Positions 1 to 64,000 of a DNA stretch of 64,000 bases are shown piece by piece. The translations under genes and the position numbers were made by a program. A model generated the notes under the pieces. It was not told the DNA's origin and did not search any database. It was given only the letters and a program-made list of their open reading frames with translations. Each line of letters opens with the position of its first letter. Position 1 is the first letter of the stretch. This DNA comes from Methanococcoides sp. AM1 (GTDB taxonomy: Archaea > Halobacteriota > Methanosarcinia > Methanosarcinales > Methanosarcinaceae), in assembly GCF_900774055.1 (NCBI RefSeq), contig NZ_CAAGSW010000005.1:248001-312000 (forward strand), read 5' to 3'.

Positions 1-461
1 CATTCGGATGCAGAGCGCTTTGATTTGAATGCTGCCTGGTTTGAACCCATTGCGATATGCCTCAATGCGCTGTCAATACGCCTCTGTGGTGCAGTATCTA
101 CTGCTTTTGGTACAGAGATACCACCGTATTTGAGTCTTACAACCTCTTCCCTTGGACCAGCGTTAGCAATAGCTTCCACAAGTACCTGAACAGGGTTCTT
201 CTGTGTCCTCTTATTGATCACATCAAAAGCATCGTCCACAATACGCATAGCGATCTGCTTCTTACCGGTGTTCTGCGCATTGCGCATCACATTGTTGACA
301 AGACGCTCAACAATGCATAGATCAGATTTGTTGAACTGCTGCCTTGCGTGCTTACCTGATGTGTGTGGTATGATAACAGGATCAAGATTCACGTATCTCT
401 TGATACCAGCATCATTCACTTCTACCTCTGAAAGGTCCCATTTTCCGAATAACTTATACAT
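1..461 (-). CDS. rps7: 30S ribosomal protein S7, 3' end cut by window
   Basis: Primary binder of the 3' major domain of 16S rRNA in the small subunit. The reverse frame starting at the ATG at 459-461 reads [15 protein letters not shown] and continues without a stop to base 1. It includes the S7 signatures [18 protein letters not shown] and [10 protein letters not shown], then PQRRIDAALRHIA. GGAG lies a few bases upstream of the ATG. It follows rps12 by 4 nt, so the two are surely co-transcribed as the last visible genes of the RNA polymerase operon. About 153 codons are present; the C-terminus lies outside the window. Confidence 0.96.
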
Positions 462-465
462 GGAA

Positions 466-894
466 TTATCTCCTTGGCTTTTCCTTCCTTCCAATGACCA
501 TTTCTCTCAAGCAGACATTGTTAACTGCAGTGACTTTGAAGCGCACTCCGGGAATATCACCCATTGCACCACCCATGCGGCCACCGATCCTTTCCACGGT
601 CACTTCATCGTGCTCATCAATGAAATTGATAGCACCGTCACCTGGACAGAATGCTGTTGCCTGACGACCATTCTTGATCAACTGGATCCTTACACATTTC
701 CTGATAGCAGAGTTAGGCTGTTTTGCCTCGACACCTACCTTTTCAAGCACAATTCCACGACCCTGTGGCGCGCCACCGAGCGGGTCAGATTTAACGTCCA
801 GACCTAAGGTACGTCTACTGTAGTGGCTGTCTTTCCACCTGGCATCCTTGCGGACCTGTTGAAGTCTGTGAGCTGCATACTTTCCATTTGGCAT
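466..894 (-). CDS. rps12: 30S ribosomal protein S12
   Basis: Decoding-centre protein of the small ribosomal subunit, 142 aa, the usual archaeal/eukaryotic (S23-type) length. Visible signatures are [20 protein letters not shown], then [17 protein letters not shown] and the C-terminal [10 protein letters not shown]. The ATG is preceded by GGGAGG about 7 nt upstream. It sits between nusA and rps7, the standard archaeal order after the RNA polymerase large subunits. Nothing odd was seen. Confidence 0.97.
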
Positions 895-962
895 ATATTA
901 TCCTCCCAATAGTGTTCCGTACATAATGAGTTGAAATTATTAATCATTTGGCGAACGAAAGT

Positions 963-1388
963 TCACTCTAAGATCACATCATCGATATCGTGATGGCGAC
1001 TAACTACCATTTTTACTTTTTCAATGTTGCTTCCATTACGTCCGATAGCAAGCCCTTTCTCACTTGCAGATACATCCACATAGGCGACCTTTTTGTCATC
1101 TTCATTGGATATTTTGACGGACTTGATAGACACTGTACCGAAAGCATTCTTTATAAATGTAACCGGCTCATCCGAGTATTCGATAAGTTCTATGTGTTTA
1201 TCAACGGACCTTTTGACCCGATTAATGTTGTCTCCACGTTTCCCAATAGCAGCACCCATGTCACCAGCATTCACGACATAGATGACCCTGCCATCATCGA
1301 TAATACAATCCTTAATTGAAGCGTCGGTCATACTTTCAAACAGCGCAATGTACCTTACACATTCTGTTGAAAGTCTGATCTCGCTCAA
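963..1388 (-). CDS. nusA: NusA-like transcription factor with two KH domains
   Basis: Archaeal short NusA of 141 aa, consisting only of two KH-type RNA-binding domains; it lacks the bacterial N-terminal and S1 domains. The KH signatures AAIGKRGDNINRVK and GLAIGRNGSNIEKVK are visible. I place the start at the TTG at 1386-1388, because GGGAG (1398-1402 complement) is then 9 nt upstream and the protein begins SEIRLSTECVRYI, the usual family start. An in-frame TTG three codons earlier abuts the ribosome binding site directly and is unlikely. It lies between rpl30e and rps12 in the RNA polymerase operon. Confidence 0.93.
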   Translation of the reverse strand: MSEIRLSTECVRYIALFESMTDASIKDCIIDDGRVIYVVNAGDMGAAIGKRGDNINRVKRSVDKHIELIEYSDEPVTFIKNAFGTVSIKSVKISNEDDKKVAYVDVSASEKGLAIGRNGSNIEKVKMVVSRHHDIDDVILE

Positions 1389-1406
1389 ATAATACAACTC
1401 CCGATC

Positions 1407-1694
1407 TTAAGCTGCTGCAAGTATATCAGATTCTCCTACATCCATTATAGCCATTGCAGCAATAGTGAATGGCTTACCGCATGCAGGACCAAGATCTACA
1501 CCTGTTCCAGTATAGTTAAGGACCGGCACGTTTGTTGCTTCGATCTGTTCCCTCACATGTGCAGGACAATTGGATGCAAGAACTATCATCTTTGCCTCGT
1601 TCTTGACAGCTGCATCAATGGTGCGGTTTGCCCCGATGATAACAGAGCCTGTCCTGATAACTTTGATCAGTGCTTTATCAACATTAATATCCAT
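1407..1694 (-). CDS. rpl30e: 50S ribosomal protein L30e
   Basis: Small RNA-binding protein of the L7Ae/L30e fold, 95 aa, full length. Visible features are the start [16 protein letters not shown], the loop [24 protein letters not shown], and the C-terminal [12 protein letters not shown] typical of L30e. It occupies its usual place between rpoA'' and nusA. There is an 80-nt gap to rpoA2, longer than other joints in this operon, but no promoter is obvious there. Confidence 0.96.
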
Positions 1695-1774
1695 TTTACA
1701 TCAACTCATATATATTGTCAATTTGAGATTTGTATTCTAATAACTGATTCATTATATCTACTTTCTGGTTGTAC

Positions 1775-2944
1775 TTACTCTTCCTCAAGGTTAGCAAGAG
1801 GATTTCTAGCCACCAGATGAACGTCACCTGTACCAAGTTTTATAGGCTGACCAACAATGATGTTCTCAGTAACACCATTAAGCTCATCAATGTCACCGCG
1901 CATTCCTGCATCAAGCAAGTGGTTTACAGTAACCTCGAATGCAGCACGGGCGAAGACACTTGCCTTCTCTCCGGAAATACCATGACGACCGATCTGTTTT
2001 ACTTCACCATCACAGGTCATGATATCTGATACAAGCATTATGTGACGAATATCCACAGTAAGACCCTGCTCACGCAGAGTATCACTTGCTTCTTTTATGA
2101 TGGAATTACGAGCAGCTTCGATGCCGAACACCTCATAGATCTCACCAATGTTGTTAGTGTACGTCCTTGTAATATCCACACCTTCAACGTTGAGGACTTC
2201 CTTTAGCACTGAACCTTCTGTATAAAGCGTATATTCCTCACCATCTTTCCTGATAACTACCCTTTTGATGCCTTCGATGCCTTTGAGAGTAATAGTATGG
2301 ATCTTCTTAGCAAGCTGAAGAAGTTCCCTGTAGGATGGCTCGTTTGGCTGAGCAATTATCTGATTGCTCACAGCACTTGAGACCTTAACTGAAACTCCAA
2401 GATCATCCTCGAGCTTCTCTGCAACATCATCCACAGCGATATCCCTCTGGACCAGCATCTTTTCGTTCAGGTCAATAACAAGGTTCATGTTGGCAAGATC
2501 AGTAGTCACATCTGCAAGATGCGCGATGTGAGTTGCTTCGATCTCCCAGGCAACCTTCCTTGCACGATCCCTGTCAGTTGCATAGCCTTCTTCGAGTGCA
2601 ACTGTCATCATAGGAGTACTTGGCGTCTTTCTTGCATCTACGATCTCGATAAGACGTGGCAAACCCAATGTAACGTTGATCTCAGCAACACCAGCGTAGT
2701 GGAAAGTACGCATGGTCATCTGAGTACCCGGTTCACCAATGGACTGGGCAGATACCACACCCACGGCTTCACAAGGTTCAACACATGCATACTCATAATC
2801 CGCCATGACACGTTCGATGATCTCTTCCAGCTCTTTCTTGGTTACTCCGACCTTCATCACATCATCCTTGAGGGTCGCAAGCGTTGTCATTGGAAGTGGA
2901 AGACCACCTATCATTGAATCAATAGTAGCTTCACTGATGGACAT
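1775..2944 (-). CDS. rpoA2: DNA-directed RNA polymerase subunit A''
   Basis: C-terminal part of the archaeal homologue of bacterial beta'/eukaryotic Rpb1, 389 aa. It carries the bridge-helix/trigger-loop region: [21 protein letters not shown] near residues 62-82, followed by [19 protein letters not shown], which are signature motifs. The jaw and the C-terminal clamp portion follow. The ATG overlaps the rpoA1 stop (TAATG) with GGAGGTG 5 nt upstream, implying translational coupling between the two halves. There is no intein or insertion. Confidence 0.98.
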
Positions 2945-5589
2945 TATGCCACCTCCTTTCCCGTAACAGCCCTGACAACACGGTGTATTGCCTCAGGCTT
3001 ACTGTAATCACTCTTAGTGGAGTCAATACCATCTTCTCCATATTTGAACTGTACAATGACACCCCTGGTCTCGCGCACAGATCGGTCATACTGGACCTCA
3101 AGGTCCTGAAGTGCATTCACAAGACGCCTCTGCAGGTAACCTGACTGGGAAGTACGTACCGCAGTATCCACAAGACCTTCACGACCTCCAATTGCGTGGA
3201 AGAAGTACTCGGTCGGATTCAGGCCGCTCTTGTAACTTGCTTTGACAAAACCGTGTGCATCTGCAGCAAGGTCACCCTTATAGAAGTGAGGTAATGTCCT
3301 TCCGGCATATCCTCTTCTTATACGCTCACCACGAACAGCCTGCTGTCCGACACAAGCAGCCATCTGAGTCAGGTTCAAGATCGAACCACGAGCACCAGAC
3401 CTTGCCATGATAACCGCAGAGTTCTCCAGACCAAGCTGGTTATCCGCGATCCTACCAGTATCATCTCTTGCCTTACCCAGGGTCTGCATGATCCTCATTT
3501 CAATGGTTTCTGCAAGAGTCCTACCTGGTAATGGTTCAAGTTCTTTGGCCTCATATGCACTGATAAGTTTAGAGACCTCTTCCTCGGCATCCTTGAGTCT
3601 TGCTGCGATCTCGACCTTAGCATTTCGGGGAATATCCTCATCACTGATACCGAAGCTCAGTCCGGTATACATTACACCCCTGATCGCAAGCCTTGTGAAA
3701 TCATCTACGAACTTAGCACCAGCTGTAGCACCGAATTCCTTGACCACCTTATCAAGGACAAGGCCTTTGAAAGCACCAATGGACTGTTCATCGATGGTAC
3801 CCTGAAGCAGTTCACCATCTTCGATAACAACATAAGCATCATATTCACAGTCTGCCTTTTTACAGACATCACACTTGAAACATACCTGTGCAGGGAACTC
3901 CACGTAAAGACCCTTAGGAAGGATCTGACTGAAGATCTGTTTACCGTTCCAGTAAGGGGCACCATCTTCAAGATGTCCTGCAGGTTCTGGTAGCTCACGT
4001 AACTCAGACTTGCGGAGAAGTTCCAGAGCATCATTCTTACTGATGAAATTCTCATTCCTTGTCAAAAGGAACAGACCTGAAATGTGGTCGTGAATACCAC
4101 CGATGATAGGACCACCGAAACGTGGAGAAAGAATATTCTCCTGCACCTGCATGAGGATGCTTGCCTCTGCACGGGACTCCTCTGTCTGGAGTACGTGCAT
4201 GTTCATCTCATCACCATCAAAATCAGCATTGTATGGAGGACATACTGCCGGATTGAGCTTAAAGGTCTTGCCAGGAAGTACCTTTATGCGGTGTGCCATG
4301 ATACTCATCTTGTGAAGTGAAGGCTGCCTGTTGAACAGGACTATATCTCCATCCTGCATTTGCCTTTCAACGATCCATCCTGGCTCAAGTTTCTCCAGAA
4401 GTTCCTCAGTGTTAAGATCAGTCACCTTTATACGGCGACCATCCTCACGGATGACATAGTTCGCACCCGGATGGACCTTCTTCCCACGACGGACATATTC
4501 CTTCATGAGCTCGAGGTTCCTTGAGATGACCCTTACCGGGATCGTCATATGTTTTGCAATTTCAAAAGGTACGCCTACCTCATTTATACTAAGGTTAGGG
4601 TCCGGGGAAACTACCGTACGTGCAGAGAAATTAACACGCTTACCAGACAGACTTCCCCTGAAACGTCCTTCTTTACCCTTAAGACGCTGGGTCAGTGTCT
4701 TCAGCGGCCTTCCTGACCTGTGCCTTGCAGGTGGTACACCTGAAACTTCATTGTCGAAATAAGTTGTAACGTGATATTGCAACAGCTCCCACAGATCCTC
4801 GATGATAAGCTGTGGAGCACCTGCATCCCTGTTCTCCTGGAAACGCTGGTTGATACGAATAATATCTACGAGCTTATGTGTCAGGTCATCTTCACTTCGC
4901 TGACCGGACTCAAGTGTAATGGAAGGTCTCACCGTGACCGGTGGAACCGGAAGTACGGTCAGGATCATCCATTCAGGACGAGCAGTATCAGGGTTCATCC
5001 CCATGACACGAATATCATCATCTGAGATGTTCTCGAACCTGTCACGGATCTCAGTAGGGGTCAGTTTGTGACCATCCTCAATATACTCGCTTGGCTTCTC
5101 GAACTTGATATCAAGTTGTGCTTCACCACAATATGGACAGACCTTTGGCTTTCTTGCCTCTTTGAAAACATCATTGATGACATCATCAGGAAGATGACCC
5201 ATATCCTTATACTTGGAAAGCTGTTCGAGGTACTCCCTCTTTTTACTTTCATCAAGCATCAGAGCACTGCATTTGCAACAAACTGAACGTAAGATCTTAC
5301 GAATGGTCTTGTTAAAGCCTACATGTATCACAGGAGCCACAAGTTCAATGTGACCGAAGTGACCGGGGCATTCTCCGGCGCGGCTTCCACAACTTTTACA
5401 TTTCAGACCGGGGTCAATAACACCAAGACGCAAGTCCATAAGTCCCATATCAATAGGGTACCCGTCATCGTCATAAGTGTCCGCAGTTATGATCGATGTG
5501 ACACTCATCTTCCTAACTTCACGAGGAGAGATCAGACCGAATTTGATCGCACCGATCCTTTTTGGTATTGAAGGTATCATATTATCCAT
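2944..5589 (-). CDS. rpoA1: DNA-directed RNA polymerase subunit A'
   Basis: N-terminal two-thirds of the Rpb1 homologue, 881 aa from the ATG at 5587-5589. It has the clamp zinc site [17 protein letters not shown] near residues 63-79, a second CxxC...CPYC cluster, the template-binding region [20 protein letters not shown], and the catalytic Mg-binding motif [12 protein letters not shown] near residues 454-465. I prefer this start over the in-frame GTG/ATG five codons earlier: GGTGA lies about 5 nt upstream and the protein then begins [13 protein letters not shown], normal for the family. It follows rpoB' by 11 nt. Confidence 0.98.
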
Positions 5590-5600
5590 CTGTATCACCA

Positions 5601-7415
5601 TCACACTGCATCATCAAGTCTAAGTCTTGGAGCAACTCCCAGAGATTTGATCTCATCAAGGAGCAACTTGAAAGCATAGCTCATTTCTACCGGGTGAATA
5701 TCTGTTTCTGCACCACAGTTCGAACAGTACCTTATGTTACGTGTTCTGTCAAAGGTAGCAACCATTCCACAGTGACCGCATACAAGCTCGACAACCTTGT
5801 CAGATTCATCAAGCAACCTTTCCTTCAGGGTCATTGCAGCACCGTGTCCGATCAGTACATCTCTTTCCATTTCACCAAACCTCAGACCACCCTCACGAGC
5901 ACGTCCTTCTGTTGGCTGGCGGGTCAATACCTGTACAGGACCTCTGGACCTGGCATGTATCTTTGATGCGACCATGTGATGCAGTTTCTGGTAAAGGATC
6001 ACACCTACGAAAACATCTGCCTGGATCTTCTTTCCGGTTACACCATCAGAGAATACTTCCTTTCCTGTGTGTGAGAAACCGTGTTTCTTCAGACCATCGC
6101 GGATGTCATCCTCGGTCTCACCTGAGAAAGCAGTTGCGTTAATGCGATGACCTTCGATACAACCTACCTTGCCTCCGATCATTTCAAGAACGTGAGCGAC
6201 AGTCATACGTGAAGGGATCGCGTGTGGATTAATAACAAGATCAGGAACCATACCACCTTCAGTGAATGGCATATCCTGATATGGAACTATCAGACCGATA
6301 ACTCCTTTCTGACCGTGTCTTGATGCGAATTTATCACCGATCTCAGGAATCCTCTGATCCCTTATCTTAACCTTTGTAAGACGGGTTCCATTAATGGACT
6401 CAGTAAGAATAACGGTGTCCACGATACCTTTCTCGTTGGAACGCATGGTAATTGCACTTTCCCTGCGCTGCTCAACAGTTATACCGAAATCAGACTGCTC
6501 CTCAAGGAACCTTGGAGGACTTGTCTTTCCGATAAGCACAGCATTTGGACCTACAATGGTCTCAGGGTTTACGAGACCGTCAATATCAAGGTTTGCATAT
6601 GCGTCTGCACTACGAGCGCCTCTGAACTCAGAGTCGGGTATCTCGAACTTGTCTTCCTGACCACCAGGATAGCGGCGTTCTTCTCCCTCGAATGTTCTCA
6701 GGAAGTGGCTTCTTCCAAGACCTCTCTGAATAGAACCTTTGTTAAAGACAAGTGCATCCTCAATATTGTGACCTTCGTAGGACATAACGGCAACTACGAA
6801 GTTCTGTCCTGCAGGACGGTCATCAAAGTGAATTGAATCACATGTGTGAGTGCGTGTAAGTGCTTTTTGAGGGTAGTGGAGAACGTGTGCGCGTGTGTCC
6901 GGCCTAAGTTTGATGTTAGAAGTGGAAACTCCGATACACTGCTTGATCATCGCTGCACCCATTGTGTTCCTTGGAGAAGCATTGTGTTCCGGATATGGGA
7001 CCATACCGGTACAAATACCAAGGATCAGTGAAGGGTCGATCTCAAGATGGGTGTGATTTGGAGTAAGGTCTTCTTCGTAAAGACCAATGAAAGCATTCTC
7101 TTCTTCTTCAGCATCCAGATACTCAACACACCCCTGACTTACAAGATCAAGGAATGATATTTCACCAGCATTCAGTTTCTCTACATGTTCACCTGTGACC
7201 AGAGGAACACCATCTTCTACGACAATGACCGGCCTTCTGGCACGACCCATGTCTGAACTGATGATAACTTCATGAATGTCCTCGTAAAGAGTTACATTCA
7301 GCTGACTGGATAGCATGCCATTGCGACGCTGCTCCCTGATGTCTGCAACCAGTTCTACCGGGTTGTTATGTGTTCCGATAAGTTCCCCGTCAAGGAAGAC
7401 CTTTGCTTCAGTCAT
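5601..7415 (-). CDS. rpoB1: DNA-directed RNA polymerase subunit B' (C-terminal half of B)
   Basis: C-terminal half of the Rpb2 homologue, split from the N-terminal half as in methanogens; 604 aa. It contains the hybrid-binding and catalytic-support motifs [30 protein letters not shown] and [15 protein letters not shown]-terminal zinc ribbon CGHCG...CSNCG lies near residues 550-575. The ATG overlaps the B'' stop by 4 nt (ATGA-type) and GAGGAGG lies 9 nt upstream. It joins rpoA1 with an 11-nt gap. Confidence 0.98.
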
Positions 7416-9058
7416 TGAACAACCTCCTCTGGTTTATCATCGCCGATAGGATCAGCGTTCTCATCCATAATATCATGATATTCAACCTCTGGTTTTACAG
7501 TCTCTACAGGTGCTATATCAAGCTCTTCTGCATAGATCGCATCACCTGAGAAATCAAGCACTTTCTCAGGAACATATAGTTCAACAGGAACAACTCCAAC
7601 CCCATAAAGGATGTTCTTGATAGCATCAATCTCTTCAGCGCCTGTGGAGAGTTCGACCATCTGGGCAAAGTTCTTCACAAGACCACAGTTTGGACCTTCA
7701 GGAGTCTCTGACGGACAAAGACGACCCCACTGTGTTGGGTGCAGATCACGGGCCTCGAAGTGAGGCTGTGCTCTTGACAATGGTGAGATCACACGTCTTA
7801 AGTGAGACAGAGTGGAAATGTAGTCTGTACGGTCAAGCAACTGTGAAACACCACTTCTTCCGCCTACCCAGTTACCTGTGGCAAGAGGATGCTGCAGACG
7901 GTCAGTAAGTACATCTGCACGAACAAGAGTTGCTACGTTCAGTTCCCTGTTCCTCATATTCGCCCTCTCGAGCTGGTATTTAACATCGCGTGCAAGACGG
8001 TTGAATGCTACCCTGAACAGATCTTCCATCAGGTCACCTGTAAGTTTCAACCTCTTGTTAGAATAGTGATCCTTATCATCGCCAGCTCGCCTTCCAAGTG
8101 CAAGTTCGAAGCATGATTCCGCCATCCTTCCAAGGAAGTGGGCTTTTGCGATCCGGTCTGCAGGATCGTTACCCAGATGTGGGAGCAGATAACGGTCAAT
8201 TACGTAATTTGCACGCTTCATCTGGTATTCCCTTGCCTGGCCTGAAGCAACACGGCCACCGATCTTCTCGATAGCATCCTCGATGGTGTCCACTTCAGCT
8301 TCCTCAAGGTTCTCGAACATGAACTTCATGATCTCCTGGTCGGTAGAAACCACCTTTACAACATCCTCATCGGTCTCAATTCCAAGAGCACGTATCAATG
8401 TGATGAAGTTTATACGACCGGATATGGATGGGAAAGAAACTTCCAACAGGGATTTACGCCCTCTTTCCACAACTACCAGAGCCCTGTAGCCCCTCCTCTG
8501 AGAGAATACTTTTGCAACCTCGATAGTATCACCATAACGCTCACCGAACTCGGCAAGTATCTTATTAGGTGCAAGGTCCTCGAGGGTCATTACAACACGC
8601 TCGGTACCATTTACTATGAAATATCCTCCGGGATCGAGCGGATCTTCACCATGTTGGATCATTTCAGCGTCATTTATGCCAACAAGATTACAGATATCCG
8701 ATTTGATCATTACAGGAAGCTGACCGATCTTGGCTTCCCTTGGTTCCTGCTCCTCACCATTCTGTACAACAGACATCTCCAGGAAAAGGGGAGCTGAGTA
8801 AGAAAGATTACGTAACCTTCCTTCATTTGGATACAATTTCTCAATTGCACCGTCAGCTTCCTTAACTACCGGATTTTCCACCCTTATCTTACCAAGCTTT
8901 ACATAGATATCTTCAAGATCTGTCTCGATTATACCTTGCTCATCAATGATCTTCTGGAGACCAGATTTGGTGAACTTGTTGTAAGAGTCAATGTGATGCT
9001 GCACAATCTTGTCCTTTGTGAAATAGGCCTCTGATAGTATGCTTGTATCTAATGCGAT
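7412..9058 (-). CDS. rpoB2: DNA-directed RNA polymerase subunit B'' (N-terminal half of B); non-canonical start
   Basis: N-terminal half of the Rpb2 homologue (protrusion, lobe and fork): motifs [30 protein letters not shown] and [21 protein letters not shown] are present. The first conventional in-frame start is a GTG at 9002-9004, but the open frame continues upstream for 18-19 more codons with convincing RpoB'' sequence ([17 protein letters not shown], then [10 protein letters not shown]). It meets a stop (TAA at 9074-9076) without any ATG, GTG or TTG. GAGGGTG (complement of 9064-9070) precedes two ATC codons at 9059-9061 and 9056-9058. I infer initiation at an ATC; the alternatives are a GTG start giving a trimmed protein, or a sequence error. 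The C-terminus overlaps rpoB1. Confidence 0.93.
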
Positions 9059-9084
9059 GATAGCACCCTCTTTTTAGTTAATTG

Positions 9085-9093
9085 GATATTTAA
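9085..9093 (-). promoter_or_regulatory. Possible TATA box upstream of rpoB2
   Basis: On the minus strand this reads TTAAATATC, an archaeal TATA-like element about 30 nt before the proposed ATC start of rpoB2. If it is used, transcription would begin within a few bases of the coding frame. It lies in the 190-nt spacer after rpoH, so rpoB2 could have its own promoter besides read-through from rpoH. Confidence 0.35.
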
Positions 9094-9157
9094 GAGTAAT
9101 AAAGCGATTATGATCAGTAGTAGCGTTCAATGGAATGAACACAGTATTGACTAGACC

Positions 9158-9193
9158 GGCCGTAATATAGGAAATGTGTATTATACTGCGGCC
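9158..9193. promoter_or_regulatory. Imperfect hairpin in the rpoH-rpoB'' spacer
   Basis: GGCCGTAATATA at 9158-9169 pairs imperfectly with TATACTGCGGCC at 9182-9193 (two mismatches), with a 12-nt loop. On the transcribed (minus) strand the hairpin is preceded by a run of seven T. It lies between rpoH and rpoB2 and may be a terminator/attenuator or a protein-binding site. The function is inferred only from position. Confidence 0.4.
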
Positions 9194-9246
9194 AAAAAAA
9201 GTACGTGAAAAATAAACGAAATGTCTCAAATTTGAAAACCTCGTGT

Positions 9247-9483
9247 TCACTCTATTACATATCTGTAATACAGTGCTTCACCTGCAGTCTGACTTTTGCG
9301 AGTGATCTTAACAACATCACCAGGCATCGCATCGATCTCCTGTGCAATAGGATCTGTTACTTTTAATTTCGGCAACTGCTCCCTCTCTACATTAAAGTGC
9401 TTCAGGACAGTCCTTAATTCATCCTCGTCCATTATCTCATGATTGGGGATCAATTCGTGGTCAAGCAGGCTGAACTTACTCAA
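9247..9483 (-). CDS. rpoH: DNA-directed RNA polymerase subunit H
   Basis: Archaeal RpoH, homologous to the C-terminal domain of eukaryotic Rpb5; 78 aa, the normal size. Conserved regions are LLDHELIPNHEIMDEDE, then LPKLKVTDPIAQEI and GDVVKITRKSQTAGEALYYR. The start is a TTG at 9481-9483 preceded by AAGGAGG with good spacing. It is the first protein gene of the RNA polymerase operon and lies 45 nt downstream of a tRNA-Lys gene on the same strand. Confidence 0.97.
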   Translation of the reverse strand: MSKFSLLDHELIPNHEIMDEDELRTVLKHFNVEREQLPKLKVTDPIAQEIDAMPGDVVKITRKSQTAGEALYYRYVIE

Positions 9484-9528
9484 ATTTATTCCTCCTTAAA
9501 AATATGCAAGCAATTATTCCAGGATTGC

Positions 9529-9605
9529 TGGCGGGCTCGTAGGGATTTGAACCCTAGGCCGTCTGGTTAAAAGCCAGACGCTCTGCCTGACTAAGCTACG
9601 AGCCC
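9529..9605 (-). tRNA. tRNA-Lys (UUU), CCA encoded
   Basis: On the minus strand the acceptor GGGCTCG (complement of 9599-9605) pairs with CGAGCCC (complement of 9533-9539). The anticodon stem-loop TCTGG-CTTTTAA-CCAGA gives anticodon TTT. The T-arm contains GGTTCAAATCC, and the D-arm AGCTTAGTCAGGCAGAGC. Discriminator G is at 9532 and CCA is genomically encoded at 9529-9531. No intron. A TTAAATA element near 9676-9682 on the same strand could be its promoter. Confidence 0.96.
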
Positions 9606-10007
9606 ATGACGATACATTGTACGAGTGCCACATATTACAAGCCTCGTACGACGGGACAACAAGGGAATAATAGTATTTAAGTGTTTCTATGAACTCGCCT
9701 TTGTACTTTGTAATTTCCCCATAAACAATGAAGACATATAAAAAATATATTATTACTTCAGTGATCAGACATGCAACTATTCAATACATATATATAATAT
9801 AATTTACGACTTTTACAAAGTTGCAGGCCTGAATTCAGAAGGAAAATATTCCCGCATCTTTTTTTATAATTAGTAACTCCTCTAAAGGACGAATCGCAAG
9901 TTTCTTTATTCCAATCGCTATTCCCAAGAATTTAAGGACATATGAACTAAATGACCAAAATTCAAAGACAAAGGGAAAACGCGGTCATAAAAAATAATGC
10001 AGGACAA
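9606..10007. other. Non-coding gap between tRNA-Lys promoter region and ahcY 3' end
   Basis: About 400 bases of A+T-rich sequence without a supported gene. It should hold the promoter of the tRNA-Lys/rpoH operon (TTAAATACTATT on the minus strand around 9674-9685). I see no terminator hairpin for the upstream operon and no small ORF with a ribosome binding site. Confidence 0.6.
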
Positions 10008-11243
10008 TTATGTCCCGCACTCCCAACCTTCCATGTATTCGGTCTGATGGGGTTCAAGTTCATCGATATCTATTCCGAGTGACTTTAGCTTCAACTCGGC
10101 AACATAAATGTCAAGATCACGAGGAACCGGATGTACGCCAGCCTCCAGCTTGTTGTCAGCAATGTACTTAACACACTGTGCCTGGTTTGCAAAGCTCATG
10201 TCCATAACCTCTGCAGGGTGACCGTCGCCTGCTGCAAGGTTCACAAGCCTTCCATCAGCAAGTACGTTGATCTTCCTGCCGGCAACATTATACTCCTTGA
10301 TGTTCTTCCTGACGATATTGATAGAATCTGCCATTGCAGTGAGTTCTTCAAGGTTGATCTCCACATTGAAGTGACCGGAGTTTGCAAGAATTGCACCATC
10401 TTTCATAACTTCAAAGTGCTTCCTTGTAAGGACATCCACGTTACCAGTAGTTGTCACAAAGATATCACCATACTTTGCAGCTTCTGCCATTGACATTACA
10501 CGGTGGCCATCCATACGTGCTTCGAGTGCCCGTATAGGGTCGATCTCGGTCACAACGACATCAGCACCAAGTCCGGATGCACGAAGTGCTGCACCCTTTC
10601 CACACCAGCCATACCCACCAATTACAACGGTCTTTCCTGCAACAAGAAGATTAGTGGTCCTCATGATACCATCCCAGGAGGACTGACCGGTACCATAGCG
10701 GTTATCGAAAAGGAACTTGGTCATTGCATCGTTGACAGCAATTACCGGCATCTTCAGGGCACCGTCCTTTTCCATTGCCTTAAGCCTGTGGATACCAGTA
10801 GTGGTTTCCTCACAGCCACCAAGGATATCAGGAAGCATGTCCTGACGCTCGGTGTGAAGCTTGAAAATAAGATCTGCACCATCATCAATAGTGATGTCAG
10901 GTTTCATATCAAGCACTTTGTCAATGGCTTCATAATATTCATCGCCACAACAATCGTATTTAGCATAACAATCAATGTTTTCCCTGGTATTGAGGGCAGC
11001 TGAGACATCATCCTGTGTGCTCAGTGGGTTACAGCCGGTAATAGCTACCTCTGCACCACCTATTGCAAGGGTCTCAACAAGAGCAGCGGTCTTTGCCTCG
11101 ACATGAAGCGCCATTGCGATCTTATGCCCTTTAAGAGGCTGCTCGCGCTCAAAGTTCTCCCTGATGATAGATAGCACAGGCATGTGATTACGCACCCAGC
11201 CGATCTTCATATCACCGGATTCTATCAGTTCTTTTTCACTCAT
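10008..11243 (-). CDS. ahcY: S-adenosylhomocysteine / S-inosylhomocysteine hydrolase
   Basis: NAD-dependent hydrolase of the SAHH family, 411 aa, archaeal length. It has the Rossmann motif VVIGGYGWCGKGAALRASG near residues 206-224, the substrate-side motif GILANSGHFNVEIN-like (here GAILANSGHFNVEI), and the NAD-contacting C-terminal region ending EYMEGWECGT. GGAG precedes the ATG. dadD lies immediately upstream on the same strand, 70 nt away. In Methanocaldococcus jannaschii the homologue prefers S-inosylhomocysteine made by DadD (established for that organism); the neighbourhood here suggests the same route, but substrate preference cannot be read from the sequence. Confidence 0.94.
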   Translation of the reverse strand: MSEKELIESGDMKIGWVRNHMPVLSIIRENFEREQPLKGHKIAMALHVEAKTAALVETLAIGGAEVAITGCNPLSTQDDVSAALNTRENIDCYAKYDCCGDEYYEAIDKVLDMKPDITIDDGADLIFKLHTERQDMLPDILGGCEETTTGIHRLKAMEKDGALKMPVIAVNDAMTKFLFDNRYGTGQSSWDGIMRTTNLLVAGKTVVIGGYGWCGKGAALRASGLGADVVVTEIDPIRALEARMDGHRVMSMAEAAKYGDIFVTTTGNVDVLTRKHFEVMKDGAILANSGHFNVEINLEELTAMADSINIVRKNIKEYNVAGRKINVLADGRLVNLAAGDGHPAEVMDMSFANQAQCVKYIADNKLEAGVHPVPRDLDIYVAELKLKSLGIDIDELEPHQTEYMEGWECGT

Positions 11244-11312
11244 ATTCGAATCTCCAATTTAAAGCGTAAAATGTAATTTAATAGGATCAATACAATGGAA
11301 CGAATTATCACA

Positions 11313-12617
11313 TTATTTCTTCGCATCCACGCGGGACATCAGTTTCTCTGCTGCATCCCGACCCTCATCGATAACCTTCTGCTCATCCATGCAAAGGACC
11401 CTGTAATCATCCATAAGCACTTTACCATTTACAATAGTAGTTCTCACATCACTGCTACCAGCCGAGTACACTAGGTGAGAAGGAACATCATATAATGGAT
11501 TCAAATGTGCTTTGTTCATGTCAACAATAATAACATCTGCATTATAACCTTTCCTTATCATTCCGCTGTTAATGCCCAGTGCCTTTGCGCCGTTGACCGT
11601 AGCCATCTCAAGCACCTGCCTTGCAGGAAGTGCCATCGGATCCATAGTATCAACTTTCTGGAGCAACGCTGCAGTCTTCATCTCCTCGAACATGCCAAGA
11701 TTATTGTTGGAGGCACAACCATCGGTACCAAGACAGACGTTCGCTCCGCGATCGAGCAACTTCGTAATAGGAGCAATACCTGATGCCAGCTTCATGTTGC
11801 TTACAGGATTATGTGAAATATTAACATTATTGTTGCGCAGAATATCCATATCACCATCAGAAAGCCACACACAATGTGCTGCAAGAACATCGGGACCAAA
11901 GAAATCAATGCTGTCCAGCATGTTCACAGAGCACATACCATACTGTTCTTTCATCTGGTTCAGTTCCGCTTCAGTTTCAAGAACATGGATGTGGATCTTT
12001 GCATTGTCCTCAGTTGCCTGCTCCCTTACCTTCATAAGGAATTCCTTTGAACATGTATTCGGAGCATGTGGACCATACATGGCAGATATCCTGCCACCTG
12101 CCCTACCATTCCACTCATTAACGAATGATCTGCCTTTCTTCAGTTCGGTTTTGCCTTTCTCCTCATCCCATAGCTCGATCATACCATAGGACAGGGCAGC
12201 ACGAAGGCCTGAACTTTCAACTACTTTCCCAACTTCTTCCATGAAGAAGTACATATCTGCAAACGCGATGGTTCCACTTTTTACCATTTCAAGACATGCA
12301 AGACGAGTGCCTGCATAAACATCAGAAGCTGTCAGTTCAGCTTCTGCCGGCCATATATGGTTCTCCAGCCAGTCAGAAAGAGCGAGATCATCAGCATATC
12401 CCCTGAAAAGTGTCATTCCTGCATGGGTGTGAGTGTTCACAAAACCAGGCATCACAACGCTGCCTTGTGCATCTATTACAGTTTCAGCAGTCTCTTCTGT
12501 CTTTTCGCATACATCCGTGATCCTGCCATCTTCTATAACAACAACACCATTTTTGATGTTCTCCAACGACGGATCCATCGTCAGAATATAACCGTTCTTT
12601 ATTATGATATCAGCCAT
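11313..12617 (-). CDS. dadD: 5'-deoxyadenosine / SAH / MTA deaminase (amidohydrolase)
   Basis: Zinc amidohydrolase of the MtaD/DadD family that deaminates adenosine nucleosides formed by methyl transfer and radical SAM reactions. Metal-site motifs are NTHTHAGMTLFRGYADDL (HxH), HIHVLETEAEL, LAAHCVW and CLGTDGCASNNNL. About 434 aa from the ATG at 12615-12617, chosen because AGGTG sits 5 nt upstream and the protein then begins MADIIIKNGYILTMD; an upstream in-frame ATG would add 17 residues of no family character. It overlaps the HD gene by 8 nt and lies upstream of ahcY. Confidence 0.92.
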   Translation of the reverse strand: MADIIIKNGYILTMDPSLENIKNGVVVIEDGRITDVCEKTEETAETVIDAQGSVVMPGFVNTHTHAGMTLFRGYADDLALSDWLENHIWPAEAELTASDVYAGTRLACLEMVKSGTIAFADMYFFMEEVGKVVESSGLRAALSYGMIELWDEEKGKTELKKGRSFVNEWNGRAGGRISAMYGPHAPNTCSKEFLMKVREQATEDNAKIHIHVLETEAELNQMKEQYGMCSVNMLDSIDFFGPDVLAAHCVWLSDGDMDILRNNNVNISHNPVSNMKLASGIAPITKLLDRGANVCLGTDGCASNNNLGMFEEMKTAALLQKVDTMDPMALPARQVLEMATVNGAKALGINSGMIRKGYNADVIIVDMNKAHLNPLYDVPSHLVYSAGSSDVRTTIVNGKVLMDDYRVLCMDEQKVIDEGRDAAEKLMSRVDAKK

Positions 12618-13272
12618 TATGACACCTGTACATGTTATCGGAAGATGTCTCATCCTCCAATGCATCAAGATATTGATGCATTATCTTAAGCCTATCCTCT
12701 GCGATCTCTCTTGCAGCGGCAGTATTTAATCTGTTTATTATTTTAAAAGGTTTCATTTCCATATACTCGGCAAAGCCATCCAGAGGATCTTCAGCATAGG
12801 CATTCCTTGAAGAAGCTTTCTCTACCCCGCTGGCATGCTTCAAACATCGCAATGCACCCATGGACATAACTGCCCTGAATATCCCAATAGCACCAAGAGC
12901 ATCAATACGATCTGCATCCTGCAATATCTGACCTTCAAGAGATTCCGCTTTATGTCCGCGGCTGAACCTATGGGTCCTTATACAGGAAACTACGTGATCG
13001 ACCGTAGGAGTATCAACACCTTCGCTTAAAAGGAACTCACGGGCGATCTCTGAACTGTATTCAGCATGATCACCGCCTTCCCGATGCTCCCTGACAACAC
13101 CCACATCATGAAGCAAAGCTGCAAGTCTGATGACCTGAAGGTCACCGCCTTCTTTTGCCAGTATCTCCATACAAGTGGATTCCACACGCTCGATGTGTGA
13201 CATCTCATGAGAACTCGGCTCATCGGCAAGCACGCCTGCAACAAATTCCCGGGTCCTGTCGATCAGATCCAT
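12610..13272 (-). CDS. HD-domain phosphohydrolase
   Basis: Metal-dependent phosphohydrolase of the HD superfamily, about 220 aa. Visible motifs are SHIERV near the N-terminus, LLHDVG (the HD dyad), then SCIRTHRFSRG and ILQDADRIDALGA. This arrangement resembles YedJ-like HD proteins that act on nucleotides or phosphomonoesters; the substrate is unknown. The start is the ATG at 13270-13272 with GAGGT 5 nt upstream, not the GTG four codons earlier. It is tightly packed between phosphopantothenate synthetase and dadD. Confidence 0.85.
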   Translation of the reverse strand: MDLIDRTREFVAGVLADEPSSHEMSHIERVESTCMEILAKEGGDLQVIRLAALLHDVGVVREHREGGDHAEYSSEIAREFLLSEGVDTPTVDHVVSCIRTHRFSRGHKAESLEGQILQDADRIDALGAIGIFRAVMSMGALRCLKHASGVEKASSRNAYAEDPLDGFAEYMEMKPFKIINRLNTAAAREIAEDRLKIMHQYLDALEDETSSDNMYRCHNG

Positions 13273-13280
13273 GAGATACC

Positions 13281-14033
13281 TCACGTATCTGAAAGTTCTT
13301 CAAGTTTTCTTATCATCTGCTGCACAGCATCGGAAAGTGTACGGGAATTGTCATAGTCACCGACCATTTTGCGTAGTTCAGCCTCATCAAGCTCTTTCAG
13401 CTCAGAGAAAAGATCGATCATGTTATCCACAGCACGAACCACATTATCAACAATAGTAACATTCGCAGTACGAGATGTTCTTGATAGTGGATTCAAGTCG
13501 ATAGTTATCACACTTTTACCCATATCCACAAGTGCCTGACATCGATCACCATCTTCAAGCGGGACAAGTACAACATCTGCATTGTAGATGCCTTCACTGT
13601 CCACGATCGCCCTGCTGTGCGGCAATTCAAGACGTGCATCTGCCTTGCTCCCCATAACTTCCGATGCACCGTGCCCTTTAAGGTGGTTGATTATCCGGTT
13701 GACACGTTCTTCGCTCCTGTGGAACAGGTTCACCTCAAGGGGTGCACCTGTAACTTCAGAGAGCTTTACAAGAGAATCAGGAACAAGTGCAGCAGCATTG
13801 CCATTCACCGATAGCACCGGTCGCTCCGCAAGGAGCAACATGGCAACACTGACCTTCTCTGCCAAAAGAGCAGAGGCAGTGGTCTGCTCACCGGTCAGGT
13901 AATCGAAGCATTCGCCCCGACCCTGTGCGACCAGCCCCTGCTGACTTGTTATTCCCAGTTCGACACCTTCGACGATCTTCTCCCTTGTTATGAGGGAAGC
14001 GTATCTTGGATGATCTTTCGGGATCTCGCTCAT
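13281..14033 (-). CDS. 4-phosphopantoate--beta-alanine ligase (archaeal phosphopantothenate synthetase)
   Basis: Archaeal enzyme of the former DUF137 family that joins 4-phosphopantoate and beta-alanine with ATP. It replaces the bacterial PanC/CoaA route. Conserved stretches are IPKDHPRYASLITREKIVEG near the N-terminus, GRGECFDYL, LSVNGNAAALVP, VNLFHRSEERV and ITIDLNPLSRTSRTA. Start chosen at ATG 14031-14033 (MSEIPKDHPRY, the normal family start); an in-frame TTG overlaps the SPFH stop. Pantoate kinase and coaBC lie in the same run, giving three successive steps of CoA synthesis. Confidence 0.93.
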   Translation of the reverse strand: MSEIPKDHPRYASLITREKIVEGVELGITSQQGLVAQGRGECFDYLTGEQTTASALLAEKVSVAMLLLAERPVLSVNGNAAALVPDSLVKLSEVTGAPLEVNLFHRSEERVNRIINHLKGHGASEVMGSKADARLELPHSRAIVDSEGIYNADVVLVPLEDGDRCQALVDMGKSVITIDLNPLSRTSRTANVTIVDNVVRAVDNMIDLFSELKELDEAELRKMVGDYDNSRTLSDAVQQMIRKLEELSDT

Positions 14034-14050
14034 ATTACATACCGCACTGA

Positions 14051-15001
14051 TCAAGCAGTAGCATCCAGGATAATTCCCTGATCAGCAGGAACTATCAAGG
14101 TCTGAACTTCCTGTCCCTCAAGCATCTGGATATACTTGTAGTTGATAAGTTTCGGATTCTTTGCAAGTTCCGCATTTATCAGACGCAAAGCCTCTGCCTC
14201 TCCGGTCGCCCTGACAATGGTCGCATTAGCAGCACCATTCGCCTCAATGATCTTCCTTTCAGCTTCAAGTTGTTCCTTTTCCTTCACAAAGACCATCCTC
14301 TGAGCTTCCTGATCTGCCTGAAGCTTGGACTCAATAGCATCAGCCACCTTTTCAGGCAACCTGACGTTCCTTAGAAGAACCTCTTCAACAATTATACCAT
14401 CCTCAAGAAGAGCAGCTTCCATCTCATCAACCATCTCGGTTGCGACCAGTTCTCTTTGTTCACCATAGACCTCCATGGCAGTATTTCTGGAAACAACTTC
14501 CCTGATAACGGACTTTATCGTAGGCCTTATGATCTTTTCTGCATAGCCAGTACCAAGCTTTGTATGGACCTCACTCGCATCCTCTGAAACAAGCCTGTAC
14601 CTTACACTGATATCAAGACCAAGGGTCAATCCTTCATTCGTTAGTGCATTGATCTGATCATCACCCGTAACTTCACCTTCAGAAGATCTTGCACTCATAG
14701 TGTAGACTTCACTCCTGACAGAATATTTGGTAACACTTACCCACGGAGGGACAATATGCAGACCTTCACCAAGCTCATCATCCTGAACACCACCGAACTG
14801 GCTGAACTTCACACCAACTTCACCAGCACCTATAGATACGAAGATCGATCCGAACAATACGGAAAAGATGATCAGTATCGTTAGAAGAATAGCCGCTCCA
14901 CGGAGAACAATTCCTGCCATTGGCGGAATCTTTATTTCAGGTATAGGGGATTCCTTACCTTCTTTGGGATCTTTGATATCCCATTCATCTTCCATTACCA
15001 T
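14051..15001 (-). CDS. SPFH/prohibitin-family membrane protein
   Basis: 316-aa protein with a charged N-terminus, one membrane segment around residues 33-57 (rich in I, L and V), then an SPFH/band-7 domain (GEVGVKFSQFGGVQ, LGLDISVRYRLVSED, REVVSRNTAMEVYGEQRE). A helical tail rich in E, A and Q (ESKLQADQEAQRM, VKEKEQLEAERKIIEANG) probably drives oligomerisation. Such proteins form membrane microdomains or chaperone membrane proteases. GGAG lies 9 nt before the ATG. Its position inside the CoA gene run is unexplained. Confidence 0.9.
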   Translation of the reverse strand: MVMEDEWDIKDPKEGKESPIPEIKIPPMAGIVLRGAAILLTILIIFSVLFGSIFVSIGAGEVGVKFSQFGGVQDDELGEGLHIVPPWVSVTKYSVRSEVYTMSARSSEGEVTGDDQINALTNEGLTLGLDISVRYRLVSEDASEVHTKLGTGYAEKIIRPTIKSVIREVVSRNTAMEVYGEQRELVATEMVDEMEAALLEDGIIVEEVLLRNVRLPEKVADAIESKLQADQEAQRMVFVKEKEQLEAERKIIEANGAANATIVRATGEAEALRLINAELAKNPKLINYKYIQMLEGQEVQTLIVPADQGIILDATA

Positions 15002-15107
15002 AGTATTTTACTCCTGATTTGTATATAGTGATCCAACTGAATTAAAGAATACATCCTTTTTATTAATACACTTTTCGTACCATTGCGAACAAATTATATG
15101 ATGAACT

Positions 15108-15989
15108 TCAAAAATATCCAGGATGGTGATAAGACGAAGTTACCTTATAAGTAGTAACCTCTGCAAAAGTCGAAAGTACTTCTAACACATCCTCTTTTGC
15201 ATCTTCAACCGAGCAGACAAAAACGGTATCTCCCAACATTGCCTGAGAAGCCATACCACCTGCTGCACCTACTGCTTCGATAGCATCCATTGCACGATCG
15301 CTCGCAAGACCACATTTTACAGTGAACTGTTTTGAGACCTCCATGAAATTCGTAACTGTAGGAAGTGACAGCAAAGAACGCAATGCAGACCTGCCTGCAG
15401 AATTGATCTCACTCATAAGTCCATCATCATTTAGCACCGAACCAGTTGAAAGTTCACCAAGTACGATACAATGAACCTCAAAGGATGGTGAAGGGACACG
15501 ATCAAGAACACCATAAGGAGGGCAACCCGGTGCTTTTCTAATAGGAACCCCCCCGAAATACTGACCTTCAACGTCCCCCATGCCACTACCATTGCTCACC
15601 TCAGCAATATGGACAGCTTCAACAAGCTGATTGGAGGTAAGGCCCAGCGAGAAGGCATCATTGAGTGCATAAGCAGTACTAAGAGCACCTGCGGCAGATG
15701 CACCGAATCCGCAACCTATGGGAATCGACGAGGTGCATTCCACATGAACAGGAAAGTCCACAAGTTGTCCTATCAACGAAAGTGTAGTATCTGCTTTAAC
15801 AGAGACTCCATCGAGAAATATCTCCGTTTTTTCCTCCCCAGGAGTGACAATGGCATCAATGCCCCCATCAAGGACAATACCACACCCGGTTGATCCTTTC
15901 CTGCGTGGATCGGGATCATCATGTATCTCAAAAAAACCTGTAATATGACCAGGAGCAAAGGCCCTGCCAACAGAATTTTCAATTGACAT
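15108..15989 (-). CDS. Pantoate kinase (GHMP family)
   Basis: Archaeal pantoate kinase, the first committed enzyme of the archaeal CoA route. The GHMP ATP-binding motif PIGCGFGASAAGALSTAYAL is clear, with the N-terminal FAPGHITGFFEIH, and HIAEVSNGSGMGDVEGQY around the active site. About 293 aa from the ATG at 15987-15989 (MSIENSVGRAFAPGHITG). The frame extends 11 codons upstream, but that stretch lies within coaBC and lacks family character. It overlaps coaBC by 11 nt, so coupling is likely. Confidence 0.92.
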   Translation of the reverse strand: MSIENSVGRAFAPGHITGFFEIHDDPDPRRKGSTGCGIVLDGGIDAIVTPGEEKTEIFLDGVSVKADTTLSLIGQLVDFPVHVECTSSIPIGCGFGASAAGALSTAYALNDAFSLGLTSNQLVEAVHIAEVSNGSGMGDVEGQYFGGVPIRKAPGCPPYGVLDRVPSPSFEVHCIVLGELSTGSVLNDDGLMSEINSAGRSALRSLLSLPTVTNFMEVSKQFTVKCGLASDRAMDAIEAVGAAGGMASQAMLGDTVFVCSVEDAKEDVLEVLSTFAEVTTYKVTSSYHHPGYF

Positions 15990-17223
15990 CGGACTCTCTT
16001 TTCCCAAACATATCTTCCACATTATCTGCCAGTGTTTCAGCTATCAGCCGCTTATTTCCACTGACATGAGTGATCCCATCATCCCCTGCAGATATTATAT
16101 GAACGTCATTTTCCACGGTTCCCATCCCGGTGATGCTCACCTCGTTTGCGACCACCATGTCAAGTTCAGCAGCTATTAAAGATTCCTTTGCGCGTGTTAT
16201 CAGCTCATCCTCTGTAATGCCGGCCTCTGCCTTGAATCCAACAATGGAAATATCGGGATAAGCATCACGTACTTCTCTTATGAGCTTACGGGTACTCCTG
16301 AATTTCAGGTTCAGCTCACCACCTGATCTTATCTTATTGTCCTGAGCATCAAGAGTGTAGTCTGAGATCGCTGCTGCACTTATCAACATATCATAGCCAT
16401 GTTCAAGTTCCCTGAGAGTTGCATCGATCATCTCCCCTGCGCTTTCGACCAGGATCTCATTCACACCTTCAGAGTCGAACCTGCCATTGTGGACCACAGT
16501 AACCTCCGCTCCCCTGCGGTAGAATTCCAGAGCTATCTCCCTGCCGGTACGGCCTGATGCACGATTGGTGATAATCCTGATAGGATCAATGGCCTCTGCA
16601 GTTGCACCACTTGTTATGATCACTTTTTTTCCTGCAAGTGTACTGCTGCCAAGAGAACGTTCTACTGCAAGTGTGATCTGGTCATTGGATGCTATCTTTG
16701 CAATTCCTTCATTAAGATGAGGACCTACAAAGGTTATGTCCCAATCCTGAAGCTTGTTTATATTTTCCATCACAGCCGGATGTTCATACATCGAATTGTG
16801 CATAGCAGGAACAACGATCACAGGCGTACCGGAGCCCATGGCCGTGGTTGCAAACGTCGTAACAGGAGTATCATCTATCCCATATGCCATCTTGCCGATG
16901 GTATTAGCAGTTGCAGGTGCGACCAGGAGAAGATCTGCACATCCTTCTGAGCCGAAGAACTTCACATGCTCAACTTCACCGGTGATCTCAGTGATGACAT
17001 CGTGACCAGTGGCGTAATGCAATGCATAAGGATGAAGGATATGTTGCGCCTCTTTGCTCATTACAGCATAAACCTCTGCACCGTTGCGTATAAGTTCACG
17101 TGCAAGTTCAACAACACGTACTGCAGCTATACTGCCGGTAACAGCAATAACGATGACCTTTCCGGAAAGGGAAGCACTGCTCTGCCCTTTTATCCATATA
17201 GTAGGATGACGTGACATTTTCAT
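15979..17223 (-). CDS. coaBC: Bifunctional phosphopantothenoylcysteine synthetase/decarboxylase
   Basis: Two-domain CoaBC, about 414 aa. The N-terminal flavoprotein decarboxylase domain begins SLSGKVIVIAVTGSIAAVR and includes VVPAMHNSMYEHPA. The C-terminal CTP- or ATP-dependent ligase domain begins LAGKKVIITSGATAEAIDPIR and has TNRASGRTGREIA and ISAAAISDY. I choose the ATG at 17221-17223 (AGTGGA 4 nt upstream); the frame runs 29 codons further but without a ribosome binding site. First gene of the CoA run, with a TATA element and a striking dyad upstream (see 17379-17441). Confidence 0.93.
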   Translation of the reverse strand: MKMSRHPTIWIKGQSSASLSGKVIVIAVTGSIAAVRVVELARELIRNGAEVYAVMSKEAQHILHPYALHYATGHDVITEITGEVEHVKFFGSEGCADLLLVAPATANTIGKMAYGIDDTPVTTFATTAMGSGTPVIVVPAMHNSMYEHPAVMENINKLQDWDITFVGPHLNEGIAKIASNDQITLAVERSLGSSTLAGKKVIITSGATAEAIDPIRIITNRASGRTGREIALEFYRRGAEVTVVHNGRFDSEGVNEILVESAGEMIDATLRELEHGYDMLISAAAISDYTLDAQDNKIRSGGELNLKFRSTRKLIREVRDAYPDISIVGFKAEAGITEDELITRAKESLIAAELDMVVANEVSITGMGTVENDVHIISAGDDGITHVSGNKRLIAETLADNVEDMFGKRESDVN

Positions 17224-17378
17224 CAAATCCACTTTGTGTTCTAATGATAAGTAGCTTACTGAAAGTTTTTCGAAAAACGGCATTCTTTTTATCCATGCTT
17301 TTGAACACATAGGTTAAAAATACCCCAAACTAATGCAATGTACCTTTGGAGAATCCCATTTTCTTCCATTAGACGCCT

Positions 17379-17441
17379 TTAATGTGCCCCAGTTAAGAAA
17401 ACATAAGGCACATTAACTGGCATTTTGCCTAAATATAAAAG
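17379..17441 (-). promoter_or_regulatory. coaBC promoter with nested inverted repeats at the predicted start site
   Basis: On the minus strand CTTTTATATTTAG (complement of about 17429-17441) is a good TATA box. About 25 nt downstream, where transcription should begin, lies a perfect 10-bp inverted repeat (TTAATGTGCC 17379-17388 with GGCACATTAA 17407-17416). A perfect 8-bp inverted repeat interleaves with it (CCAGTTAA 17389-17396 with TTAACTGG 17413-17420). The two share the bases TTAA at 17413-17416. This looks like an operator or a switchable leader RNA for the coaBC operon; the function is inferred. Confidence 0.55.
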
Positions 17442-17535
17442 CAGCGTCAAGCAGTCAATAATAAAAATAAAAGATGTAATCTGGAAGTTCACAGATCACG
17501 AAACGGAATAAACAATGAAAAAAAGATGGAGAACG

Positions 17536-17745
17536 TTATTTTAGTACGTCTTCCTTTGTTGGTCTTTGTTTCCACTCACCACAATAGAGCTCTTTAGTAG
17601 TGATGGGGAAATATACGTTACCAGTTCTAAAATGTTGTTCAGTGTCGGCAAGGGGAGGATATCTCCTACATTCCCCACGATCCCCACCTAATTCATTTTC
17701 GACTATCCAATAATAGCATGTTGAACATTTTACTTGACTATCCAT
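17536..17745 (-). CDS. Small cysteine-rich hypothetical protein
   Basis: 69 aa with four cysteines in the pattern C-x2-C near residues 7-10, C near 27 and C near 55 (KCSTCYYWIVE, RGECRRYPP, ELYCGEW), suggesting one bound metal ion. No family is recognised. It stands alone between the coaBC promoter and the VLRF1 gene, on the minus strand. The ATG is not preceded by an obvious ribosome binding site, so it may be read from a short leader. Confidence 0.7.
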   Translation of the reverse strand: MDSQVKCSTCYYWIVENELGGDRGECRRYPPLADTEQHFRTGNVYFPITTKELYCGEWKQRPTKEDVLK

Positions 17746-17797
17746 CTAACGCACCCCATTAAACATATTCACTATAAATATCTTTAACCTTTCCTTT

Positions 17798-17822
17798 CAT
17801 TCATTCATTCATTCATTCATTC
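17798..17822. repeat. CATT tetranucleotide tandem repeat
   Basis: Six uninterrupted copies of CATT (25 bases) in the intergenic region upstream of the small cysteine-rich gene and the VLRF1-type gene. Such simple repeats are prone to slippage; no coding role is apparent because it is not inside a gene. Confidence 0.85.
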
Positions 17823-18028
17823 ACTGTAACACCGCGTAAAACGAGAGCTCTTTCCTATCAAACCAGGCAATGAGTTACAGTGATCACTTTAGCCGCTAAA
17901 GTATCCAGCCAATCGCATACACCCACATATTTCCTTAAATGTTTGGCAAATGTCAATAAGAATCTTAACAGTTGTGCATATACTAACAGAAGTATTAATA
18001 GCATCCTGAAACACTTAACTTGAGATTA

Positions 18029-19042
18029 ATGGCTGGAACAAAGAAAGTCGCAGGAAACCTGAACACATTTTTTAATAAGTATTCAGGAAAAGAAAAGCTG
18101 GAGGATGAGATCGACAAGCTCCAGTCACACATACTTGAGCTGGAGATCGACAGGAAGAGGTTTGAGAAGAACGAGACCAATGCAAAACGTGCCCTTGCTG
18201 CAAAACAGGAAGCAGAGGAAAAACTCAAAGCTGCTAACGTTAAGATCGAAACACTCACACACCAGCTTGAAGAGAAGAAAGAGGAAGTTTCTGAGGAAAT
18301 CTCATTTGCTCTTATCGAAGAGGTCACAACGCCACAGATGGAATCCTACATTGAACAGCTGGAATCCATAAGATCTGATCGCGATTCACTGCTAACTGCC
18401 TACATTACTGAAAAAGAGATGATTTTGAACGCAGGAGTCTCAAAGGATGGTATTAGGGAGATAGACCAGAATAGCCAGTACCTGATACAAAAGATCAAAA
18501 GTGACACAGGATATGCACTGTTCTATGACAGGATGCAGATGGTAAAGGAGGTTGTAGTTCCTGCACTCCCATTTGAAAGAAGTTATGTAGAAATGTCCGG
18601 TTCGTTTGGGACCGGGGCGCTAAAGAACACGCTCATAAAGGACATTAATGTATGTATCCTCGCTGCCCACGCCGGAGAATCACTTATCGGCATATCTTCC
18701 GATAAGACCGGATTTGACGAAGATATGATCATCAGGAGCAGTGTCAAAGCCAAACATACAAAGGGTGGATTTAGCCAGAGGCGCTTTGAAAGGCTCAGGG
18801 ATGAAGATATAGATCATCATGTGGAAAAGGTCAGGAACGCACTGAAGAACATGCTTGAGCATGCTCCTGTTGATATTGATATGATAATAATATGTGGAGA
18901 CACTGTGCTGGCAAATTATATCCTTGAAAATATTGATACGGATTTACCAGTAATGGAAAGGAACATTGATGCAAAGATCGAAAAGCATGATACTGATAGC
19001 ATAATAAAAAGTATCTTCAGCTGCCGCCGATATAAACTGTAA
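18029..19042 (+). CDS. Vms1/VLRF1-type peptidyl-tRNA release factor homologue
   Basis: 337-aa protein with an N-terminal coiled coil of about 80 residues rich in K and E, then a domain resembling the VLRF1 release-factor fold of eukaryotic Vms1/ANKZF1. The supports are SGSFGTGALKN, and KGGFSQRRFERLRDEDI near residues 245-261, whose GGxxQ loop matches the catalytic loop of this family (GGQ-like). These factors cleave nascent chains from stalled ribosomes; the role here is inferred. The ATG at 18029 is chosen over a TTG three codons earlier; no strong ribosome binding site precedes it. The following two genes lie on the same strand. Confidence 0.78.
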   Translation: MAGTKKVAGNLNTFFNKYSGKEKLEDEIDKLQSHILELEIDRKRFEKNETNAKRALAAKQEAEEKLKAANVKIETLTHQLEEKKEEVSEEISFALIEEVTTPQMESYIEQLESIRSDRDSLLTAYITEKEMILNAGVSKDGIREIDQNSQYLIQKIKSDTGYALFYDRMQMVKEVVVPALPFERSYVEMSGSFGTGALKNTLIKDINVCILAAHAGESLIGISSDKTGFDEDMIIRSSVKAKHTKGGFSQRRFERLRDEDIDHHVEKVRNALKNMLEHAPVDIDMIIICGDTVLANYILENIDTDLPVMERNIDAKIEKHDTDSIIKSIFSCRRYKL

Positions 19043-19053
19043 CAGGAGCGAAC

Positions 19054-19629
19054 ATGGTAGAACCGGAAGAGATCGAAGGCATGGCAGACGCACTTGGGGC
19101 CGTTACGCATGATGAAGTTGTAAAGACCGTACAGGAACTTGCCTATATCAGAGAAGAGGACATACCTGATGAGGAGGAGATCACTAAGCTGCTGGAAAAA
19201 GCAGTATCACACCACCTTCTTGAGATAATATCCCCTGAAGAGCTTAGAGAAGTTGATGAAAAGGATGGTAAAGATGTTCACTATTATATTGTTGGACCAA
19301 ATGCATTCCCGAATTTTCCATTCGATCTGAGCGAGGTCATTGACATACTAAAACTGGACAGGCGTGAGATAGATCCACACAAACTTACACATCGATTCTC
19401 CAGAAGATTGAAGGCAAGGATCACAAAGCTCAGGCATAACATAGAGACATTTGCTAAAGGAGAAGACGATAATATTGATATCCCTGTGCTTGAACACAGA
19501 TACAGCGACCTGTTAAATCTCTACTATGACTATGATTCGTGGCTTGAAGGAGAGATCACAGAGATGGAGACTGAGATACTGGATATTAGCAAACAGATCG
19601 ATGCTCTGGGAGCAGCACAAGATATTTGA
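19054..19629 (+). CDS. Conserved archaeal protein of unknown function
   Basis: 191 aa, acidic, with no membrane segment. The N-terminal part (EEIEGMADALGAVTHDEVVK, then a run of helices) could be a winged helix; the C-terminal third is helical (FSRRLKARITKLRHNIET, LEGEITEMETEILDISKQI) and may form a coiled coil. I do not recognise the family. It begins 11 nt after the VLRF1-type gene, with AGGAG just upstream of its ATG, and is 31 nt before rlmE, so it is probably co-transcribed with two RNA/ribosome-related genes. Confidence 0.8.
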   Translation: MVEPEEIEGMADALGAVTHDEVVKTVQELAYIREEDIPDEEEITKLLEKAVSHHLLEIISPEELREVDEKDGKDVHYYIVGPNAFPNFPFDLSEVIDILKLDRREIDPHKLTHRFSRRLKARITKLRHNIETFAKGEDDNIDIPVLEHRYSDLLNLYYDYDSWLEGEITEMETEILDISKQIDALGAAQDI

Positions 19630-19660
19630 TGTTTGTATGCGATGAGAGGTGAAGATAGAT

Positions 19661-20449
19661 ATGGCAAGGCATAGAAAAGATACTTATTACTGGCGTGCAA
19701 AAGATGAAGGATATCGTTCGAGGGCAGCCTATAAGCTTTTCCAGATCAACGAGAAATTCAAGGTAATAAAGGAAGGAGACACTATTGTGGATCTTGGAGC
19801 TGCACCTGGCGGATGGCTCGAGGTCGCAAAGAAACTCTCCGAAGGAAAGGTCGTCGGAGTGGACCTTCGCCGCATCAAAGAGATCGAAGGTGTGGACACA
19901 ATAAAAGGAGATATTACCTCGGATGTGACCATCAGGAAGATCATCGAAATGGTCGGAGAGGATGGAGCCGATGTTGTCATTTGTGATGCTGCACCAAATC
20001 TATCAGGTAACTGGAGCCTTGACCATGCACGTTCCATAGACCTTACAACTTCCGCACTGGAATGCGCAAAGAAGATACTCAAACCCCAGGGACATTTTAT
20101 TGTGAAGGTTTTCCAGGGAGATATGTTCAAGGATTACATGGACGAGGTTCGAAAAAACTTCACATTTACCAAGGCATACTCACCACATGCATCAAGGGAT
20201 GAAAGCGCAGAGATCTATGTGATCGGTAAGAAGTTCCTAACTGCACCTTTGCATAAGAACGATGAATTCGATGTCGTTATCAAAGAAATGGGCGCTTCCG
20301 GAGATGGTATTGCCTATGTTGAGGATTTCGTGGTCTTTGTTAAAGAAGCAGAAAAAGGTAAATCTGTGAAGATACAGATCACAGATGTCAAACCAAACTT
20401 TGCTTTTGCAAAGGTCATTGAACGTTATGAAGAGGAAGGCCCAAAATAA
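19661..20449 (+). CDS. rlmE: 23S rRNA 2'-O-methyltransferase RlmE with TRAM domain
   Basis: SAM-dependent ribose methyltransferase of the RrmJ/FtsJ family, about 262 aa. The K-D-K-E catalytic set is visible: YRSRAAYKLFQI (K), VICDAAPNLSG (D), GHFIVKVFQGD (K) and the later E. The SAM site is VDLGAAPGGWLEVAKKLS. After residue ~200 comes a C-terminal TRAM domain (GASGDGIAYVEDFVVFV, KIQITDVKPNFAFAKV) typical of archaeal RlmE. The start is the ATG at 19661 (MARHRKDTYYWRAK) with GAGGTG upstream; an in-frame GTG four codons before is less likely. Confidence 0.94.
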   Translation: MARHRKDTYYWRAKDEGYRSRAAYKLFQINEKFKVIKEGDTIVDLGAAPGGWLEVAKKLSEGKVVGVDLRRIKEIEGVDTIKGDITSDVTIRKIIEMVGEDGADVVICDAAPNLSGNWSLDHARSIDLTTSALECAKKILKPQGHFIVKVFQGDMFKDYMDEVRKNFTFTKAYSPHASRDESAEIYVIGKKFLTAPLHKNDEFDVVIKEMGASGDGIAYVEDFVVFVKEAEKGKSVKIQITDVKPNFAFAKVIERYEEEGPK

Positions 20450-20513
20450 AAAGGTTCAACTCTTTGAATCAATTAGATGAATTATTATTAAATATAACAG
20501 AAAACTTGTCCCT

Positions 20514-20813
20514 TCAGCGATCCTGAAGGGTTTCCACTTCTTCTACAAGACTATTGCCTGCAGCTACCTCATCTATGCTGTGCACAACAGCACCAAGATT
20601 TTCAATGGATTGCCTTATAACATTATAGTCGATCTGATCACCTTCAATAGTGATCTTGATGTTCTCTGTCTTCTGGTCAACCTCATACAAACCGATGTTC
20701 ACACCAGTAACCCCATCAATAACACTCAAATTTTCTGCCAGTTCAATGGTAGAGGGATGGTGAGGTTTCAACACATCCAGAACCAATCTTCTTATTCCTG
20801 TCAATTTGTTCAT
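20514..20813 (-). CDS. DUF211 family protein
   Basis: About 99 aa, ferredoxin-like fold expected. The family motifs [44 protein letters not shown] and [11 protein letters not shown] are all present. DUF211 proteins occur across euryarchaeal methanogens and have no proven function; a small-ligand or metal-binding role has been suggested from the fold. The start is the ATG at 20811-20813 with GGGAAGG adjacent; a TTG eight codons earlier is possible. It is the last chromosomal gene before the left end of the mobile element. Confidence 0.88.
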
Positions 20814-20926
20814 CCTTCCCAAGATTTCCGATAACAACGGAGATTATAGAAGTATAGATAGAATATTCAGATAATAGGACATTAGCTTTTCCCAGAAACC
20901 CTTATATAGATACTGGCATTAAAGAA

Positions 20927-20948
20927 TGTTCGTACACAAACGATTTAT
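20927..20948. repeat. Left attachment site of the element (attL core)
   Basis: Core TGTTCGTACA-C-AAACGATTTAT. It matches 46665-46686 in direct orientation with one mismatch (C versus A). An inverted arm-like sequence, AATTACCCAAC at 20957-20967, follows 8 nt inside and is matched by its reverse complement beside the right core. The site is not inside a tRNA gene; it lies in the upstream region of the DUF211 gene. Confidence 0.8.
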
Positions 20949-21009
20949 TATTGAAAAATTACCCAACATATATCCATCTAAAAGGTAAAAAAAATATTCG
21001 TCATTTCTA

Positions 21010-21068
21010 TTAATAGTCAACGAGAAGCATGATTGTGTACTTTCCGAGCTCGTTTAATGATATGAAGA
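21010..21068 (-). pseudogene. C-terminal remnant of a paralogue of the 23358-23714 gene
   Basis: Read on the minus strand this stretch gives IFISLNELGKYTIMLLVDY followed by a stop. The intact protein ending at 23358 finishes IFLSLNELGRYTIMLPEDY and stop. Nucleotide similarity extends through the stop region. Nothing upstream keeps an open frame, so this is a leftover of a duplicated or replaced copy. Its place between the left attachment site and the first intact cargo gene suggests cargo exchange by recombination near the end of the element. Confidence 0.75.
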
Positions 21069-21128
21069 TAAAATCATTGTTCTAACTTAGCAATTCGTAA
21101 AGTTGTAAAGTGGTAAGGCAGTAAATAA

Positions 21129-23216
21129 TTACACATCCATAATGAGACGGAACCCTAATGTTTCGTCGCCGTCGCCCGAGCTGAAAAGGACGCGAAACGC
21201 TGACCGACATCCCTCAGCAGTGGTGTGGAAGCTACCCCCACGTGCAAAACTACGGTAGTTACTATTACCTTCCCATGCAGTACCATCAACAGGAGCGCCT
21301 TTATAACCTTCGAGATAACTGTCATAATAACTGTCCTGACACCATTCCCAGACGTTGCCATGCATGTCGTACAAACCCCAAGGATTGGGTTTCTTTGTAC
21401 CAACAGGACGAGGTCCTGAATAATCCACATAAGCAGCCCAAGCATAATCACTCAGATCAGACTCACTGTCTCCGAAAGAATACGCTGTGGTTGTACCTGC
21501 CCTGCAGGCATACTCCCACTCGGCCTCTGAAGGCAGACGATACTTGTCCATACCTTCCTTTTCATTCAACTTCTTAACAAACTCCTGCACATCAAGCCAT
21601 GAAATTGATTCCACGGGATTAGTTTTACCATCAAAATAAGAAGGATTATCCCCCATTATTTCAATCCATTGTTCCTGAGTGACCTCGTATTTGCCAAGGT
21701 AGTAGGCTTGCCCAATGGTTACCTCATGAACAGGAGTTTCACGATAAAGCCCATCATTCGAGCCCATCATGAACTCGCCTGCCGGAATAAGCGTGAACTC
21801 CATGCCGATAGTGTTGGTGTAAGTTTTTGGGATATTCGATGAACTTACAACAGCCTCAGATTTGTAATCATTTTCATCAATGGAATTCTCGGAAATATCA
21901 CTAATTGAATCATCTTTTTTATCAGTAGGATTTTCTGGATTGACAATTGCTGGATTCTCATTCGACTGGACAGGTTCCTGAACGTAAATTGTGTCCGAAT
22001 TATCATTACTTTCCGGCATGGTCAACCAGATTCCTCCAAGAAGCAAAACCAATAACATCGGTATTAACAATTTGTTCTGACCAGACTTTTGCTCTTTTTG
22101 AGATGAATCTCGACGCTTCACGAGAGGAGAAACAGGTTTTTGTGATTTAGAGACAGGTGTAGTTTGAGACGAAACGGGTGCTTGCTTTGCAGTTTGTTGC
22201 TTTTTCACCTCTTTCCTTTTCCTCTCAGCCTCTTCATTCTCATCCCTTAGTCTTTCCTCTGCCTTGAGCCTACGCTCCTCTTCTGCCTTTCTCTTTTTCT
22301 CAGCTTCTTCGGCAGCTTTCAGACGTGCAGTTTCCTCATTTACTGTGGCAATATTACTGCGCTGAATCAGAGAATCCTCGATGACCACATTGATGTCGCA
22401 GGTACCGTCCATGTCACACATATCCAGCAAATTGCTGCGCTGGATCAGAGAATCCTTGATGTGTACGTTTACAACCCTGCCTATGCCACTTGCCTTGTCT
22501 TCAACAATCTCTTTCAGGTCACGACCAACCTCAGCAAGCAGGCCTGCCAGTGCCTCGGAGTTACGAGTAGCTGCGAACAGTTCCATTGTACTGTGCTCGG
22601 CGAGAATGGATATTTTTATTACAATATCATCTTTAGTGACCTTGGTCCTTCCGTAGTACCATATCTCACATGCATTCCCGTCACGGGTGTGCAAGGTACT
22701 GATGTGCCTTACATCATGCCTTTCCACAACCTCACGAGCAAGGATAGAAAGCTTCTTGACATCAAAACCGTTCTGTACCTCATAAACACGGCTATCGCTG
22801 TTTGGCAGTTTCTCGATGAACTCCTTGAGCCTACCTATATTAATGTCCTGATCAGTCTTCATTATTGGGCAGGTAACGCTGATCTCCTTGGGTTCCATCC
22901 ATAAGGAATTCATCCTGCCTTCATGGTCCGCATAGTTAATTTGACATCTTATATCAGCAGCTTTGGTGCAGGTAAGGGGCTCGAAAAGGATAGTGAATGT
23001 TTTTGACTTGCCACCATGAACAATTCCCAGATTAAATTTACCGTTTCTCACGGGACAGTTATCATGATCCGCAATATGCAACAGGTTCTCGTCAAAGATG
23101 AAATCAAGCGTGATCTCTGTGATAACGTAGGGACTCTCATTGCTAACCGACATCTTGAAACGGATGTACCCCTGATAAAATTCAGATTCCCTTGCAATGT
23201 TGATGTAAGAGTCCAA
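21129..23216 (-). CDS. Membrane-anchored protein with formylglycine-generating-enzyme-like (SUMF1) domain
   Basis: About 695 aa. Order: an Ig-like domain (~1-120); a middle domain (~125-270); the twice-occurring motif DSLIQRSN (~255 and ~285); a charged K/E/R coiled coil (~295-345); a membrane segment around 387-403 (LLIPMLLVLLLGGIWL); a linker; and a C-terminal SUMF1/FGE-like domain from ~468 with NTIGMEFTLIPAGEFMMGS, YRLPSEAEWEYACRAGT, HGNVWEWCQDSYYDS and the end ETLGFRLIMDV. Many such domains are not sulfatase modifiers but ligand-binding modules. Start: TTG at 23214-23216 with AGGTG 6 nt upstream, preferred to a GTG that lacks a binding site. First intact cargo gene at the left end. Confidence 0.85.
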   Translation of the reverse strand: MDSYINIARESEFYQGYIRFKMSVSNESPYVITEITLDFIFDENLLHIADHDNCPVRNGKFNLGIVHGGKSKTFTILFEPLTCTKAADIRCQINYADHEGRMNSLWMEPKEISVTCPIMKTDQDINIGRLKEFIEKLPNSDSRVYEVQNGFDVKKLSILAREVVERHDVRHISTLHTRDGNACEIWYYGRTKVTKDDIVIKISILAEHSTMELFAATRNSEALAGLLAEVGRDLKEIVEDKASGIGRVVNVHIKDSLIQRSNLLDMCDMDGTCDINVVIEDSLIQRSNIATVNEETARLKAAEEAEKKRKAEEERRLKAEERLRDENEEAERKRKEVKKQQTAKQAPVSSQTTPVSKSQKPVSPLVKRRDSSQKEQKSGQNKLLIPMLLVLLLGGIWLTMPESNDNSDTIYVQEPVQSNENPAIVNPENPTDKKDDSISDISENSIDENDYKSEAVVSSSNIPKTYTNTIGMEFTLIPAGEFMMGSNDGLYRETPVHEVTIGQAYYLGKYEVTQEQWIEIMGDNPSYFDGKTNPVESISWLDVQEFVKKLNEKEGMDKYRLPSEAEWEYACRAGTTTAYSFGDSESDLSDYAWAAYVDYSGPRPVGTKKPNPWGLYDMHGNVWEWCQDSYYDSYLEGYKGAPVDGTAWEGNSNYRSFARGGSFHTTAEGCRSAFRVLFSSGDGDETLGFRLIMDV

Positions 23217-23357
23217 GAAAGACACCTATAATGTACAAGTTCAAAAGTGTTTGATGCTATATCATATTTTTGTTTTGAGGGAGCTGGCAAATATTTAGGA
23301 TTAGAACTCGACTCCACGCATTTCCAGTCAAAGAAAAAAAAGAAGATTTTGTTGCTT

Positions 23358-23714
23358 TTAGTAATCCTCTGGCAACATAATTGTGTACCTTCCAAGCTCG
23401 TTTAATGATAGGAATATCTGCTGTTTCTCACCACTGGCCAACTCGATATTACCTGAATAAAACGATTCGGGCTTATCTTTGAAGCCATTAGATGCATTCC
23501 GTACAATATCATTAGCTTGATTCAATAGGTCTAACAGGTTAGGGATATTGATATCATCAGTCATGTAGCCATGCGCCATCAGGTTAGTTGTTATGTACCT
23601 AAAGATGCCCTTCTCCCATTCAGGATTGATCTTAGTGATATCAAATAGGATTCCATCCTCAACAGCTTGCTCTGATGTGTAGCTATAGACAACTTCACCA
23701 AAAATATCATCCAT
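23358..23714 (-). CDS. Small protein resembling DUF6573 family
   Basis: 118 aa, acidic. The N-terminus DDIFGEVVYSYTSEQAVEDGILFDITK resembles the DUF6573 group of small proteins found on plasmids, phages and mobile islands (recognised by eye, moderate certainty). Function unknown. It begins 4 nt after the stop of the 67-aa gene at 23719, so the two form a pair. A broken copy of its 3' end is at 21010-21068. Confidence 0.7.
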   Translation of the reverse strand: MDDIFGEVVYSYTSEQAVEDGILFDITKINPEWEKGIFRYITTNLMAHGYMTDDINIPNLLDLLNQANDIVRNASNGFKDKPESFYSGNIELASGEKQQIFLSLNELGRYTIMLPEDY

Positions 23715-23718
23715 GCTA

Positions 23719-23922
23719 TCACATCTTCTGCTGGATTGTCACAACAAATGTCGATCTATCGGGCGCGATAACAACTAAGCCATTATCATTTGACAAGATC
23801 CCGGCTTCCTCGAATGACAGGACCTCATAAGCTAATATTTCTCCGTCCTCATCTTCCTCTTCCCAAGTCTTTTCCCAAATTGCTTTTTCAAGAAATGTCC
23901 TAAAATCATCTTCGGCAGTCAT
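23719..23922 (-). CDS. Small acidic hypothetical protein
   Basis: 67 aa, strongly acidic in the middle (EKTWEEEDEDGEILAYEVLSFEEAG), ending with a beta-rich segment GLVVIAPDRSTFVVTIQQKM. I do not recognise a family. It lies immediately upstream of the DUF6573-like gene (4-nt spacing), suggesting that they are made together. Charge and size are compatible with a DNA-mimic or inhibitor protein, but there is no direct evidence. Confidence 0.65.
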   Translation of the reverse strand: MTAEDDFRTFLEKAIWEKTWEEEDEDGEILAYEVLSFEEAGILSNDNGLVVIAPDRSTFVVTIQQKM

Positions 23923-24173
23923 AGTTTATCACCGAACAATTTTATTCGAGACATTCCTCATGTAAACTGTGAAAGATTCATTGCAATGAATGTGGGGGGT
24001 AGAGGGTTTAATGATATTGGTGGAGAGATTAGCTAAGAAGGTGGAAAAATACTATTGCATGGAAATATTTATCAATACAAAATAATAAAATGGGAACAGT
24101 TATGTACCATCAAGATGAACTTAGACAGTAAGAAAATATACATTCCTGTTAGCTAAAATGGCGATGATAAATA

Positions 24174-25811
24174 ATGATTAAAAAACTAAAAATTGTAAAT
24201 TTTAAATGTTTTAAAGGTGAATTTCAACTCGAATTAAATGAAGGACTGAATATATTAGTTGGAAACAATGAAGCCGGAAAATCTACAATTCTTGAAGCCA
24301 TTCATTTAGCATTAACTGGAATCTTAAATGGAAGATATCTAAAAAATACACTTACTCAGTACTTATTTAACAATGAGATTGTAGATGCATATTTAGATAA
24401 TTTAAGTAATGGAGGAGATGCCAATCCCCCTCATATACTAATTGAACTATATTTTGATAATGAGAGTATTCCAACATTTATGGGAAGTAGTAATAGCAAT
24501 AAAGATATGAATGGGTGTGGACTCGCATTAAAAATAGAGTTTGATGAAGAATACAAGGAAGAATATGAAATCCTTGTTAAAAGTGATGGCATAAAAACAC
24601 TTCCTATCGAATACTATTCTATTAAGTGGTCAACATTTGCTAGAAAAGACATAACGACTAGGAGTATACCTGTAAAATCAGCGTTAATTGATTCATCATC
24701 ATGTGGTTCGCAAAATGGATCTGACATTTATTTATCACGAATTGTTCGACAATATTTAGATGCAGAAGAAATTGTGCAGATATCACAAGCTCATAGAAAT
24801 ATGAAAGAATACTTCATGGATGATCCTACTATACAAAAAATCAATGAAAAGATTAAAGATAACATCAACGTATCTGAAAAAAAAGTAGAATTATCTGTTG
24901 AACATTCATCTAAAAACTCTTGGGAAAATAGTTTGATGACACATTTGGATGATGTCCCATTTCACTATGTCGGCAAAGGTGAACAATGTATTATAAAAAC
25001 AAAACTGGCACTCCTCAACAAAAAGACAAAAGAGGCCCCAGTTATTCTTTTAGAAGAACCTGAAAATCATCTTACACATACAAAACTAAATCAATTGATT
25101 AATGATATTAAGAATGATTGCCAAGAAAAGCAAATTATTATCTCTACACACAGTAGTTTTGTCGCCAATAAATTAGGTCTAGATCATCTTATTCTTTTAA
25201 ACAACCGTAATCAAATTAAACTGAATGATCTAGAAGATTCTACAAAAGAGTTTTTTGAAAAAATATCCGGTTATGATACTCTAAGAATGATATTGTGTAA
25301 AAAAGCAATATTAGTTGAAGGAGATTCTGATGAATTAGTAGTTCAAAAAGCTTATATGAATAAATACGAGGGTAAATTACCCATAGAGGATGGCATAGAT
25401 GTCATTTCTGTTGGGACTTCATTTTTACGTTTTCTACAAATTACAGAAAAAATTGATCAAAACGTTGCAGTTGTAACTGATAATGATGGAAATGTAGCAG
25501 CTCTTCAAAAAAAATATAAAAATTATATAGGTGACAACAAAAAAGAGAACATAATCATCTGCTATGATGAAAACGTTGATACCGGATCCCATGAAATTAG
25601 TGGCAAACCTTTCAATTATAATACACTAGAGCCTAAAATATTCAAATGTAATAGTTTAGCATTGATGAACACTATTTTTGACACTGATTATGAGACTGAG
25701 AATGAAATGCATACTTTCATGAAAAATAATAAGACAGATTGTGCTCTTGACATTTTTGAAACTAATGAAGAAATAGTTTTCCCAGACTACATATTGGAGG
25801 CAATAGAATAA
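24174..25811 (+). CDS. gajA: Gabija-type GajA: OLD-family ATPase/TOPRIM nuclease
   Basis: 545 aa. The N-terminal ABC-type ATPase has Walker A GNNEAGKST at 30-38, Walker B PVILLEEPENHL at 289-300 and the H-loop IIISTHSSFV. The C-terminal TOPRIM nuclease has the acidic motifs LVEGDSDE at 381-388 and VVTDNDGN at 433-440. The size and domain order fit OLD-family nucleases with a separate helicase partner (class 2/Gabija GajA). The partner gene follows with no gap. A+T-rich codon use differs from the chromosomal genes. An alternative reading is a stand-alone OLD nuclease, but the neighbour makes Gabija-like the best call. Confidence 0.85.
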   Translation: MIKKLKIVNFKCFKGEFQLELNEGLNILVGNNEAGKSTILEAIHLALTGILNGRYLKNTLTQYLFNNEIVDAYLDNLSNGGDANPPHILIELYFDNESIPTFMGSSNSNKDMNGCGLALKIEFDEEYKEEYEILVKSDGIKTLPIEYYSIKWSTFARKDITTRSIPVKSALIDSSSCGSQNGSDIYLSRIVRQYLDAEEIVQISQAHRNMKEYFMDDPTIQKINEKIKDNINVSEKKVELSVEHSSKNSWENSLMTHLDDVPFHYVGKGEQCIIKTKLALLNKKTKEAPVILLEEPENHLTHTKLNQLINDIKNDCQEKQIIISTHSSFVANKLGLDHLILLNNRNQIKLNDLEDSTKEFFEKISGYDTLRMILCKKAILVEGDSDELVVQKAYMNKYEGKLPIEDGIDVISVGTSFLRFLQITEKIDQNVAVVTDNDGNVAALQKKYKNYIGDNKKENIIICYDENVDTGSHEISGKPFNYNTLEPKIFKCNSLALMNTIFDTDYETENEMHTFMKNNKTDCALDIFETNEEIVFPDYILEAIE

Positions 25812-26966
25812 ATGACAAATAATAAACTAATTATTGCTGCAGCTGGTTCGGGGAAAACGACTGAGATAATTAAAGAAGCACTAAAGCAACATGATGGTAA
25901 TATTCTTATAACCACATATACGCTAGCAAATGAAGAAGCCATTCGTCAAAAAATTTTTGAGATTGAAAAATGCATTCCAAAAAACATCACTGTTCAAACA
26001 TGGTTTTCATTTTTAATTCAGGATGGTATTAAACCTTACCAAGATTGTTTATTTGAACATAAAGTAAACGGGATGTTATTAGTTAATGAGGCATCAGGAT
26101 ATTGGTTTACAAATAAAAGTGGTCAAAGAATCTGTTATCCTGAGTCAAAATTTAACAAACACTATTTTACCGATGATTATCGTGTCTACTCTGATAAAAT
26201 AGCCAAACTTGTATTCAGATGTAATGAGCAAAGTGAAAATGCTGTAATAAATCGATTAAGTAAAATTTATTCTCATATATTTGTAGATGAAGTTCAAGAT
26301 TTAGCAGGATACGATTTGGAGTTATTAAAATTATTTTTTAATAGCCCTATAAATATGACTTTGGTTGGAGATCCACGTCAAGTAACATACCTTACTCATA
26401 ATGAACGGAAACATCAACAATACTCTTATGGTCGAATTAAAAATTTCATAATAGATAAATGCAAAAAAGAAAAATGTGAAATTGATGAAACATCATTAAA
26501 TATTTCTCACAGAAACAATGAGCTTATCTGTAAATTTTCATCAAGACTTTATCCAGATTATGAAGAGTGTAAGTCCGACCAATGCACAAAAACAGGGCAT
26601 GATGGTGTTTTTTTAGTCAGAGCGTCTGACCTTAATAAATATTTGGAAACTTATATGCCTACCCAACTTAGACATAGCAGCAAGGATGAAAGAGCAAACA
26701 ATGAGTTACCAGTTATGAATTTTGGTGAATCAAAGGGTTCAGAATGTGATAGAGCAATCATTTACCCCACTGTGAATATGTTAAAGTGGGTATTTGATAA
26801 TGACACCGATCTAGCAAACAAAACAAGAGCTCAATTTTATGTTGCATTAACAAGGCCAAGATATAGTGTGGGTATTGTCTGTGGCGATAGTATAAATGAG
26901 TCTATTGATGGTGCTCAGCTGTATACAACATCCCGTTCTCTATTTTCTTTTATTCAAAATGAATAA
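25812..26966 (+). CDS. gajB: Gabija-type GajB: short UvrD-like helicase
   Basis: 384 aa, superfamily 1A helicase. Motifs in order: Walker A AAAGSGKTTEII at 9-20; FVDEVQDLAGYDLELL (motif II, DEVQ instead of DEXQD-box variants); LVGDPRQVTY (III); SHRNNELI (IV); GESKGSECDRAIIYP (V); and YVALTRPRYSVGIV (VI). It is shorter than the best-known GajB (about 490 aa), so the accessory 1B/2B domains are reduced. Its ATG directly abuts the gajA stop. In Gabija, GajB is thought to sense phage-induced DNA/nucleotide changes and activate GajA. Confidence 0.82.
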   Translation: MTNNKLIIAAAGSGKTTEIIKEALKQHDGNILITTYTLANEEAIRQKIFEIEKCIPKNITVQTWFSFLIQDGIKPYQDCLFEHKVNGMLLVNEASGYWFTNKSGQRICYPESKFNKHYFTDDYRVYSDKIAKLVFRCNEQSENAVINRLSKIYSHIFVDEVQDLAGYDLELLKLFFNSPINMTLVGDPRQVTYLTHNERKHQQYSYGRIKNFIIDKCKKEKCEIDETSLNISHRNNELICKFSSRLYPDYEECKSDQCTKTGHDGVFLVRASDLNKYLETYMPTQLRHSSKDERANNELPVMNFGESKGSECDRAIIYPTVNMLKWVFDNDTDLANKTRAQFYVALTRPRYSVGIVCGDSINESIDGAQLYTTSRSLFSFIQNE

Positions 26967-27101
26967 GGAGCTAGATGTCGATATACATTTACCTATATCT
27001 AAATGTTTAATTGCTTAAATAACAATCATCTTTTCAACAACTATTAACTTTTTCTATAAGGCAAAAAACTATTTATGTGTGCTTGAAGCATCATATCTCT
27101 T

Positions 27102-27608
27102 ATGAGTTTGTCAACAGGCCATAAAGTAACCCTATTTGTTGCCATCCTTGGTGCAGCCGTTACTGTCGGAGTGGCATTATATACATTATCTCCTGAAATG
27201 ATTCATGATGAAATTCAACCGCCTGAATACATACCAACTTACTCTTCAAGTGACTTTCATTTCAAAGTATCTAACGATGGTGGCAAACCAGGATCTTATT
27301 ATTTAATGTTTAATTGCAAAGACGAGTCAATATCTTTTATGAAAAGATCAAATGAAGACTATGAGAATGAACTTGGATTCGGATATGCATTGCCAAAAGA
27401 TGATACAGACTCATGGCATATATCTGTAAAAGCTAATAAATCATATACTCCAGAAAATACTAGTTTTACATTTACTTATGTCGATGCATGTGGAATAATT
27501 CATGATGTCGAAAGTTATACGTTCTATTATGATTTTGATGATGGATTTAATAGATATGTTTACAAAGAAATGAAATTTGACAGTAAGAGGACCATATCTT
27601 TTAACTGA
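27102..27608 (+). CDS. Single-pass membrane protein, unknown
   Basis: 168 aa. One N-terminal membrane segment at about residues 7-28 (VTLFVAILGAAVTVGVALYTL), followed by an extracytoplasmic beta-rich domain (FHFKVSNDGGKPGSYYLMFNC, TSFTFTYVDACGIIHDV). No family recognised. It follows gajB by 135 nt on the same strand and is followed by another small membrane protein; both could be accessory to the defence genes or unrelated cargo. Confidence 0.7.
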   Translation: MSLSTGHKVTLFVAILGAAVTVGVALYTLSPEMIHDEIQPPEYIPTYSSSDFHFKVSNDGGKPGSYYLMFNCKDESISFMKRSNEDYENELGFGYALPKDDTDSWHISVKANKSYTPENTSFTFTYVDACGIIHDVESYTFYYDFDDGFNRYVYKEMKFDSKRTISFN

Positions 27609-27635
27609 ATATAAGGTAAACAACATACCCATCCC

Positions 27636-27688
27636 ATGATATCAATCAATAAGAGAACGATAAGCACAAGAGATGTACATGAGAAATA
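27636..27688. repeat. Dispersed intergenic repeat, copy A
   Basis: Starts CCATGATATCAA, then AATAAGAGAACGATAAG. It resembles 28617-28668 and 29085-29134 in sequence and order of blocks (ATGATATCA ... AGAACG(A/T)T(T)AA ... ACATGAGA). A further short core, CATGATATCAGTA, lies at 28029-28041. All copies lie in intergenic space of the element. Confidence 0.5.
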
Positions 27689-27732
27689 AAAAGTAAGAAT
27701 AGTTATATGCACACATTCCTTTATTTGAATCA

Positions 27733-28011
27733 ATGGATAACAAAATTAAGGCTGTAACAATTATAATATCATTTGTGATTCTCACAGTAATCGGGACAGT
27801 CTATAATGTGCCTACAGATAAGATCGGCTTAGTTCAAATAGTAGCTGATGATATTGATGAAGATACTTTTCCTGTCGAAGATGATAAGTGGGGAGATATG
27901 CAAAAAGAACATCTCAACATTTTAAAATTTGGAATAGGATTAATTGCTTTTGTTGCTTCCATCCTTGGAATATTTATAGCTATATCAGCAGTAAAATCCT
28001 TCTTTGATTGA
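27733..28011 (+). CDS. Small two-helix membrane protein, unknown
   Basis: 92 aa with two membrane segments (about 7-25 AVTIIISFVILTVIGTVYNV and 66-88 GIGLIAFVASILGIFIAISAV) joined by an acidic extramembrane loop of about 40 residues (DDIDEDTFPVEDDKWGD). No family recognised. It stands alone between a repeat copy at 27636 and the convergent gene at 28056. Confidence 0.65.
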   Translation: MDNKIKAVTIIISFVILTVIGTVYNVPTDKIGLVQIVADDIDEDTFPVEDDKWGDMQKEHLNILKFGIGLIAFVASILGIFIAISAVKSFFD

Positions 28012-28055
28012 AACAATCGAAATACACATCATGATATCAGTACTATGAAGATAGA

Positions 28056-28565
28056 TTAAGCTCTTTTTTCTGTAACTTTTAATCTCTTTGTTATAACTTT
28101 GTGACTTGTAGTGAATTCAATAGTACAATTCATAGATTCAAAGTTTTCAAGATAGATATTTTTTGAAGTAAAGATTTTCATCTCAATTCTATCATTAGCT
28201 TCAACTCTTATTGGAATAAATGTGTAGGATAATGCAGAAAACTGAGATTTATTTTCTAATTCATTGAACATTTTAAGATCTGAAAAATTCTCATTATCTG
28301 AGAAAAGAACAATTTTTGAAACCGTTGTTGGCTGCCTTCCTGTATTTTTAATATCTGCTATAATAGAAACATATGTGTCTTCAACACTACCATAAGCTCT
28401 ACTTTCTTCATTTGGATATATTGTAGAAAAAGAAAGAAGATTTAAATCGATATCTAATTTTATTTTATCTCTTCTGTATTCTATAATTTTTAGTGCTAAA
28501 AGAATAAAAGCTATGGAAGACCCAAAGAGGTTAAACAGATCACCTAATGCAATTGAAGTCAACAT
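28056..28565 (-). CDS. Membrane-anchored hypothetical protein
   Basis: 169 aa. One membrane segment near residues 8-26 (LFNLFGSSIAFILLALKIIEY), then a beta-rich domain (TYVSIIADIKNTGRQPTTVSKIVLF, CTIEFTTSHKVITKRLKV) resembling an immunoglobulin-like fold. No family recognised. It is convergent with the gene ending at 28011 and separated from the next minus-strand gene by a repeat copy. Confidence 0.65.
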   Translation of the reverse strand: MLTSIALGDLFNLFGSSIAFILLALKIIEYRRDKIKLDIDLNLLSFSTIYPNEESRAYGSVEDTYVSIIADIKNTGRQPTTVSKIVLFSDNENFSDLKMFNELENKSQFSALSYTFIPIRVEANDRIEMKIFTSKNIYLENFESMNCTIEFTTSHKVITKRLKVTEKRA

Positions 28566-28616
28566 AAAAGCTCCCTCCCAGGTATCAAAATAATAGATAT
28601 TTCTTATGTTCCTTAT

Positions 28617-28668
28617 ATCATGATATCAGGCAATCAAAGAACGATTAATGTGCGAGAACTATGAGAGG
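28617..28668. repeat. Dispersed intergenic repeat, copy B
   Basis: Reads ATCATGATATCAGG then AATCAAAGAACGATTAATG and AACTATGAGAGG. Best match to copy A (27636-27688) and copy C (29085-29134). The role is unknown; it may be a protein-binding site, a transcript element or a remnant of miniature mobile DNA. Confidence 0.5.
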
Positions 28669-28729
28669 TTATCTGAAAGATCAACCCTCCCATTGAACAT
28701 TCTATTTAGTTAAGTAAAATTAGTTCTGC

Positions 28730-28882
28730 TTATTTTATAAATTTCCAGAACAGTCCACCTACTAAGATATAAACAAAACTAAATCCAGTAATTGTATACC
28801 ACGATTTCATTATTGCTAATACACATACAATAATCGCTATCGGTAAACTAATTGCTAAGAAATTTCTAAATTTAGACATCAT
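28730..28882 (-). CDS. Tiny membrane protein (50 aa)
   Basis: Starts at ATG 28880-28882 with GGGGTGAG 7 nt upstream, a strong ribosome binding site for this region. The product begins MMSKFRNFLAISLPIAIIV and ends YILVGGLFWKFIK. It has two hydrophobic stretches separated by MKSWYTITG, enough for a helical hairpin in the membrane. No family recognised. Size and topology resemble small membrane-active or toxin-like proteins, but this is only a resemblance. Confidence 0.6.
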   Translation of the reverse strand: MMSKFRNFLAISLPIAIIVCVLAIMKSWYTITGFSFVYILVGGLFWKFIK

Positions 28883-29229
28883 GATTGTTCTCACCCCTTA
28901 TCCGAATATATTAAAATAACAGATCACTTATTTTCATCTGTTAGCAAACAACAATCTGTAGGCAGTTCTTAGATATAATACTTACCTCACAAATTTTCAA
29001 TCATAGAATGTTGAGTAACTAGAATTCTGAAATGTTAAATTCATAATGAAAGGCTACAACGAGTTAGAAGGTAGAGGTATACCAATGTATCATCAGAAAG
29101 AGAACGTTTAATGTGGTGGATATACATGGGAATCAGGATGGTACAGCAATGTCAGTCCACGCAAAATAAGAATAATACCTAATACTTAAAAAAGGAAATA
29201 GAATATCATATATACTCAACTATTTATGT
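28883..29229. other. Intergenic region with repeat copy C
   Basis: About 350 bases without a supported gene. It holds repeat copy C at 29085-29134 (ATGTATCATCAG, AAAGAGAACGTTTAATGTGG, TACATGGGA). The promoter of the tiny membrane gene should lie just after 28890, but I see no convincing TATA element. Confidence 0.5.
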
Positions 29230-29640
29230 TCATGTATTACCTTCGCAGGCTGCCCGTGTGATACCTGTATAAGAATCAATTTTTTGTAATGGCTTATCAT
29301 TATTTAGCTTGCGAAGATTAAGTTCCCTTCCCATGTTGTATAAAGCACTTAATTTCAGACATGTCTCAATTCCAAGGATATTTAGCTGATAACTGTAAAC
29401 TTTCCTATTTGAATCAGAAGCTTTCCTTTTTCTTCGATTAATATAACCAAAATCGCTGTAACTCTTTAACATAGGTGCTATACTCATTTTATCCATTTCT
29501 AACCTTTCTGCAAGCTCTGCATAGGTAACTCTCTTTGGATATATCGCATAGAGTTCACTAAAAATTAGAAATTTCAAATAATTGTACTTGTGATATTTGC
29601 CTGTCGCTACCATATTTAAAAATACTATTTGACAGGACAT
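29230..29640 (-). CDS. Winged-helix DNA-binding protein
   Basis: 136 aa (or 127 aa if the ATG at 29611-29613 is used). Residues ~25-85 form a winged helix: KFLIFSELYAIYPKRVTYAE, then LAERLEMDKMSIAPMLKSYSDFGYINRRKRK. This is a MarR/PadR-like arrangement with a basic wing. Probably a repressor. It is transcribed away from the Schlafen/AlbA_2 gene with 57 nt between them, so it may regulate that gene and itself. No ribosome binding site is visible before either ATG, which suggests a leaderless transcript. Confidence 0.72.
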   Translation of the reverse strand: MSCQIVFLNMVATGKYHKYNYLKFLIFSELYAIYPKRVTYAELAERLEMDKMSIAPMLKSYSDFGYINRRKRKASDSNRKVYSYQLNILGIETCLKLSALYNMGRELNLRKLNNDKPLQKIDSYTGITRAACEGNT

Positions 29641-29696
29641 GATTATTTTGATTACGTTTTCTTCCTAAACGAATTAATCATATCATAAAGTTTTTA

Positions 29697-31025
29697 ATGT
29701 TTTCTTTTAATGATTATTCTATGTCTTTAGAAAAAGAAGTTTTGAAGTTAATTGAAAATGGTGAAAATCCTGCTGTTGAGTTCAAACAAAAAGAGTTTAT
29801 AAATAAAGGTCAGGATGTGGCTAGGACTCTCTCTTCTTTTGCAAATTATAATGGTGGTAAAGTACTATTAGGGGTTACTGATGATTGTAAAATCGAAGGC
29901 GTAACAATTGGAAATAAAGACATTGAGAGGATAATGGGGAGTTCTTCTAAAAATTGTCACCCTCCAATTGAACCAGAAGTCAAGATTGTGAACTTTGACG
30001 AGGGAGATGTCGCATATATCAATATACCAAAGGCTCGTCGTCCAATTAAAGCCAATGAAAAATGGTACATAAGACATGGAAATACTACTCGAACAATGGA
30101 ATTGGATGAACTTCTAAATTATCCAGGTATTGAAATAACTTCAGTTCCAAATACAATTGACATTGAATCCATTCTAACCAGAGAAAACAATCAACATATA
30201 ATCTATGAAGATAGTAGAGAAGTTCCATATATTGAATCTAAAACATTTGCAGATGTTGGCGATTGTATAATATATGCAAATACATTCAATCATTTTTACA
30301 GGAAAGCCTACTATTTAGATAAACTACTTCCCCGCATCACAATTAATGATCTAAGAAAAATTATTGAGAAATACTATTCTATTTTTCAAGTTAATCACAA
30401 TCTCTCAGCTTTTGGAATTTGTCAAGAAGAATATAACTGGTTTGGACATGGCCCATTAAATTTCCTTGATGCCTTGGAAAAACAAGATCATAGATATGCT
30501 AAATTGAAAAAAAACAATAGGTATATTCATCATCGTGAATCAGCTTGTTTTGTTGATGAATTAGATAATGCCATATTTTATATCCATGCACAACCGAATA
30601 GCAAGAGAACTGCAGATGAAGAGATCACATTGGATTACTTGACTGTCGGATTTGTTTTTTCAAGTATACCCTATGATAATATTTATAGAGATTTTTTTGA
30701 AAGCATTGGATTTGTCCCAAATTTTATTGAAGAGGTTGATGAGGATTTGTCTTCTGTGGAACTGTTACAGTCTGATTTTAAAGGTGATGATTATGTTATC
30801 GATAATTTTGAAAGGAAAAACGAAAATTGGGTTTGTGGATTGATTGGAAAAAAGTCTGACAATCGACACATTCCTACCTTTTATACTGACAAAATACTTG
30901 TAAACTTAAATCAGTATCACCTAATTGAAGACAAATATAAGCATAAAATTTCAAGAATTACCTCTACAAAAGTACCAGTAGGTGGTTTTCAAGCTTTGAT
31001 TGTGGATTATGAAGGAAGATGGTAA
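29697..31025 (+). CDS. Schlafen/AlbA_2-domain protein
   Basis: 442 aa (434 aa if the second ATG at 29721 is used). The N-terminal AlbA_2 domain is clear: ENPAVEFKQKEF, then ARTLSSFANYNGGKVLLGVTDD, GVTIGNKDI, VAYINIPKARRPIK and YIRHGNTTRTMELDE. This domain binds nucleic acid and occurs in Schlafen-like regulators and nucleases. The rest of the protein (~160-442) is unfamiliar and could carry a sensor or effector. It is divergent from a winged-helix gene. Candidate defence or regulatory cargo. Confidence 0.8.
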   Translation: MFSFNDYSMSLEKEVLKLIENGENPAVEFKQKEFINKGQDVARTLSSFANYNGGKVLLGVTDDCKIEGVTIGNKDIERIMGSSSKNCHPPIEPEVKIVNFDEGDVAYINIPKARRPIKANEKWYIRHGNTTRTMELDELLNYPGIEITSVPNTIDIESILTRENNQHIIYEDSREVPYIESKTFADVGDCIIYANTFNHFYRKAYYLDKLLPRITINDLRKIIEKYYSIFQVNHNLSAFGICQEEYNWFGHGPLNFLDALEKQDHRYAKLKKNNRYIHHRESACFVDELDNAIFYIHAQPNSKRTADEEITLDYLTVGFVFSSIPYDNIYRDFFESIGFVPNFIEEVDEDLSSVELLQSDFKGDDYVIDNFERKNENWVCGLIGKKSDNRHIPTFYTDKILVNLNQYHLIEDKYKHKISRITSTKVPVGGFQALIVDYEGRW

Positions 31026-31508
31026 GGCGTTTAAAGTGATGATCATTTTTTATTTTTGGACAACATCTACTCAATTGTGAAGCTTTAATAATGCAATTTG
31101 CCCTTATTTTTAGTGGGATTAAGAAATACTAAATTTTACAGATGTTACACTAAATTTAAGACTTAGAATTCGATACATTGTTAGCAAAAACAGGCACATA
31201 CGGCCCTTATCTTTAGTATTTCTAGAAATTTTACCAAGACTATGCACGGAATATCCGTACCCTCAAAATGAAAGCGTATGAGGGATTTTATTACCTGACC
31301 TATAAATTGGTATCAATTCATTGTGATCTCTTGTCACAGAGGGCTGTATGGGAAGGAGAATCGGAATATTCCATAAAATTGTGCCACTATAATCTAAATC
31401 TGAATTGACAAAAAAAATAATGAGGAGATTAATGGACATTCAGCGATCATGAGAATTGTGCAGCTTCAATCAGAAGATCCTGGATAAATTTATTTTAGTC
31501 ATTAGTAA
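31026..31508. other. Intergenic region, nothing recognised
   Basis: About 480 bases between the Schlafen/AlbA_2 gene and the small membrane protein at 31509. No ORF with a ribosome binding site, tRNA-like fold or clear repeat was found. Some blocks are less A+T-rich than the surroundings (31195-31290, 31320-31370) and may be eroded coding sequence. Confidence 0.5.
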
Positions 31509-31784
31509 TTACAAAATTTCCATAGATCTCATCACAATAGTGGCTCCCAATGAAATTATCAATAATGCACTTAAAGCATAGCCTGACCCTATGGTAGCAA
31601 TGACCGATTGACTTAGATTGTATAATGACTCTCCTTCCTGAAGTGATGCAGATTTCACGATTGAGTTCATAACGATAATTCCTATTATAAGTATTGCAGC
31701 ACATCTGATTATTACGGTTGTAACGCCTGCTGCATCGCCCTTCTCCCGTTTTTTCGCATATCTCTTAATTGCTGAAATATCCAT
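31509..31784 (-). CDS. Small two-helix membrane protein
   Basis: 91 aa from the ATG at 31782-31784, which has GAGAGG 6 nt upstream; a TTG five codons earlier overlaps that binding site and is rejected. After a basic N-terminus (IKRYAKKREKGD) there are two membrane segments, VTTVIIRCAAILIIGIIVMN and YALSALLIISLGATIVM, separated by SASLQEGESLYNLSQ. The pattern resembles small archaeal holin- or pilin-core-like membrane proteins, but I cannot name a family. Confidence 0.65.
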   Translation of the reverse strand: MDISAIKRYAKKREKGDAAGVTTVIIRCAAILIIGIIVMNSIVKSASLQEGESLYNLSQSVIATIGSGYALSALLIISLGATIVMRSMEIL

Positions 31785-32169
31785 ATTCTTCCTCTCCAAT
31801 TTGTATCAATTTTCGATAGCAAGCAACAACATGTTGTGCTACTTATTTTTTAATATTTCAATATCAATTATAAAGAGCTATGGAGAGTTTGTAAAATTGA
31901 ATATTTGTAAATATTTAAGATTTATATCGATAGTCAAAAATGCCTCTAATAGACTTATTTTTATGTAGCAGATTCTGCACAGTAAGATACTTGGAAAGGA
32001 CTGTATGATACAGTCTATAGCTTTTTTTGCTCCTCACTATTTTTACAGGAAACGAAGGTCAAGTATCGCCAGATGTGCCCACAGTGCCTCAATATCTCGA
32101 TAAAATGAACGCGTGTAACGGGTTTTATTGAAAAAAAGGTATTGGTGTGAAGATAGAACCTCCACCAAA
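31785..32169. other. Intergenic region with hairpin and possible gene remnant
   Basis: Contains the hairpin at 31999-32030. At 32043-32160, read on the minus strand, there is a short open stretch FFNKTRYTRSFYRDIEALWA followed by HLAILDLRFL and a stop, less A+T-rich than its surroundings. It could be the 3' end of a lost gene such as a transposase, but I cannot identify it. Confidence 0.4.
31999..32030 (+). terminator. Hairpin followed by T-run
   Basis: GACTGTA (31999-32005) pairs with TACAGTC (32009-32015) around a 3-nt loop; seven T follow at 32022-32028. This has the form of an intrinsic terminator on the plus strand, although no plus-strand gene ends close by. Confidence 0.45.
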
Positions 32170-32673
32170 TTAGTCAAACATAGCTCTTGCCTTATGTTCT
32201 GCTGCTGCATTGACAATTTCATCGGTATAAAGACTAAGATTACTAAGATTAGAGTCATCTTCTATAATGAGTTGACGTGTAATTTCTAAATCTAAATCCT
32301 TGCGTTTACCAAACTTTTCCTTTGCATTAATAATGTCCATTTTCAACATAATGTCATTGAATGACATCAATTTGCCAGTAGACTCATCAGTATAGTCACT
32401 GGCATATTCATGCTTAAACCACTCATTTGTATTTGCATACTTTTCGACTTTTTCACTTAATAGTTTGTATGCAAGAATCTCAGGATGTATTTTTTCTTTA
32501 ATGCCTGCTTCGATCTGTGGTTTAAGTTCTTCATATACCATGCCCGCAAAAAGAATCGACATCATCCAGCTAATCCTCATATTTAGAAACATATCCTGGG
32601 TGCTGCGATATAAGTCCCGATGATATGATTCTTCGCTGATTGCTTCGCGGTCATATCTTGTTATTGTGTTCAT
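32170..32673 (-). CDS. Hypothetical protein, tandem paralogue 1
   Basis: About 167 aa from the ATG at 32671-32673 (MNTITRYDREA), preferred because its start matches the neighbouring paralogue (MNTIRTKYD). It has a hydrophobic stretch near residues 30-50 (NMRISWMMSILFAGMVYEEL), then EAGIKEKIHPEILAYKLLSEK, and ends NAAAEHKARAMFD. These blocks line up with ERINPYVFAYKFFREK and AEAEHKAKAMLE of the adjacent gene. No family recognised. It starts 6 nt downstream of the paralogue's stop. Confidence 0.65.
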   Translation of the reverse strand: MNTITRYDREAISEESYHRDLYRSTQDMFLNMRISWMMSILFAGMVYEELKPQIEAGIKEKIHPEILAYKLLSEKVEKYANTNEWFKHEYASDYTDESTGKLMSFNDIMLKMDIINAKEKFGKRKDLDLEITRQLIIEDDSNLSNLSLYTDEIVNAAAEHKARAMFD

Positions 32674-32678
32674 TGAGA

Positions 32679-33200
32679 TCACTCCAACATGGCTTTTGCC
32701 TTATGTTCAGCCTCAGCCTCAGCAATCTCAGCATTTAAACGCTCAATGACTTTCATTCTTTCGGAATTATCTGCGCTTCCTTTCAGTATTTTTATATCAT
32801 ATTCATGGAATCTTTTTGAACCTTCTATTGAGAGTTCCAATGAAGCATTATTGAAGCATTTCCTATTTTCCTCAGGGGTGGGTGGTTCAAACATCGTGTA
32901 TATTGGATTCTGCGTTTCGCGATACTCAACATACTTCTCGCGGAAGAACTTATATGCAAAAACATACGGATTAATTCTTTCTTTAATAGCTGAATCTAGA
33001 TGTGGTTCAATAGAGTCATAAAGTACTTTCAAAAGAAGATCTCGTATAGCATCTATGGGTGTTATCAGAATTGTGAAGGTTGCTAAAGAAAAATAGACCT
33101 CACTTTTATACTCCGATTCTTCAATCATAAACTGACTGAGATGCTCATGTTCAATTTTATCAACTACTATCTTGTCATACTTTGTTCTTATTGTATTCAT
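32679..33200 (-). CDS. Hypothetical protein, tandem paralogue 2
   Basis: 173 aa. It shares with the downstream gene the start MNTI..YD, a hydrophobic patch followed by acidic residues and SAIKERINPYVFAYKFFREK, and the C-terminal AEHKAKAM. A helical tail (ERMKVIERLNAEIAEAEAE) may oligomerise. The two genes look like an old tandem duplication and are probably co-transcribed. Function unknown. Confidence 0.65.
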   Translation of the reverse strand: MNTIRTKYDKIVVDKIEHEHLSQFMIEESEYKSEVYFSLATFTILITPIDAIRDLLLKVLYDSIEPHLDSAIKERINPYVFAYKFFREKYVEYRETQNPIYTMFEPPTPEENRKCFNNASLELSIEGSKRFHEYDIKILKGSADNSERMKVIERLNAEIAEAEAEHKAKAMLE

Positions 33201-33597
33201 ACTGCCTTACTCCTTATTAGTGGAAACGCATGGCAGTATGAATCATCAACTTACAAAATGAAAGTAAGAGCCGGAGTACTTGTTACTATTTCCAAACTCA
33301 TGTATGCATGTCAGACATTTATAATTTTTGTCTAAAGGTATATATAGTATTCAAGCTTCGAGCCGTACACAGTAAATTTATTCCAATGATACAATCAGAA
33401 ATTAAGAACAAGGGCTCCAGAATCTCATGTGCTTATCGAACGGAAGTTGGTCGACATATGAGGGTGGGTGTAATTTACAAATCGAAAAATTGTATGTAAG
33501 TCATCAGTTTTTCATATTAAGTTATTATATTTTAAACAATTATGTAATCTTTTTATAGAATCAACATAAATGGTAAAATATTGATCGGGGTTGCTTA
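33201..33597. other. Intergenic region, little recognised
   Basis: About 400 bases. The only notable match is ATCGAACGGAAGT near 33436-33448, which is also found in the 180-bp repeat copy at 38489-38670. An open plus-strand frame at 33308-33499 has no ribosome binding site or protein-like composition. The promoter for the AN1 gene probably lies near 33530-33560 (TTATATTTTAAAC). Confidence 0.45.
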
Positions 33598-34011
33598 ATG
33601 TCTGAAAACAATTCGAATGATGAGTCAAGAACTGAGTGTTTCTATTGTGGGAATGTTATAGAGGGTGGAGATTACTCTTATGAACGTGGGACTAAAATTT
33701 TCAATTCAAAAACGATTGCAATCCCATTCAAATGCCGCCGTTGCGGAGAGCTTTTCTGTAAAGATCACCGTCTCCCAGAAAAACATGAATGCACTGGCAA
33801 AAAGGTAACAGTTGTATCAGATGACCAGAGTATATCAATAGAAGATAGTCATCCAGAGATAGAGGTAGACGGTTTCACAGGTTCTAGAAATCGTAGTACT
33901 AAACAGGTTATTTATGCAAGCGATTTTAACAAAAAATCAAGTTTGTCAAAGTACATAGTGGGCTTATTACTGATCATTGTTGCACTGTATGCAATATTGA
34001 ATTTGTTTTAA
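33598..34011 (+). CDS. AN1-type zinc finger protein with C-terminal membrane anchor
   Basis: 137 aa. The zinc ligands follow the AN1 pattern: CFYCGNVI near 14-21, [11 protein letters not shown] near 44-54, [11 protein letters not shown] near 55-65. A disordered acidic linker and a C-terminal membrane segment ([20 protein letters not shown], about 116-135) follow. Tail-anchored AN1 proteins are known in archaea; AN1 fingers are linked to ubiquitin/proteasome and stress functions in eukaryotes, while the archaeal role is unknown. The ATG is at 33598 with GGGGTTGCTTA upstream. Confidence 0.8.
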
Positions 34012-34054
34012 TCGACGTTTAGAGAGTTCTTTCTGATTAAAATGTTGATGTACA

Positions 34055-34726
34055 TTAATATACATCAATATTTAGTTTCATTTTCATATCGTTCCAGAAA
34101 TTCTCTAGATTGATTATATTGCTATTACAAAATTCAGAAATCTCCTTCTGATCTTCATTCTTTAAAGGTACATATTTTTCCACGAAACTTTTGTCTTCAA
34201 TATTTCCATCTTCATCCCTTTCACCTTTGAAAAAGAGATGAGCAACAATAAATTCTTGGATCGGTTTGTGTTGTACAATGTCTCTTATTTCTTTAATTTC
34301 TTGAATCCAGTTAGAATTTTCAGTGATTAACTCATGTGCATCGGATGGCGCAAATGATGGTAATTTCTTCTTTCGGGTTTGCGGATTCATGTACTGTCCA
34401 AATGAAAACGAATAATGCTCAGAATAACAATCATAAACTCTACATTTTAAATCGATAATGCTATTTACCGAAGCCATCACAGCACTAACGAATGAATAAA
34501 ATTCGTATAGCTCAATTGCATACCCCTCCGTGAATTCTATTGTTGCCGGCACTCTTATCTCAAGTCCTTTGTGATTTCCCACCATTCCCTCAAATGCTTC
34601 CTTATTAATTGTAGGTTGATTATCTTCAGCTAATTTGTTTCTTAAATTTGTGTAATGATATTTAGAAGCATTAATAAAAAATTTAATCGTAGCAATATTT
34701 TCATCCAAATTATTTTCATTACTCAT
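34055..34726 (-). CDS. Putative HEPN-like protein
   Basis: 223 aa, mainly helical. Residues 148-153 RDIVQH fit the R-x4-H motif of HEPN ribonucleases, lying in a helix (EIKEIRDIVQHKPIQEFIVAH) as expected. A second long helix (ELYEFYSFVSAVMASVNSIID) lies upstream. The call rests on this motif and helical composition only. It is the third gene downstream of the viperin pair on the same strand, 94 nt after the viperin stop, so it may be part of the same antiviral operon or separate. Confidence 0.5.
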   Translation of the reverse strand: MSNENNLDENIATIKFFINASKYHYTNLRNKLAEDNQPTINKEAFEGMVGNHKGLEIRVPATIEFTEGYAIELYEFYSFVSAVMASVNSIIDLKCRVYDCYSEHYSFSFGQYMNPQTRKKKLPSFAPSDAHELITENSNWIQEIKEIRDIVQHKPIQEFIVAHLFFKGERDEDGNIEDKSFVEKYVPLKNEDQKEISEFCNSNIINLENFWNDMKMKLNIDVY

Positions 34727-34820
34727 GAATATACACCTAATACTAATTTCATCAATAGTGGAACTATATACTATGGCCTGGACTTCTTATACATCCAATT
34801 TAGTTAATGGAAAAGTTCTC

Positions 34821-35654
34821 TTAGTTATTCCAGTAATCTCCTCCTCTTCCACAATATTTATCCCAATCTACAACCTCAAGAACTTGCTCAATACAATCAC
34901 AATCCATAGGTTGTATTGAATGTTCCATCCCCGAATTCTTTACTATTGAACCATCAGGTCCAATCATGAAATACGAGTCCACCATATCATCATTTGTTTC
35001 AAATACCGGCATTTCACCTTGTGCAAGTCTGAGATTACAATTATTATGGATAAATTGTTTAAATTCACAATTTGAGATTTTTAGTTCTTCAATATGTTCT
35101 TCATTTTGTCCCATTACAGGCAGTACTTGAAAGACTTTCCATCTCATCGGATTTAATTCTTTAATAAGAGGTTTCATATCTTCTGTGAAAGTCAATTTAG
35201 TCACGGTAGTATTAACTTTCAGATTGATATTATTATCATGCACAAGAGATGCTACATTGCATATGTGATTAATATGGTTTCCATCCCCGCGACCCAATTG
35301 ACTCTGTATCTCTTCATAAGAACTATCTACAGAAAGCCCAATCCAATCCAACCATGGAGACAATCTTTCAATTGATTCTCTGTTAAGGTAATAGCCATTA
35401 GAAACAATAGATGTTAAAAAGCCCATTTCTTTTGCAATTCTAATTAGGTCAAAGATAAGTGGGTGAAGCAGAGGTTCACCACCTACAAAATTGATCTTCT
35501 TCATTCCAATGTCATTTAGCTTTTCTAAAATATTTGCTGCAATCGTTATGTCTTTAATTTCTTTACCAAGGTATTTAGCAAAACAGAATTTACAATTGTA
35601 ATTGCAACGACTGGTTATATGCCAGTTTACAGAACGGACGAATTTACCAGTCAT
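34821..35654 (-). CDS. Prokaryotic viperin (radical SAM antiviral nucleotide synthase)
   Basis: 277 aa from the ATG at 35652-35654 (GAAGGTG 6 nt upstream). The radical SAM cluster motif C-x3-C-x2-C is at 17, 21 and 24 (NWHITSRCNYNCKFCFAK). GGEP at 58-61 binds SAM. Viperin-specific blocks follow: MRWKVFQVLPVMGQNEE (about 157-173; human viperin has RWKVFQ...GEN), GRGDGNHINH, DSYFMIGPDGSIV and the C-terminal YCGRGGDYW (human KRGGKY-W). Viperins convert CTP, GTP or UTP to 3'-deoxy-3',4'-didehydro nucleotides that stop viral polymerases (established for the family). It overlaps the upstream 551-aa gene by 11 nt. No nucleotide kinase gene, often seen with bacterial viperins, is adjacent. Confidence 0.92.
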   Translation of the reverse strand: MTGKFVRSVNWHITSRCNYNCKFCFAKYLGKEIKDITIAANILEKLNDIGMKKINFVGGEPLLHPLIFDLIRIAKEMGFLTSIVSNGYYLNRESIERLSPWLDWIGLSVDSSYEEIQSQLGRGDGNHINHICNVASLVHDNNINLKVNTTVTKLTFTEDMKPLIKELNPMRWKVFQVLPVMGQNEEHIEELKISNCEFKQFIHNNCNLRLAQGEMPVFETNDDMVDSYFMIGPDGSIVKNSGMEHSIQPMDCDCIEQVLEVVDWDKYCGRGGDYWNN

Positions 35655-37299
35655 TTTCTTCACCTTCTTTCTCTCTATTTAACCTCCACGAATTTTTAGC
35701 AATAATACCTTCAAAAACGTCCTCTAGTATCAAACGATTTACACCATTTTTCATAGAGTGGATAAGACTTTGTTCATAAAAGTCAGATTCTTCGGATTGT
35801 CTCAAATGGTTTATTTCATGTTTTGTGTAGTCACTGATTTCACTATCATCGTATAATTGCTCTTTTGAAAAATCATTATCAAAAATTATATCATTAATCT
35901 CAAAAAGTAAATCTTCTTTTAATGCTTCGGGAATTTTATCTAAAGCCTTAAGATATAACAAGATATTTTTCATATAATTAGCAATTCTCTCAAAGATAAA
36001 TCTCCCCATTTGATTGTTTTCCTCAAGCAGTCTATCCACAAACTGTTCAAAATTTATAATGTCTTTCAAGCCAAGGAAATGTGAAGAATGTTTATTTGGA
36101 TAATCAATCCATGCTTTTGCCCAATAATATGTTTCATCAGGAGTTTCAAAAATATCTCCTTCCGCTGTCCCAATGTAATTGTGTTGTGTATCAAATCCAC
36201 CATCAAAATAAGTATTTAGCCAAGATTTCATACTAATTTTAAGAAGATAGTTGTCCTTTTCGTTTTTATGTCTTGAACTTGATCTAAACTCTGCAAAAGA
36301 AACATCACTATTTTCCACATCTCTTGTAAGAGCAAGATCACTAATTGTTGCAAAAAGAAGTCTAAAGAAATGGTATTTAAAATTCTCACTTCCTTCTTTA
36401 GAATAAGAGCAACAGCTTTTACTTGAACAATCCCAGTCACCATTAAGAAATTCTTGTAAAGCTATTGGAGATGATTTAATTAAAGCAAGCAAAGGAAGTA
36501 TCCAGTTTCTTCTTTGAAACTTGGTATAATGTTCTATAATGCCACTTCTAGTGTGCTGAAGTGAAGTATATTCTCCAAATGAACGCTTGTTAAGTTCTAC
36601 TATTTTTTGATAATTGTTTGTGCTAAGGTTATTTTTTCCTTCTTTATTCATATTAAGTACAGGGAAACGAAGAAGAATTCCGGGTGGGAAAGATGTTGAT
36701 TTTTTTTGATAATATTTTTCAATTACCCTATTTTGAATGTATTTGTCAAAAGATGCTTCATTTGCTCTTTTACATTCAGCAAAGAGCTGCTCTGCTTCAG
36801 TTGGTTTCCAGTGCCAAAAATCGATATCCCTACCAATTTCTACCTTTTTCTCAGCCATTACTTCTTGAACTAATTGTTCACTGATGTTTTGTTGAAAATA
36901 AGCCTTTGAAAAGAGTTGTTTGCAATACCAACCTTCAGTATTTTTTGTAATATAATTTGCTACTGTTCTAAATGCTTCTAAATTACTTTTCAAGAAATAG
37001 TGCTCAGTTGTATTCCTTTGACGAGGTGGTTTAATCTCTTCATAATCAAGAATGCCTTTTTCATATAGACTGTTACAAACAGTTCCTGCCCATTTTTTTG
37101 ATATTTCTTTATAAATTATTTTGTGAAAATCTTTTGCAACTTTTGCAGGATATGCTAAATAGTGTTCTTTTCCATCTTCACATTCAAAAATAATCGGATT
37201 CTCTAAGAACTTCTGGTGATTATTCATCACAAAACTTTCAGCTTCAATAAAATATGCAAGCACATCTAATTCTTTTTCTGTCAAATTTTCTTCTTTCAT
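35644..37299 (-). CDS. Unknown protein translationally linked to viperin
   Basis: About 551 aa from the ATG at 37297-37299 (GGTGA 5 nt upstream; an ATG six codons earlier is possible). No membrane segment. The N-terminal 90 residues (LTEKELDVLAYFIEAESFV, ...WAGTVCNSLYEKGILDYEEI) look like a winged helix, and a C-terminal region is helical. The middle has several tryptophan/aromatic-rich blocks (DIDFWHWKPTEAEQ, YYWAKAWIDYPNKHSS) and a CSSKSCC cluster. I do not recognise any family. The 11-nt overlap with viperin implies coupled translation, so it is likely a regulator, sensor or co-effector of viperin. A TATA-like AAATATATA lies near 37340-37350. Confidence 0.8.
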   Translation of the reverse strand: MKEENLTEKELDVLAYFIEAESFVMNNHQKFLENPIIFECEDGKEHYLAYPAKVAKDFHKIIYKEISKKWAGTVCNSLYEKGILDYEEIKPPRQRNTTEHYFLKSNLEAFRTVANYITKNTEGWYCKQLFSKAYFQQNISEQLVQEVMAEKKVEIGRDIDFWHWKPTEAEQLFAECKRANEASFDKYIQNRVIEKYYQKKSTSFPPGILLRFPVLNMNKEGKNNLSTNNYQKIVELNKRSFGEYTSLQHTRSGIIEHYTKFQRRNWILPLLALIKSSPIALQEFLNGDWDCSSKSCCSYSKEGSENFKYHFFRLLFATISDLALTRDVENSDVSFAEFRSSSRHKNEKDNYLLKISMKSWLNTYFDGGFDTQHNYIGTAEGDIFETPDETYYWAKAWIDYPNKHSSHFLGLKDIINFEQFVDRLLEENNQMGRFIFERIANYMKNILLYLKALDKIPEALKEDLLFEINDIIFDNDFSKEQLYDDSEISDYTKHEINHLRQSEESDFYEQSLIHSMKNGVNRLILEDVFEGIIAKNSWRLNREKEGEENDW

Positions 37300-37468
37300 A
37301 CTATTCACCACTTCCATGACTAGTGGATAGTAGTATACCAGTATATATTTGTTTACAACTCGTGAAGTGATTTAACAAAAAGTTCACTAGTCAACAATTT
37401 AGTCTTACAATCCACTCTTCAAAATGCTTTATGAACATGTAAATCCCTTCTCAAAGTGGTGATAAAAA

Positions 37469-37591
37469 ATGTCTAAAAAATCAATGGATCAGAAAGCTGC
37501 CGCAAGAATTCAGTCCCATGCAGACAAAACTGGAACTAACCAGGGATTTAAAGCAAGGGCACAAGCTGCAGCCGCTAAGTCTAAGAAATAA
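37469..37591 (+). CDS. Tiny basic/alanine-rich protein (40 aa), SMP-like
   Basis: ATG at 37469 with GTGGTGA 6 nt upstream; stop TAA at 37589. The product contains KSMDQKAAARIQSHADKTG, then NQGFKARAQAAAAKSKK. It resembles small alanine/lysine-rich proteins related to plant seed-maturation (SMP/LEA-like) sequences that appear sporadically in prokaryotes. Probably disordered. Role unknown. It has good coding character for such a short gene and lies on its own before the exonuclease-like gene. Confidence 0.65.
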   Translation: MSKKSMDQKAAARIQSHADKTGTNQGFKARAQAAAAKSKK

Positions 37592-37686
37592 GTTTTGTAG
37601 GGATGCTTATGTATCCCACATTTTTTGGATAGAAGTTTGAATGTCAATAGTTGTCGAATAAATTTGTTGGAATTTTGGTGATAAGT

Positions 37687-38454
37687 ATGAAATGTGGTAC
37701 TAGTGAAGAGATAGCTTTCGTTGATCTAGAATATGGGCATGTGCATGGATCTCATAAAAGAATATCAATGCCAACAGAAATCGGTATTGCATTCTATAAT
37801 GAGAATACAAATTCTATTGATTATTCTGGTAGAAGATTTGTTTATGATATTAATGTTGAGCGATGGAGAAATGTGACGGATCAATACGGCAACAAAGTTG
37901 GTGTAGAAGCTTCGGTTGCAAATCTCAAAAAGAATGAGTACAACAAAGAGATTGATAAAGATTTTACATTAAATGCTAAGCAAAAAAAGACTGCTTATCG
38001 AATAGCTGGAAAAGCTTATAGAGATTTTAGCTTCTTTATGAATCATATTCTAGAAACGAAAGAAATTGATAAACTAGTATTCTTCGGCGACAGTATGGAA
38101 AAATTCGCCTTTAAAAGAGCTAAAATTAATACAAAAGGTTACGAGTGGGTAGATATGCAAACCGAAATCAAGGATGAGTATGATATGGATATGCTATTAT
38201 CATTAGATAAAGTATCAGAAGCCATAAAATTTCGTAACAAAGAAACACGAATAATGTCCTCAAATTTTAGGTATAATGTACCTGATAAATACAAACATCT
38301 AATTAAACCACATAAAGCCTTAGGCGATAGTGCAAGAATATTTTTAGCATACAAAGAATTTAATCATGATAAAAACAAGTTCAAAAAAAGGATGAATAAG
38401 CATCTTGAACTTTGCAATGATAATTTAAATCTGATGCGGACAAAAGCCGCATAA
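37687..38454 (+). CDS. DEDD-type 3'-5' exonuclease-like protein
   Basis: About 255 aa from the ATG at 37687, with GGTGAT closely upstream; a TTG twelve codons earlier lacks a site. The acidic pattern fits the RNase H-like exonuclease fold: FVDLEYGH (DxE) near residue 13, FFGDSMEKFAFKR in the middle, WVDMQ, and HKALGDSARIFLAYKEF with H and D spaced as in DEDDh enzymes. Overall similarity to DnaQ is weak and an inactive relative is possible. The tail is basic. Candidate nuclease in the defence cargo. Confidence 0.6.
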   Translation: MKCGTSEEIAFVDLEYGHVHGSHKRISMPTEIGIAFYNENTNSIDYSGRRFVYDINVERWRNVTDQYGNKVGVEASVANLKKNEYNKEIDKDFTLNAKQKKTAYRIAGKAYRDFSFFMNHILETKEIDKLVFFGDSMEKFAFKRAKINTKGYEWVDMQTEIKDEYDMDMLLSLDKVSEAIKFRNKETRIMSSNFRYNVPDKYKHLIKPHKALGDSARIFLAYKEFNHDKNKFKKRMNKHLELCNDNLNLMRTKAA

Positions 38455-38488
38455 CTCTTTTTTTAAGAATGTTCATGTGGAGAATAAT

Positions 38489-38670
38489 GTTTGAACCTCC
38501 CATACATCCCCCACACTAATCGAACGGAAGTCTAATGATATATTGTGTCGGGCGCAGCCCTTCGATAATTGTGGTGGCTCATTTTGAGTGCCAGTTATAT
38601 GCACTAATATCACAAACCTTTCATGCTCAAAAAACCAACTAAAACACCACTTAAACCACACATAAACATT
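38489..38670. repeat. 180-bp direct repeat, copy 1
   Basis: Starts GTTTGAACCTCCCATACATC and ends near ACCACACATAAACAT. It matches 40629-40808 with the same order and only scattered differences, mostly in 38526-38560. Near its middle ATCGAACGG (38519-38527) can pair with CC-TTCGAT (38559-38566), a hairpin that is also possible in copy 2. It lies in the upstream region of the ribbon-helix-helix gene. Confidence 0.85.
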
Positions 38671-38762
38671 ATTTGTACTCTTGTTTTCATAAGCATAAAG
38701 TGCCCACAGTTTTCACAGAAAACTTTATAGCATATACAGATTATAAAGTAAACTGTGATAAC

Positions 38763-39170
38763 ATGGTCAAGAATATAACCGTTGGTATTTCGGATGAACT
38801 CTCGAATAAAATGGAAGATTTTAAAGAAGTCAATTGGTCGGCAATCACTCGACTTTGCATAGAACGATATATAAATCAGAGATCTTCAGATCAATTTGAA
38901 AAAGCAATAGCAGAGGTGCAATCCAAGAAGGATATTGAATTTAAGCAGGGCTTTGATTTTCTCCTTGCTAATATTAAAAAAGTCAATTTAGACAAACTTG
39001 AATATGTTGCGAATTTTGAACCCACAGATCCATATGAACAAGATAATCTTCTCACTCATTTAAGAGAAATTGCTAGCGATATAAATCCTTCTTCAGTGGA
39101 TCCTATAAATACGCAGTTCCTCTACGGCATGTGTTCTGCAGCTGAAGAGATTCTCAAGAGGTCTAGATAA
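38763..39170 (+). CDS. Ribbon-helix-helix DNA-binding protein
   Basis: About 135 aa from the ATG at 38763 (TGTGAT upstream); the frame runs 30 codons further up but into repeat sequence. The N-terminus MVKNITVGISDELSNKMEDF, then KEVNWSAITRLCIERYINQR, is an archaeal VapB/CopG-like ribbon-helix-helix. The rest is helical with acidic patches and has no recognised domain. It lies between the two 180-bp repeats and next to an HNH-like gene, so a toxin-antitoxin or autoregulated nuclease pair is possible but unproven. Confidence 0.72.
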   Translation: MVKNITVGISDELSNKMEDFKEVNWSAITRLCIERYINQRSSDQFEKAIAEVQSKKDIEFKQGFDFLLANIKKVNLDKLEYVANFEPTDPYEQDNLLTHLREIASDINPSSVDPINTQFLYGMCSAAEEILKRSR

Positions 39171-39218
39171 TATACATTTTTTGATCGATTATAGCAAGAT
39201 ATGTGGGGAGTGATACAA

Positions 39219-40175
39219 ATGGTTAAACCGTGGAAAACTGAAGAATGGAAGGAAAAGCGCACTACGATATTGAAAGAAAGAGATCGGTGTCAGAAATGTG
39301 GTTGTCAAGAAAATCTATGCTTGCATCACCCCAAAGGCGATTTTAGTTCCGCTGAAGAAATTCGTCATAGTCTCTACCGTGAGGCTTACATACAATTCAA
39401 ACGGGAGTACGAAGCTAATCAACCGCCTCGAAAACTGATAGAAACAGGCAAATGTCGACACAAATCTCATCATTACTGGCATTTTCCAGAAGTTCAGCAC
39501 AAAGGCGAAATTGACGAATCAAATATGGAATGGCAGAAGATAATCGAATCGCTTTCCGATGAAGAAAAAGCACAGTTCACAAAAAAATACCATGAGTGGC
39601 AAGAGGAACATCACATAAAAGAAAAAATCGAAGTGGAAATCGAAAAAGAAAATAAAAAATATAATGCGCTTGATAATGTTTTAGTTCTCTGCAAAGGTTG
39701 TCACAATGAAATACACAAAAGTTGGTATCCATTAGATCTATGTCCCATTTGCGAGAACGAATTCAAACGGACTGACGAAAAAACTTGTTGGTTTTGCAGA
39801 CCGGACAGCGAAAAACAAAGAGTTTCACTTACCGAACGACAAAGAGACTACATCATTAACTTGCAGAAGGATTATCCAACCATCGAAAGAGATAAAGAAT
39901 TTACCAATCTCTTCCTCAAGAAAGTCGGAAAAGAAAGCATCGATGACTTGTATAAAGAAGAAGCCTCCCGACTGATAGAAAAATTGATAGCAATAGCGGT
40001 TCCTCTGAAATTCCCTTGCGGAGACATTGCAGATATCCCGAAAGATGAATTCAATCGAAGCCAATATCGGGATAACTACTGGATTTGCTACAATCTCTGT
40101 CCAAACGAAATTTATTTTTCAAACGATTGCGACCGGTTTCCTGAATCCAAAGAGGAAGACTCGGATCAAGGATAA
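39219..40175 (+). CDS. HNH-like zinc protein (putative endonuclease)
   Basis: 318 aa from the ATG at 39219 with GGAGTGAT upstream. An HNH-type core is split by a long insertion: CQKCGCQENLCLHHPK near residues 26-41, and later NALDNVLVLCKGCHNEIHKSW, which would give two CxxC metal ligands plus the catalytic histidine. A further zinc pair follows (CPICENEFKR, CWFCRPD). The insertion (about 45-150) is highly charged and helical. It starts 48 nt after the ribbon-helix-helix gene. Endonuclease activity is inferred. Confidence 0.65.
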   Translation: MVKPWKTEEWKEKRTTILKERDRCQKCGCQENLCLHHPKGDFSSAEEIRHSLYREAYIQFKREYEANQPPRKLIETGKCRHKSHHYWHFPEVQHKGEIDESNMEWQKIIESLSDEEKAQFTKKYHEWQEEHHIKEKIEVEIEKENKKYNALDNVLVLCKGCHNEIHKSWYPLDLCPICENEFKRTDEKTCWFCRPDSEKQRVSLTERQRDYIINLQKDYPTIERDKEFTNLFLKKVGKESIDDLYKEEASRLIEKLIAIAVPLKFPCGDIADIPKDEFNRSQYRDNYWICYNLCPNEIYFSNDCDRFPESKEEDSDQG

Positions 40176-40190
40176 AGGGGGGCAAATACT

Positions 40191-40361
40191 ATGGTAGACA
40201 TCACATTTCGGCAAAAGAACTACATCCTAATATCCCTGAGATCTCCTTCCCGTCGAAGAATCATTCAAGATTTCTGTAAATCCCACAACTGCTCTTGGCA
40301 GGATTTTGATGTCGAATTAGCATCAGAATTAATATCTAAGCTAGACAAAATTTGGGACTAA
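40191..40361 (+). CDS. Small hypothetical protein (56 aa)
   Basis: ATG at 40191 with a GGGGGG purine run 8 nt upstream, directly after the HNH-like gene (15-nt gap), so it is likely co-transcribed. The product starts MVDITFRQKNYILISLRSPS and ends VELASELISKLDKIWD; it is helical and charged. No family recognised. Confidence 0.55.
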   Translation: MVDITFRQKNYILISLRSPSRRRIIQDFCKSHNCSWQDFDVELASELISKLDKIWD

Positions 40362-40628
40362 ATACAACAATTCTTTTCTGCCAAAAGCTGTAAATATCCC
40401 CGCATTTAAAAAATTGTGTTTCCAGAAGCATGAGATTCCTTTCATCCCAAGAGTATGATATGTTTTTGGAAAATATCAAGAAAGAGATTCATCGAAGATG
40501 ATTCCTTATTTATTTTTGTCCTACTGTGGGTGTCTTATTGAAGATAATCGATCTTATGGAACTATTATTTAGAAGAGTGGCATTTTTCTTAGTTACCTAT
40601 ATCCCCCTCTTACTATGCGAGGGGTAAG

Positions 40629-40808
40629 GTTTGAACCTCCCATACATCCTCCACACTAATCGAACGGGTTGTCAGTGATACAATGTATCAGGCGTAGACG
40701 TTCGATAATCGTAGTGGCTCATTTTGAGTGTCAGTGTATGCACTATTATCACAAACCTTTCCTGCTCAAAAAATCAACTAAAACACCACTTAAACCACAC
40801 ATAAACAT
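40629..40808. repeat. 180-bp direct repeat, copy 2
   Basis: Direct repeat of 38489-38670. A perfect 8-bp inverted repeat ATCGAACG (40659-40666) / CGTTCGAT (40700-40707) encloses a second dyad GATACA-A-TGTATC (40677-40689), giving a long two-part hairpin. The inner dyad is weaker in copy 1. The repeats sit about 2.1 kb apart and enclose the ribbon-helix-helix, HNH-like and 56-aa genes. Confidence 0.85.
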
Positions 40809-40920
40809 CATCTAAACGGCATTCTCATTTAAAATCAGTATTAAGCAAACTACTCAAAATGCTTGATTTGTTAGAACTAAAATTAATAGGACATTATCGT
40901 AAAAACATTGGGGTGTAGGC

Positions 40921-40931
40921 AAAATATATAT
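40921..40931 (+). promoter_or_regulatory. TATA box for a probably leaderless CoiA-like transcript
   Basis: AAAATATATAT at 40921-40931 is an archetypal archaeal TATA box centred about 28 nt before the ATG at 40954. There is no ribosome binding site before the ATG, so transcription should begin at or next to the start codon. Confidence 0.6.
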
Positions 40932-40953
40932 ACTACAGTCCCAATCTTTTTCC

Positions 40954-42027
40954 ATGGTATTGTATGAATACGCTTACGTTCACAAAACAACAACTCCAAT
41001 TCACATAAGCGAAGCACCAACCGGAGTGAAATATACATGTCCTGAATGCAAAGAAGATATGTATGCCAGACCCAAACCTGGAAAAATGACTCCTCATTTT
41101 CTTCATTATAATCACAATGAACATAGTGCCGAATCTGCCATCCACAACAATTCCAAGCTCTTTCTCTTGAATATGTTAATGGAAGCCAAAGAAAACAATC
41201 AGGACATATGCATTGAATATACCTGTCCTAAAGAAAAAGAACTGTACCGCCCCTACACTCAAATAAGCTATCCAAATTATTATCCTGAGCGTCGCATAAA
41301 GCCTAACTTTGCAACAATAGAATACTCTCTTCTCAATGAAGTTGATGATGTCCAAGTAGAAAAACAAACAACAGCTACCTTTAGACCTGATATCTCCCTC
41401 ATGCAGGACGAAGAACTTCAGACTGCTATTGAAATCTTTTATTCTAGTGAAGACACCGAAAGGAAAACCGCACATTATCAAGACAATAAAATAAACGTCA
41501 TAAAAATAGATGTCAAGACCACAGAGGATTACGAGCTTCTTAAAACAACCACAACTCTCATCTCACCCACACTAACACAATTGTCCAGGCTTTATAAAAA
41601 CGGCTGTGGTATCCCTATTGTTATTACTAGAAATATGCTTGAAAAGCACCAAAAAAGAATAGAACAACAAAAAACATGGGATGAAGAAAAGAAACAACAC
41701 CAAAAGAAATTAGAAATGGAAGCACTGGAATCCCAGTATAAAGAACAATATCCTCAGCCCCTTATTCCTTCACATACTTCTACGAAACCTCTATATTTCT
41801 CCCAAACTCCTCCAAAAACTCTTATCAATGCTACCGTTACTTTAAAATCAACTTATCAAAACCAAATTCAAAAAATTGCAACCGATACTCTTGACCTTAT
41901 ATCTTCTAATCATTACGAAAATTACTGGACGATATTTAGAATAGCCCGACAAATGTCAGGTGATTCCTCTTATTACCTCCGTGTAAGTGTCTTAATTCCC
42001 TTATCGATCACGCTCTTATCGAAGTAA
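40954..42027 (+). CDS. CoiA-like nuclease-family protein, 3' end frameshifted
   Basis: 357 aa as it stands. The N-terminal zinc-finger region (KYTCPECKEDMYARPKPG, then PHFLHYNHNEHSAESAIHN) and the nuclease-like segment FRPDISLMQDEELQTAIEIFY resemble the competence protein CoiA family. A Q/K-rich linker follows, then a helical C-terminal domain. At about 41983-41985 the frame breaks: the shifted frame continues KCLNSLIDHALIEVTISGYK to a stop at 42105-42107, reading as a winged helix that completes IFRIARQMSGDSSYYLR. One base is apparently missing, either a real frameshift or a sequence error. Confidence 0.68.
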   Translation: MVLYEYAYVHKTTTPIHISEAPTGVKYTCPECKEDMYARPKPGKMTPHFLHYNHNEHSAESAIHNNSKLFLLNMLMEAKENNQDICIEYTCPKEKELYRPYTQISYPNYYPERRIKPNFATIEYSLLNEVDDVQVEKQTTATFRPDISLMQDEELQTAIEIFYSSEDTERKTAHYQDNKINVIKIDVKTTEDYELLKTTTTLISPTLTQLSRLYKNGCGIPIVITRNMLEKHQKRIEQQKTWDEEKKQHQKKLEMEALESQYKEQYPQPLIPSHTSTKPLYFSQTPPKTLINATVTLKSTYQNQIQKIATDTLDLISSNHYENYWTIFRIARQMSGDSSYYLRVSVLIPLSITLLSK

Positions 42028-42766
42028 CTATTTCAGGCTACAAAGTGAAAAGCCGAGAAATTCCAGTCAACTTTACACCAATATTTCCTCAAGCTCTACG
42101 AAATTAAAAATAAATTTCCTAGATCAATTGAGTGGTAGAACCTGATAAGTGTGGGGAGTAAAAGGTTAAATGATATTTGTAATGTATTTGTGCTATCTTT
42201 TATGAGTATTATTTTGATAATACAAATTATGAATTCATAATATGGCTCTTAATACCGGTTTTTTAAATTCTAGCTTGAAATTTGAAGCGTTTCAAAAATT
42301 AAAATCAGTATTAGGAGCCTGCTATTATGAAATTATGAATGGCATTATGAACGAAATCAGTATTGGGTGCCACGAATTATGAAATTATGCTTTTTTCAAA
42401 TTGTAACTATATACGTATAACAAATTCATAGGACTTCTTAAACTTTCTTTAGTTCTCTCTTTAGAGGAGTCGGATAATACCATTTACGTATATACATATT
42501 AATTCATAATTTCATAATTTCATAATTACTGGGTATTTCGATGGATGTTAATAGTGTTTTTTAAAATTATGATTTTCTCTGAAAATTATGAAATCATCTA
42601 TTAAATTATGAAATTGATACCATTAACAATTAAAAATAAGAATAAATATAAAATATATTTTTTATGACATTGATGTAAATTAATGTTGAAAACTATGAAC
42701 ATTTATTATTGATGGTGATTTCAAAATTATAAATCATAATTTCTGAACTTAGAAAAAAATAGGGAA
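42028..42766. repeat. Iteron-like A+T-rich block, candidate replication origin
   Basis: About a dozen copies of ATTATGA or its complement TCATAAT, often in tandem as ATTATGAAATTATGA. They lie near 42227-42242 (a perfect palindrome ATTATGAATTCATAAT), 42324-42340, 42377-42389, 42502-42529 (three in a row on the other strand), 42565-42571, 42584-42590, 42605-42611 and 42735-42741. Dyads around ACGTATA lie at 42412-42418 and 42486-42494. No gene is visible. The block directly follows the stop of the DUF927 helicase gene, the arrangement of plasmid and viral origins. Confidence 0.62.
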
Positions 42767-44596
42767 TTACCAAGTATACTTTGGTAATTCGATTTCAAGT
42801 GTCGCCATAAGTTTGGTTATTTCAATTCTTATTGTTCTTTGTGACACTTTTTTTTGTCTTGAGCAATCGAAATGCTGTGCAACCTTCACTATATCTTTAC
42901 CATGCTTGGCCTTGCTTACTTCTGTGATCTCATGCTCTTTCCAATAATGGTATGCATAATTTGGATCTACACCTTCACTTTTTAGGAACTTACTAACCTC
43001 GGCTTGGTTAAAATCAATATATGTAATTCCGTTGGATTTACAGTACCATCCATAAACAGGTGTTCTTGTTTGCATTGCCACTATTGTCAGTTGCTCATTT
43101 GATTTGTTGATCTCATTTATGAAATGATTTGTATGTGATCCCATCCAATTATGAACTTTCTCTAATGCTACAATTGCTTGATCTTTGACTGGATTCTTTA
43201 ATACTGCCTCTTCATAAATCTCATTTGTAACATCTGACGGATTTACACGCTCAATACCAATATCATTATACACTTCTTCCAACAACCGACCTGCAACTGT
43301 TATTGCTGCAAAATAATCAATCAATCGATTATTGATGTCATTATCCATCATTGGGAATTGAGCTTTGTACTTCCTAAACCATTTATTAAGCTCTTTCCTG
43401 TACTGGAATATCTTTGCAATAAACAATTCAGCAATATGTCCATAATTGTTCTTGTTTGTGTGCTTAGATTCATCAACAGCTTCTTTAATTCCGCTTTGAC
43501 CTATTCCACCATAAAGCTCTATAACTCGTGCAAATTGTCCTGTATTACCATCATAATTAATGATTGGCTTCTCACCATTTGTTATGGCTACATTCTTCCA
43601 TGAGCCCTTTTCTCTTAATCCACCATCTTTTTTGGCTCTTCCTTTTTCAGTTTCATTTGCAATTGTGTAAACTATTGCTTGTAAGGTGCTATCTGATGAA
43701 TTGGTTGTTTCATCATAATACAATGGAAGGTCTGAAAACTTCTTTGCGTTTTCTTCAACTGAAGCTACTGTACTTTCACCTTTATTCTGAAGTTTTTGTG
43801 GATTTCCTATATGGCTCATAGCAACGAATGACATTGCTGTTTTGCCAGTACTTGTTGATCCAGGTAAATCTACTATAAAGGATTGAACACTAAGCAATTC
43901 CAGTAGTAATGATGTCATTACTGCATAACACACAAACCTAACTTTTGGATAAACCAACAATCCTCTGTTACCATTTACCCAATCTTGAATTGTGCCTTTT
44001 TTAGCAAGCAAATCTTCTACATCGCTGTCTTTAAGAATTACTTCCTTTGTTCCAGTTGTACAATACAGTTTATGACCATATACGAAGCAATCATTATCTT
44101 CTTTCCAGCCATTGGATACTGCAACAATACCTTGCCTTAATGTGCCTTTTGATGAATTGCTTTGCAAACATTTTCTAAAGTATTTTGTAACTTTTCCTGC
44201 ATCTTTCTCATCAGTCACAAAACCTTTACTTATAAGATTTTCAAAAATTCCTTTTCTTGTAAATACTTCTTTTTGCTTAATCCATTCATTATGTTCCTTG
44301 CCAAATATGTCATAAAATGTTACTTCTAACCATGGTTCATTATCATCGATACCAGAACTATATCCTGTTAGCATGCAAGGTGTTTCGCATATTTCATATC
44401 CGACTGGATTACTATTTTCATCAAGGATTGGACTTCCTTCCTTGTCATATCGAATTTCTCTTATGTACCTGCTTCCTACACTGTATCCATCTGGCATTGA
44501 GCAAGGTGTATCAAAAAATTGGGTGGTTAAGTTCACCTTACCTTCTGTAAGGACATTACCTTCCATCTCATCAACTTTAATCTCATCCACTGACAT
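42767..44596 (-). CDS. DUF927-family replicative helicase-like ATPase
   Basis: 609 aa from the ATG at 44594-44596 (AGGAG about 9 nt upstream); an ATG 18 codons earlier has no such site. The central ATPase has Walker A LPGSTSTGKTAMSF and Walker B LPLYYDETTNSS, followed by GSWKNVAITNGEKPI. This order is typical of DUF927 proteins, superfamily III-like helicases of plasmids and proviruses. The N-terminal 200 residues may hold a primase-associated or DNA-binding domain; a winged helix is likely at the C-terminus. With the adjacent repeats it forms the presumed replication module of the element. Confidence 0.82.
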   Translation of the reverse strand: MSVDEIKVDEMEGNVLTEGKVNLTTQFFDTPCSMPDGYSVGSRYIREIRYDKEGSPILDENSNPVGYEICETPCMLTGYSSGIDDNEPWLEVTFYDIFGKEHNEWIKQKEVFTRKGIFENLISKGFVTDEKDAGKVTKYFRKCLQSNSSKGTLRQGIVAVSNGWKEDNDCFVYGHKLYCTTGTKEVILKDSDVEDLLAKKGTIQDWVNGNRGLLVYPKVRFVCYAVMTSLLLELLSVQSFIVDLPGSTSTGKTAMSFVAMSHIGNPQKLQNKGESTVASVEENAKKFSDLPLYYDETTNSSDSTLQAIVYTIANETEKGRAKKDGGLREKGSWKNVAITNGEKPIINYDGNTGQFARVIELYGGIGQSGIKEAVDESKHTNKNNYGHIAELFIAKIFQYRKELNKWFRKYKAQFPMMDNDINNRLIDYFAAITVAGRLLEEVYNDIGIERVNPSDVTNEIYEEAVLKNPVKDQAIVALEKVHNWMGSHTNHFINEINKSNEQLTIVAMQTRTPVYGWYCKSNGITYIDFNQAEVSKFLKSEGVDPNYAYHYWKEHEITEVSKAKHGKDIVKVAQHFDCSRQKKVSQRTIRIEITKLMATLEIELPKYTW

Positions 44597-44751
44597 TATA
44601 AGCACTCCTAATCCATAATTTACAGCAGAAATCACAATTAGGAACCACAAAGTACAATAGGACTTATCCCATAATTATTATGTAAGAACAATAAGTGGGG
44701 ATGAATCCTTTACGGGTTCTTCCTGTCGTTTATTTCTACTGCTTCTTGGAT

Positions 44752-44919
44752 TTAGTTATCCAGCTCCTGCTTCAAGTGCTGATAGACGAAATTATCGAGG
44801 AATGAACTTCGGGATATGCTCCCTCTTGCTTTGTCTACCAGCTCGATTGTCTCATCATAAAAATTGACTGAATACGTCTTCTTTAAATGCTTTGGGAGAC
44901 TATTTCTCTTGAGATTCAT
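44752..44919 (-). CDS. Small ribbon-helix-helix protein (55 aa)
   Basis: ATG at 44917-44919 with AAGGAGG 7 nt upstream, an excellent ribosome binding site. The product starts MNLKRNSLPKHLKKTYSVNF; the ribbon YSVNFYDETIELVDKARGSI and helix SRSSFLDNFVYQHLKQEL match a CopG/Arc-type fold. The start overlaps the stop of the 48-aa gene (ATGA). Probably a copy-number, partition or transcription repressor for the replication module; it lies just upstream of the helicase gene. Confidence 0.75.
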   Translation of the reverse strand: MNLKRNSLPKHLKKTYSVNFYDETIELVDKARGSISRSSFLDNFVYQHLKQELDN

Positions 44920-45062
44920 TCCTGAACCTCCTTGGCGTATTCAAAAGCAGTTTTAGCCAATAGCTGATTACTGCCATCGTCAAACTTAGCCATGTTTTCC
45001 AAACTATCCTGATGGTTCAAGACCACATCTAAGACCCAGTTTTCAGGTTTTATTTTACTCAT
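44916..45062 (-). CDS. Small hypothetical protein (48 aa)
   Basis: ATG at 45060-45062 with GAGGT 6 nt upstream; the stop overlaps the next start by ATGA. The product begins MSKIKPENWVLDVVLNHQDS and ends LAKTAFEYAKEVQE; it is helical and acidic. No family recognised. Coupled translation with the ribbon-helix-helix gene suggests a functional pair. Confidence 0.65.
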   Translation of the reverse strand: MSKIKPENWVLDVVLNHQDSLENMAKFDDGSNQLLAKTAFEYAKEVQE

Positions 45063-45412
45063 GTTTTAACCTCACATGAGCCAAAAAAAGAATGTAATTT
45101 TACATCAGCAAGATTGCTGCCGGAGAACAAGACTCCTCTGACTCGATTTGTGTTTCCACATTTAGTATAAATGTATCACTATGTATATAAATGATATGAT
45201 CCATTTTCGATATGTTACGGCTTGTTTTCCAAAATCCTTGATTTATAGTTATTATGTGCCTGTTTCGGCAGTGAAACTAAGGTTTTAGAGGGATTAGAAT
45301 CTTAGAAAGGTATTTTTAATTTTGCATGATATTTGTAGAGAGTATATCATGGTATAGGCAGAGGCAATAAATCCTGTCACACGCAATCTACGTGCGGCTC
45401 TGAGAAAAAAAA
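45063..45412. other. Intergenic region upstream of the small regulator pair
   Basis: About 350 bases between the 48-aa gene and the 3' end of the integrase gene. On the minus strand ATTTATATA and ATTTATAC near 45160-45205 are TATA candidates for the small regulator genes. No ORF supported. Confidence 0.5.
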
Positions 45413-46615
45413 TTACGCACTCGCTTTTAGTTGCATAAACAATTCTTTGAATTTTGGATCTTCAACCAATTTCTCCATTAACATCATCGAAACCTCATCC
45501 TTCTCTGCCCTAACTTCAGCATTTAGTCCATAACCGCACTTTCTGCACCATCTACTTGCCTTAGGATTGATCTCTTTGCAGCGTGGACATCTTTCAGGCA
45601 TCATAGCATCGTCCTGTGTCTCGACTTTTTTGATACCGTACATGGCTAATACTGCATCGTCAGTGTCCTTCCCTGATAGGTGAACATAAACACCTGCCAT
45701 ATTGGAGTCAGGAGTCCAGCCAAGATAACTCTTCATCTGTTGCTCGGTCATGTGAGATGCGAGATGTGTTGCCCTTGCATGTCTGAATGAATGTGGATTT
45801 ACTCTTTTCTTGACGCCAGCCTTTTCAGCAATTTTATTAAAGCTCTTACGGACTGTATCAGTGGTTATACCCTTCTGCTTTTTGTCAAGTGATATCCATA
45901 ATGGTGCATCGGGATTGTCCTTCTGCGGATGACAATCAATCCACTGCCTTAGGTATGATGCCGCATAAACTAATCTGATCCTTCTTGCACCAGTCTTGCC
46001 CTCAGGAAACACGACAGTGCATCCATTGTTATCAAACTGGACATTTTTAATCTTACAAGATACTTGTTCTCCTATCCTTGCACCTGATTCATACAATGCA
46101 GCAAGTAGTGCTTTGTCGCGCATTGAGTTTGCATGTTCTATAAGCTTCTGCACTTCCTCGCCAGTCAATAAATCCTCAGGTAATCTCCGACCATTCTTTA
46201 GTGGTTTGATCTCAACCATGTCCACAAGTTCAGGCTTATCGAGAAACTTCAACAGGTCTCGCAAATGTGCCTTTCGTGTCATCTTAGTTGCTTCTGAAAG
46301 AGGTCTTGTTACCCCACCACGTTTGTAAGTGTGGGTTTGGAGGAATGTCAAGAAATTGTCTATATCCCCCTCCGATATTGAATCCAGTTCAATGTCATTA
46401 TGACTAAATAATAAAATCAAGTCTGCAATTATATTATGAATTGTACTTTTTGTAACTCGATTCCTTCTTATCAAATGATTCACATATTTGATTGAAATTT
46501 CGACATTTGAACTTGAAGTTATGGGAGATATTGTCTCGCCAGTTTCCAATACATTTTCCTTATCTAGTGCCTTCAATCGTTCAATAATATTCGTTAATTT
46601 TTCTTCTGTCATCAT
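45413..46615 (-). CDS. Tyrosine recombinase (integrase) with C-terminal zinc ribbon
   Basis: About 400 aa from the ATG at 46613-46615. It has an N-terminal SAM-like core-binding domain (about 55-130) and a catalytic domain with the first arginine in ESGARIGE, HSFRHARATHL (H-x2-R) and the nucleophile tyrosine in MAGVYVHLS. After the catalytic domain comes a zinc ribbon CPRCKEINPKASRWCRKCG (about 345-363), seen in several archaeal integrases. It starts about 50 bp from the right attachment site and is transcribed into the element, the usual arrangement. Confidence 0.92.
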   Translation of the reverse strand: MMTEEKLTNIIERLKALDKENVLETGETISPITSSSNVEISIKYVNHLIRRNRVTKSTIHNIIADLILLFSHNDIELDSISEGDIDNFLTFLQTHTYKRGGVTRPLSEATKMTRKAHLRDLLKFLDKPELVDMVEIKPLKNGRRLPEDLLTGEEVQKLIEHANSMRDKALLAALYESGARIGEQVSCKIKNVQFDNNGCTVVFPEGKTGARRIRLVYAASYLRQWIDCHPQKDNPDAPLWISLDKKQKGITTDTVRKSFNKIAEKAGVKKRVNPHSFRHARATHLASHMTEQQMKSYLGWTPDSNMAGVYVHLSGKDTDDAVLAMYGIKKVETQDDAMMPERCPRCKEINPKASRWCRKCGYGLNAEVRAEKDEVSMMLMEKLVEDPKFKELFMQLKASA

Positions 46616-46654
46616 ATAACCACATAACATATATTACCCTGATGGGATATATAA

Positions 46655-46686
46655 GTTGGGTAATTGTTCGTACAAAAACGATTTAT
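46655..46686. repeat. Right attachment site of the element (attR core plus arm)
   Basis: The core at 46665-46686 is TGTTCGTACA-A-AAACGATTTAT, a direct repeat of 20927-20948 with one mismatch. The arm GTTGGGTAATT at 46655-46665 is the exact inverse complement of 20957-20967. After the core comes the upstream region of the PHP gene, whose likely TATA (GATTTATATTGG, 46680-46691) partly overlaps the core. Confidence 0.8.
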
Positions 46687-46739
46687 ATTGGAATGACATT
46701 TAGAGACCATTCATTTTATACATTTTTGCAGGTGAGCAA

Positions 46740-47378
46740 ATGATAGACCTACACACACATACCGTTTTCAGTGACGGAGAACTTATCCCAAGCGAACTTG
46801 TCCGCAGGGCTGTAACCTTCGGATATCGCGGTATTGGAATAACGGATCATGTTGATTATACTAACATAGAACATGTACTCTCATGCGTAAAGAAAGCAAA
46901 ATACATGGAAGAGGTTATGGATATCCGGATACTGCCGGGAGTTGAGCTCACACACGTCCACCCTGCAAAGATCGCACCCCTTGCAAGAATGGCAAAGGAA
47001 CTGGGAGCAGAGATCGTGGTCGTTCATGGAGAATCACCAGTCGAACCTGTTGCACCTGGAACCAATGCTGCATCTGTGATATGTGAAGATGTAGACATCC
47101 TCGCACACCCGGGATTCCTTACCACCGAGGAAGCACAGCTGGCAATTGACAACGATGTCTGCATTGAGATCACCGCAAGGAACGGGCATAACAGAACTAA
47201 CGGACATGTTGCAAGGATATGTACTGAGGTAGGCGCTACCATGGTAGTTGATACCGACACTCACAGTCCAGATAATCTCATCACAAAAGAGACAGCCCTG
47301 AAAGTTGCCATGGGAGCCGGACTCACAGAAGACCAGGCAAAGAAGGTCCTCGAGAATTCTGTTCGATTCATCGAATGA
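46740..47378 (+). CDS. PHP-domain phosphoesterase
   Basis: 212 aa. The PHP metal-binding motifs are complete: DLHTHTVFSDGE at the N-terminus, GITDHVDYTN, GVELTHVHP, VVVHGES, DILAHPGF and DTDTHSPDNL. Related to histidinol-phosphatase/PolX-type phosphoesterases; the substrate is unknown. AGGTG precedes the ATG. It would be the divergent neighbour of the DUF211 gene if the mobile element were absent. A hairpin terminator follows. Confidence 0.88.
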   Translation: MIDLHTHTVFSDGELIPSELVRRAVTFGYRGIGITDHVDYTNIEHVLSCVKKAKYMEEVMDIRILPGVELTHVHPAKIAPLARMAKELGAEIVVVHGESPVEPVAPGTNAASVICEDVDILAHPGFLTTEEAQLAIDNDVCIEITARNGHNRTNGHVARICTEVGATMVVDTDTHSPDNLITKETALKVAMGAGLTEDQAKKVLENSVRFIE

Positions 47379-47423
47379 TGGCGGTCCTCTTTAATTACCA
47401 GCCATAAGAGCAACATTCATTCA

Positions 47424-47455
47424 TGCCGGGCATTCCGGCACATGATCTTTTTTTA
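47424..47455 (+). terminator. Intrinsic-type terminator after the PHP gene
   Basis: TGCCGG (47424-47429) pairs with CCGGCA (47435-47440) around GCATT, followed by a run of T at 47448-47454. It ends the plus-strand transcript of the PHP gene. Confidence 0.65.
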
Positions 47456-47540
47456 TCCACATTTAATCCTTAAATTGAGCCTCTGCAAATATGCAAGTTC
47501 AAAAAGCATAGTATTCAATACTTTTTTAAAGTCTTTAAGA

Positions 47541-48128
47541 TCAGAAATGGCTTAGAGTTTGCTTTTTACCATCAAAAACAAGCTCGAAGGTAAACTCCCC
47601 GTTGATCGGACCTTCTATCACTACGCCCTCACTAATGTTCCCATACGAATAGGCATCCTCATCGAATACCCATTTGTTATCATCAAAAATGCCTTTTCTA
47701 AATAATACTGGTTCACCGCTGATAAGAACACGTGTTTTAACTCCGCTGGCATAGCTGCAGAGAATAGTGTTGTCTTCCACAGACCATGCCGTGTTCGTAA
47801 GGTTCCCATCAGCATCGGGATCTGGATCAACTCCGAAAGCGACATAATTCACATGGTCCGGCATGGAAAGTTCCACAGTGCACATCGAACCATCCGTACC
47901 CTTTGAAGAAATATCCCTGGCATAGCCATGCTGTATGGAGGAGATCTTCAGGGCAGCATCTTCCAGCTGCCTGTCAACATCAGCATCATCCATTACAGGA
48001 GAAATGTTGTTCCATGAAACTGCTGCAAGCACCACTACAAGAGCAGTGATCGTAAGATAGACCACCATTTTCAGCGGGATGGTGTCCACACCACGAGTAT
48101 CTTCAAGAAAACGTTGAAGGTAGCCCAC
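47541..48128 (-). CDS. Archaeal type IV pilin-like secreted protein
   Basis: 195 aa from the GTG at 48126-48128, chosen because AGGTGA lies 6 nt upstream; the GTG two codons earlier overlaps it. The N-terminus has DTRGVDTIPLKMVVYLTITA followed by a hydrophobic stretch to about residue 36, a layout seen in archaeal pilin-like proteins. The remainder is a beta-rich extracytoplasmic domain. It follows the ITPase gene by 46 nt and may be read from the same transcript. Confidence 0.68.
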   Translation of the reverse strand: MGYLQRFLEDTRGVDTIPLKMVVYLTITALVVVLAAVSWNNISPVMDDADVDRQLEDAALKISSIQHGYARDISSKGTDGSMCTVELSMPDHVNYVAFGVDPDPDADGNLTNTAWSVEDNTILCSYASGVKTRVLISGEPVLFRKGIFDDNKWVFDEDAYSYGNISEGVVIEGPINGEFTFELVFDGKKQTLSHF

Positions 48129-48174
48129 GATCACTCACCTGAAAGATAGAATAAAACAAATCGGCTGGACAGCA

Positions 48175-48720
48175 TCAGTCCAGCCACTCGAAGAACTTGT
48201 CAAGTGCCCTGCGCCTGTGGGAAAATGTGTTCTTAATCTCAGTCCCAAGTTCACCGAAGGTCTTTCCCTCGTACTCGAATATCGGATCATATCCAAACCC
48301 GCCGGTACCGCGCTCCTCAAAGGCGATCTTTCCTTCCACAGTACCTGTGAAAACGGAAGGTTCACCCCCGGGTTCGCAATAGCCGATCACCGACTTGAAT
48401 ACGGCGGTCCTGTCTTCCTCATCTTCCATGAGCTTCAGGACCTTCTGGTTTCCGAGATTATCCTCCACAAATGCTGAATACGGGCCGGGAAACCCATTCA
48501 GTGCATTGATGAACAGACCGGAATCATCTACCATAACAGGATGTTTTAGTTTTTCAGCAGCCCATTTTGCACCGTATGAAGCAATAGGCTCAAGATCATC
48601 TTCCTGAAGTTCGGGATAGCCATCCGCATTCTGCATCAGCTCAATGTCCTTTGCAGCCAGTATCTCCTTTGCTTCTCCGAACTTTCCCTTATTTCCAGTA
48701 ACAAATACCATTTTACGCAT
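48175..48720 (-). CDS. XTP/dITP diphosphatase (Ham1/RdgB family)
   Basis: 181 aa. House-cleaning pyrophosphatase that removes non-canonical purine NTPs. Motifs: VTGNKGKFGEAKEIL at the N-terminus, VMVDDSGLFINALNGFPGPYSAFV in the middle, GFGYDPIFEYEGKTFGE and FSHRRRALDKF at the end. GAGGGG lies 5 nt before the ATG, which overlaps the end of bud32 by 8 nt. The kae1-bud32-ITPase order is common in euryarchaea. Confidence 0.94.
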   Translation of the reverse strand: MRKMVFVTGNKGKFGEAKEILAAKDIELMQNADGYPELQEDDLEPIASYGAKWAAEKLKHPVMVDDSGLFINALNGFPGPYSAFVEDNLGNQKVLKLMEDEEDRTAVFKSVIGYCEPGGEPSVFTGTVEGKIAFEERGTGGFGYDPIFEYEGKTFGELGTEIKNTFSHRRRALDKFFEWLD

Positions 48721-49285
48721 AACGACCCCTCTTTTCGATCTCTTTTATCCGAAGCAGAACATCATCTGCTTTGTCAAGTTTCCTTCTGTAACCACGACAG
48801 AATGCTTCAATCAGCTCTTCATAATTTGCATGTGTACTTTCAAATGTCTGGAAAAGCACATGGACATCCACACCTCTGGACTCCACCGAACCGTCGACGA
48901 ATGACAGCCCAAAATCTATCAGGTAAATACGACCATCCTTTACGATCATATTGGAAGTTGTAAGATCTCCATGGATTATCCCACCGCTGTGAAGCCGGCC
49001 GATAACCTCGCCCACCATTTCACACAGCTCAGCATCCACCAGATATTTCAATGGCTTTCCATCAATGAACTCCATCTCAATTGTATAATCATAGATATCA
49101 TGAATAATCGGAGTTGCAACACCACACCGTCTGGCCTCTGACATCAGGCGTGCTTCTGCTCGCGTCCTTTCCTTACGGATCCTCTCATCCAGCTCCTGAA
49201 CCCTGTACCGTTTAGGTATGCGTTCCTTGACCACGAAACCATCTTTAAGGCTTACATTGGCCTCCGCACCACTTCTCAGGTACAT
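48713..49285 (-). CDS. bud32: KEOPS complex kinase/ATPase Bud32
   Basis: 190 aa from the ATG at 49283-49285 (AGGAGGTG 5 nt upstream). Small atypical kinase that activates Kae1 for t6A tRNA modification. Visible motifs: RSGAEANVSL, VVKERIPKRYR, HGDLTTSNMIV (catalytic loop) and YLIDFGLSFVDGSVESRGVDV. It is separate from kae1 here, whereas some euryarchaea have the two fused. It overlaps the kae1 stop by 1 nt. Confidence 0.95.
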   Translation of the reverse strand: MYLRSGAEANVSLKDGFVVKERIPKRYRVQELDERIRKERTRAEARLMSEARRCGVATPIIHDIYDYTIEMEFIDGKPLKYLVDAELCEMVGEVIGRLHSGGIIHGDLTTSNMIVKDGRIYLIDFGLSFVDGSVESRGVDVHVLFQTFESTHANYEELIEAFCRGYRRKLDKADDVLLRIKEIEKRGRYA

Positions 49286-50295
49286 CAAAGCACCTCCTGA
49301 TGCTTATCAGCGATCCATGTGACATCCACGGTATCGGGCCTGAAGCTTGGATCAACGTGTGAGTTTTCAATAGGGGTGGTGGTTCCTGACTTGAACATCA
49401 GCAGGCCGGTGTATGCGATCATTGCACCGTTGTCACCCATGAACTTCCTTTCCGGAACATAGAAACGTGCTTCGCGATCATCACACATCACATCCAGCAT
49501 CTCCCTGAGCCTCATGTTCGCACCCACACCACCTGCAAGAAGCACCTCGCTCTTGCCGGTATGTGCAAGTGCACGCTCTGTTACCTCCACAAGCATTGCA
49601 AAAGCATTCTCCTGGAAAGAGTAACACACATCTTCAAGTGAAGAAGAACTCAGCGCATCTTTGGCAGCCGTGGAAAGTCCGGAAAATGAGAAATCCATGC
49701 CTTTGACAACATAAGGCATTTTGACATAGCCTGTAGCTCCCTTTGCATATTCCTCTACCTTTGGACCCCCAGGGTGGCTTAAGCCTGCGCTCCTTGCAAA
49801 CTTATCAAGTGCATTCCCGATGCCAATATCAAGGGTCTCACCGAATATCCGGTATTTTCCAGCCCTGTGGGCAAGGACCTGCGAATTACCTCCACTTACA
49901 TACAGTACAACCGGATCATTTGCCGGTGTCTTCCACCTTCCGATCTCGATGTGTGCAATACAGTGATTCACACCCACCAGAGGAACATCAAGTGACATTG
50001 CAAGTGCTCTTGCAGATGTGGCAACGGTCCTGAGACATGCACCAAGCCCCGGGCCCTGTGAGAATGCAATTGCATCAATATCATTTGGATGGTGGCCTTT
50101 CTCCTTAAATTCCTTCAGGAGCCTTTCGATAACAGCAGATGCATACAATGCATGATGCTGGGCAGCTTCCCTGGGATGGATACCGCCGATCGCCGGACGA
50201 TATGTTTCCGTGACCTCTGCGATAACATCGTCTTCGTCAACAATTGCTGCACTCAGGTTCCATGCTGTGCCTTCTATACCAAGAACTGTGGTCAA
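49285..50295 (-). CDS. kae1: tRNA N6-adenosine threonylcarbamoyltransferase Kae1
   Basis: 336 aa, ASKHA-fold subunit of KEOPS that transfers threonylcarbamoyl to A37 of tRNA. Motifs: GIEGTAWNLSAAIV, GGIHPREAAQHHA, VGVNHCIAHIEIGR (metal-binding histidines), LYVSGGNSQVLA, VLLAGGVGANMRLREML and MGDNGAMIAYTG. The start is a TTG at 50293-50295 with AAGGAG 9 nt upstream. Together with bud32 it forms a two-gene KEOPS unit. Confidence 0.95.
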   Translation of the reverse strand: MTTVLGIEGTAWNLSAAIVDEDDVIAEVTETYRPAIGGIHPREAAQHHALYASAVIERLLKEFKEKGHHPNDIDAIAFSQGPGLGACLRTVATSARALAMSLDVPLVGVNHCIAHIEIGRWKTPANDPVVLYVSGGNSQVLAHRAGKYRIFGETLDIGIGNALDKFARSAGLSHPGGPKVEEYAKGATGYVKMPYVVKGMDFSFSGLSTAAKDALSSSSLEDVCYSFQENAFAMLVEVTERALAHTGKSEVLLAGGVGANMRLREMLDVMCDDREARFYVPERKFMGDNGAMIAYTGLLMFKSGTTTPIENSHVDPSFRPDTVDVTWIADKHQEVL

Positions 50296-50409
50296 TAAAT
50301 AAGTCTCCTTGAAAAGTAATGTCGTTTTTTGTGTGTATTAACCTTGCGTCCTTACATATAACTTACCAGTTGAGAAACGTTTTAGTAGTTAGCAAGACAA
50401 TCCACCATC

Positions 50410-50685
50410 ATGGAAGAGAAGAGCAGAACAACCATAAAAGCAAACAGCAAACCAGAGATCACTACCGAGGAGCTCCTGCGAAACATCGGTCAACCACATC
50501 TTGGAACACACATACCACCATCACTAAGTGATGAGCTTCCTGCCCTTGATGGAATTGAGTTCATGCCACACAAGACAGCCGGATTACAGTCACCAGCAGA
50601 TATGTGGATCGACAAAGCAAGGATCAGCGATAACATTCACAAAAAAACTGTTGTGGAGAAGATCCTGAAGGGTAAAACACTCTAA
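50410..50685 (+). CDS. Small hypothetical protein
   Basis: 91 aa, charged and probably mostly disordered at the N-terminus, with TTEELLRNIGQPHLGTHIPP and a C-terminal helix DNIHKKTVVEKILKGKTL. No family recognised. It is transcribed away from kae1. There is no ribosome binding site before the ATG (CAATCCACCATC), so a leaderless message is likely. Confidence 0.62.
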   Translation: MEEKSRTTIKANSKPEITTEELLRNIGQPHLGTHIPPSLSDELPALDGIEFMPHKTAGLQSPADMWIDKARISDNIHKKTVVEKILKGKTL

Positions 50686-51263
50686 ATTCAGACACTTTAA
50701 ACTAAGATGATCAAAACAAAGTGATCATTATTAAACCTGCTTTTGCAGTTTCACAACCGGAAGATAACTATTTTTCTTCCTGAAGTCAAGTGAGAGTTTG
50801 GCATTAAAACAAGCTCTCCTATTTTACTGAAAAAAATGATTCATAGAGATTTTCTTCCTCTGAATGACAAGAGCATGGAAAATTGAATGGCTCTTTTTGG
50901 ATCTTTCAAATCGATTTTCTGACAATAATTATCAAAAGTTGGACTAAAGAGAAGATATTCTCTTAAAATATCAGACCTTTTAAAGCCAGATATTTAAGCC
51001 AAAAACCGATTATTTTGAACTTTTCTTTACGTTCAAACCATTTCTGATTTTATCTGATCACCAATTTATTAATGAAAAATTACACAAAAAATAGCACCAT
51101 ATTAAAATAACATTGATAAGTTAGTTATTGTAATAAATTTAATTTTCAACATCAAGAAGCAGTGGTCTTACAAGCATGAGACGTCAAAGCTTCCGGTCAA
51201 AGTTAAATTATATCATTTGTTTCACACATACCTAATTTTGTAGAAAGTGAGATGGTGTAATTG
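50686..51263. other. A+T-rich intergenic region
   Basis: About 570 bases with no supported gene. It presumably contains the promoter of the following three-gene operon (TATA-like TTAAATTATATC near 51202-51213). No hairpin, repeat or RNA fold stood out. Confidence 0.5.
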
Positions 51264-51809
51264 ATGATGTCCAGAATAAGAACAATCGTTACAGCAGGAA
51301 TCTTCATATTATCAAGTATAGTTGTGATCAATGTACTTCTGGTAAACAATCCTGTTGTCATACAAGTGGAAGGCGATGCTTTCAAAATAGTAGATATTCC
51401 CTACAAATATACGATCAATGAAGCATACATGCTACTATTCTCTGCCTTCCTCTGTGGATTTTGCCTCGCATTGATACTCCTAGACAATAGTATCTTTCAA
51501 ACCGTTTCCCATGAGCCGGAATTCAGGGAGGATAATTCATTGGAGAGCTCTCAAGAACCAGAGAAACGGGATTTTTCAGGAATCATATTGAAAGCCCTTA
51601 CAGGGGATGAAAGGAAGACCGTTGAAATTATCCTGAATAACGATGGTCGTATCCTTCAGAATGAACTTGTAAATTCCCTTGATTTTTCAAAGGCCAAGGT
51701 ATCAAGGATCCTCATCAATCTTGAAAAGCGTGGAATTGTCAGGAAAAGTAAGTATGGACTTACAAATTGCATCTCACTGGCTGATGACATAAGGGGTGAA
51801 ACGAAATGA
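51264..51809 (+). CDS. Membrane-bound winged-helix regulator
   Basis: 181 aa from the ATG at 51264 (GGTG 6 nt upstream; a TTG one codon earlier is rejected). Two membrane segments, IRTIVTAGIFILSSIVVINVLL and AYMLLFSAFLCGFCLALILL, enclose an external loop of about 30 residues. The cytoplasmic part ends in a winged helix: GDERKTVEIILNNDGRILQNE, then LVNSLDFSKAKVSRILINLEKRGIVRK. This layout suggests a signal-sensing transcription factor in the membrane. The next gene overlaps by 4 nt. Confidence 0.82.
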   Translation: MMSRIRTIVTAGIFILSSIVVINVLLVNNPVVIQVEGDAFKIVDIPYKYTINEAYMLLFSAFLCGFCLALILLDNSIFQTVSHEPEFREDNSLESSQEPEKRDFSGIILKALTGDERKTVEIILNNDGRILQNELVNSLDFSKAKVSRILINLEKRGIVRKSKYGLTNCISLADDIRGETK

Positions 51810-52672
51810 GAAAAGAATTTCTAATCATTGCATTGGTCATATTCATACTGATATTTGCAGGAATCTTTCTGCATAAAGGGGAAAGCGATGATGTTAGTAT
51901 TGTTGCTTTAAACACTCCCCCTACAATGGGTTTGGATGTGATCGGTCAGTTAGAGGTTGTTATCAAGAACAATGAAAGTCACATGGTCGATATAAGTCTC
52001 GATGTGAAAAATGCTTTTGTTGATGAGAACGGAAGAGGCCTGTCGACTTCGAGAATGATGATATCAGGTATATCTGGTGAAAACCAGGATAAATATGACT
52101 ATGATGCCATATCCGGCAAAGTAACTTTGTCTCCGGGAGAGAACAGAATACTGGTACTTGTTGGCTATGAAGCAACCGGAACTTATGACGTGGAAGTTAA
52201 ACTTTACCAAAATGAGCAGGTCATTGATGAAAAGGTGACATCAATTGAGGTTCTGCCACCTAAATTATCGGTGGAACTGGAGTACACGGAAAAGCGATCC
52301 GATGATATGCTGATCTATATGATAGATGGCTACATTCTAAATGAAGGTCCTGGCAGAGCAGAAGATGTCGATGCAACTATCATAATATCTAACCTTGAAT
52401 CCGGAGAAGTCCTATCCTCGGAAAAATATCAGTATTATGTTGGTGGAAATACGAAAACTTCATTGAGCGAATGGAGGGACCTGCCTGCAGCAATTATTGA
52501 ACTATCGGACACAGGCGATTCTGAGAAATCATACATGCCCCTGGAAAGTGTTGTTAAGGGGAAAAGGGGAGAAGCATACCTTGTAACTGTAGAAGCTAGA
52601 TGGAATGATCAAAATGTTTCATCAGAATTGATCATACCGAATAGCTATGAACAAAAGGGGGATTCATTATGA
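51806..52672 (+). CDS. Exported protein with N-terminal membrane anchor
   Basis: 288 aa. A signal/anchor segment (FLIIALVIFILIFAGIFL, about 5-22) is followed by two beta-sandwich-like domains of the CARDB/NPCBM type: GQLEVVIKNNESHMVDISLDV, and a later ELEYTEKRSDDMLIYMIDG with NEGPGRAEDVDATIII. Such domains often mediate adhesion or binding at the cell surface. No exact family named. It overlaps both neighbours by 4 nt (ATGA), so the three are certainly one operon. Confidence 0.75.
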   Translation: MRKEFLIIALVIFILIFAGIFLHKGESDDVSIVALNTPPTMGLDVIGQLEVVIKNNESHMVDISLDVKNAFVDENGRGLSTSRMMISGISGENQDKYDYDAISGKVTLSPGENRILVLVGYEATGTYDVEVKLYQNEQVIDEKVTSIEVLPPKLSVELEYTEKRSDDMLIYMIDGYILNEGPGRAEDVDATIIISNLESGEVLSSEKYQYYVGGNTKTSLSEWRDLPAAIIELSDTGDSEKSYMPLESVVKGKRGEAYLVTVEARWNDQNVSSELIIPNSYEQKGDSL

Positions 52673-54603
52673 AGAGAGCATTAGAATTTACATTCGGTCG
52701 TTCGTTGAACTGCAAAGGTTTCATCAAAATATGTCTACTAATCACACTGGTAATCGGATTTTCTCTTGGTTGTGTTGATACAGACAAGACTCCTGACAAA
52801 GAACATGTATTAGAGGACATTAAAAGTGAAAATGAATCAATTCGCCTGAATGCCACAGAGGATATAGCAAGAATTGGCGATGAAGAATCGATAGATATTC
52901 TAATTGGAATACTAGTGGACAAGAATGAAGCTATAAATATCCGAGTAGGTGCTGCAAACGCCATTGGGGAAACAGGAAATGAAAAATCTATAGCACCACT
53001 TATTTCAGTTTTGGAAGAGAATAATACTGTTCTTGTGACTGAAGTATCTGAAAGTCTGGTACAATTTGGTGATCCTGCGACAGAAATGCTCATTAATAGA
53101 CTTGCTGCTAGTGATAATTCCGTGTTAAGTTCTAACCTGAAATATGTACTTAAATCGATAGCAGTTGATGATATTGAATATTTTATTGAAAACCTAGACA
53201 ATGATGATGAATCTGTCCGAAGATATACTGCCATAGTTCTTGCTGAGATGGGGGATGAGAGGACATTAAATGCTCTCATTGATGCACTTGATGATGATAA
53301 TGCGAATGTCAGAAGTTCTGCTGTTCAAGGTCTCGGAAATATTGGTAACAAGAAAGCTGTGCCTCCCCTGATTCAAATTATGACTAATACAAGTGAACCT
53401 ACGCAGATTCGAAGTAATGCTGCAATTGCTCTTGGACAAATTGGGGATTCCGATTCATTGGAGCCTTTGACCAAAATGTTAAAAGACGAAGATTGGTTGG
53501 TGCCAAGGAGCGCCGCAGTAGCTCTTGGAGAAATGGGTAATAGTGAAGCGATACCTTATCTTAATGATGCATTAAGAGATGATGACGTTAACGTTGTAGT
53601 AAAATCTGCCATGTCTCTGGAAAAACTGAATGTCAGTGGGGTTGACCAATTAATTGATCTGTTGGATGATAAGGACAAAACGGTACAGAAAAATGCAGCA
53701 TCTGCCCTAGGCAGTATCGGAGACGAAAGGGCTATAGACCCTCTGATAGATCTACTCGAAGGCGAAAATGAAGATGAAAATGTCAGGGGAGCTGCTGCAA
53801 GTTCATTAGGACAAATTAGAGATGAAGGTGCTGTTACACCCCTTATTAGAGTACTTGAGGATGCAAATGAGTCTGCCACAGTGAAGAAGAACGTAATATA
53901 TGCACTATGGATGATAGGGGACGAAAGAGCAACGCAACCACTAATTGAGAGATTGGCTGATGAAGATCCAGAAATCCGTAAATCTGCAGTGGTTGCACTT
54001 GGGGAAATGGGAGATGAAAACGCAGTAGATGCACTTATCTTGTCGCTGGAGGATGAGAACTGGAGGGTGAGAATATCCGCAGTTGGGTATCTTCAGAATT
54101 TTGATGACGATAAAATCGTGATTCCGATTAGCAATCTGCTGAGCGATGAATATTGGGCTGTAAGAAAAACAGCAGCACGTTCACTTGGCAGCGTTGGAAA
54201 CCAGCAGGCAGTACCTCCACTCGTTGAGGCGATTGGGGTGGAAAAAGAACAGGATGTTAAGACTGCTATGGTAGGAGCTCTGGGAGACATTGGTAATGAA
54301 TCAGCCGTTGAGATCTTAATCCAGCTATTGCAGGACAAGTCCGAATTCCTGGGTGTTCGGGAAACCGCAGCAACATCTCTTAGAAAAGCCGGGAATGAAC
54401 AAGCAGTGGATCCATTAATTCAGGTAATGCTGGACAAAACGGAAGCAGTTGATCTAAGGATAGAAGCTGCAAATTCGCTTGGGAGGATCGGAGATCATGA
54501 TGCGATCGATGCACTTTCCCGGATGTCCCAGGATCCGAATGAGCATCCCACCTTAAGAGCAGCTGCGGACGAAGCCATTGAAAAAATAGGAAGTATTCCG
54601 TAA
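52669..54603 (+). CDS. HEAT/PBS-lyase-repeat lipoprotein
   Basis: 644 aa. Signal peptide about residues 19-34 with lipobox-like IGFSLGC, so the mature protein is probably lipid-anchored outside the cell. The rest consists of roughly eighteen HEAT-like repeats of about 31 residues with the consensus D..AV.PLI..L.D....VR..AA.ALG.IGDE (for example DERTLNALIDALDDDNANVR and NKKAVPPLIQIM). HEAT solenoids are protein-binding scaffolds. Third gene of the operon with the membrane-bound winged-helix protein; ribosome binding site GGGGG upstream. Confidence 0.85.
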   Translation: MKRALEFTFGRSLNCKGFIKICLLITLVIGFSLGCVDTDKTPDKEHVLEDIKSENESIRLNATEDIARIGDEESIDILIGILVDKNEAINIRVGAANAIGETGNEKSIAPLISVLEENNTVLVTEVSESLVQFGDPATEMLINRLAASDNSVLSSNLKYVLKSIAVDDIEYFIENLDNDDESVRRYTAIVLAEMGDERTLNALIDALDDDNANVRSSAVQGLGNIGNKKAVPPLIQIMTNTSEPTQIRSNAAIALGQIGDSDSLEPLTKMLKDEDWLVPRSAAVALGEMGNSEAIPYLNDALRDDDVNVVVKSAMSLEKLNVSGVDQLIDLLDDKDKTVQKNAASALGSIGDERAIDPLIDLLEGENEDENVRGAAASSLGQIRDEGAVTPLIRVLEDANESATVKKNVIYALWMIGDERATQPLIERLADEDPEIRKSAVVALGEMGDENAVDALILSLEDENWRVRISAVGYLQNFDDDKIVIPISNLLSDEYWAVRKTAARSLGSVGNQQAVPPLVEAIGVEKEQDVKTAMVGALGDIGNESAVEILIQLLQDKSEFLGVRETAATSLRKAGNEQAVDPLIQVMLDKTEAVDLRIEAANSLGRIGDHDAIDALSRMSQDPNEHPTLRAAADEAIEKIGSIP

Positions 54604-54634
54604 GCAGCCCTGAACAGTTAAAGTAAATAGAACC

Positions 54635-54696
54635 GTTCTTAGTCGTGTTTGAATCGGCCAAAATTCAAAAACAACTAAGAACAAGCACTTTTTTTT
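54635..54696. terminator. Long hairpin terminator between convergent genes
   Basis: GTTCTTAGT (54635-54643) pairs with ACTAAGAAC (54674-54682); inside, TTTGAAT (54648-54654) pairs with ATTCAAA (54663-54669). A run of T at 54689-54696 follows on the plus strand. It lies between the ends of the HEAT lipoprotein gene and top6A and probably stops the plus-strand transcript. Confidence 0.75.
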
Positions 54697-54721
54697 CAAC
54701 AATACACCAAAAGAGAATGGA

Positions 54722-55843
54722 TCAGATAATATCCATCTCACTCAACCTGTTCGGAAGATAAGTATCCGTCACGAAATCAAGACCTTTTCCTGCAAAGGCT
54801 TGTTGTTCGGCCTTTTTCTTAATGCTAAGTTGCAGGCTTATCTGTTCTTTCCAGTAGTCATTCGCAAACCTCGGATCGGTCAGTTCACTTCTCAATGCAT
54901 CAATATCCTTGTCCGTCAGCTTGTCAGTGGAAAGTTCGTATTCCACGATATCGGATGGCTGTACACCGATGAACTTGGCTGCAGGTGTTGCCATGAACTC
55001 TGAAAGGTGAGCACTCTTAATAGCACCGTATGCAACCGATGCGAATATCCTGTAGGACCATGGGTCACCATCAGTAAAGACCACCACAGGAATGCCCAGC
55101 TCTTCGTTCATCCTCTTGATAAGACGGCGTGTTGACCTTGCAGGCTGTCCTTTAAGGTGCACAAGGATGGCATTGTACTTCTCATCAAAGCCATTCTCGA
55201 TGAGCCTCGCGTACATACCACCAGTCTCGATCGCAATGATGAATTTAGCATCGTGGTCAAGGAACTCGATATTCTCAACATTGAACGGGATCTGGTAGCC
55301 ACTTTCACCAATATCTTCCTGGCAGTGTATGACACGTGCACCACGTTTTGTTTCTTCCCTGATCCTGATAGGACCGAACATGGTAGCACCATCCTCCTCA
55401 GGACGCATGTGGAAATATTCCCTCTGAAGTGCTGTTATGATCTCAAGGTCTTCGATCAGCCTGTTACTCTCCGCCTGTTCACGGAACTTGGCGATATCCC
55501 AGTTCTCTGAGATATAATACAACTCCCTTAAGGTCGAACCACGATCCTGCGACAGGTGGTTCTTTACGAGGAAATCGATCGAGTGCACGGTCTTGAGAAG
55601 CTGGAAAGCACCTTTGACGGTCTTGGCGGTCCTCTGGGTCTCACGATCACCATAGACCCAGACATCGCTTTCCTCACTATACTCGATGTTGTTCTTGGTA
55701 CGGCTTGAGATACTGACATTCGGGACGATCTCATCCACGAACTGGTCATATAAATTCTCGGTCAGCCCGAGCAAGCGGTTCTTTGCCAGCAGATCATGCT
55801 GTTTTTTCTGTTGTGAATATTTTGACTCTACATCGTCTGCCAT
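54722..55843 (-). CDS. top6A: DNA topoisomerase VI subunit A
   Basis: 373 aa, Spo11-like catalytic subunit of the type IIB topoisomerase. The winged-helix catalytic region has the tyrosine motif [14 protein letters not shown]. The TOPRIM domain has [19 protein letters not shown] and [21 protein letters not shown] (DxD metal site). Full length. It lies 1 nt after top6B, so the subunits are made together. Confidence 0.97.
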
Positions 55844-55844
55844 T

Positions 55845-57713
55845 TCAGATCACCCCTTTGATCGCTTTTGCACCTGTAACCAGTTCTTCCTCCAGACCCT
55901 CGACGATCAATTGCGGAAGCCTTGCTACCTCAGCTTCGGTAATGGTTTCCAGATCGTAGGTCACTGCTTTGGAAGCCTCAGGAGAAAGTTTCAGGGTCCA
56001 CACATAATCAAAATCACTTCCCATTGAGATGATCTTAGGTTCAGGCACTACCCCTTTGATCTCGTACGGAAGCATGTCATGCAACTTGAACTCAGCAAGC
56101 TTGCTGCCATAGTTCTTCACAGTTACGGAAACATTCGCTCCGCCATTGCCATTCAGGTTAACCTTTCGCATCACAAGAAGATTACCCATGACCTTTGCAA
56201 CCACAGGATTGATGTCAGGAATTTCCCGATCAAGGGTCTCGGCAAGTTTCTGTGCCATCTTTGGCAGCACTTTGGTGATTATGACCTCTTTCTCACGCCT
56301 CTTCTTCAATGTACCCTGGCGGTTCAGGTAGCGATTCAGCTTCCTTGACACTTCTTTGATAGCAAGCTCCACCTCATCCCTTATCTCAGGGATCTCAGCA
56401 ATGGCATCCTTGGATTCGGAAGTGAAAGGAACATTGGTTGATGCAACGTGAACAAGAAGTACCACAGGTCCGGTTGGCATTCCGCCACCGGGCTGGTTCA
56501 GACCATACTGTTTCCACTTAATACCCTCTACTGCATGGGTTGTTACGCAACCACCCTGCTGGTAGAGAAGGGGAACACGATTAGCAAACCTCATTATATC
56601 GATACGATCATCCTTCTGGAGATCTCCACCATACGCAATGCCAACTTCCACAACGAAAGGATTTCCTGAGAACACGGAAGCTGAACGGGTGGTTGTTGCG
56701 ATAAAGTCAACACTAAACTCTTTTTCAAGACCTTTGTAGATAAGGTCTTCACCGATAGGAGACAGGCAATCGGTAGGAGGAGCCATTATCTTTACATTCT
56801 TGAATGCGTCCAGCAGTTTCTTAGACATATCCCTTGATATTTCCGAAGGAGGAAGCTCGGGATCAAGTCCGGCTGCTTTGCAGATCTCCTCAGCGGTAAG
56901 TAAACCGATCTTGGAAAAAGAATATCGCAAAAATGGTGCAAGCTTCTGGCGCTCGGTGTAGCGAAGCATCTTCATAAGCGTACCAAGTTCGATGCCATGA
57001 GGATGTGGCAGGATCTCCTTTGCAGGTACAGGAAGTTTGTCTGTTGCCCTTTCAAAGACAACCTCATTGCCATCCGGCTCTATCAATGTGAGCCTGGCAT
57101 GAGGATTAACAATGGCAGTAGCCTTCAGGTACTCATAGATCGACTGCCTGCGTCCTTTGACATAAGATGCTTCCATTTCCAGTTCCACACGTGTACCATG
57201 GGGACGATCCCAGTCGATGACCTCATCACGAAGGATCTCAGGATCGTTGGTACTGGTATTGATCATGAGCTCATAATAGTGAGCAGGGGAACCACTGCCG
57301 ATCTTGGATATGATCTTGGTAGGATGACCTGCTGTCAGCTGGGCATAAAGAACAGAAGCAGATATTCCGATACCCTGCTGTCCACGGCTCTGTTTCAGTG
57401 CATGGAATCGAGAACCATAAAGCAGTTTTGCGAATACCTTCGGAATCTGCTCTTTAACAATACCGGGACCATTATCCTCCACGATCACAGAAACATTATC
57501 TTTTCCCACACGTTCAATGTGAAGCAGGATATCCGGTAGGATCTCCGCTTCCTCACATGCATCAAGGGAGTTATCTACTGCTTCTTTTACGGTCGTGATC
57601 AGACTGCGAGGGGCTGAATCAAAACCAAGGATCTGCCTGTTCTTTTCAAAAAATTCTGCAACACTTATCGCTTGTTGCTTTTTTGCAAGTTCTTCTGCAA
57701 TTGGGGCTGCCAT
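55845..57713 (-). CDS. top6B: DNA topoisomerase VI subunit B
   Basis: 622 aa from the ATG at 57711-57713 ([19 protein letters not shown] about 9 nt upstream); an ATG 17 codons earlier is not family-like. GHKL ATPase: [15 protein letters not shown] (N-box), [14 protein letters not shown], and [20 protein letters not shown] transducer domain follows, with the conserved switch lysine region [20 protein letters not shown]. Full length with normal order. Confidence 0.97.
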
Positions 57714-57967
57714 AAAATATTCATCCTTAGCTGGTAAAAACTGATAGGAATAACAACTGTACATATCCTGAGATATTTCAGGACCTACTGACTGTAATCA
57801 TTAAAAAATGGAATACAAGATATTTATTAGTTTGCAGCCATCACGACTTTTGGTGTGAGTACTACAACAGTATTTCTGGAAAATTTTCCACCAAAAATAA
57901 AAGAGAAGGACAGATCGATAACGATTGCATCGATCACCTCATTTGATCATATCATAATATGATAGGA

Positions 57968-58399
57968 TCATTCACCAATATCTTCGTTCCAGAGTTCCGG
58001 ATTCTTATTAATGAAATCTTCCATCATGTCCACACATTCATCGAGATCAAGGTCAATCACTTCAACCCCGTGAGATTCCATGAATTCCTTTGCACCCGGA
58101 AAGGTCCTGGATTCGCCAACGATGACCTTCTTTATTCCAAATTGCACGACAGCACCAGCACAAAGATAGCATGGCATCAAAGTGGAATAAAGAGTTGAAT
58201 CGCGATAATTCCCGATCCTTCCTGCATCCCTGAGACATGAAATTTCAGCATGTGCCATTGGATCATCCTGTTGAACACGTAAGTTGTGACCCTGACCAAT
58301 AATACTATCATCCCTGACAAGAACTGAACCAATAGGAATTCCGCCATCATTAAGTCCCGATCTTGCTTCATCTATTGCTACTTGCATAAATTTATCCAT
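57968..58399 (-). CDS. Cytosine deaminase-like nucleobase deaminase
   Basis: 143 aa, zinc CDA-fold deaminase. The zinc site is HAEISCLRDAG (HAE) and LMPCYLCAGAVVQFGI (PCxxC). The C-terminal part, FPGAKEFMESHGVEVIDLD ending PELWNEDIGE, closely follows yeast Fcy1-type cytosine deaminases, including the final WxEDIGE. Probably pyrimidine salvage; guanine deaminase activity is an alternative. It stands alone between top6B and the U32 gene. Confidence 0.85.
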   Translation of the reverse strand: MDKFMQVAIDEARSGLNDGGIPIGSVLVRDDSIIGQGHNLRVQQDDPMAHAEISCLRDAGRIGNYRDSTLYSTLMPCYLCAGAVVQFGIKKVIVGESRTFPGAKEFMESHGVEVIDLDLDECVDMMEDFINKNPELWNEDIGE

Positions 58400-58456
58400 A
58401 GCTTCACACCCTAATAATTAAAGTAAAATATATTAATGCTAGAAATAAATTACTGC

Positions 58457-59683
58457 TCAGGATCGATCAGGGACTTCCAGTTTGTAAACCCGGTCATTCT
58501 CACGTACCTTGCCCTCAATAGCAAGACCTACCACATCCCCTGATTCCGCCTTTTGGACAGGACCATCATCATTCCTTATCTCTTTGACCTTCTGCTCAAG
58601 ATAGGTATTCTTGCCTTCAATGATGATATCATCACCTACCTCAAGACTGGTCTCCAAAAGCTTTACTTCTGCAGCACCCTGTTTCCTGTAGTAGTTGGTC
58701 ACAACTCCTACAGCCTGTCTTTTAATAACAGAGATATTCATATCCCGCTCTATAGCCATACCGTCAGGACCGGGAATACCGAAATAGAACCCTGTGGAAA
58801 AGCCCCGGTTAAAAACGGATGACATCTCTTCCTTCCAGCCAGCGGCTTTCTCCCGACTATACGTTCCATCCCTGTATGCATCAAGTGCTTCACGATAACA
58901 TCGGGAAACTGTTGAAGTATATCTTGTATCCCTTAACCTGCCTTCAACCTTGAAAGCATCCACACCTGCATTGATGAGTTCAGGAATATGTTCTATCATG
59001 CAAAGATCCCTTGCACTAAGCAGGTACTTACCATCAATATCAACTTCACTTCCATCCTCACCGACCAGCTTCCAGCCCCAGCGACACGGCTGGGAACATT
59101 CTCCGCAATTGCCGGACTTGCCAAGGATATAGGCTGAGAGATAACATCTGCCTGATATTGCCTGACACATGGCACCATGTACGAAAACTTCCAGTTCAGT
59201 ATCGGTATTCTGTCGGATATCCTTTACCTGCTCAAGACTGAGCTCCCTTGCAAGCACCACACGGGAAGCCCCGAGGGATGCGTAGAAATTGACCGTCTGC
59301 CAGTTGGACACGTTCGCCTGTGTGGAAATATGAACCCGCAGACCCGCATCCACAGCTTTTGTTATCACAGCAGGGTCCCATGCAATGACAGCATCAACAT
59401 CAGATGATGCCACTGCATCAATCACTTCATCAAGCTCAGGAAGATCATCGGGATAGATCACAGTGTTCAGTGCAAGGTAAGCATTCATGCCCTGCTCTTT
59501 AACATCGGTGACAAATGAGTTCAGGTCATCAAGAGTAATATCACAGGCCCTTGCCCTGAGGCTGAACCTGTCAACAGAAAAATAAACGCCATCGGCATAA
59601 TCCTTACATGCAGAAAGGGCTGCACGGTTCTTTACACCCATCATAAGTTCCGGGATCTTGCCGGGTTTTTCAGGCTGGTCCAT
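58457..59683 (-). CDS. U32 peptidase-family protein (TrhP/YhbU-like)
   Basis: 408 aa. U32 signatures are FVHGAMCQAISGRCYLSAYI and CGECSQPCRWGW, which supply the cysteines for an iron-sulfur or zinc site, followed by FKVEGRLRDTRY. Bacterial members (TrhP, UbiU/V) act in tRNA hydroxylation or ubiquinone synthesis rather than proteolysis; the archaeal role is unproven, with tRNA 5-hydroxyuridine formation a plausible guess. The C-terminal beta-barrel (~325-405) is present. Confidence 0.85.
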   Translation of the reverse strand: MDQPEKPGKIPELMMGVKNRAALSACKDYADGVYFSVDRFSLRARACDITLDDLNSFVTDVKEQGMNAYLALNTVIYPDDLPELDEVIDAVASSDVDAVIAWDPAVITKAVDAGLRVHISTQANVSNWQTVNFYASLGASRVVLARELSLEQVKDIRQNTDTELEVFVHGAMCQAISGRCYLSAYILGKSGNCGECSQPCRWGWKLVGEDGSEVDIDGKYLLSARDLCMIEHIPELINAGVDAFKVEGRLRDTRYTSTVSRCYREALDAYRDGTYSREKAAGWKEEMSSVFNRGFSTGFYFGIPGPDGMAIERDMNISVIKRQAVGVVTNYYRKQGAAEVKLLETSLEVGDDIIIEGKNTYLEQKVKEIRNDDGPVQKAESGDVVGLAIEGKVRENDRVYKLEVPDRS

Positions 59684-59763
59684 GGCTTAGCATCGTAAGT
59701 GATGATTTAAATTAGTTGTCGTTAGAAAACAAAGAATATAGGATGAAAAAAGAAACGATAGAA

Positions 59764-59877
59764 TCAATCCACCGGTGCATAAATTTCAGTAAGGATCTCC
59801 TCAGGCGAAACCTCTGCAGGGTCGTTCAAGTAAACTTCCCTTGTGGGTCCTGTGATGGTCAAGCCATTCCCGGATCA
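59764..59877 (-). pseudogene. 3' remnant of a GyrI/AraC effector-domain gene
   Basis: On the minus strand the frame ending with TGA at 59764-59766 reads SGNGLTITGPTREVYLNDPA then EVSPEEILTEIYAPVD. REVYLNDPAEVSPEEILTEI is the characteristic C-terminus of GyrI-like small-molecule-binding domains (AraC effector domain). A stop (TGA at 59875-59877) precedes it and nothing upstream belongs to the family, because that space is taken by the unrelated membrane gene. It is a truncated leftover. Confidence 0.72.
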
Positions 59878-60213
59878 GGATTCAATGAACGGAAGGGATA
59901 CCCTGATGATGATCACTGATACAAGACCCCAGGCAAATGGGAGCCAGAGAGGGATGTTCAGGAACAGAGGAGCTGAGTAGGTCCAGACACCAAGATGGGT
60001 ACCTATGAACTCGGCGGTGCAGCCAAGGATTATACCTGAGATATAGATGATGTTGTCACCTTTTGCAGACCACTGGTACTGCCTTGCCACATAAAGAAAG
60101 ATCAGCAGGGATGTAAGGAGAATGTTGTTTTGCCAGAACATCACTGCGAGCACCAATGCAATTGCAAAGATCGCCAATTCCCTCAATATGTTTTTATTTC
60201 CGAGATTGTTCAT
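59875..60213 (-). CDS. Small polytopic membrane protein
   Basis: 112 aa from the ATG at 60211-60213 (a TTG six codons earlier is possible). Four hydrophobic segments: LAIFAIALVLAVMFW, LTSLLIFLYVARQYQW, IIYISGIILGCTAEFIG, and PLWLPFAWGLVSVIIIRV. The stretch EFIGTHLGVWTYSAPLFLNI with PLWLPFAWG recalls a conserved family of small membrane proteins (DUF2878-like), which I cannot confirm. The stop coincides with the start of the GyrI-like remnant. Confidence 0.7.
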   Translation of the reverse strand: MNNLGNKNILRELAIFAIALVLAVMFWQNNILLTSLLIFLYVARQYQWSAKGDNIIYISGIILGCTAEFIGTHLGVWTYSAPLFLNIPLWLPFAWGLVSVIIIRVSLPFIES

Positions 60214-60422
60214 GTTCTGCTCTAAAGTCAATCTTTATATAAGTAATATACGAGAACGGGATCAAAAAGCAGAATAAATACCCCATTCAACAGTATCAAA
60301 TATTTATACTGAGAAAAGGATTTATCTCTGTTCGAGGTAATATATAAATATTGAAATACTGCAACACAGGATTTCAAGTTTCAAAATACGTATATCCAGA
60401 TATGTTCGGAATGGTGGGGAAC

Positions 60423-60785
60423 ATGACCTATATTGAGGATATCGAACTTAGTGACAGTGCAAAGGCCCATGCGGAAACTTACCTGCAGAATGTTGAAATT
60501 ACTGAACAGTATAGAGCACAGCTTTTCCAGTGGGTGGGAACCTATCTTGATGAGAGTACACTGGAGAACATTATTGCATACAAGAAATCCGCACACTGGG
60601 ACCACCCTTTTGAATCGATCAGGTCAGAGGCTGAAAAGGACCTTGAGCTGACAACACTATACGCTTCCAGAGGAGAACAGTATAACATCGACCTGATGGT
60701 CTTTGAAGGAAACCTGCTGATACTTTTCAATGAAGTGCTTTCGAAAGCAAAAGAACATCTTGAAAAGAAGGTCGTAGCACACTAA
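60423..60785 (+). CDS. Hypothetical helical protein
   Basis: About 120 aa from the ATG at 60423 (GGTGG 5 nt upstream); the frame runs 24 codons further up without a good site. Acidic and helical (LSDSAKAHAETYLQNVEITE, NLLILFNEVLSKAKEHLEKK). No family recognised. It is convergent with pyrK. Confidence 0.7.
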   Translation: MTYIEDIELSDSAKAHAETYLQNVEITEQYRAQLFQWVGTYLDESTLENIIAYKKSAHWDHPFESIRSEAEKDLELTTLYASRGEQYNIDLMVFEGNLLILFNEVLSKAKEHLEKKVVAH

Positions 60786-60821
60786 AAATGATAAAAGGGG
60801 TTTGTGGTCAGACGATCTAGG

Positions 60822-61601
60822 TCAGACCTTGACCCTCTGGCTGCTGGAACTCCTTTTGTAGTTCCCGAACTCAGAATCCAGCAATAGGGAACCGTTCAGC
60901 ACAGGGCCGTCCTTGCATACCCTCAAACCTTCATGATCCATACAGCAGGCACCACACACACCAATTGCGCATTTGAAATACCTGTGGAGACTGAACTCTG
61001 CACGATCATGTGCACCTTTTTCCTCTAACATCTTGAGGACATTGAACATCATGATCTCGGGTCCGCAGACACATATGCGATCATAGGCAGACACATCCAT
61101 GTCGGCCAGGACAGTTGTGACAAAGCCGCATGTTCCGGCAGAGCCGTCATCTGTTGTCACATTTAGATCCCCGGCCTCAGAGAACCTCTTATCAAAAACA
61201 AGCTCTGATGCAGTCCTTGCACCGAGTATCGTTGTTACCTTTGCACCTACAGAAGCAGCCTCATCGGCAAGCGGGCCAAGTGGGGCAACGCCCACGCCAC
61301 CGGCGATTATCAGGATATTCTCATCCTTTGCAGGTAATGTGAAGCCTTTTCCGAAAGGACCACGAAGACCTACCGAATCCCCTTCTTTCATCTCAAAAAG
61401 GCGGGAGGTGGCATCGCCTACTTTCTGTACAGTGATACCGTTCTTGAAAGAGCAGCCCATAGGGACCTCGTCCACGCCGCGTACCCACACCATTACGAAC
61501 TGGCCCGGCTGGGCATCATCGAGAGACGTGTCAAAACGGAATGTCCTGATGGAAGGAGTTTCCTCTACGATCTTTGTTATCTTTGAATTGATTGGACGCA
61601 T
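60822..61601 (-). CDS. pyrK: Dihydroorotate dehydrogenase electron-transfer subunit
   Basis: 259 aa, FAD- and [2Fe-2S]-binding subunit that passes electrons from PyrD to NAD+. The FAD site is [12 protein letters not shown]; the NAD-binding part is [17 protein letters not shown]; the cluster cysteines are in [20 protein letters not shown]. The ATG overlaps the last base of the pyrD stop, so the subunits are co-translated. Confidence 0.94.
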
Positions 61602-62503
61602 CAGATCACCTCATGGGCAAGACCTGTAATATCTTCGACACCGGCATATCCTTTGTCCTGCAGGAAATGATCGATTCCTGTCGCAATGTCTGCAAAGACC
61701 TCTACACCTTCATGGACAGCAGAACCGATCTGGACAGCACTTGCGCCTGCCATTATCATTTCCACTGCATCTTCCCATGTGGATACTCCACCCACGCCTA
61801 TGACGGGTATCTCCAGTGCTTCATAAAGATCATAAACGCATTTGATAGCAACCGGCTTGACCGCGGAACCGGAAAGTCCGCCGAACCTGTTGCCGAGTAT
61901 AGGATAGCCGGAATTGATGTCAATTGCCATTCCACGCAGGGTATTGATAGCAACAACAGCAGCAGCACCGCCGTTCTCGGCAGCCTTACCTATTGACTTA
62001 ATATCAGTTACATTAGGGGTCAGCTTTACCCAAACAGGGACATCCACTGCATCACATACCGCAGCAGTTATCGCTTCCACCATGCAGGAATCGGTCCCGA
62101 TGGTTGCACCGTAACCTTCCGCATGGGGACAGCTGACGTTAAGTTCAAAAGCATCAGGTTTGGAATCTGCCAGACCTTCTGCAACCTTTACAAATTCCTC
62201 AGCGTTGCCACCAAAGATGCTTGCGATCACAGAAACATCAGCACCTTCTTTTGCGATCTTAATCTCATTATCGAAATCTGCATAGGAAGGATTTGGAAGA
62301 CCCATTGCGTTCAAAAAGCCACAGTCCAGCTTGACCATACTGGGATTTGGATGTCCGATCTTGGGTTCCGGACCGATGGATTTTGTCACCACCGCACCTG
62401 CACCGGAATTAGCCATACGTACAAGGGAAGCACCTGTGGTTCCCATGATGCCTGATGCAAGTATTGTGGGATTCCTGAATTCAATTCCTGTGATCTTTAC
62501 CAT
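61601..62503 (-). CDS. pyrD: Dihydroorotate dehydrogenase catalytic subunit (class 1B)
   Basis: 300 aa. FMN enzyme of pyrimidine synthesis; the class 1B catalytic cysteine is in [13 protein letters not shown]. Further motifs: [53 protein letters not shown] and [20 protein letters not shown]. Adjacent pyrK confirms the heterotetrameric NAD-dependent type. Confidence 0.96.
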
Positions 62504-62525
62504 AACATTTCACTTCCGATCAGAA

Positions 62526-63455
62526 TCACTCATCGTCACAGCCGGACAGCTGACACACAGCATCACGGACGAGTTCCTTACCGCCCATTTCCACCAGCAA
62601 TCTTCCGATACTGGCAGCATGTTCACGGTAGTTCTTCATAGGGATCATCTCGTCGATACGCACTTCATTTGTGCCATCGAGTGATAACACTTCCACAAGC
62701 ACATGGATCTCATCGCCATCTTCACTCACACGTGCGAACGAACCGATAGGAACAACACAACCGCCTTCTACATCAGTTATCAATATACGTTCAACTTCGG
62801 TTTCGATTCTTGAGATCTCATGGTTCAGGACAGAACATGCATTTTCAGCTTCTCCCCCGGTCCTTGTGACAACAACGATAGTCCCTTGGTTTGCAGAAGG
62901 GCAAAATGCCTCCGGAGGAAGGCGATAGACATCCATTTCCCATCCCATGCGCTGCAAGCCTGCCTCGGCAAGCAATATTCCGTCATATAAGCCATCTTCA
63001 AGTTTCTTTATGCGTGTATTGATATTGCCTCGAAGGTCCTGTACATTGAGATCAGGACGAAAACGCAAAAGCTGTGCACGCCTGCGCATTGAGCTTGTGC
63101 CGATTATAGCCCCATCCGGAAGTTCATCCAGTGTTGAACCATCCTGAGTAAGAAGTACATCATAAGGAGAATCGCGCTTCAGAACTGCTGCAATAGCAAG
63201 CTCAGGAGGTCTTATTGTTGGAAGGTCTTTCATGGAATGAACTGCGATGTCCACTTCACCCTCGATCATCCTGTCGTCAAGTTCACGGACAAAAGCACCC
63301 ACACCAGCAACCTCATGGAGCGGGCGATCTGTGAAAACATCCCCTGATGTCTTAATGATCTCTCTTTCCAGTTCATGCCCACGTTCTTCAAGCATTTTGG
63401 TCACAAGGTTTGCCTGGGCAAGAGCAAGAGCACTTCCACGGGTTCCTAGTATCAT
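62526..63455 (-). CDS. hemC: Hydroxymethylbilane synthase (porphobilinogen deaminase)
   Basis: 309 aa. Joins four porphobilinogens for sirohaem, cobamide and F430 synthesis. Motifs: ILGTRGSALALAQANLV at the N-terminus, VHSMKDLPT, GTSSMRRRAQLLRFRPDL, DLRGNINTRIKKL and the cofactor-attachment cysteine in EGGCVVPIGSFA. It lies 25 nt after hemL on the same strand. Confidence 0.96.
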   Translation of the reverse strand: MILGTRGSALALAQANLVTKMLEERGHELEREIIKTSGDVFTDRPLHEVAGVGAFVRELDDRMIEGEVDIAVHSMKDLPTIRPPELAIAAVLKRDSPYDVLLTQDGSTLDELPDGAIIGTSSMRRRAQLLRFRPDLNVQDLRGNINTRIKKLEDGLYDGILLAEAGLQRMGWEMDVYRLPPEAFCPSANQGTIVVVTRTGGEAENACSVLNHEISRIETEVERILITDVEGGCVVPIGSFARVSEDGDEIHVLVEVLSLDGTNEVRIDEMIPMKNYREHAASIGRLLVEMGGKELVRDAVCQLSGCDDE

Positions 63456-63480
63456 AATTATTGCTCCTCAATTACTGGAA

Positions 63481-64000
63481 TTATTTCAGGTTAGCTGCAT
63501 ATGCATCGAGGGTCTTCTCAATGTCAGCATCTGTGTGTGCCATTGAAAGGAAGTTCGTCTCGAACTGGGATGGTGGCAGGAACACTCCGCTGTCAAGCAT
63601 GTTGTGGAAGAACTGCAAGTAACCTTCCTTGTCACATTTGAGAACATCCTGATAGTTCAGAGGCATATCACCGAAGAATACCTTGAACATTGAACCAATA
63701 CCACCGACATTATAATCAAGACCCTTATCAGCAATGATATCTGAAAGGTTGGAGCGCATCATGTCACCGGTTGCTGCAAGCTTTTCTTGTACCTTTTCCT
63801 TCTCCAGTACATCAAGGGCTGCAATACCAGCTGCAACTGATGCAGGACTGCCACTGAAGGTACCTGCCTGGTAAACAGGACCTGATGGAGATATCATGTC
63901 TATTATCTCGCGCTTACCACCGAAAACACCAATCGGAAGTCCGCCACCTACGATCTTTCCAAGGGTTGTCATATCAGGTGTAACACCAAAGTACTCCTGT
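63481..64000 (-). CDS. hemL: Glutamate-1-semialdehyde 2,1-aminomutase, 5' part outside window
   Basis: C-terminal 170 or so residues of the PLP enzyme that makes 5-aminolevulinate. The frame is open to the window edge ([20 protein letters not shown]). [20 protein letters not shown] carries the PLP-binding lysine, followed by [18 protein letters not shown] and FEVFFG-like FKVFFGDMP. Lies just before hemC in one operon for tetrapyrrole synthesis. Confidence 0.95.

Follow-up and report, generated by a model that had tools for sequence, protein, structure and literature searches.

A putative AUC start codon in the RNA polymerase gene rpoB'' of Methanococcoides, with AUC, AUA or AUU at the same site across Methanosarcinaceae

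We identified an apparent near-cognate start codon in rpoB'', the gene for RNA polymerase subunit B'' (Rpo2N), within the window, a 64,000-nucleotide stretch of DNA placed in Methanococcoides by its named relatives. The gene lies on the minus strand and very probably begins at the second of two adjacent ATC codons (9058-9056), from which it would extend to a TGA stop (7412-9058). A near-cognate start at this site would be retained across Methanosarcinaceae as AUC, AUA or AUU. The explanation as a whole, in which an AUC start is combined with weak initiation setting the RpoB'' and RpoB' level and with exposure to discrimination by aIF1, is one to which we assign a probability of roughly 0.8.

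Read 5' to 3' on the minus strand, the region opens with an in-frame stop, TAA (9076-9074), followed by AAA GAG GGT GCT, ATC (9061-9059), ATC (9058-9056) and GCA TTA GAT ACA AGC, and continues through ATA CTA TCA GAG GCC TAT TTC ACA AAG GAC AAG ATT to GTG (9004-9002). The rpoB'' frame holds no ATG, GTG or TTG between the TAA and this GTG; in relatives an upstream in-frame stop is also close, at a position that varies. A Shine-Dalgarno-like motif, GAGGGTG, lies at 9070-9064, and its RRGGTG portion is kept in most of Methanosarcinaceae. Pairing with the 16S tail AUCACCUCCU, which was located in the same genome, was calculated at -6.8 kcal/mol for the AUC, next to a median of -6.6 for the genes of the contig, and RNA folding at the start was ordinary (z of 0.19 over 101 nt and -1.68 over 46 nt).

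The protein read from the second ATC was matched in a profile search by the NCBIfam model for RpoB'' (NF007175) with 858.9 bits against a cut-off of 355, residues 4-492 aligning with model positions 3-491 of 496. This places it in the RpoB''/Rpo2N family, and Pfam Rpb2 domains 1, 2 and 3 are present as well. The alignment with solved archaeal RpoB chains begins at residue 5 of the same protein, so that the 18 codons ahead of GTG 9004-9002 encode RpoB''-like residues. The first-pass annotation, made from the sequence alone, had described about 18 family-like codons between this GTG and the upstream stop, and both the family model and the solved chains bear it out.

To place the start, we compared 112 genomes of Methanosarcinaceae, comprising same-genus relatives, named isolates and metagenome-assembled genomes (MAGs), of which four without an rpoB'' N-terminus were left out, leaving 108 readable. 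A Shine-Dalgarno sequence, an AT(C/A/T) codon (ATH) at the correct distance from it and a codon for a small residue (Ala, Thr or Val) occur at the same spot in 101 of these; counted from the listed rows, the start codon is ATC in 57, ATA in 33 and ATT in 11. ATG, GTG or TTG occupies the start codon in none of the 108, and the seven genomes without ATH are six from one genus (g14) and a single MAG (G131). A 20-base pattern that allowed any third base in the AT? codon matched 89 of the 112 genomes, and most of the others were read separately; the pattern also matched ATG, only at other loci. For the subset of loci read individually, the reading frame was verified at each one; elsewhere the 20-base match stands in for the frame.

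Among 53 distinct sequences, the second ATC never departs from A and T at its first two bases, and from this codon onward the variation falls at third codon positions. Without exception in the family, the residue after ATH is Ala, Thr or Val. The codon before it reads ATC, ACC, ACT, AGC, AAC, ATT, AGT or ACG, and because of this drift we assign the start to the second ATC and reject the first (9061-9059). The observation that only ATC codons are suitably spaced from GAGGGTG thus stands with respect to an ATC start, although the first of the pair, which is not conserved as ATH, is unfit. Position -3, the first A of the 9061-9059 codon, is invariant in the same 53 sequences while the rest of that codon drifts.

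The first in-frame canonical codon falls at +1, +2, +4, +7, +16, +18, +29, +54, +63 or +94, depending on species, and because of this scatter no canonical codon could act as the start throughout the family. Together with the minus-strand sequence, this family-wide pattern confirms that rpoB'' is without a usable ATG, GTG or TTG start. The internal GTG at 9004-9002 (Val of KIV) is the earliest point at which standard gene finders can place a start in this species, and if initiation occurred there the upstream similarity would be a relic. We consider this very improbable, since the position reads GTA or GTT in many genera, its Shine-Dalgarno pairing is weak (-3.7 kcal/mol), the codons upstream of it vary mainly at third positions, and initiation there would delete residues conserved in archaeal RpoB and in Pol II/III RPB2-type chains. 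Moreover, in Methanolobus the first canonical codon may lie 54-94 codons inside rpoB''.

A sequencing or assembly error that masks a normal start is a general possibility when a single sequence is considered, and was one of two alternatives raised in the first-pass annotation. Independent isolate genomes and MAGs, drawn from most genera of the family, carry ATC, ATA or ATT at this site, and an error is therefore excluded for practical purposes. The other alternative, initiation at AUC, gains strong support from the same conservation: in the comparison with sister species that had been proposed as a check, the Shine-Dalgarno sequence and ATH codon recur together and are never replaced there by ATG, GTG or TTG.

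We also considered entry of ribosomes from upstream by readthrough or frameshifting, whether from rpoH, from the GTG of the Shine-Dalgarno sequence in its other frame, or from a 58-amino-acid frame at 9074-9250. This frame shares bases with the rpoH stop and terminates at the very TAA that precedes rpoB'' in frame, and a GTG does lie within the Shine-Dalgarno motif. However, a one-base difference separates sister species between the TAA and the gene (AACTAAAAAGAG versus AACTAAAAGAG), so that the relative frame is not preserved; whether the short GTG frame is open or closed depends on the genus; and an Rfam search of the start region returned only a tRNA and, below threshold, a match to the same stretch. 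Such entry is accordingly a slim prospect. The rpoH gene itself (Rpo5; 9247-9483, minus strand), upstream of rpoB'', has a TTG start behind a strong Shine-Dalgarno sequence, GGAGG, and most family loci read share this TTG, so that rpoB'' is not the only gene of the operon with a weaker start.

Sister families, including ANME-2, Methanoperedens and others, have an ATG or GTG start one codon downstream of the ATH site, which suggests that in Methanosarcinaceae the old start became the small residue and that initiation shifted one codon upstream to AUH. Genus g14, which we take to be a Methanomethylovorans-like genus, retains a relic of the start site (GGTGTAATCATC), which an in-frame TAA cuts off from the gene in two species. 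A new GTG, preceded by a separate Shine-Dalgarno sequence (GAGGGCAGTAAAGTG), lies 7 codons downstream of the relic. This appears to be a natural replacement, in which the AUH start was lost and a canonical one gained, the outcome to be expected if the rest of the family initiates at AUH. In three of five genomes of genus g10, in the g9 genome and in G131, an in-frame GTG lies just upstream, inside the Shine-Dalgarno sequence. In g10 loci L035, L187 and L188, a 1-base insertion brings this GTG into frame 3 codons before the ATT, and loci L036 and L189 of the same genus keep the ATT but lack this GTG. The AUH codon of G131 (L179) is lost by a 2-base deletion, leaving ACG or the in-frame GTG inside the Shine-Dalgarno sequence; G131 is a MAG, and its deletion may be an error. 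Methanohalophilus has TTG at +2 and genus g5 has GTG at +1, either of which could act as a start there.

Beyond these families, Methanoculleus and its relatives (L147-L160, L162, L163 and L117-L122) carry GGGAGCTGATCCAT CTG TTAGAC at the rpoB'' start, and rpoB'' of Methanoculleus appears to start at this CUG, a near-cognate codon of seemingly independent origin. Where these have CTG, others have ATG or TTG, and among other Methanomicrobiales TTG is found at or near the same place. The sister-order starts (Methanothrix TTG, ANME-2 GTG and Methanoculleus CTG) resemble the AUH start in that the same gene is repeatedly given a codon weaker than AUG; they differ in that GTG and TTG are canonical in archaea, whereas AUH was seen only in Methanosarcinaceae.

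In the mechanism that we propose, the GAGGGTG Shine-Dalgarno sequence would position the ribosome at AUC 9058-9056, where the ordinary initiator Met-tRNA would read the codon by its first two base pairs, two of three bases. The protein would begin (M)ALDTS, with Met probably removed, since the family without exception has Ala, Thr or Val as residue 2; these residues at that position suit methionine aminopeptidase. Weak initiation at AUC would set a low level of RpoB'', and this low level would be passed to RpoB' through a 4-nt ATGA stop-start overlap (7412-7415, minus strand) that is common in relatives and likely couples translation of the two genes. The rpoB' stop likewise overlaps the open frame of rpoA' by 4 nt (GTGA; 5601-5604, minus strand), at what may be the rpoA' start. 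In Haloferax, genes joined by stop-start overlaps are translationally coupled, and such overlaps occur preferentially among the subunits of complexes (PMC10666635). If the overlapping rpoB' and rpoA' starts are coupled in this way, the amounts of the large subunits would be governed by the weak first start. Because near-cognate starts are weak and rpoB' overlaps the rpoB'' stop, it is plausible that the polymerase level is limited by the AUC start.

The weak start may also expose the operon to start-codon discrimination by aIF1, and in Sulfolobus aIF1 favours discrimination against noncanonical starts (PMC6237735). The aIF1 gene starts at ATG in the relatives examined, so that the discriminating factor's own gene lacks the near-cognate start of infC-type autoregulation and no infC-like self-regulation loop is evident. 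In E. coli such codons are very weak, initiation at AUU amounting to about 0.3% of that at AUG (Hecht et al., as cited in PMC10666635). This is low for an abundant enzyme, and archaeal tolerance or some other feature must be assumed. A purpose of throttling RpoB'' and the overlapping rpoB' and rpoA' genes, subject to aIF1 discrimination, is put forward tentatively, at somewhat short of even odds.

It is possible, if on balance rather doubtful, that AUH is a real but neutral start, which arose once in the family ancestor and has been kept by a good Shine-Dalgarno sequence and context with no regulation. The ordinary strength of the Shine-Dalgarno pairing is consistent with this, as is the move of one lineage to GTG without obvious harm. 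The absence of G from the wobble base also fits drift: none of 82 invariant four-fold sites lacks G when the tree is disregarded, a test that looked strong, but in tree-aware neutral simulations with 5-7 changes the wobble base lacks G in about 20% of runs, which is not significant (p of about 0.2). Conversely, a single point mutation would create AUG at each of these sites, yet AUG occurs in none of the 101 genomes, and published start switches run mostly toward AUG, those from GUG or UUG to AUG being far commoner than the reverse and AUG to AUU accounting for 1 in 61,358 (PMC5622118). Selection against AUG at the rpoB'' start is suggested by these comparisons.

To see how unusual such a start is, all 371 kb of the window's contig were compared with the corresponding part of a sister species' genome. 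Of the 231 genes covered, rpoB'' and carS were the only ones with, in our judgement, a convincing conserved coding N-terminus ahead of every ATG, GTG and TTG, the remaining rows of the survey looking like conserved leader and not coding. This rarity, and the recurrence of the rpoB'' pattern in 101 family genomes, speak against chance. The carS-like gene, presumably for CDP-archaeol synthase as named from its sequence, lies outside the window (L212:1468-1470; contig C5, approximately 149316-149318, plus strand) and begins GAGTTGAT AAC ACG ATC GAG. ACG stands at the homologous place in 21 of the 23 family loci read and ATG in two sister families, and in this genus no canonical codon comes before the Met of the conserved motif WLMLPAY; carS therefore seems to start at a family-conserved ACG. 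More broadly, one could imagine a small set of Methanosarcinaceae genes, including rpoB'' with AUH and carS with ACG, whose starts are deliberately weak, such that aIF1 stringency sets the supply of polymerase and the overlaps pass it on to RpoB' and RpoA', with the CUG of Methanomicrobiales arising independently. We regard this extended proposal as unlikely.

Weak start signals of this near-cognate kind are known from only a few bacterial genes, among which infC and Streptomyces sigR are the closest analogues of the rpoB'' start. In E. coli infC, which encodes IF3, a near-cognate AUU follows a Shine-Dalgarno sequence and has been kept by evolution in an essential gene, and an ATC start is given for Streptomyces infC (Butler 1987, as cited in PMC5472188). 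infC differs in that it encodes the discriminating factor and regulates itself, whereas rpoB'' encodes an archaeal polymerase subunit and aIF1 replaces IF3. The sigR gene is a striking parallel: it too belongs to the transcription machinery, the wobble base is the one variable position of its noncanonical start, its ribosome-binding site is conserved and the next gene is coupled to it. Its GUC or GUU start is repressed by IF3 and reads GTC in 32 and GTT in 2 of 34 species (PMC5472188). Unlike rpoB'', an essential core subunit across an archaeal family whose start is predicted from sequence, sigR is a bacterial stress sigma factor with an experimentally proven start. Non-AUG starts conserved in plant chloroplasts are similarly weak starts that have been kept, and are proposed to tune protein supply, though psbC is a case of GUG in an organelle (PMC9845219). 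Neither an archaeal AUC, AUA or AUU start nor a report on the rpoB'' start was found in the open-access literature searched.

Gene finders allow ATG, GTG and TTG, and the N-terminus of RpoB'' is consequently probably misannotated throughout a large and well-studied family of methanogens. Public ribosome profiling and proteomics data from M. mazei would allow the AUC start to be tested, and one such Ribo-seq data set exists as GSE240615 (PMC11456600). If confirmed, it would represent a family-wide archaeal AUC, AUA or AUU start in the gene of a core enzyme, and would offer a natural reporter of start-codon choice by archaeal ribosomes and aIF1.
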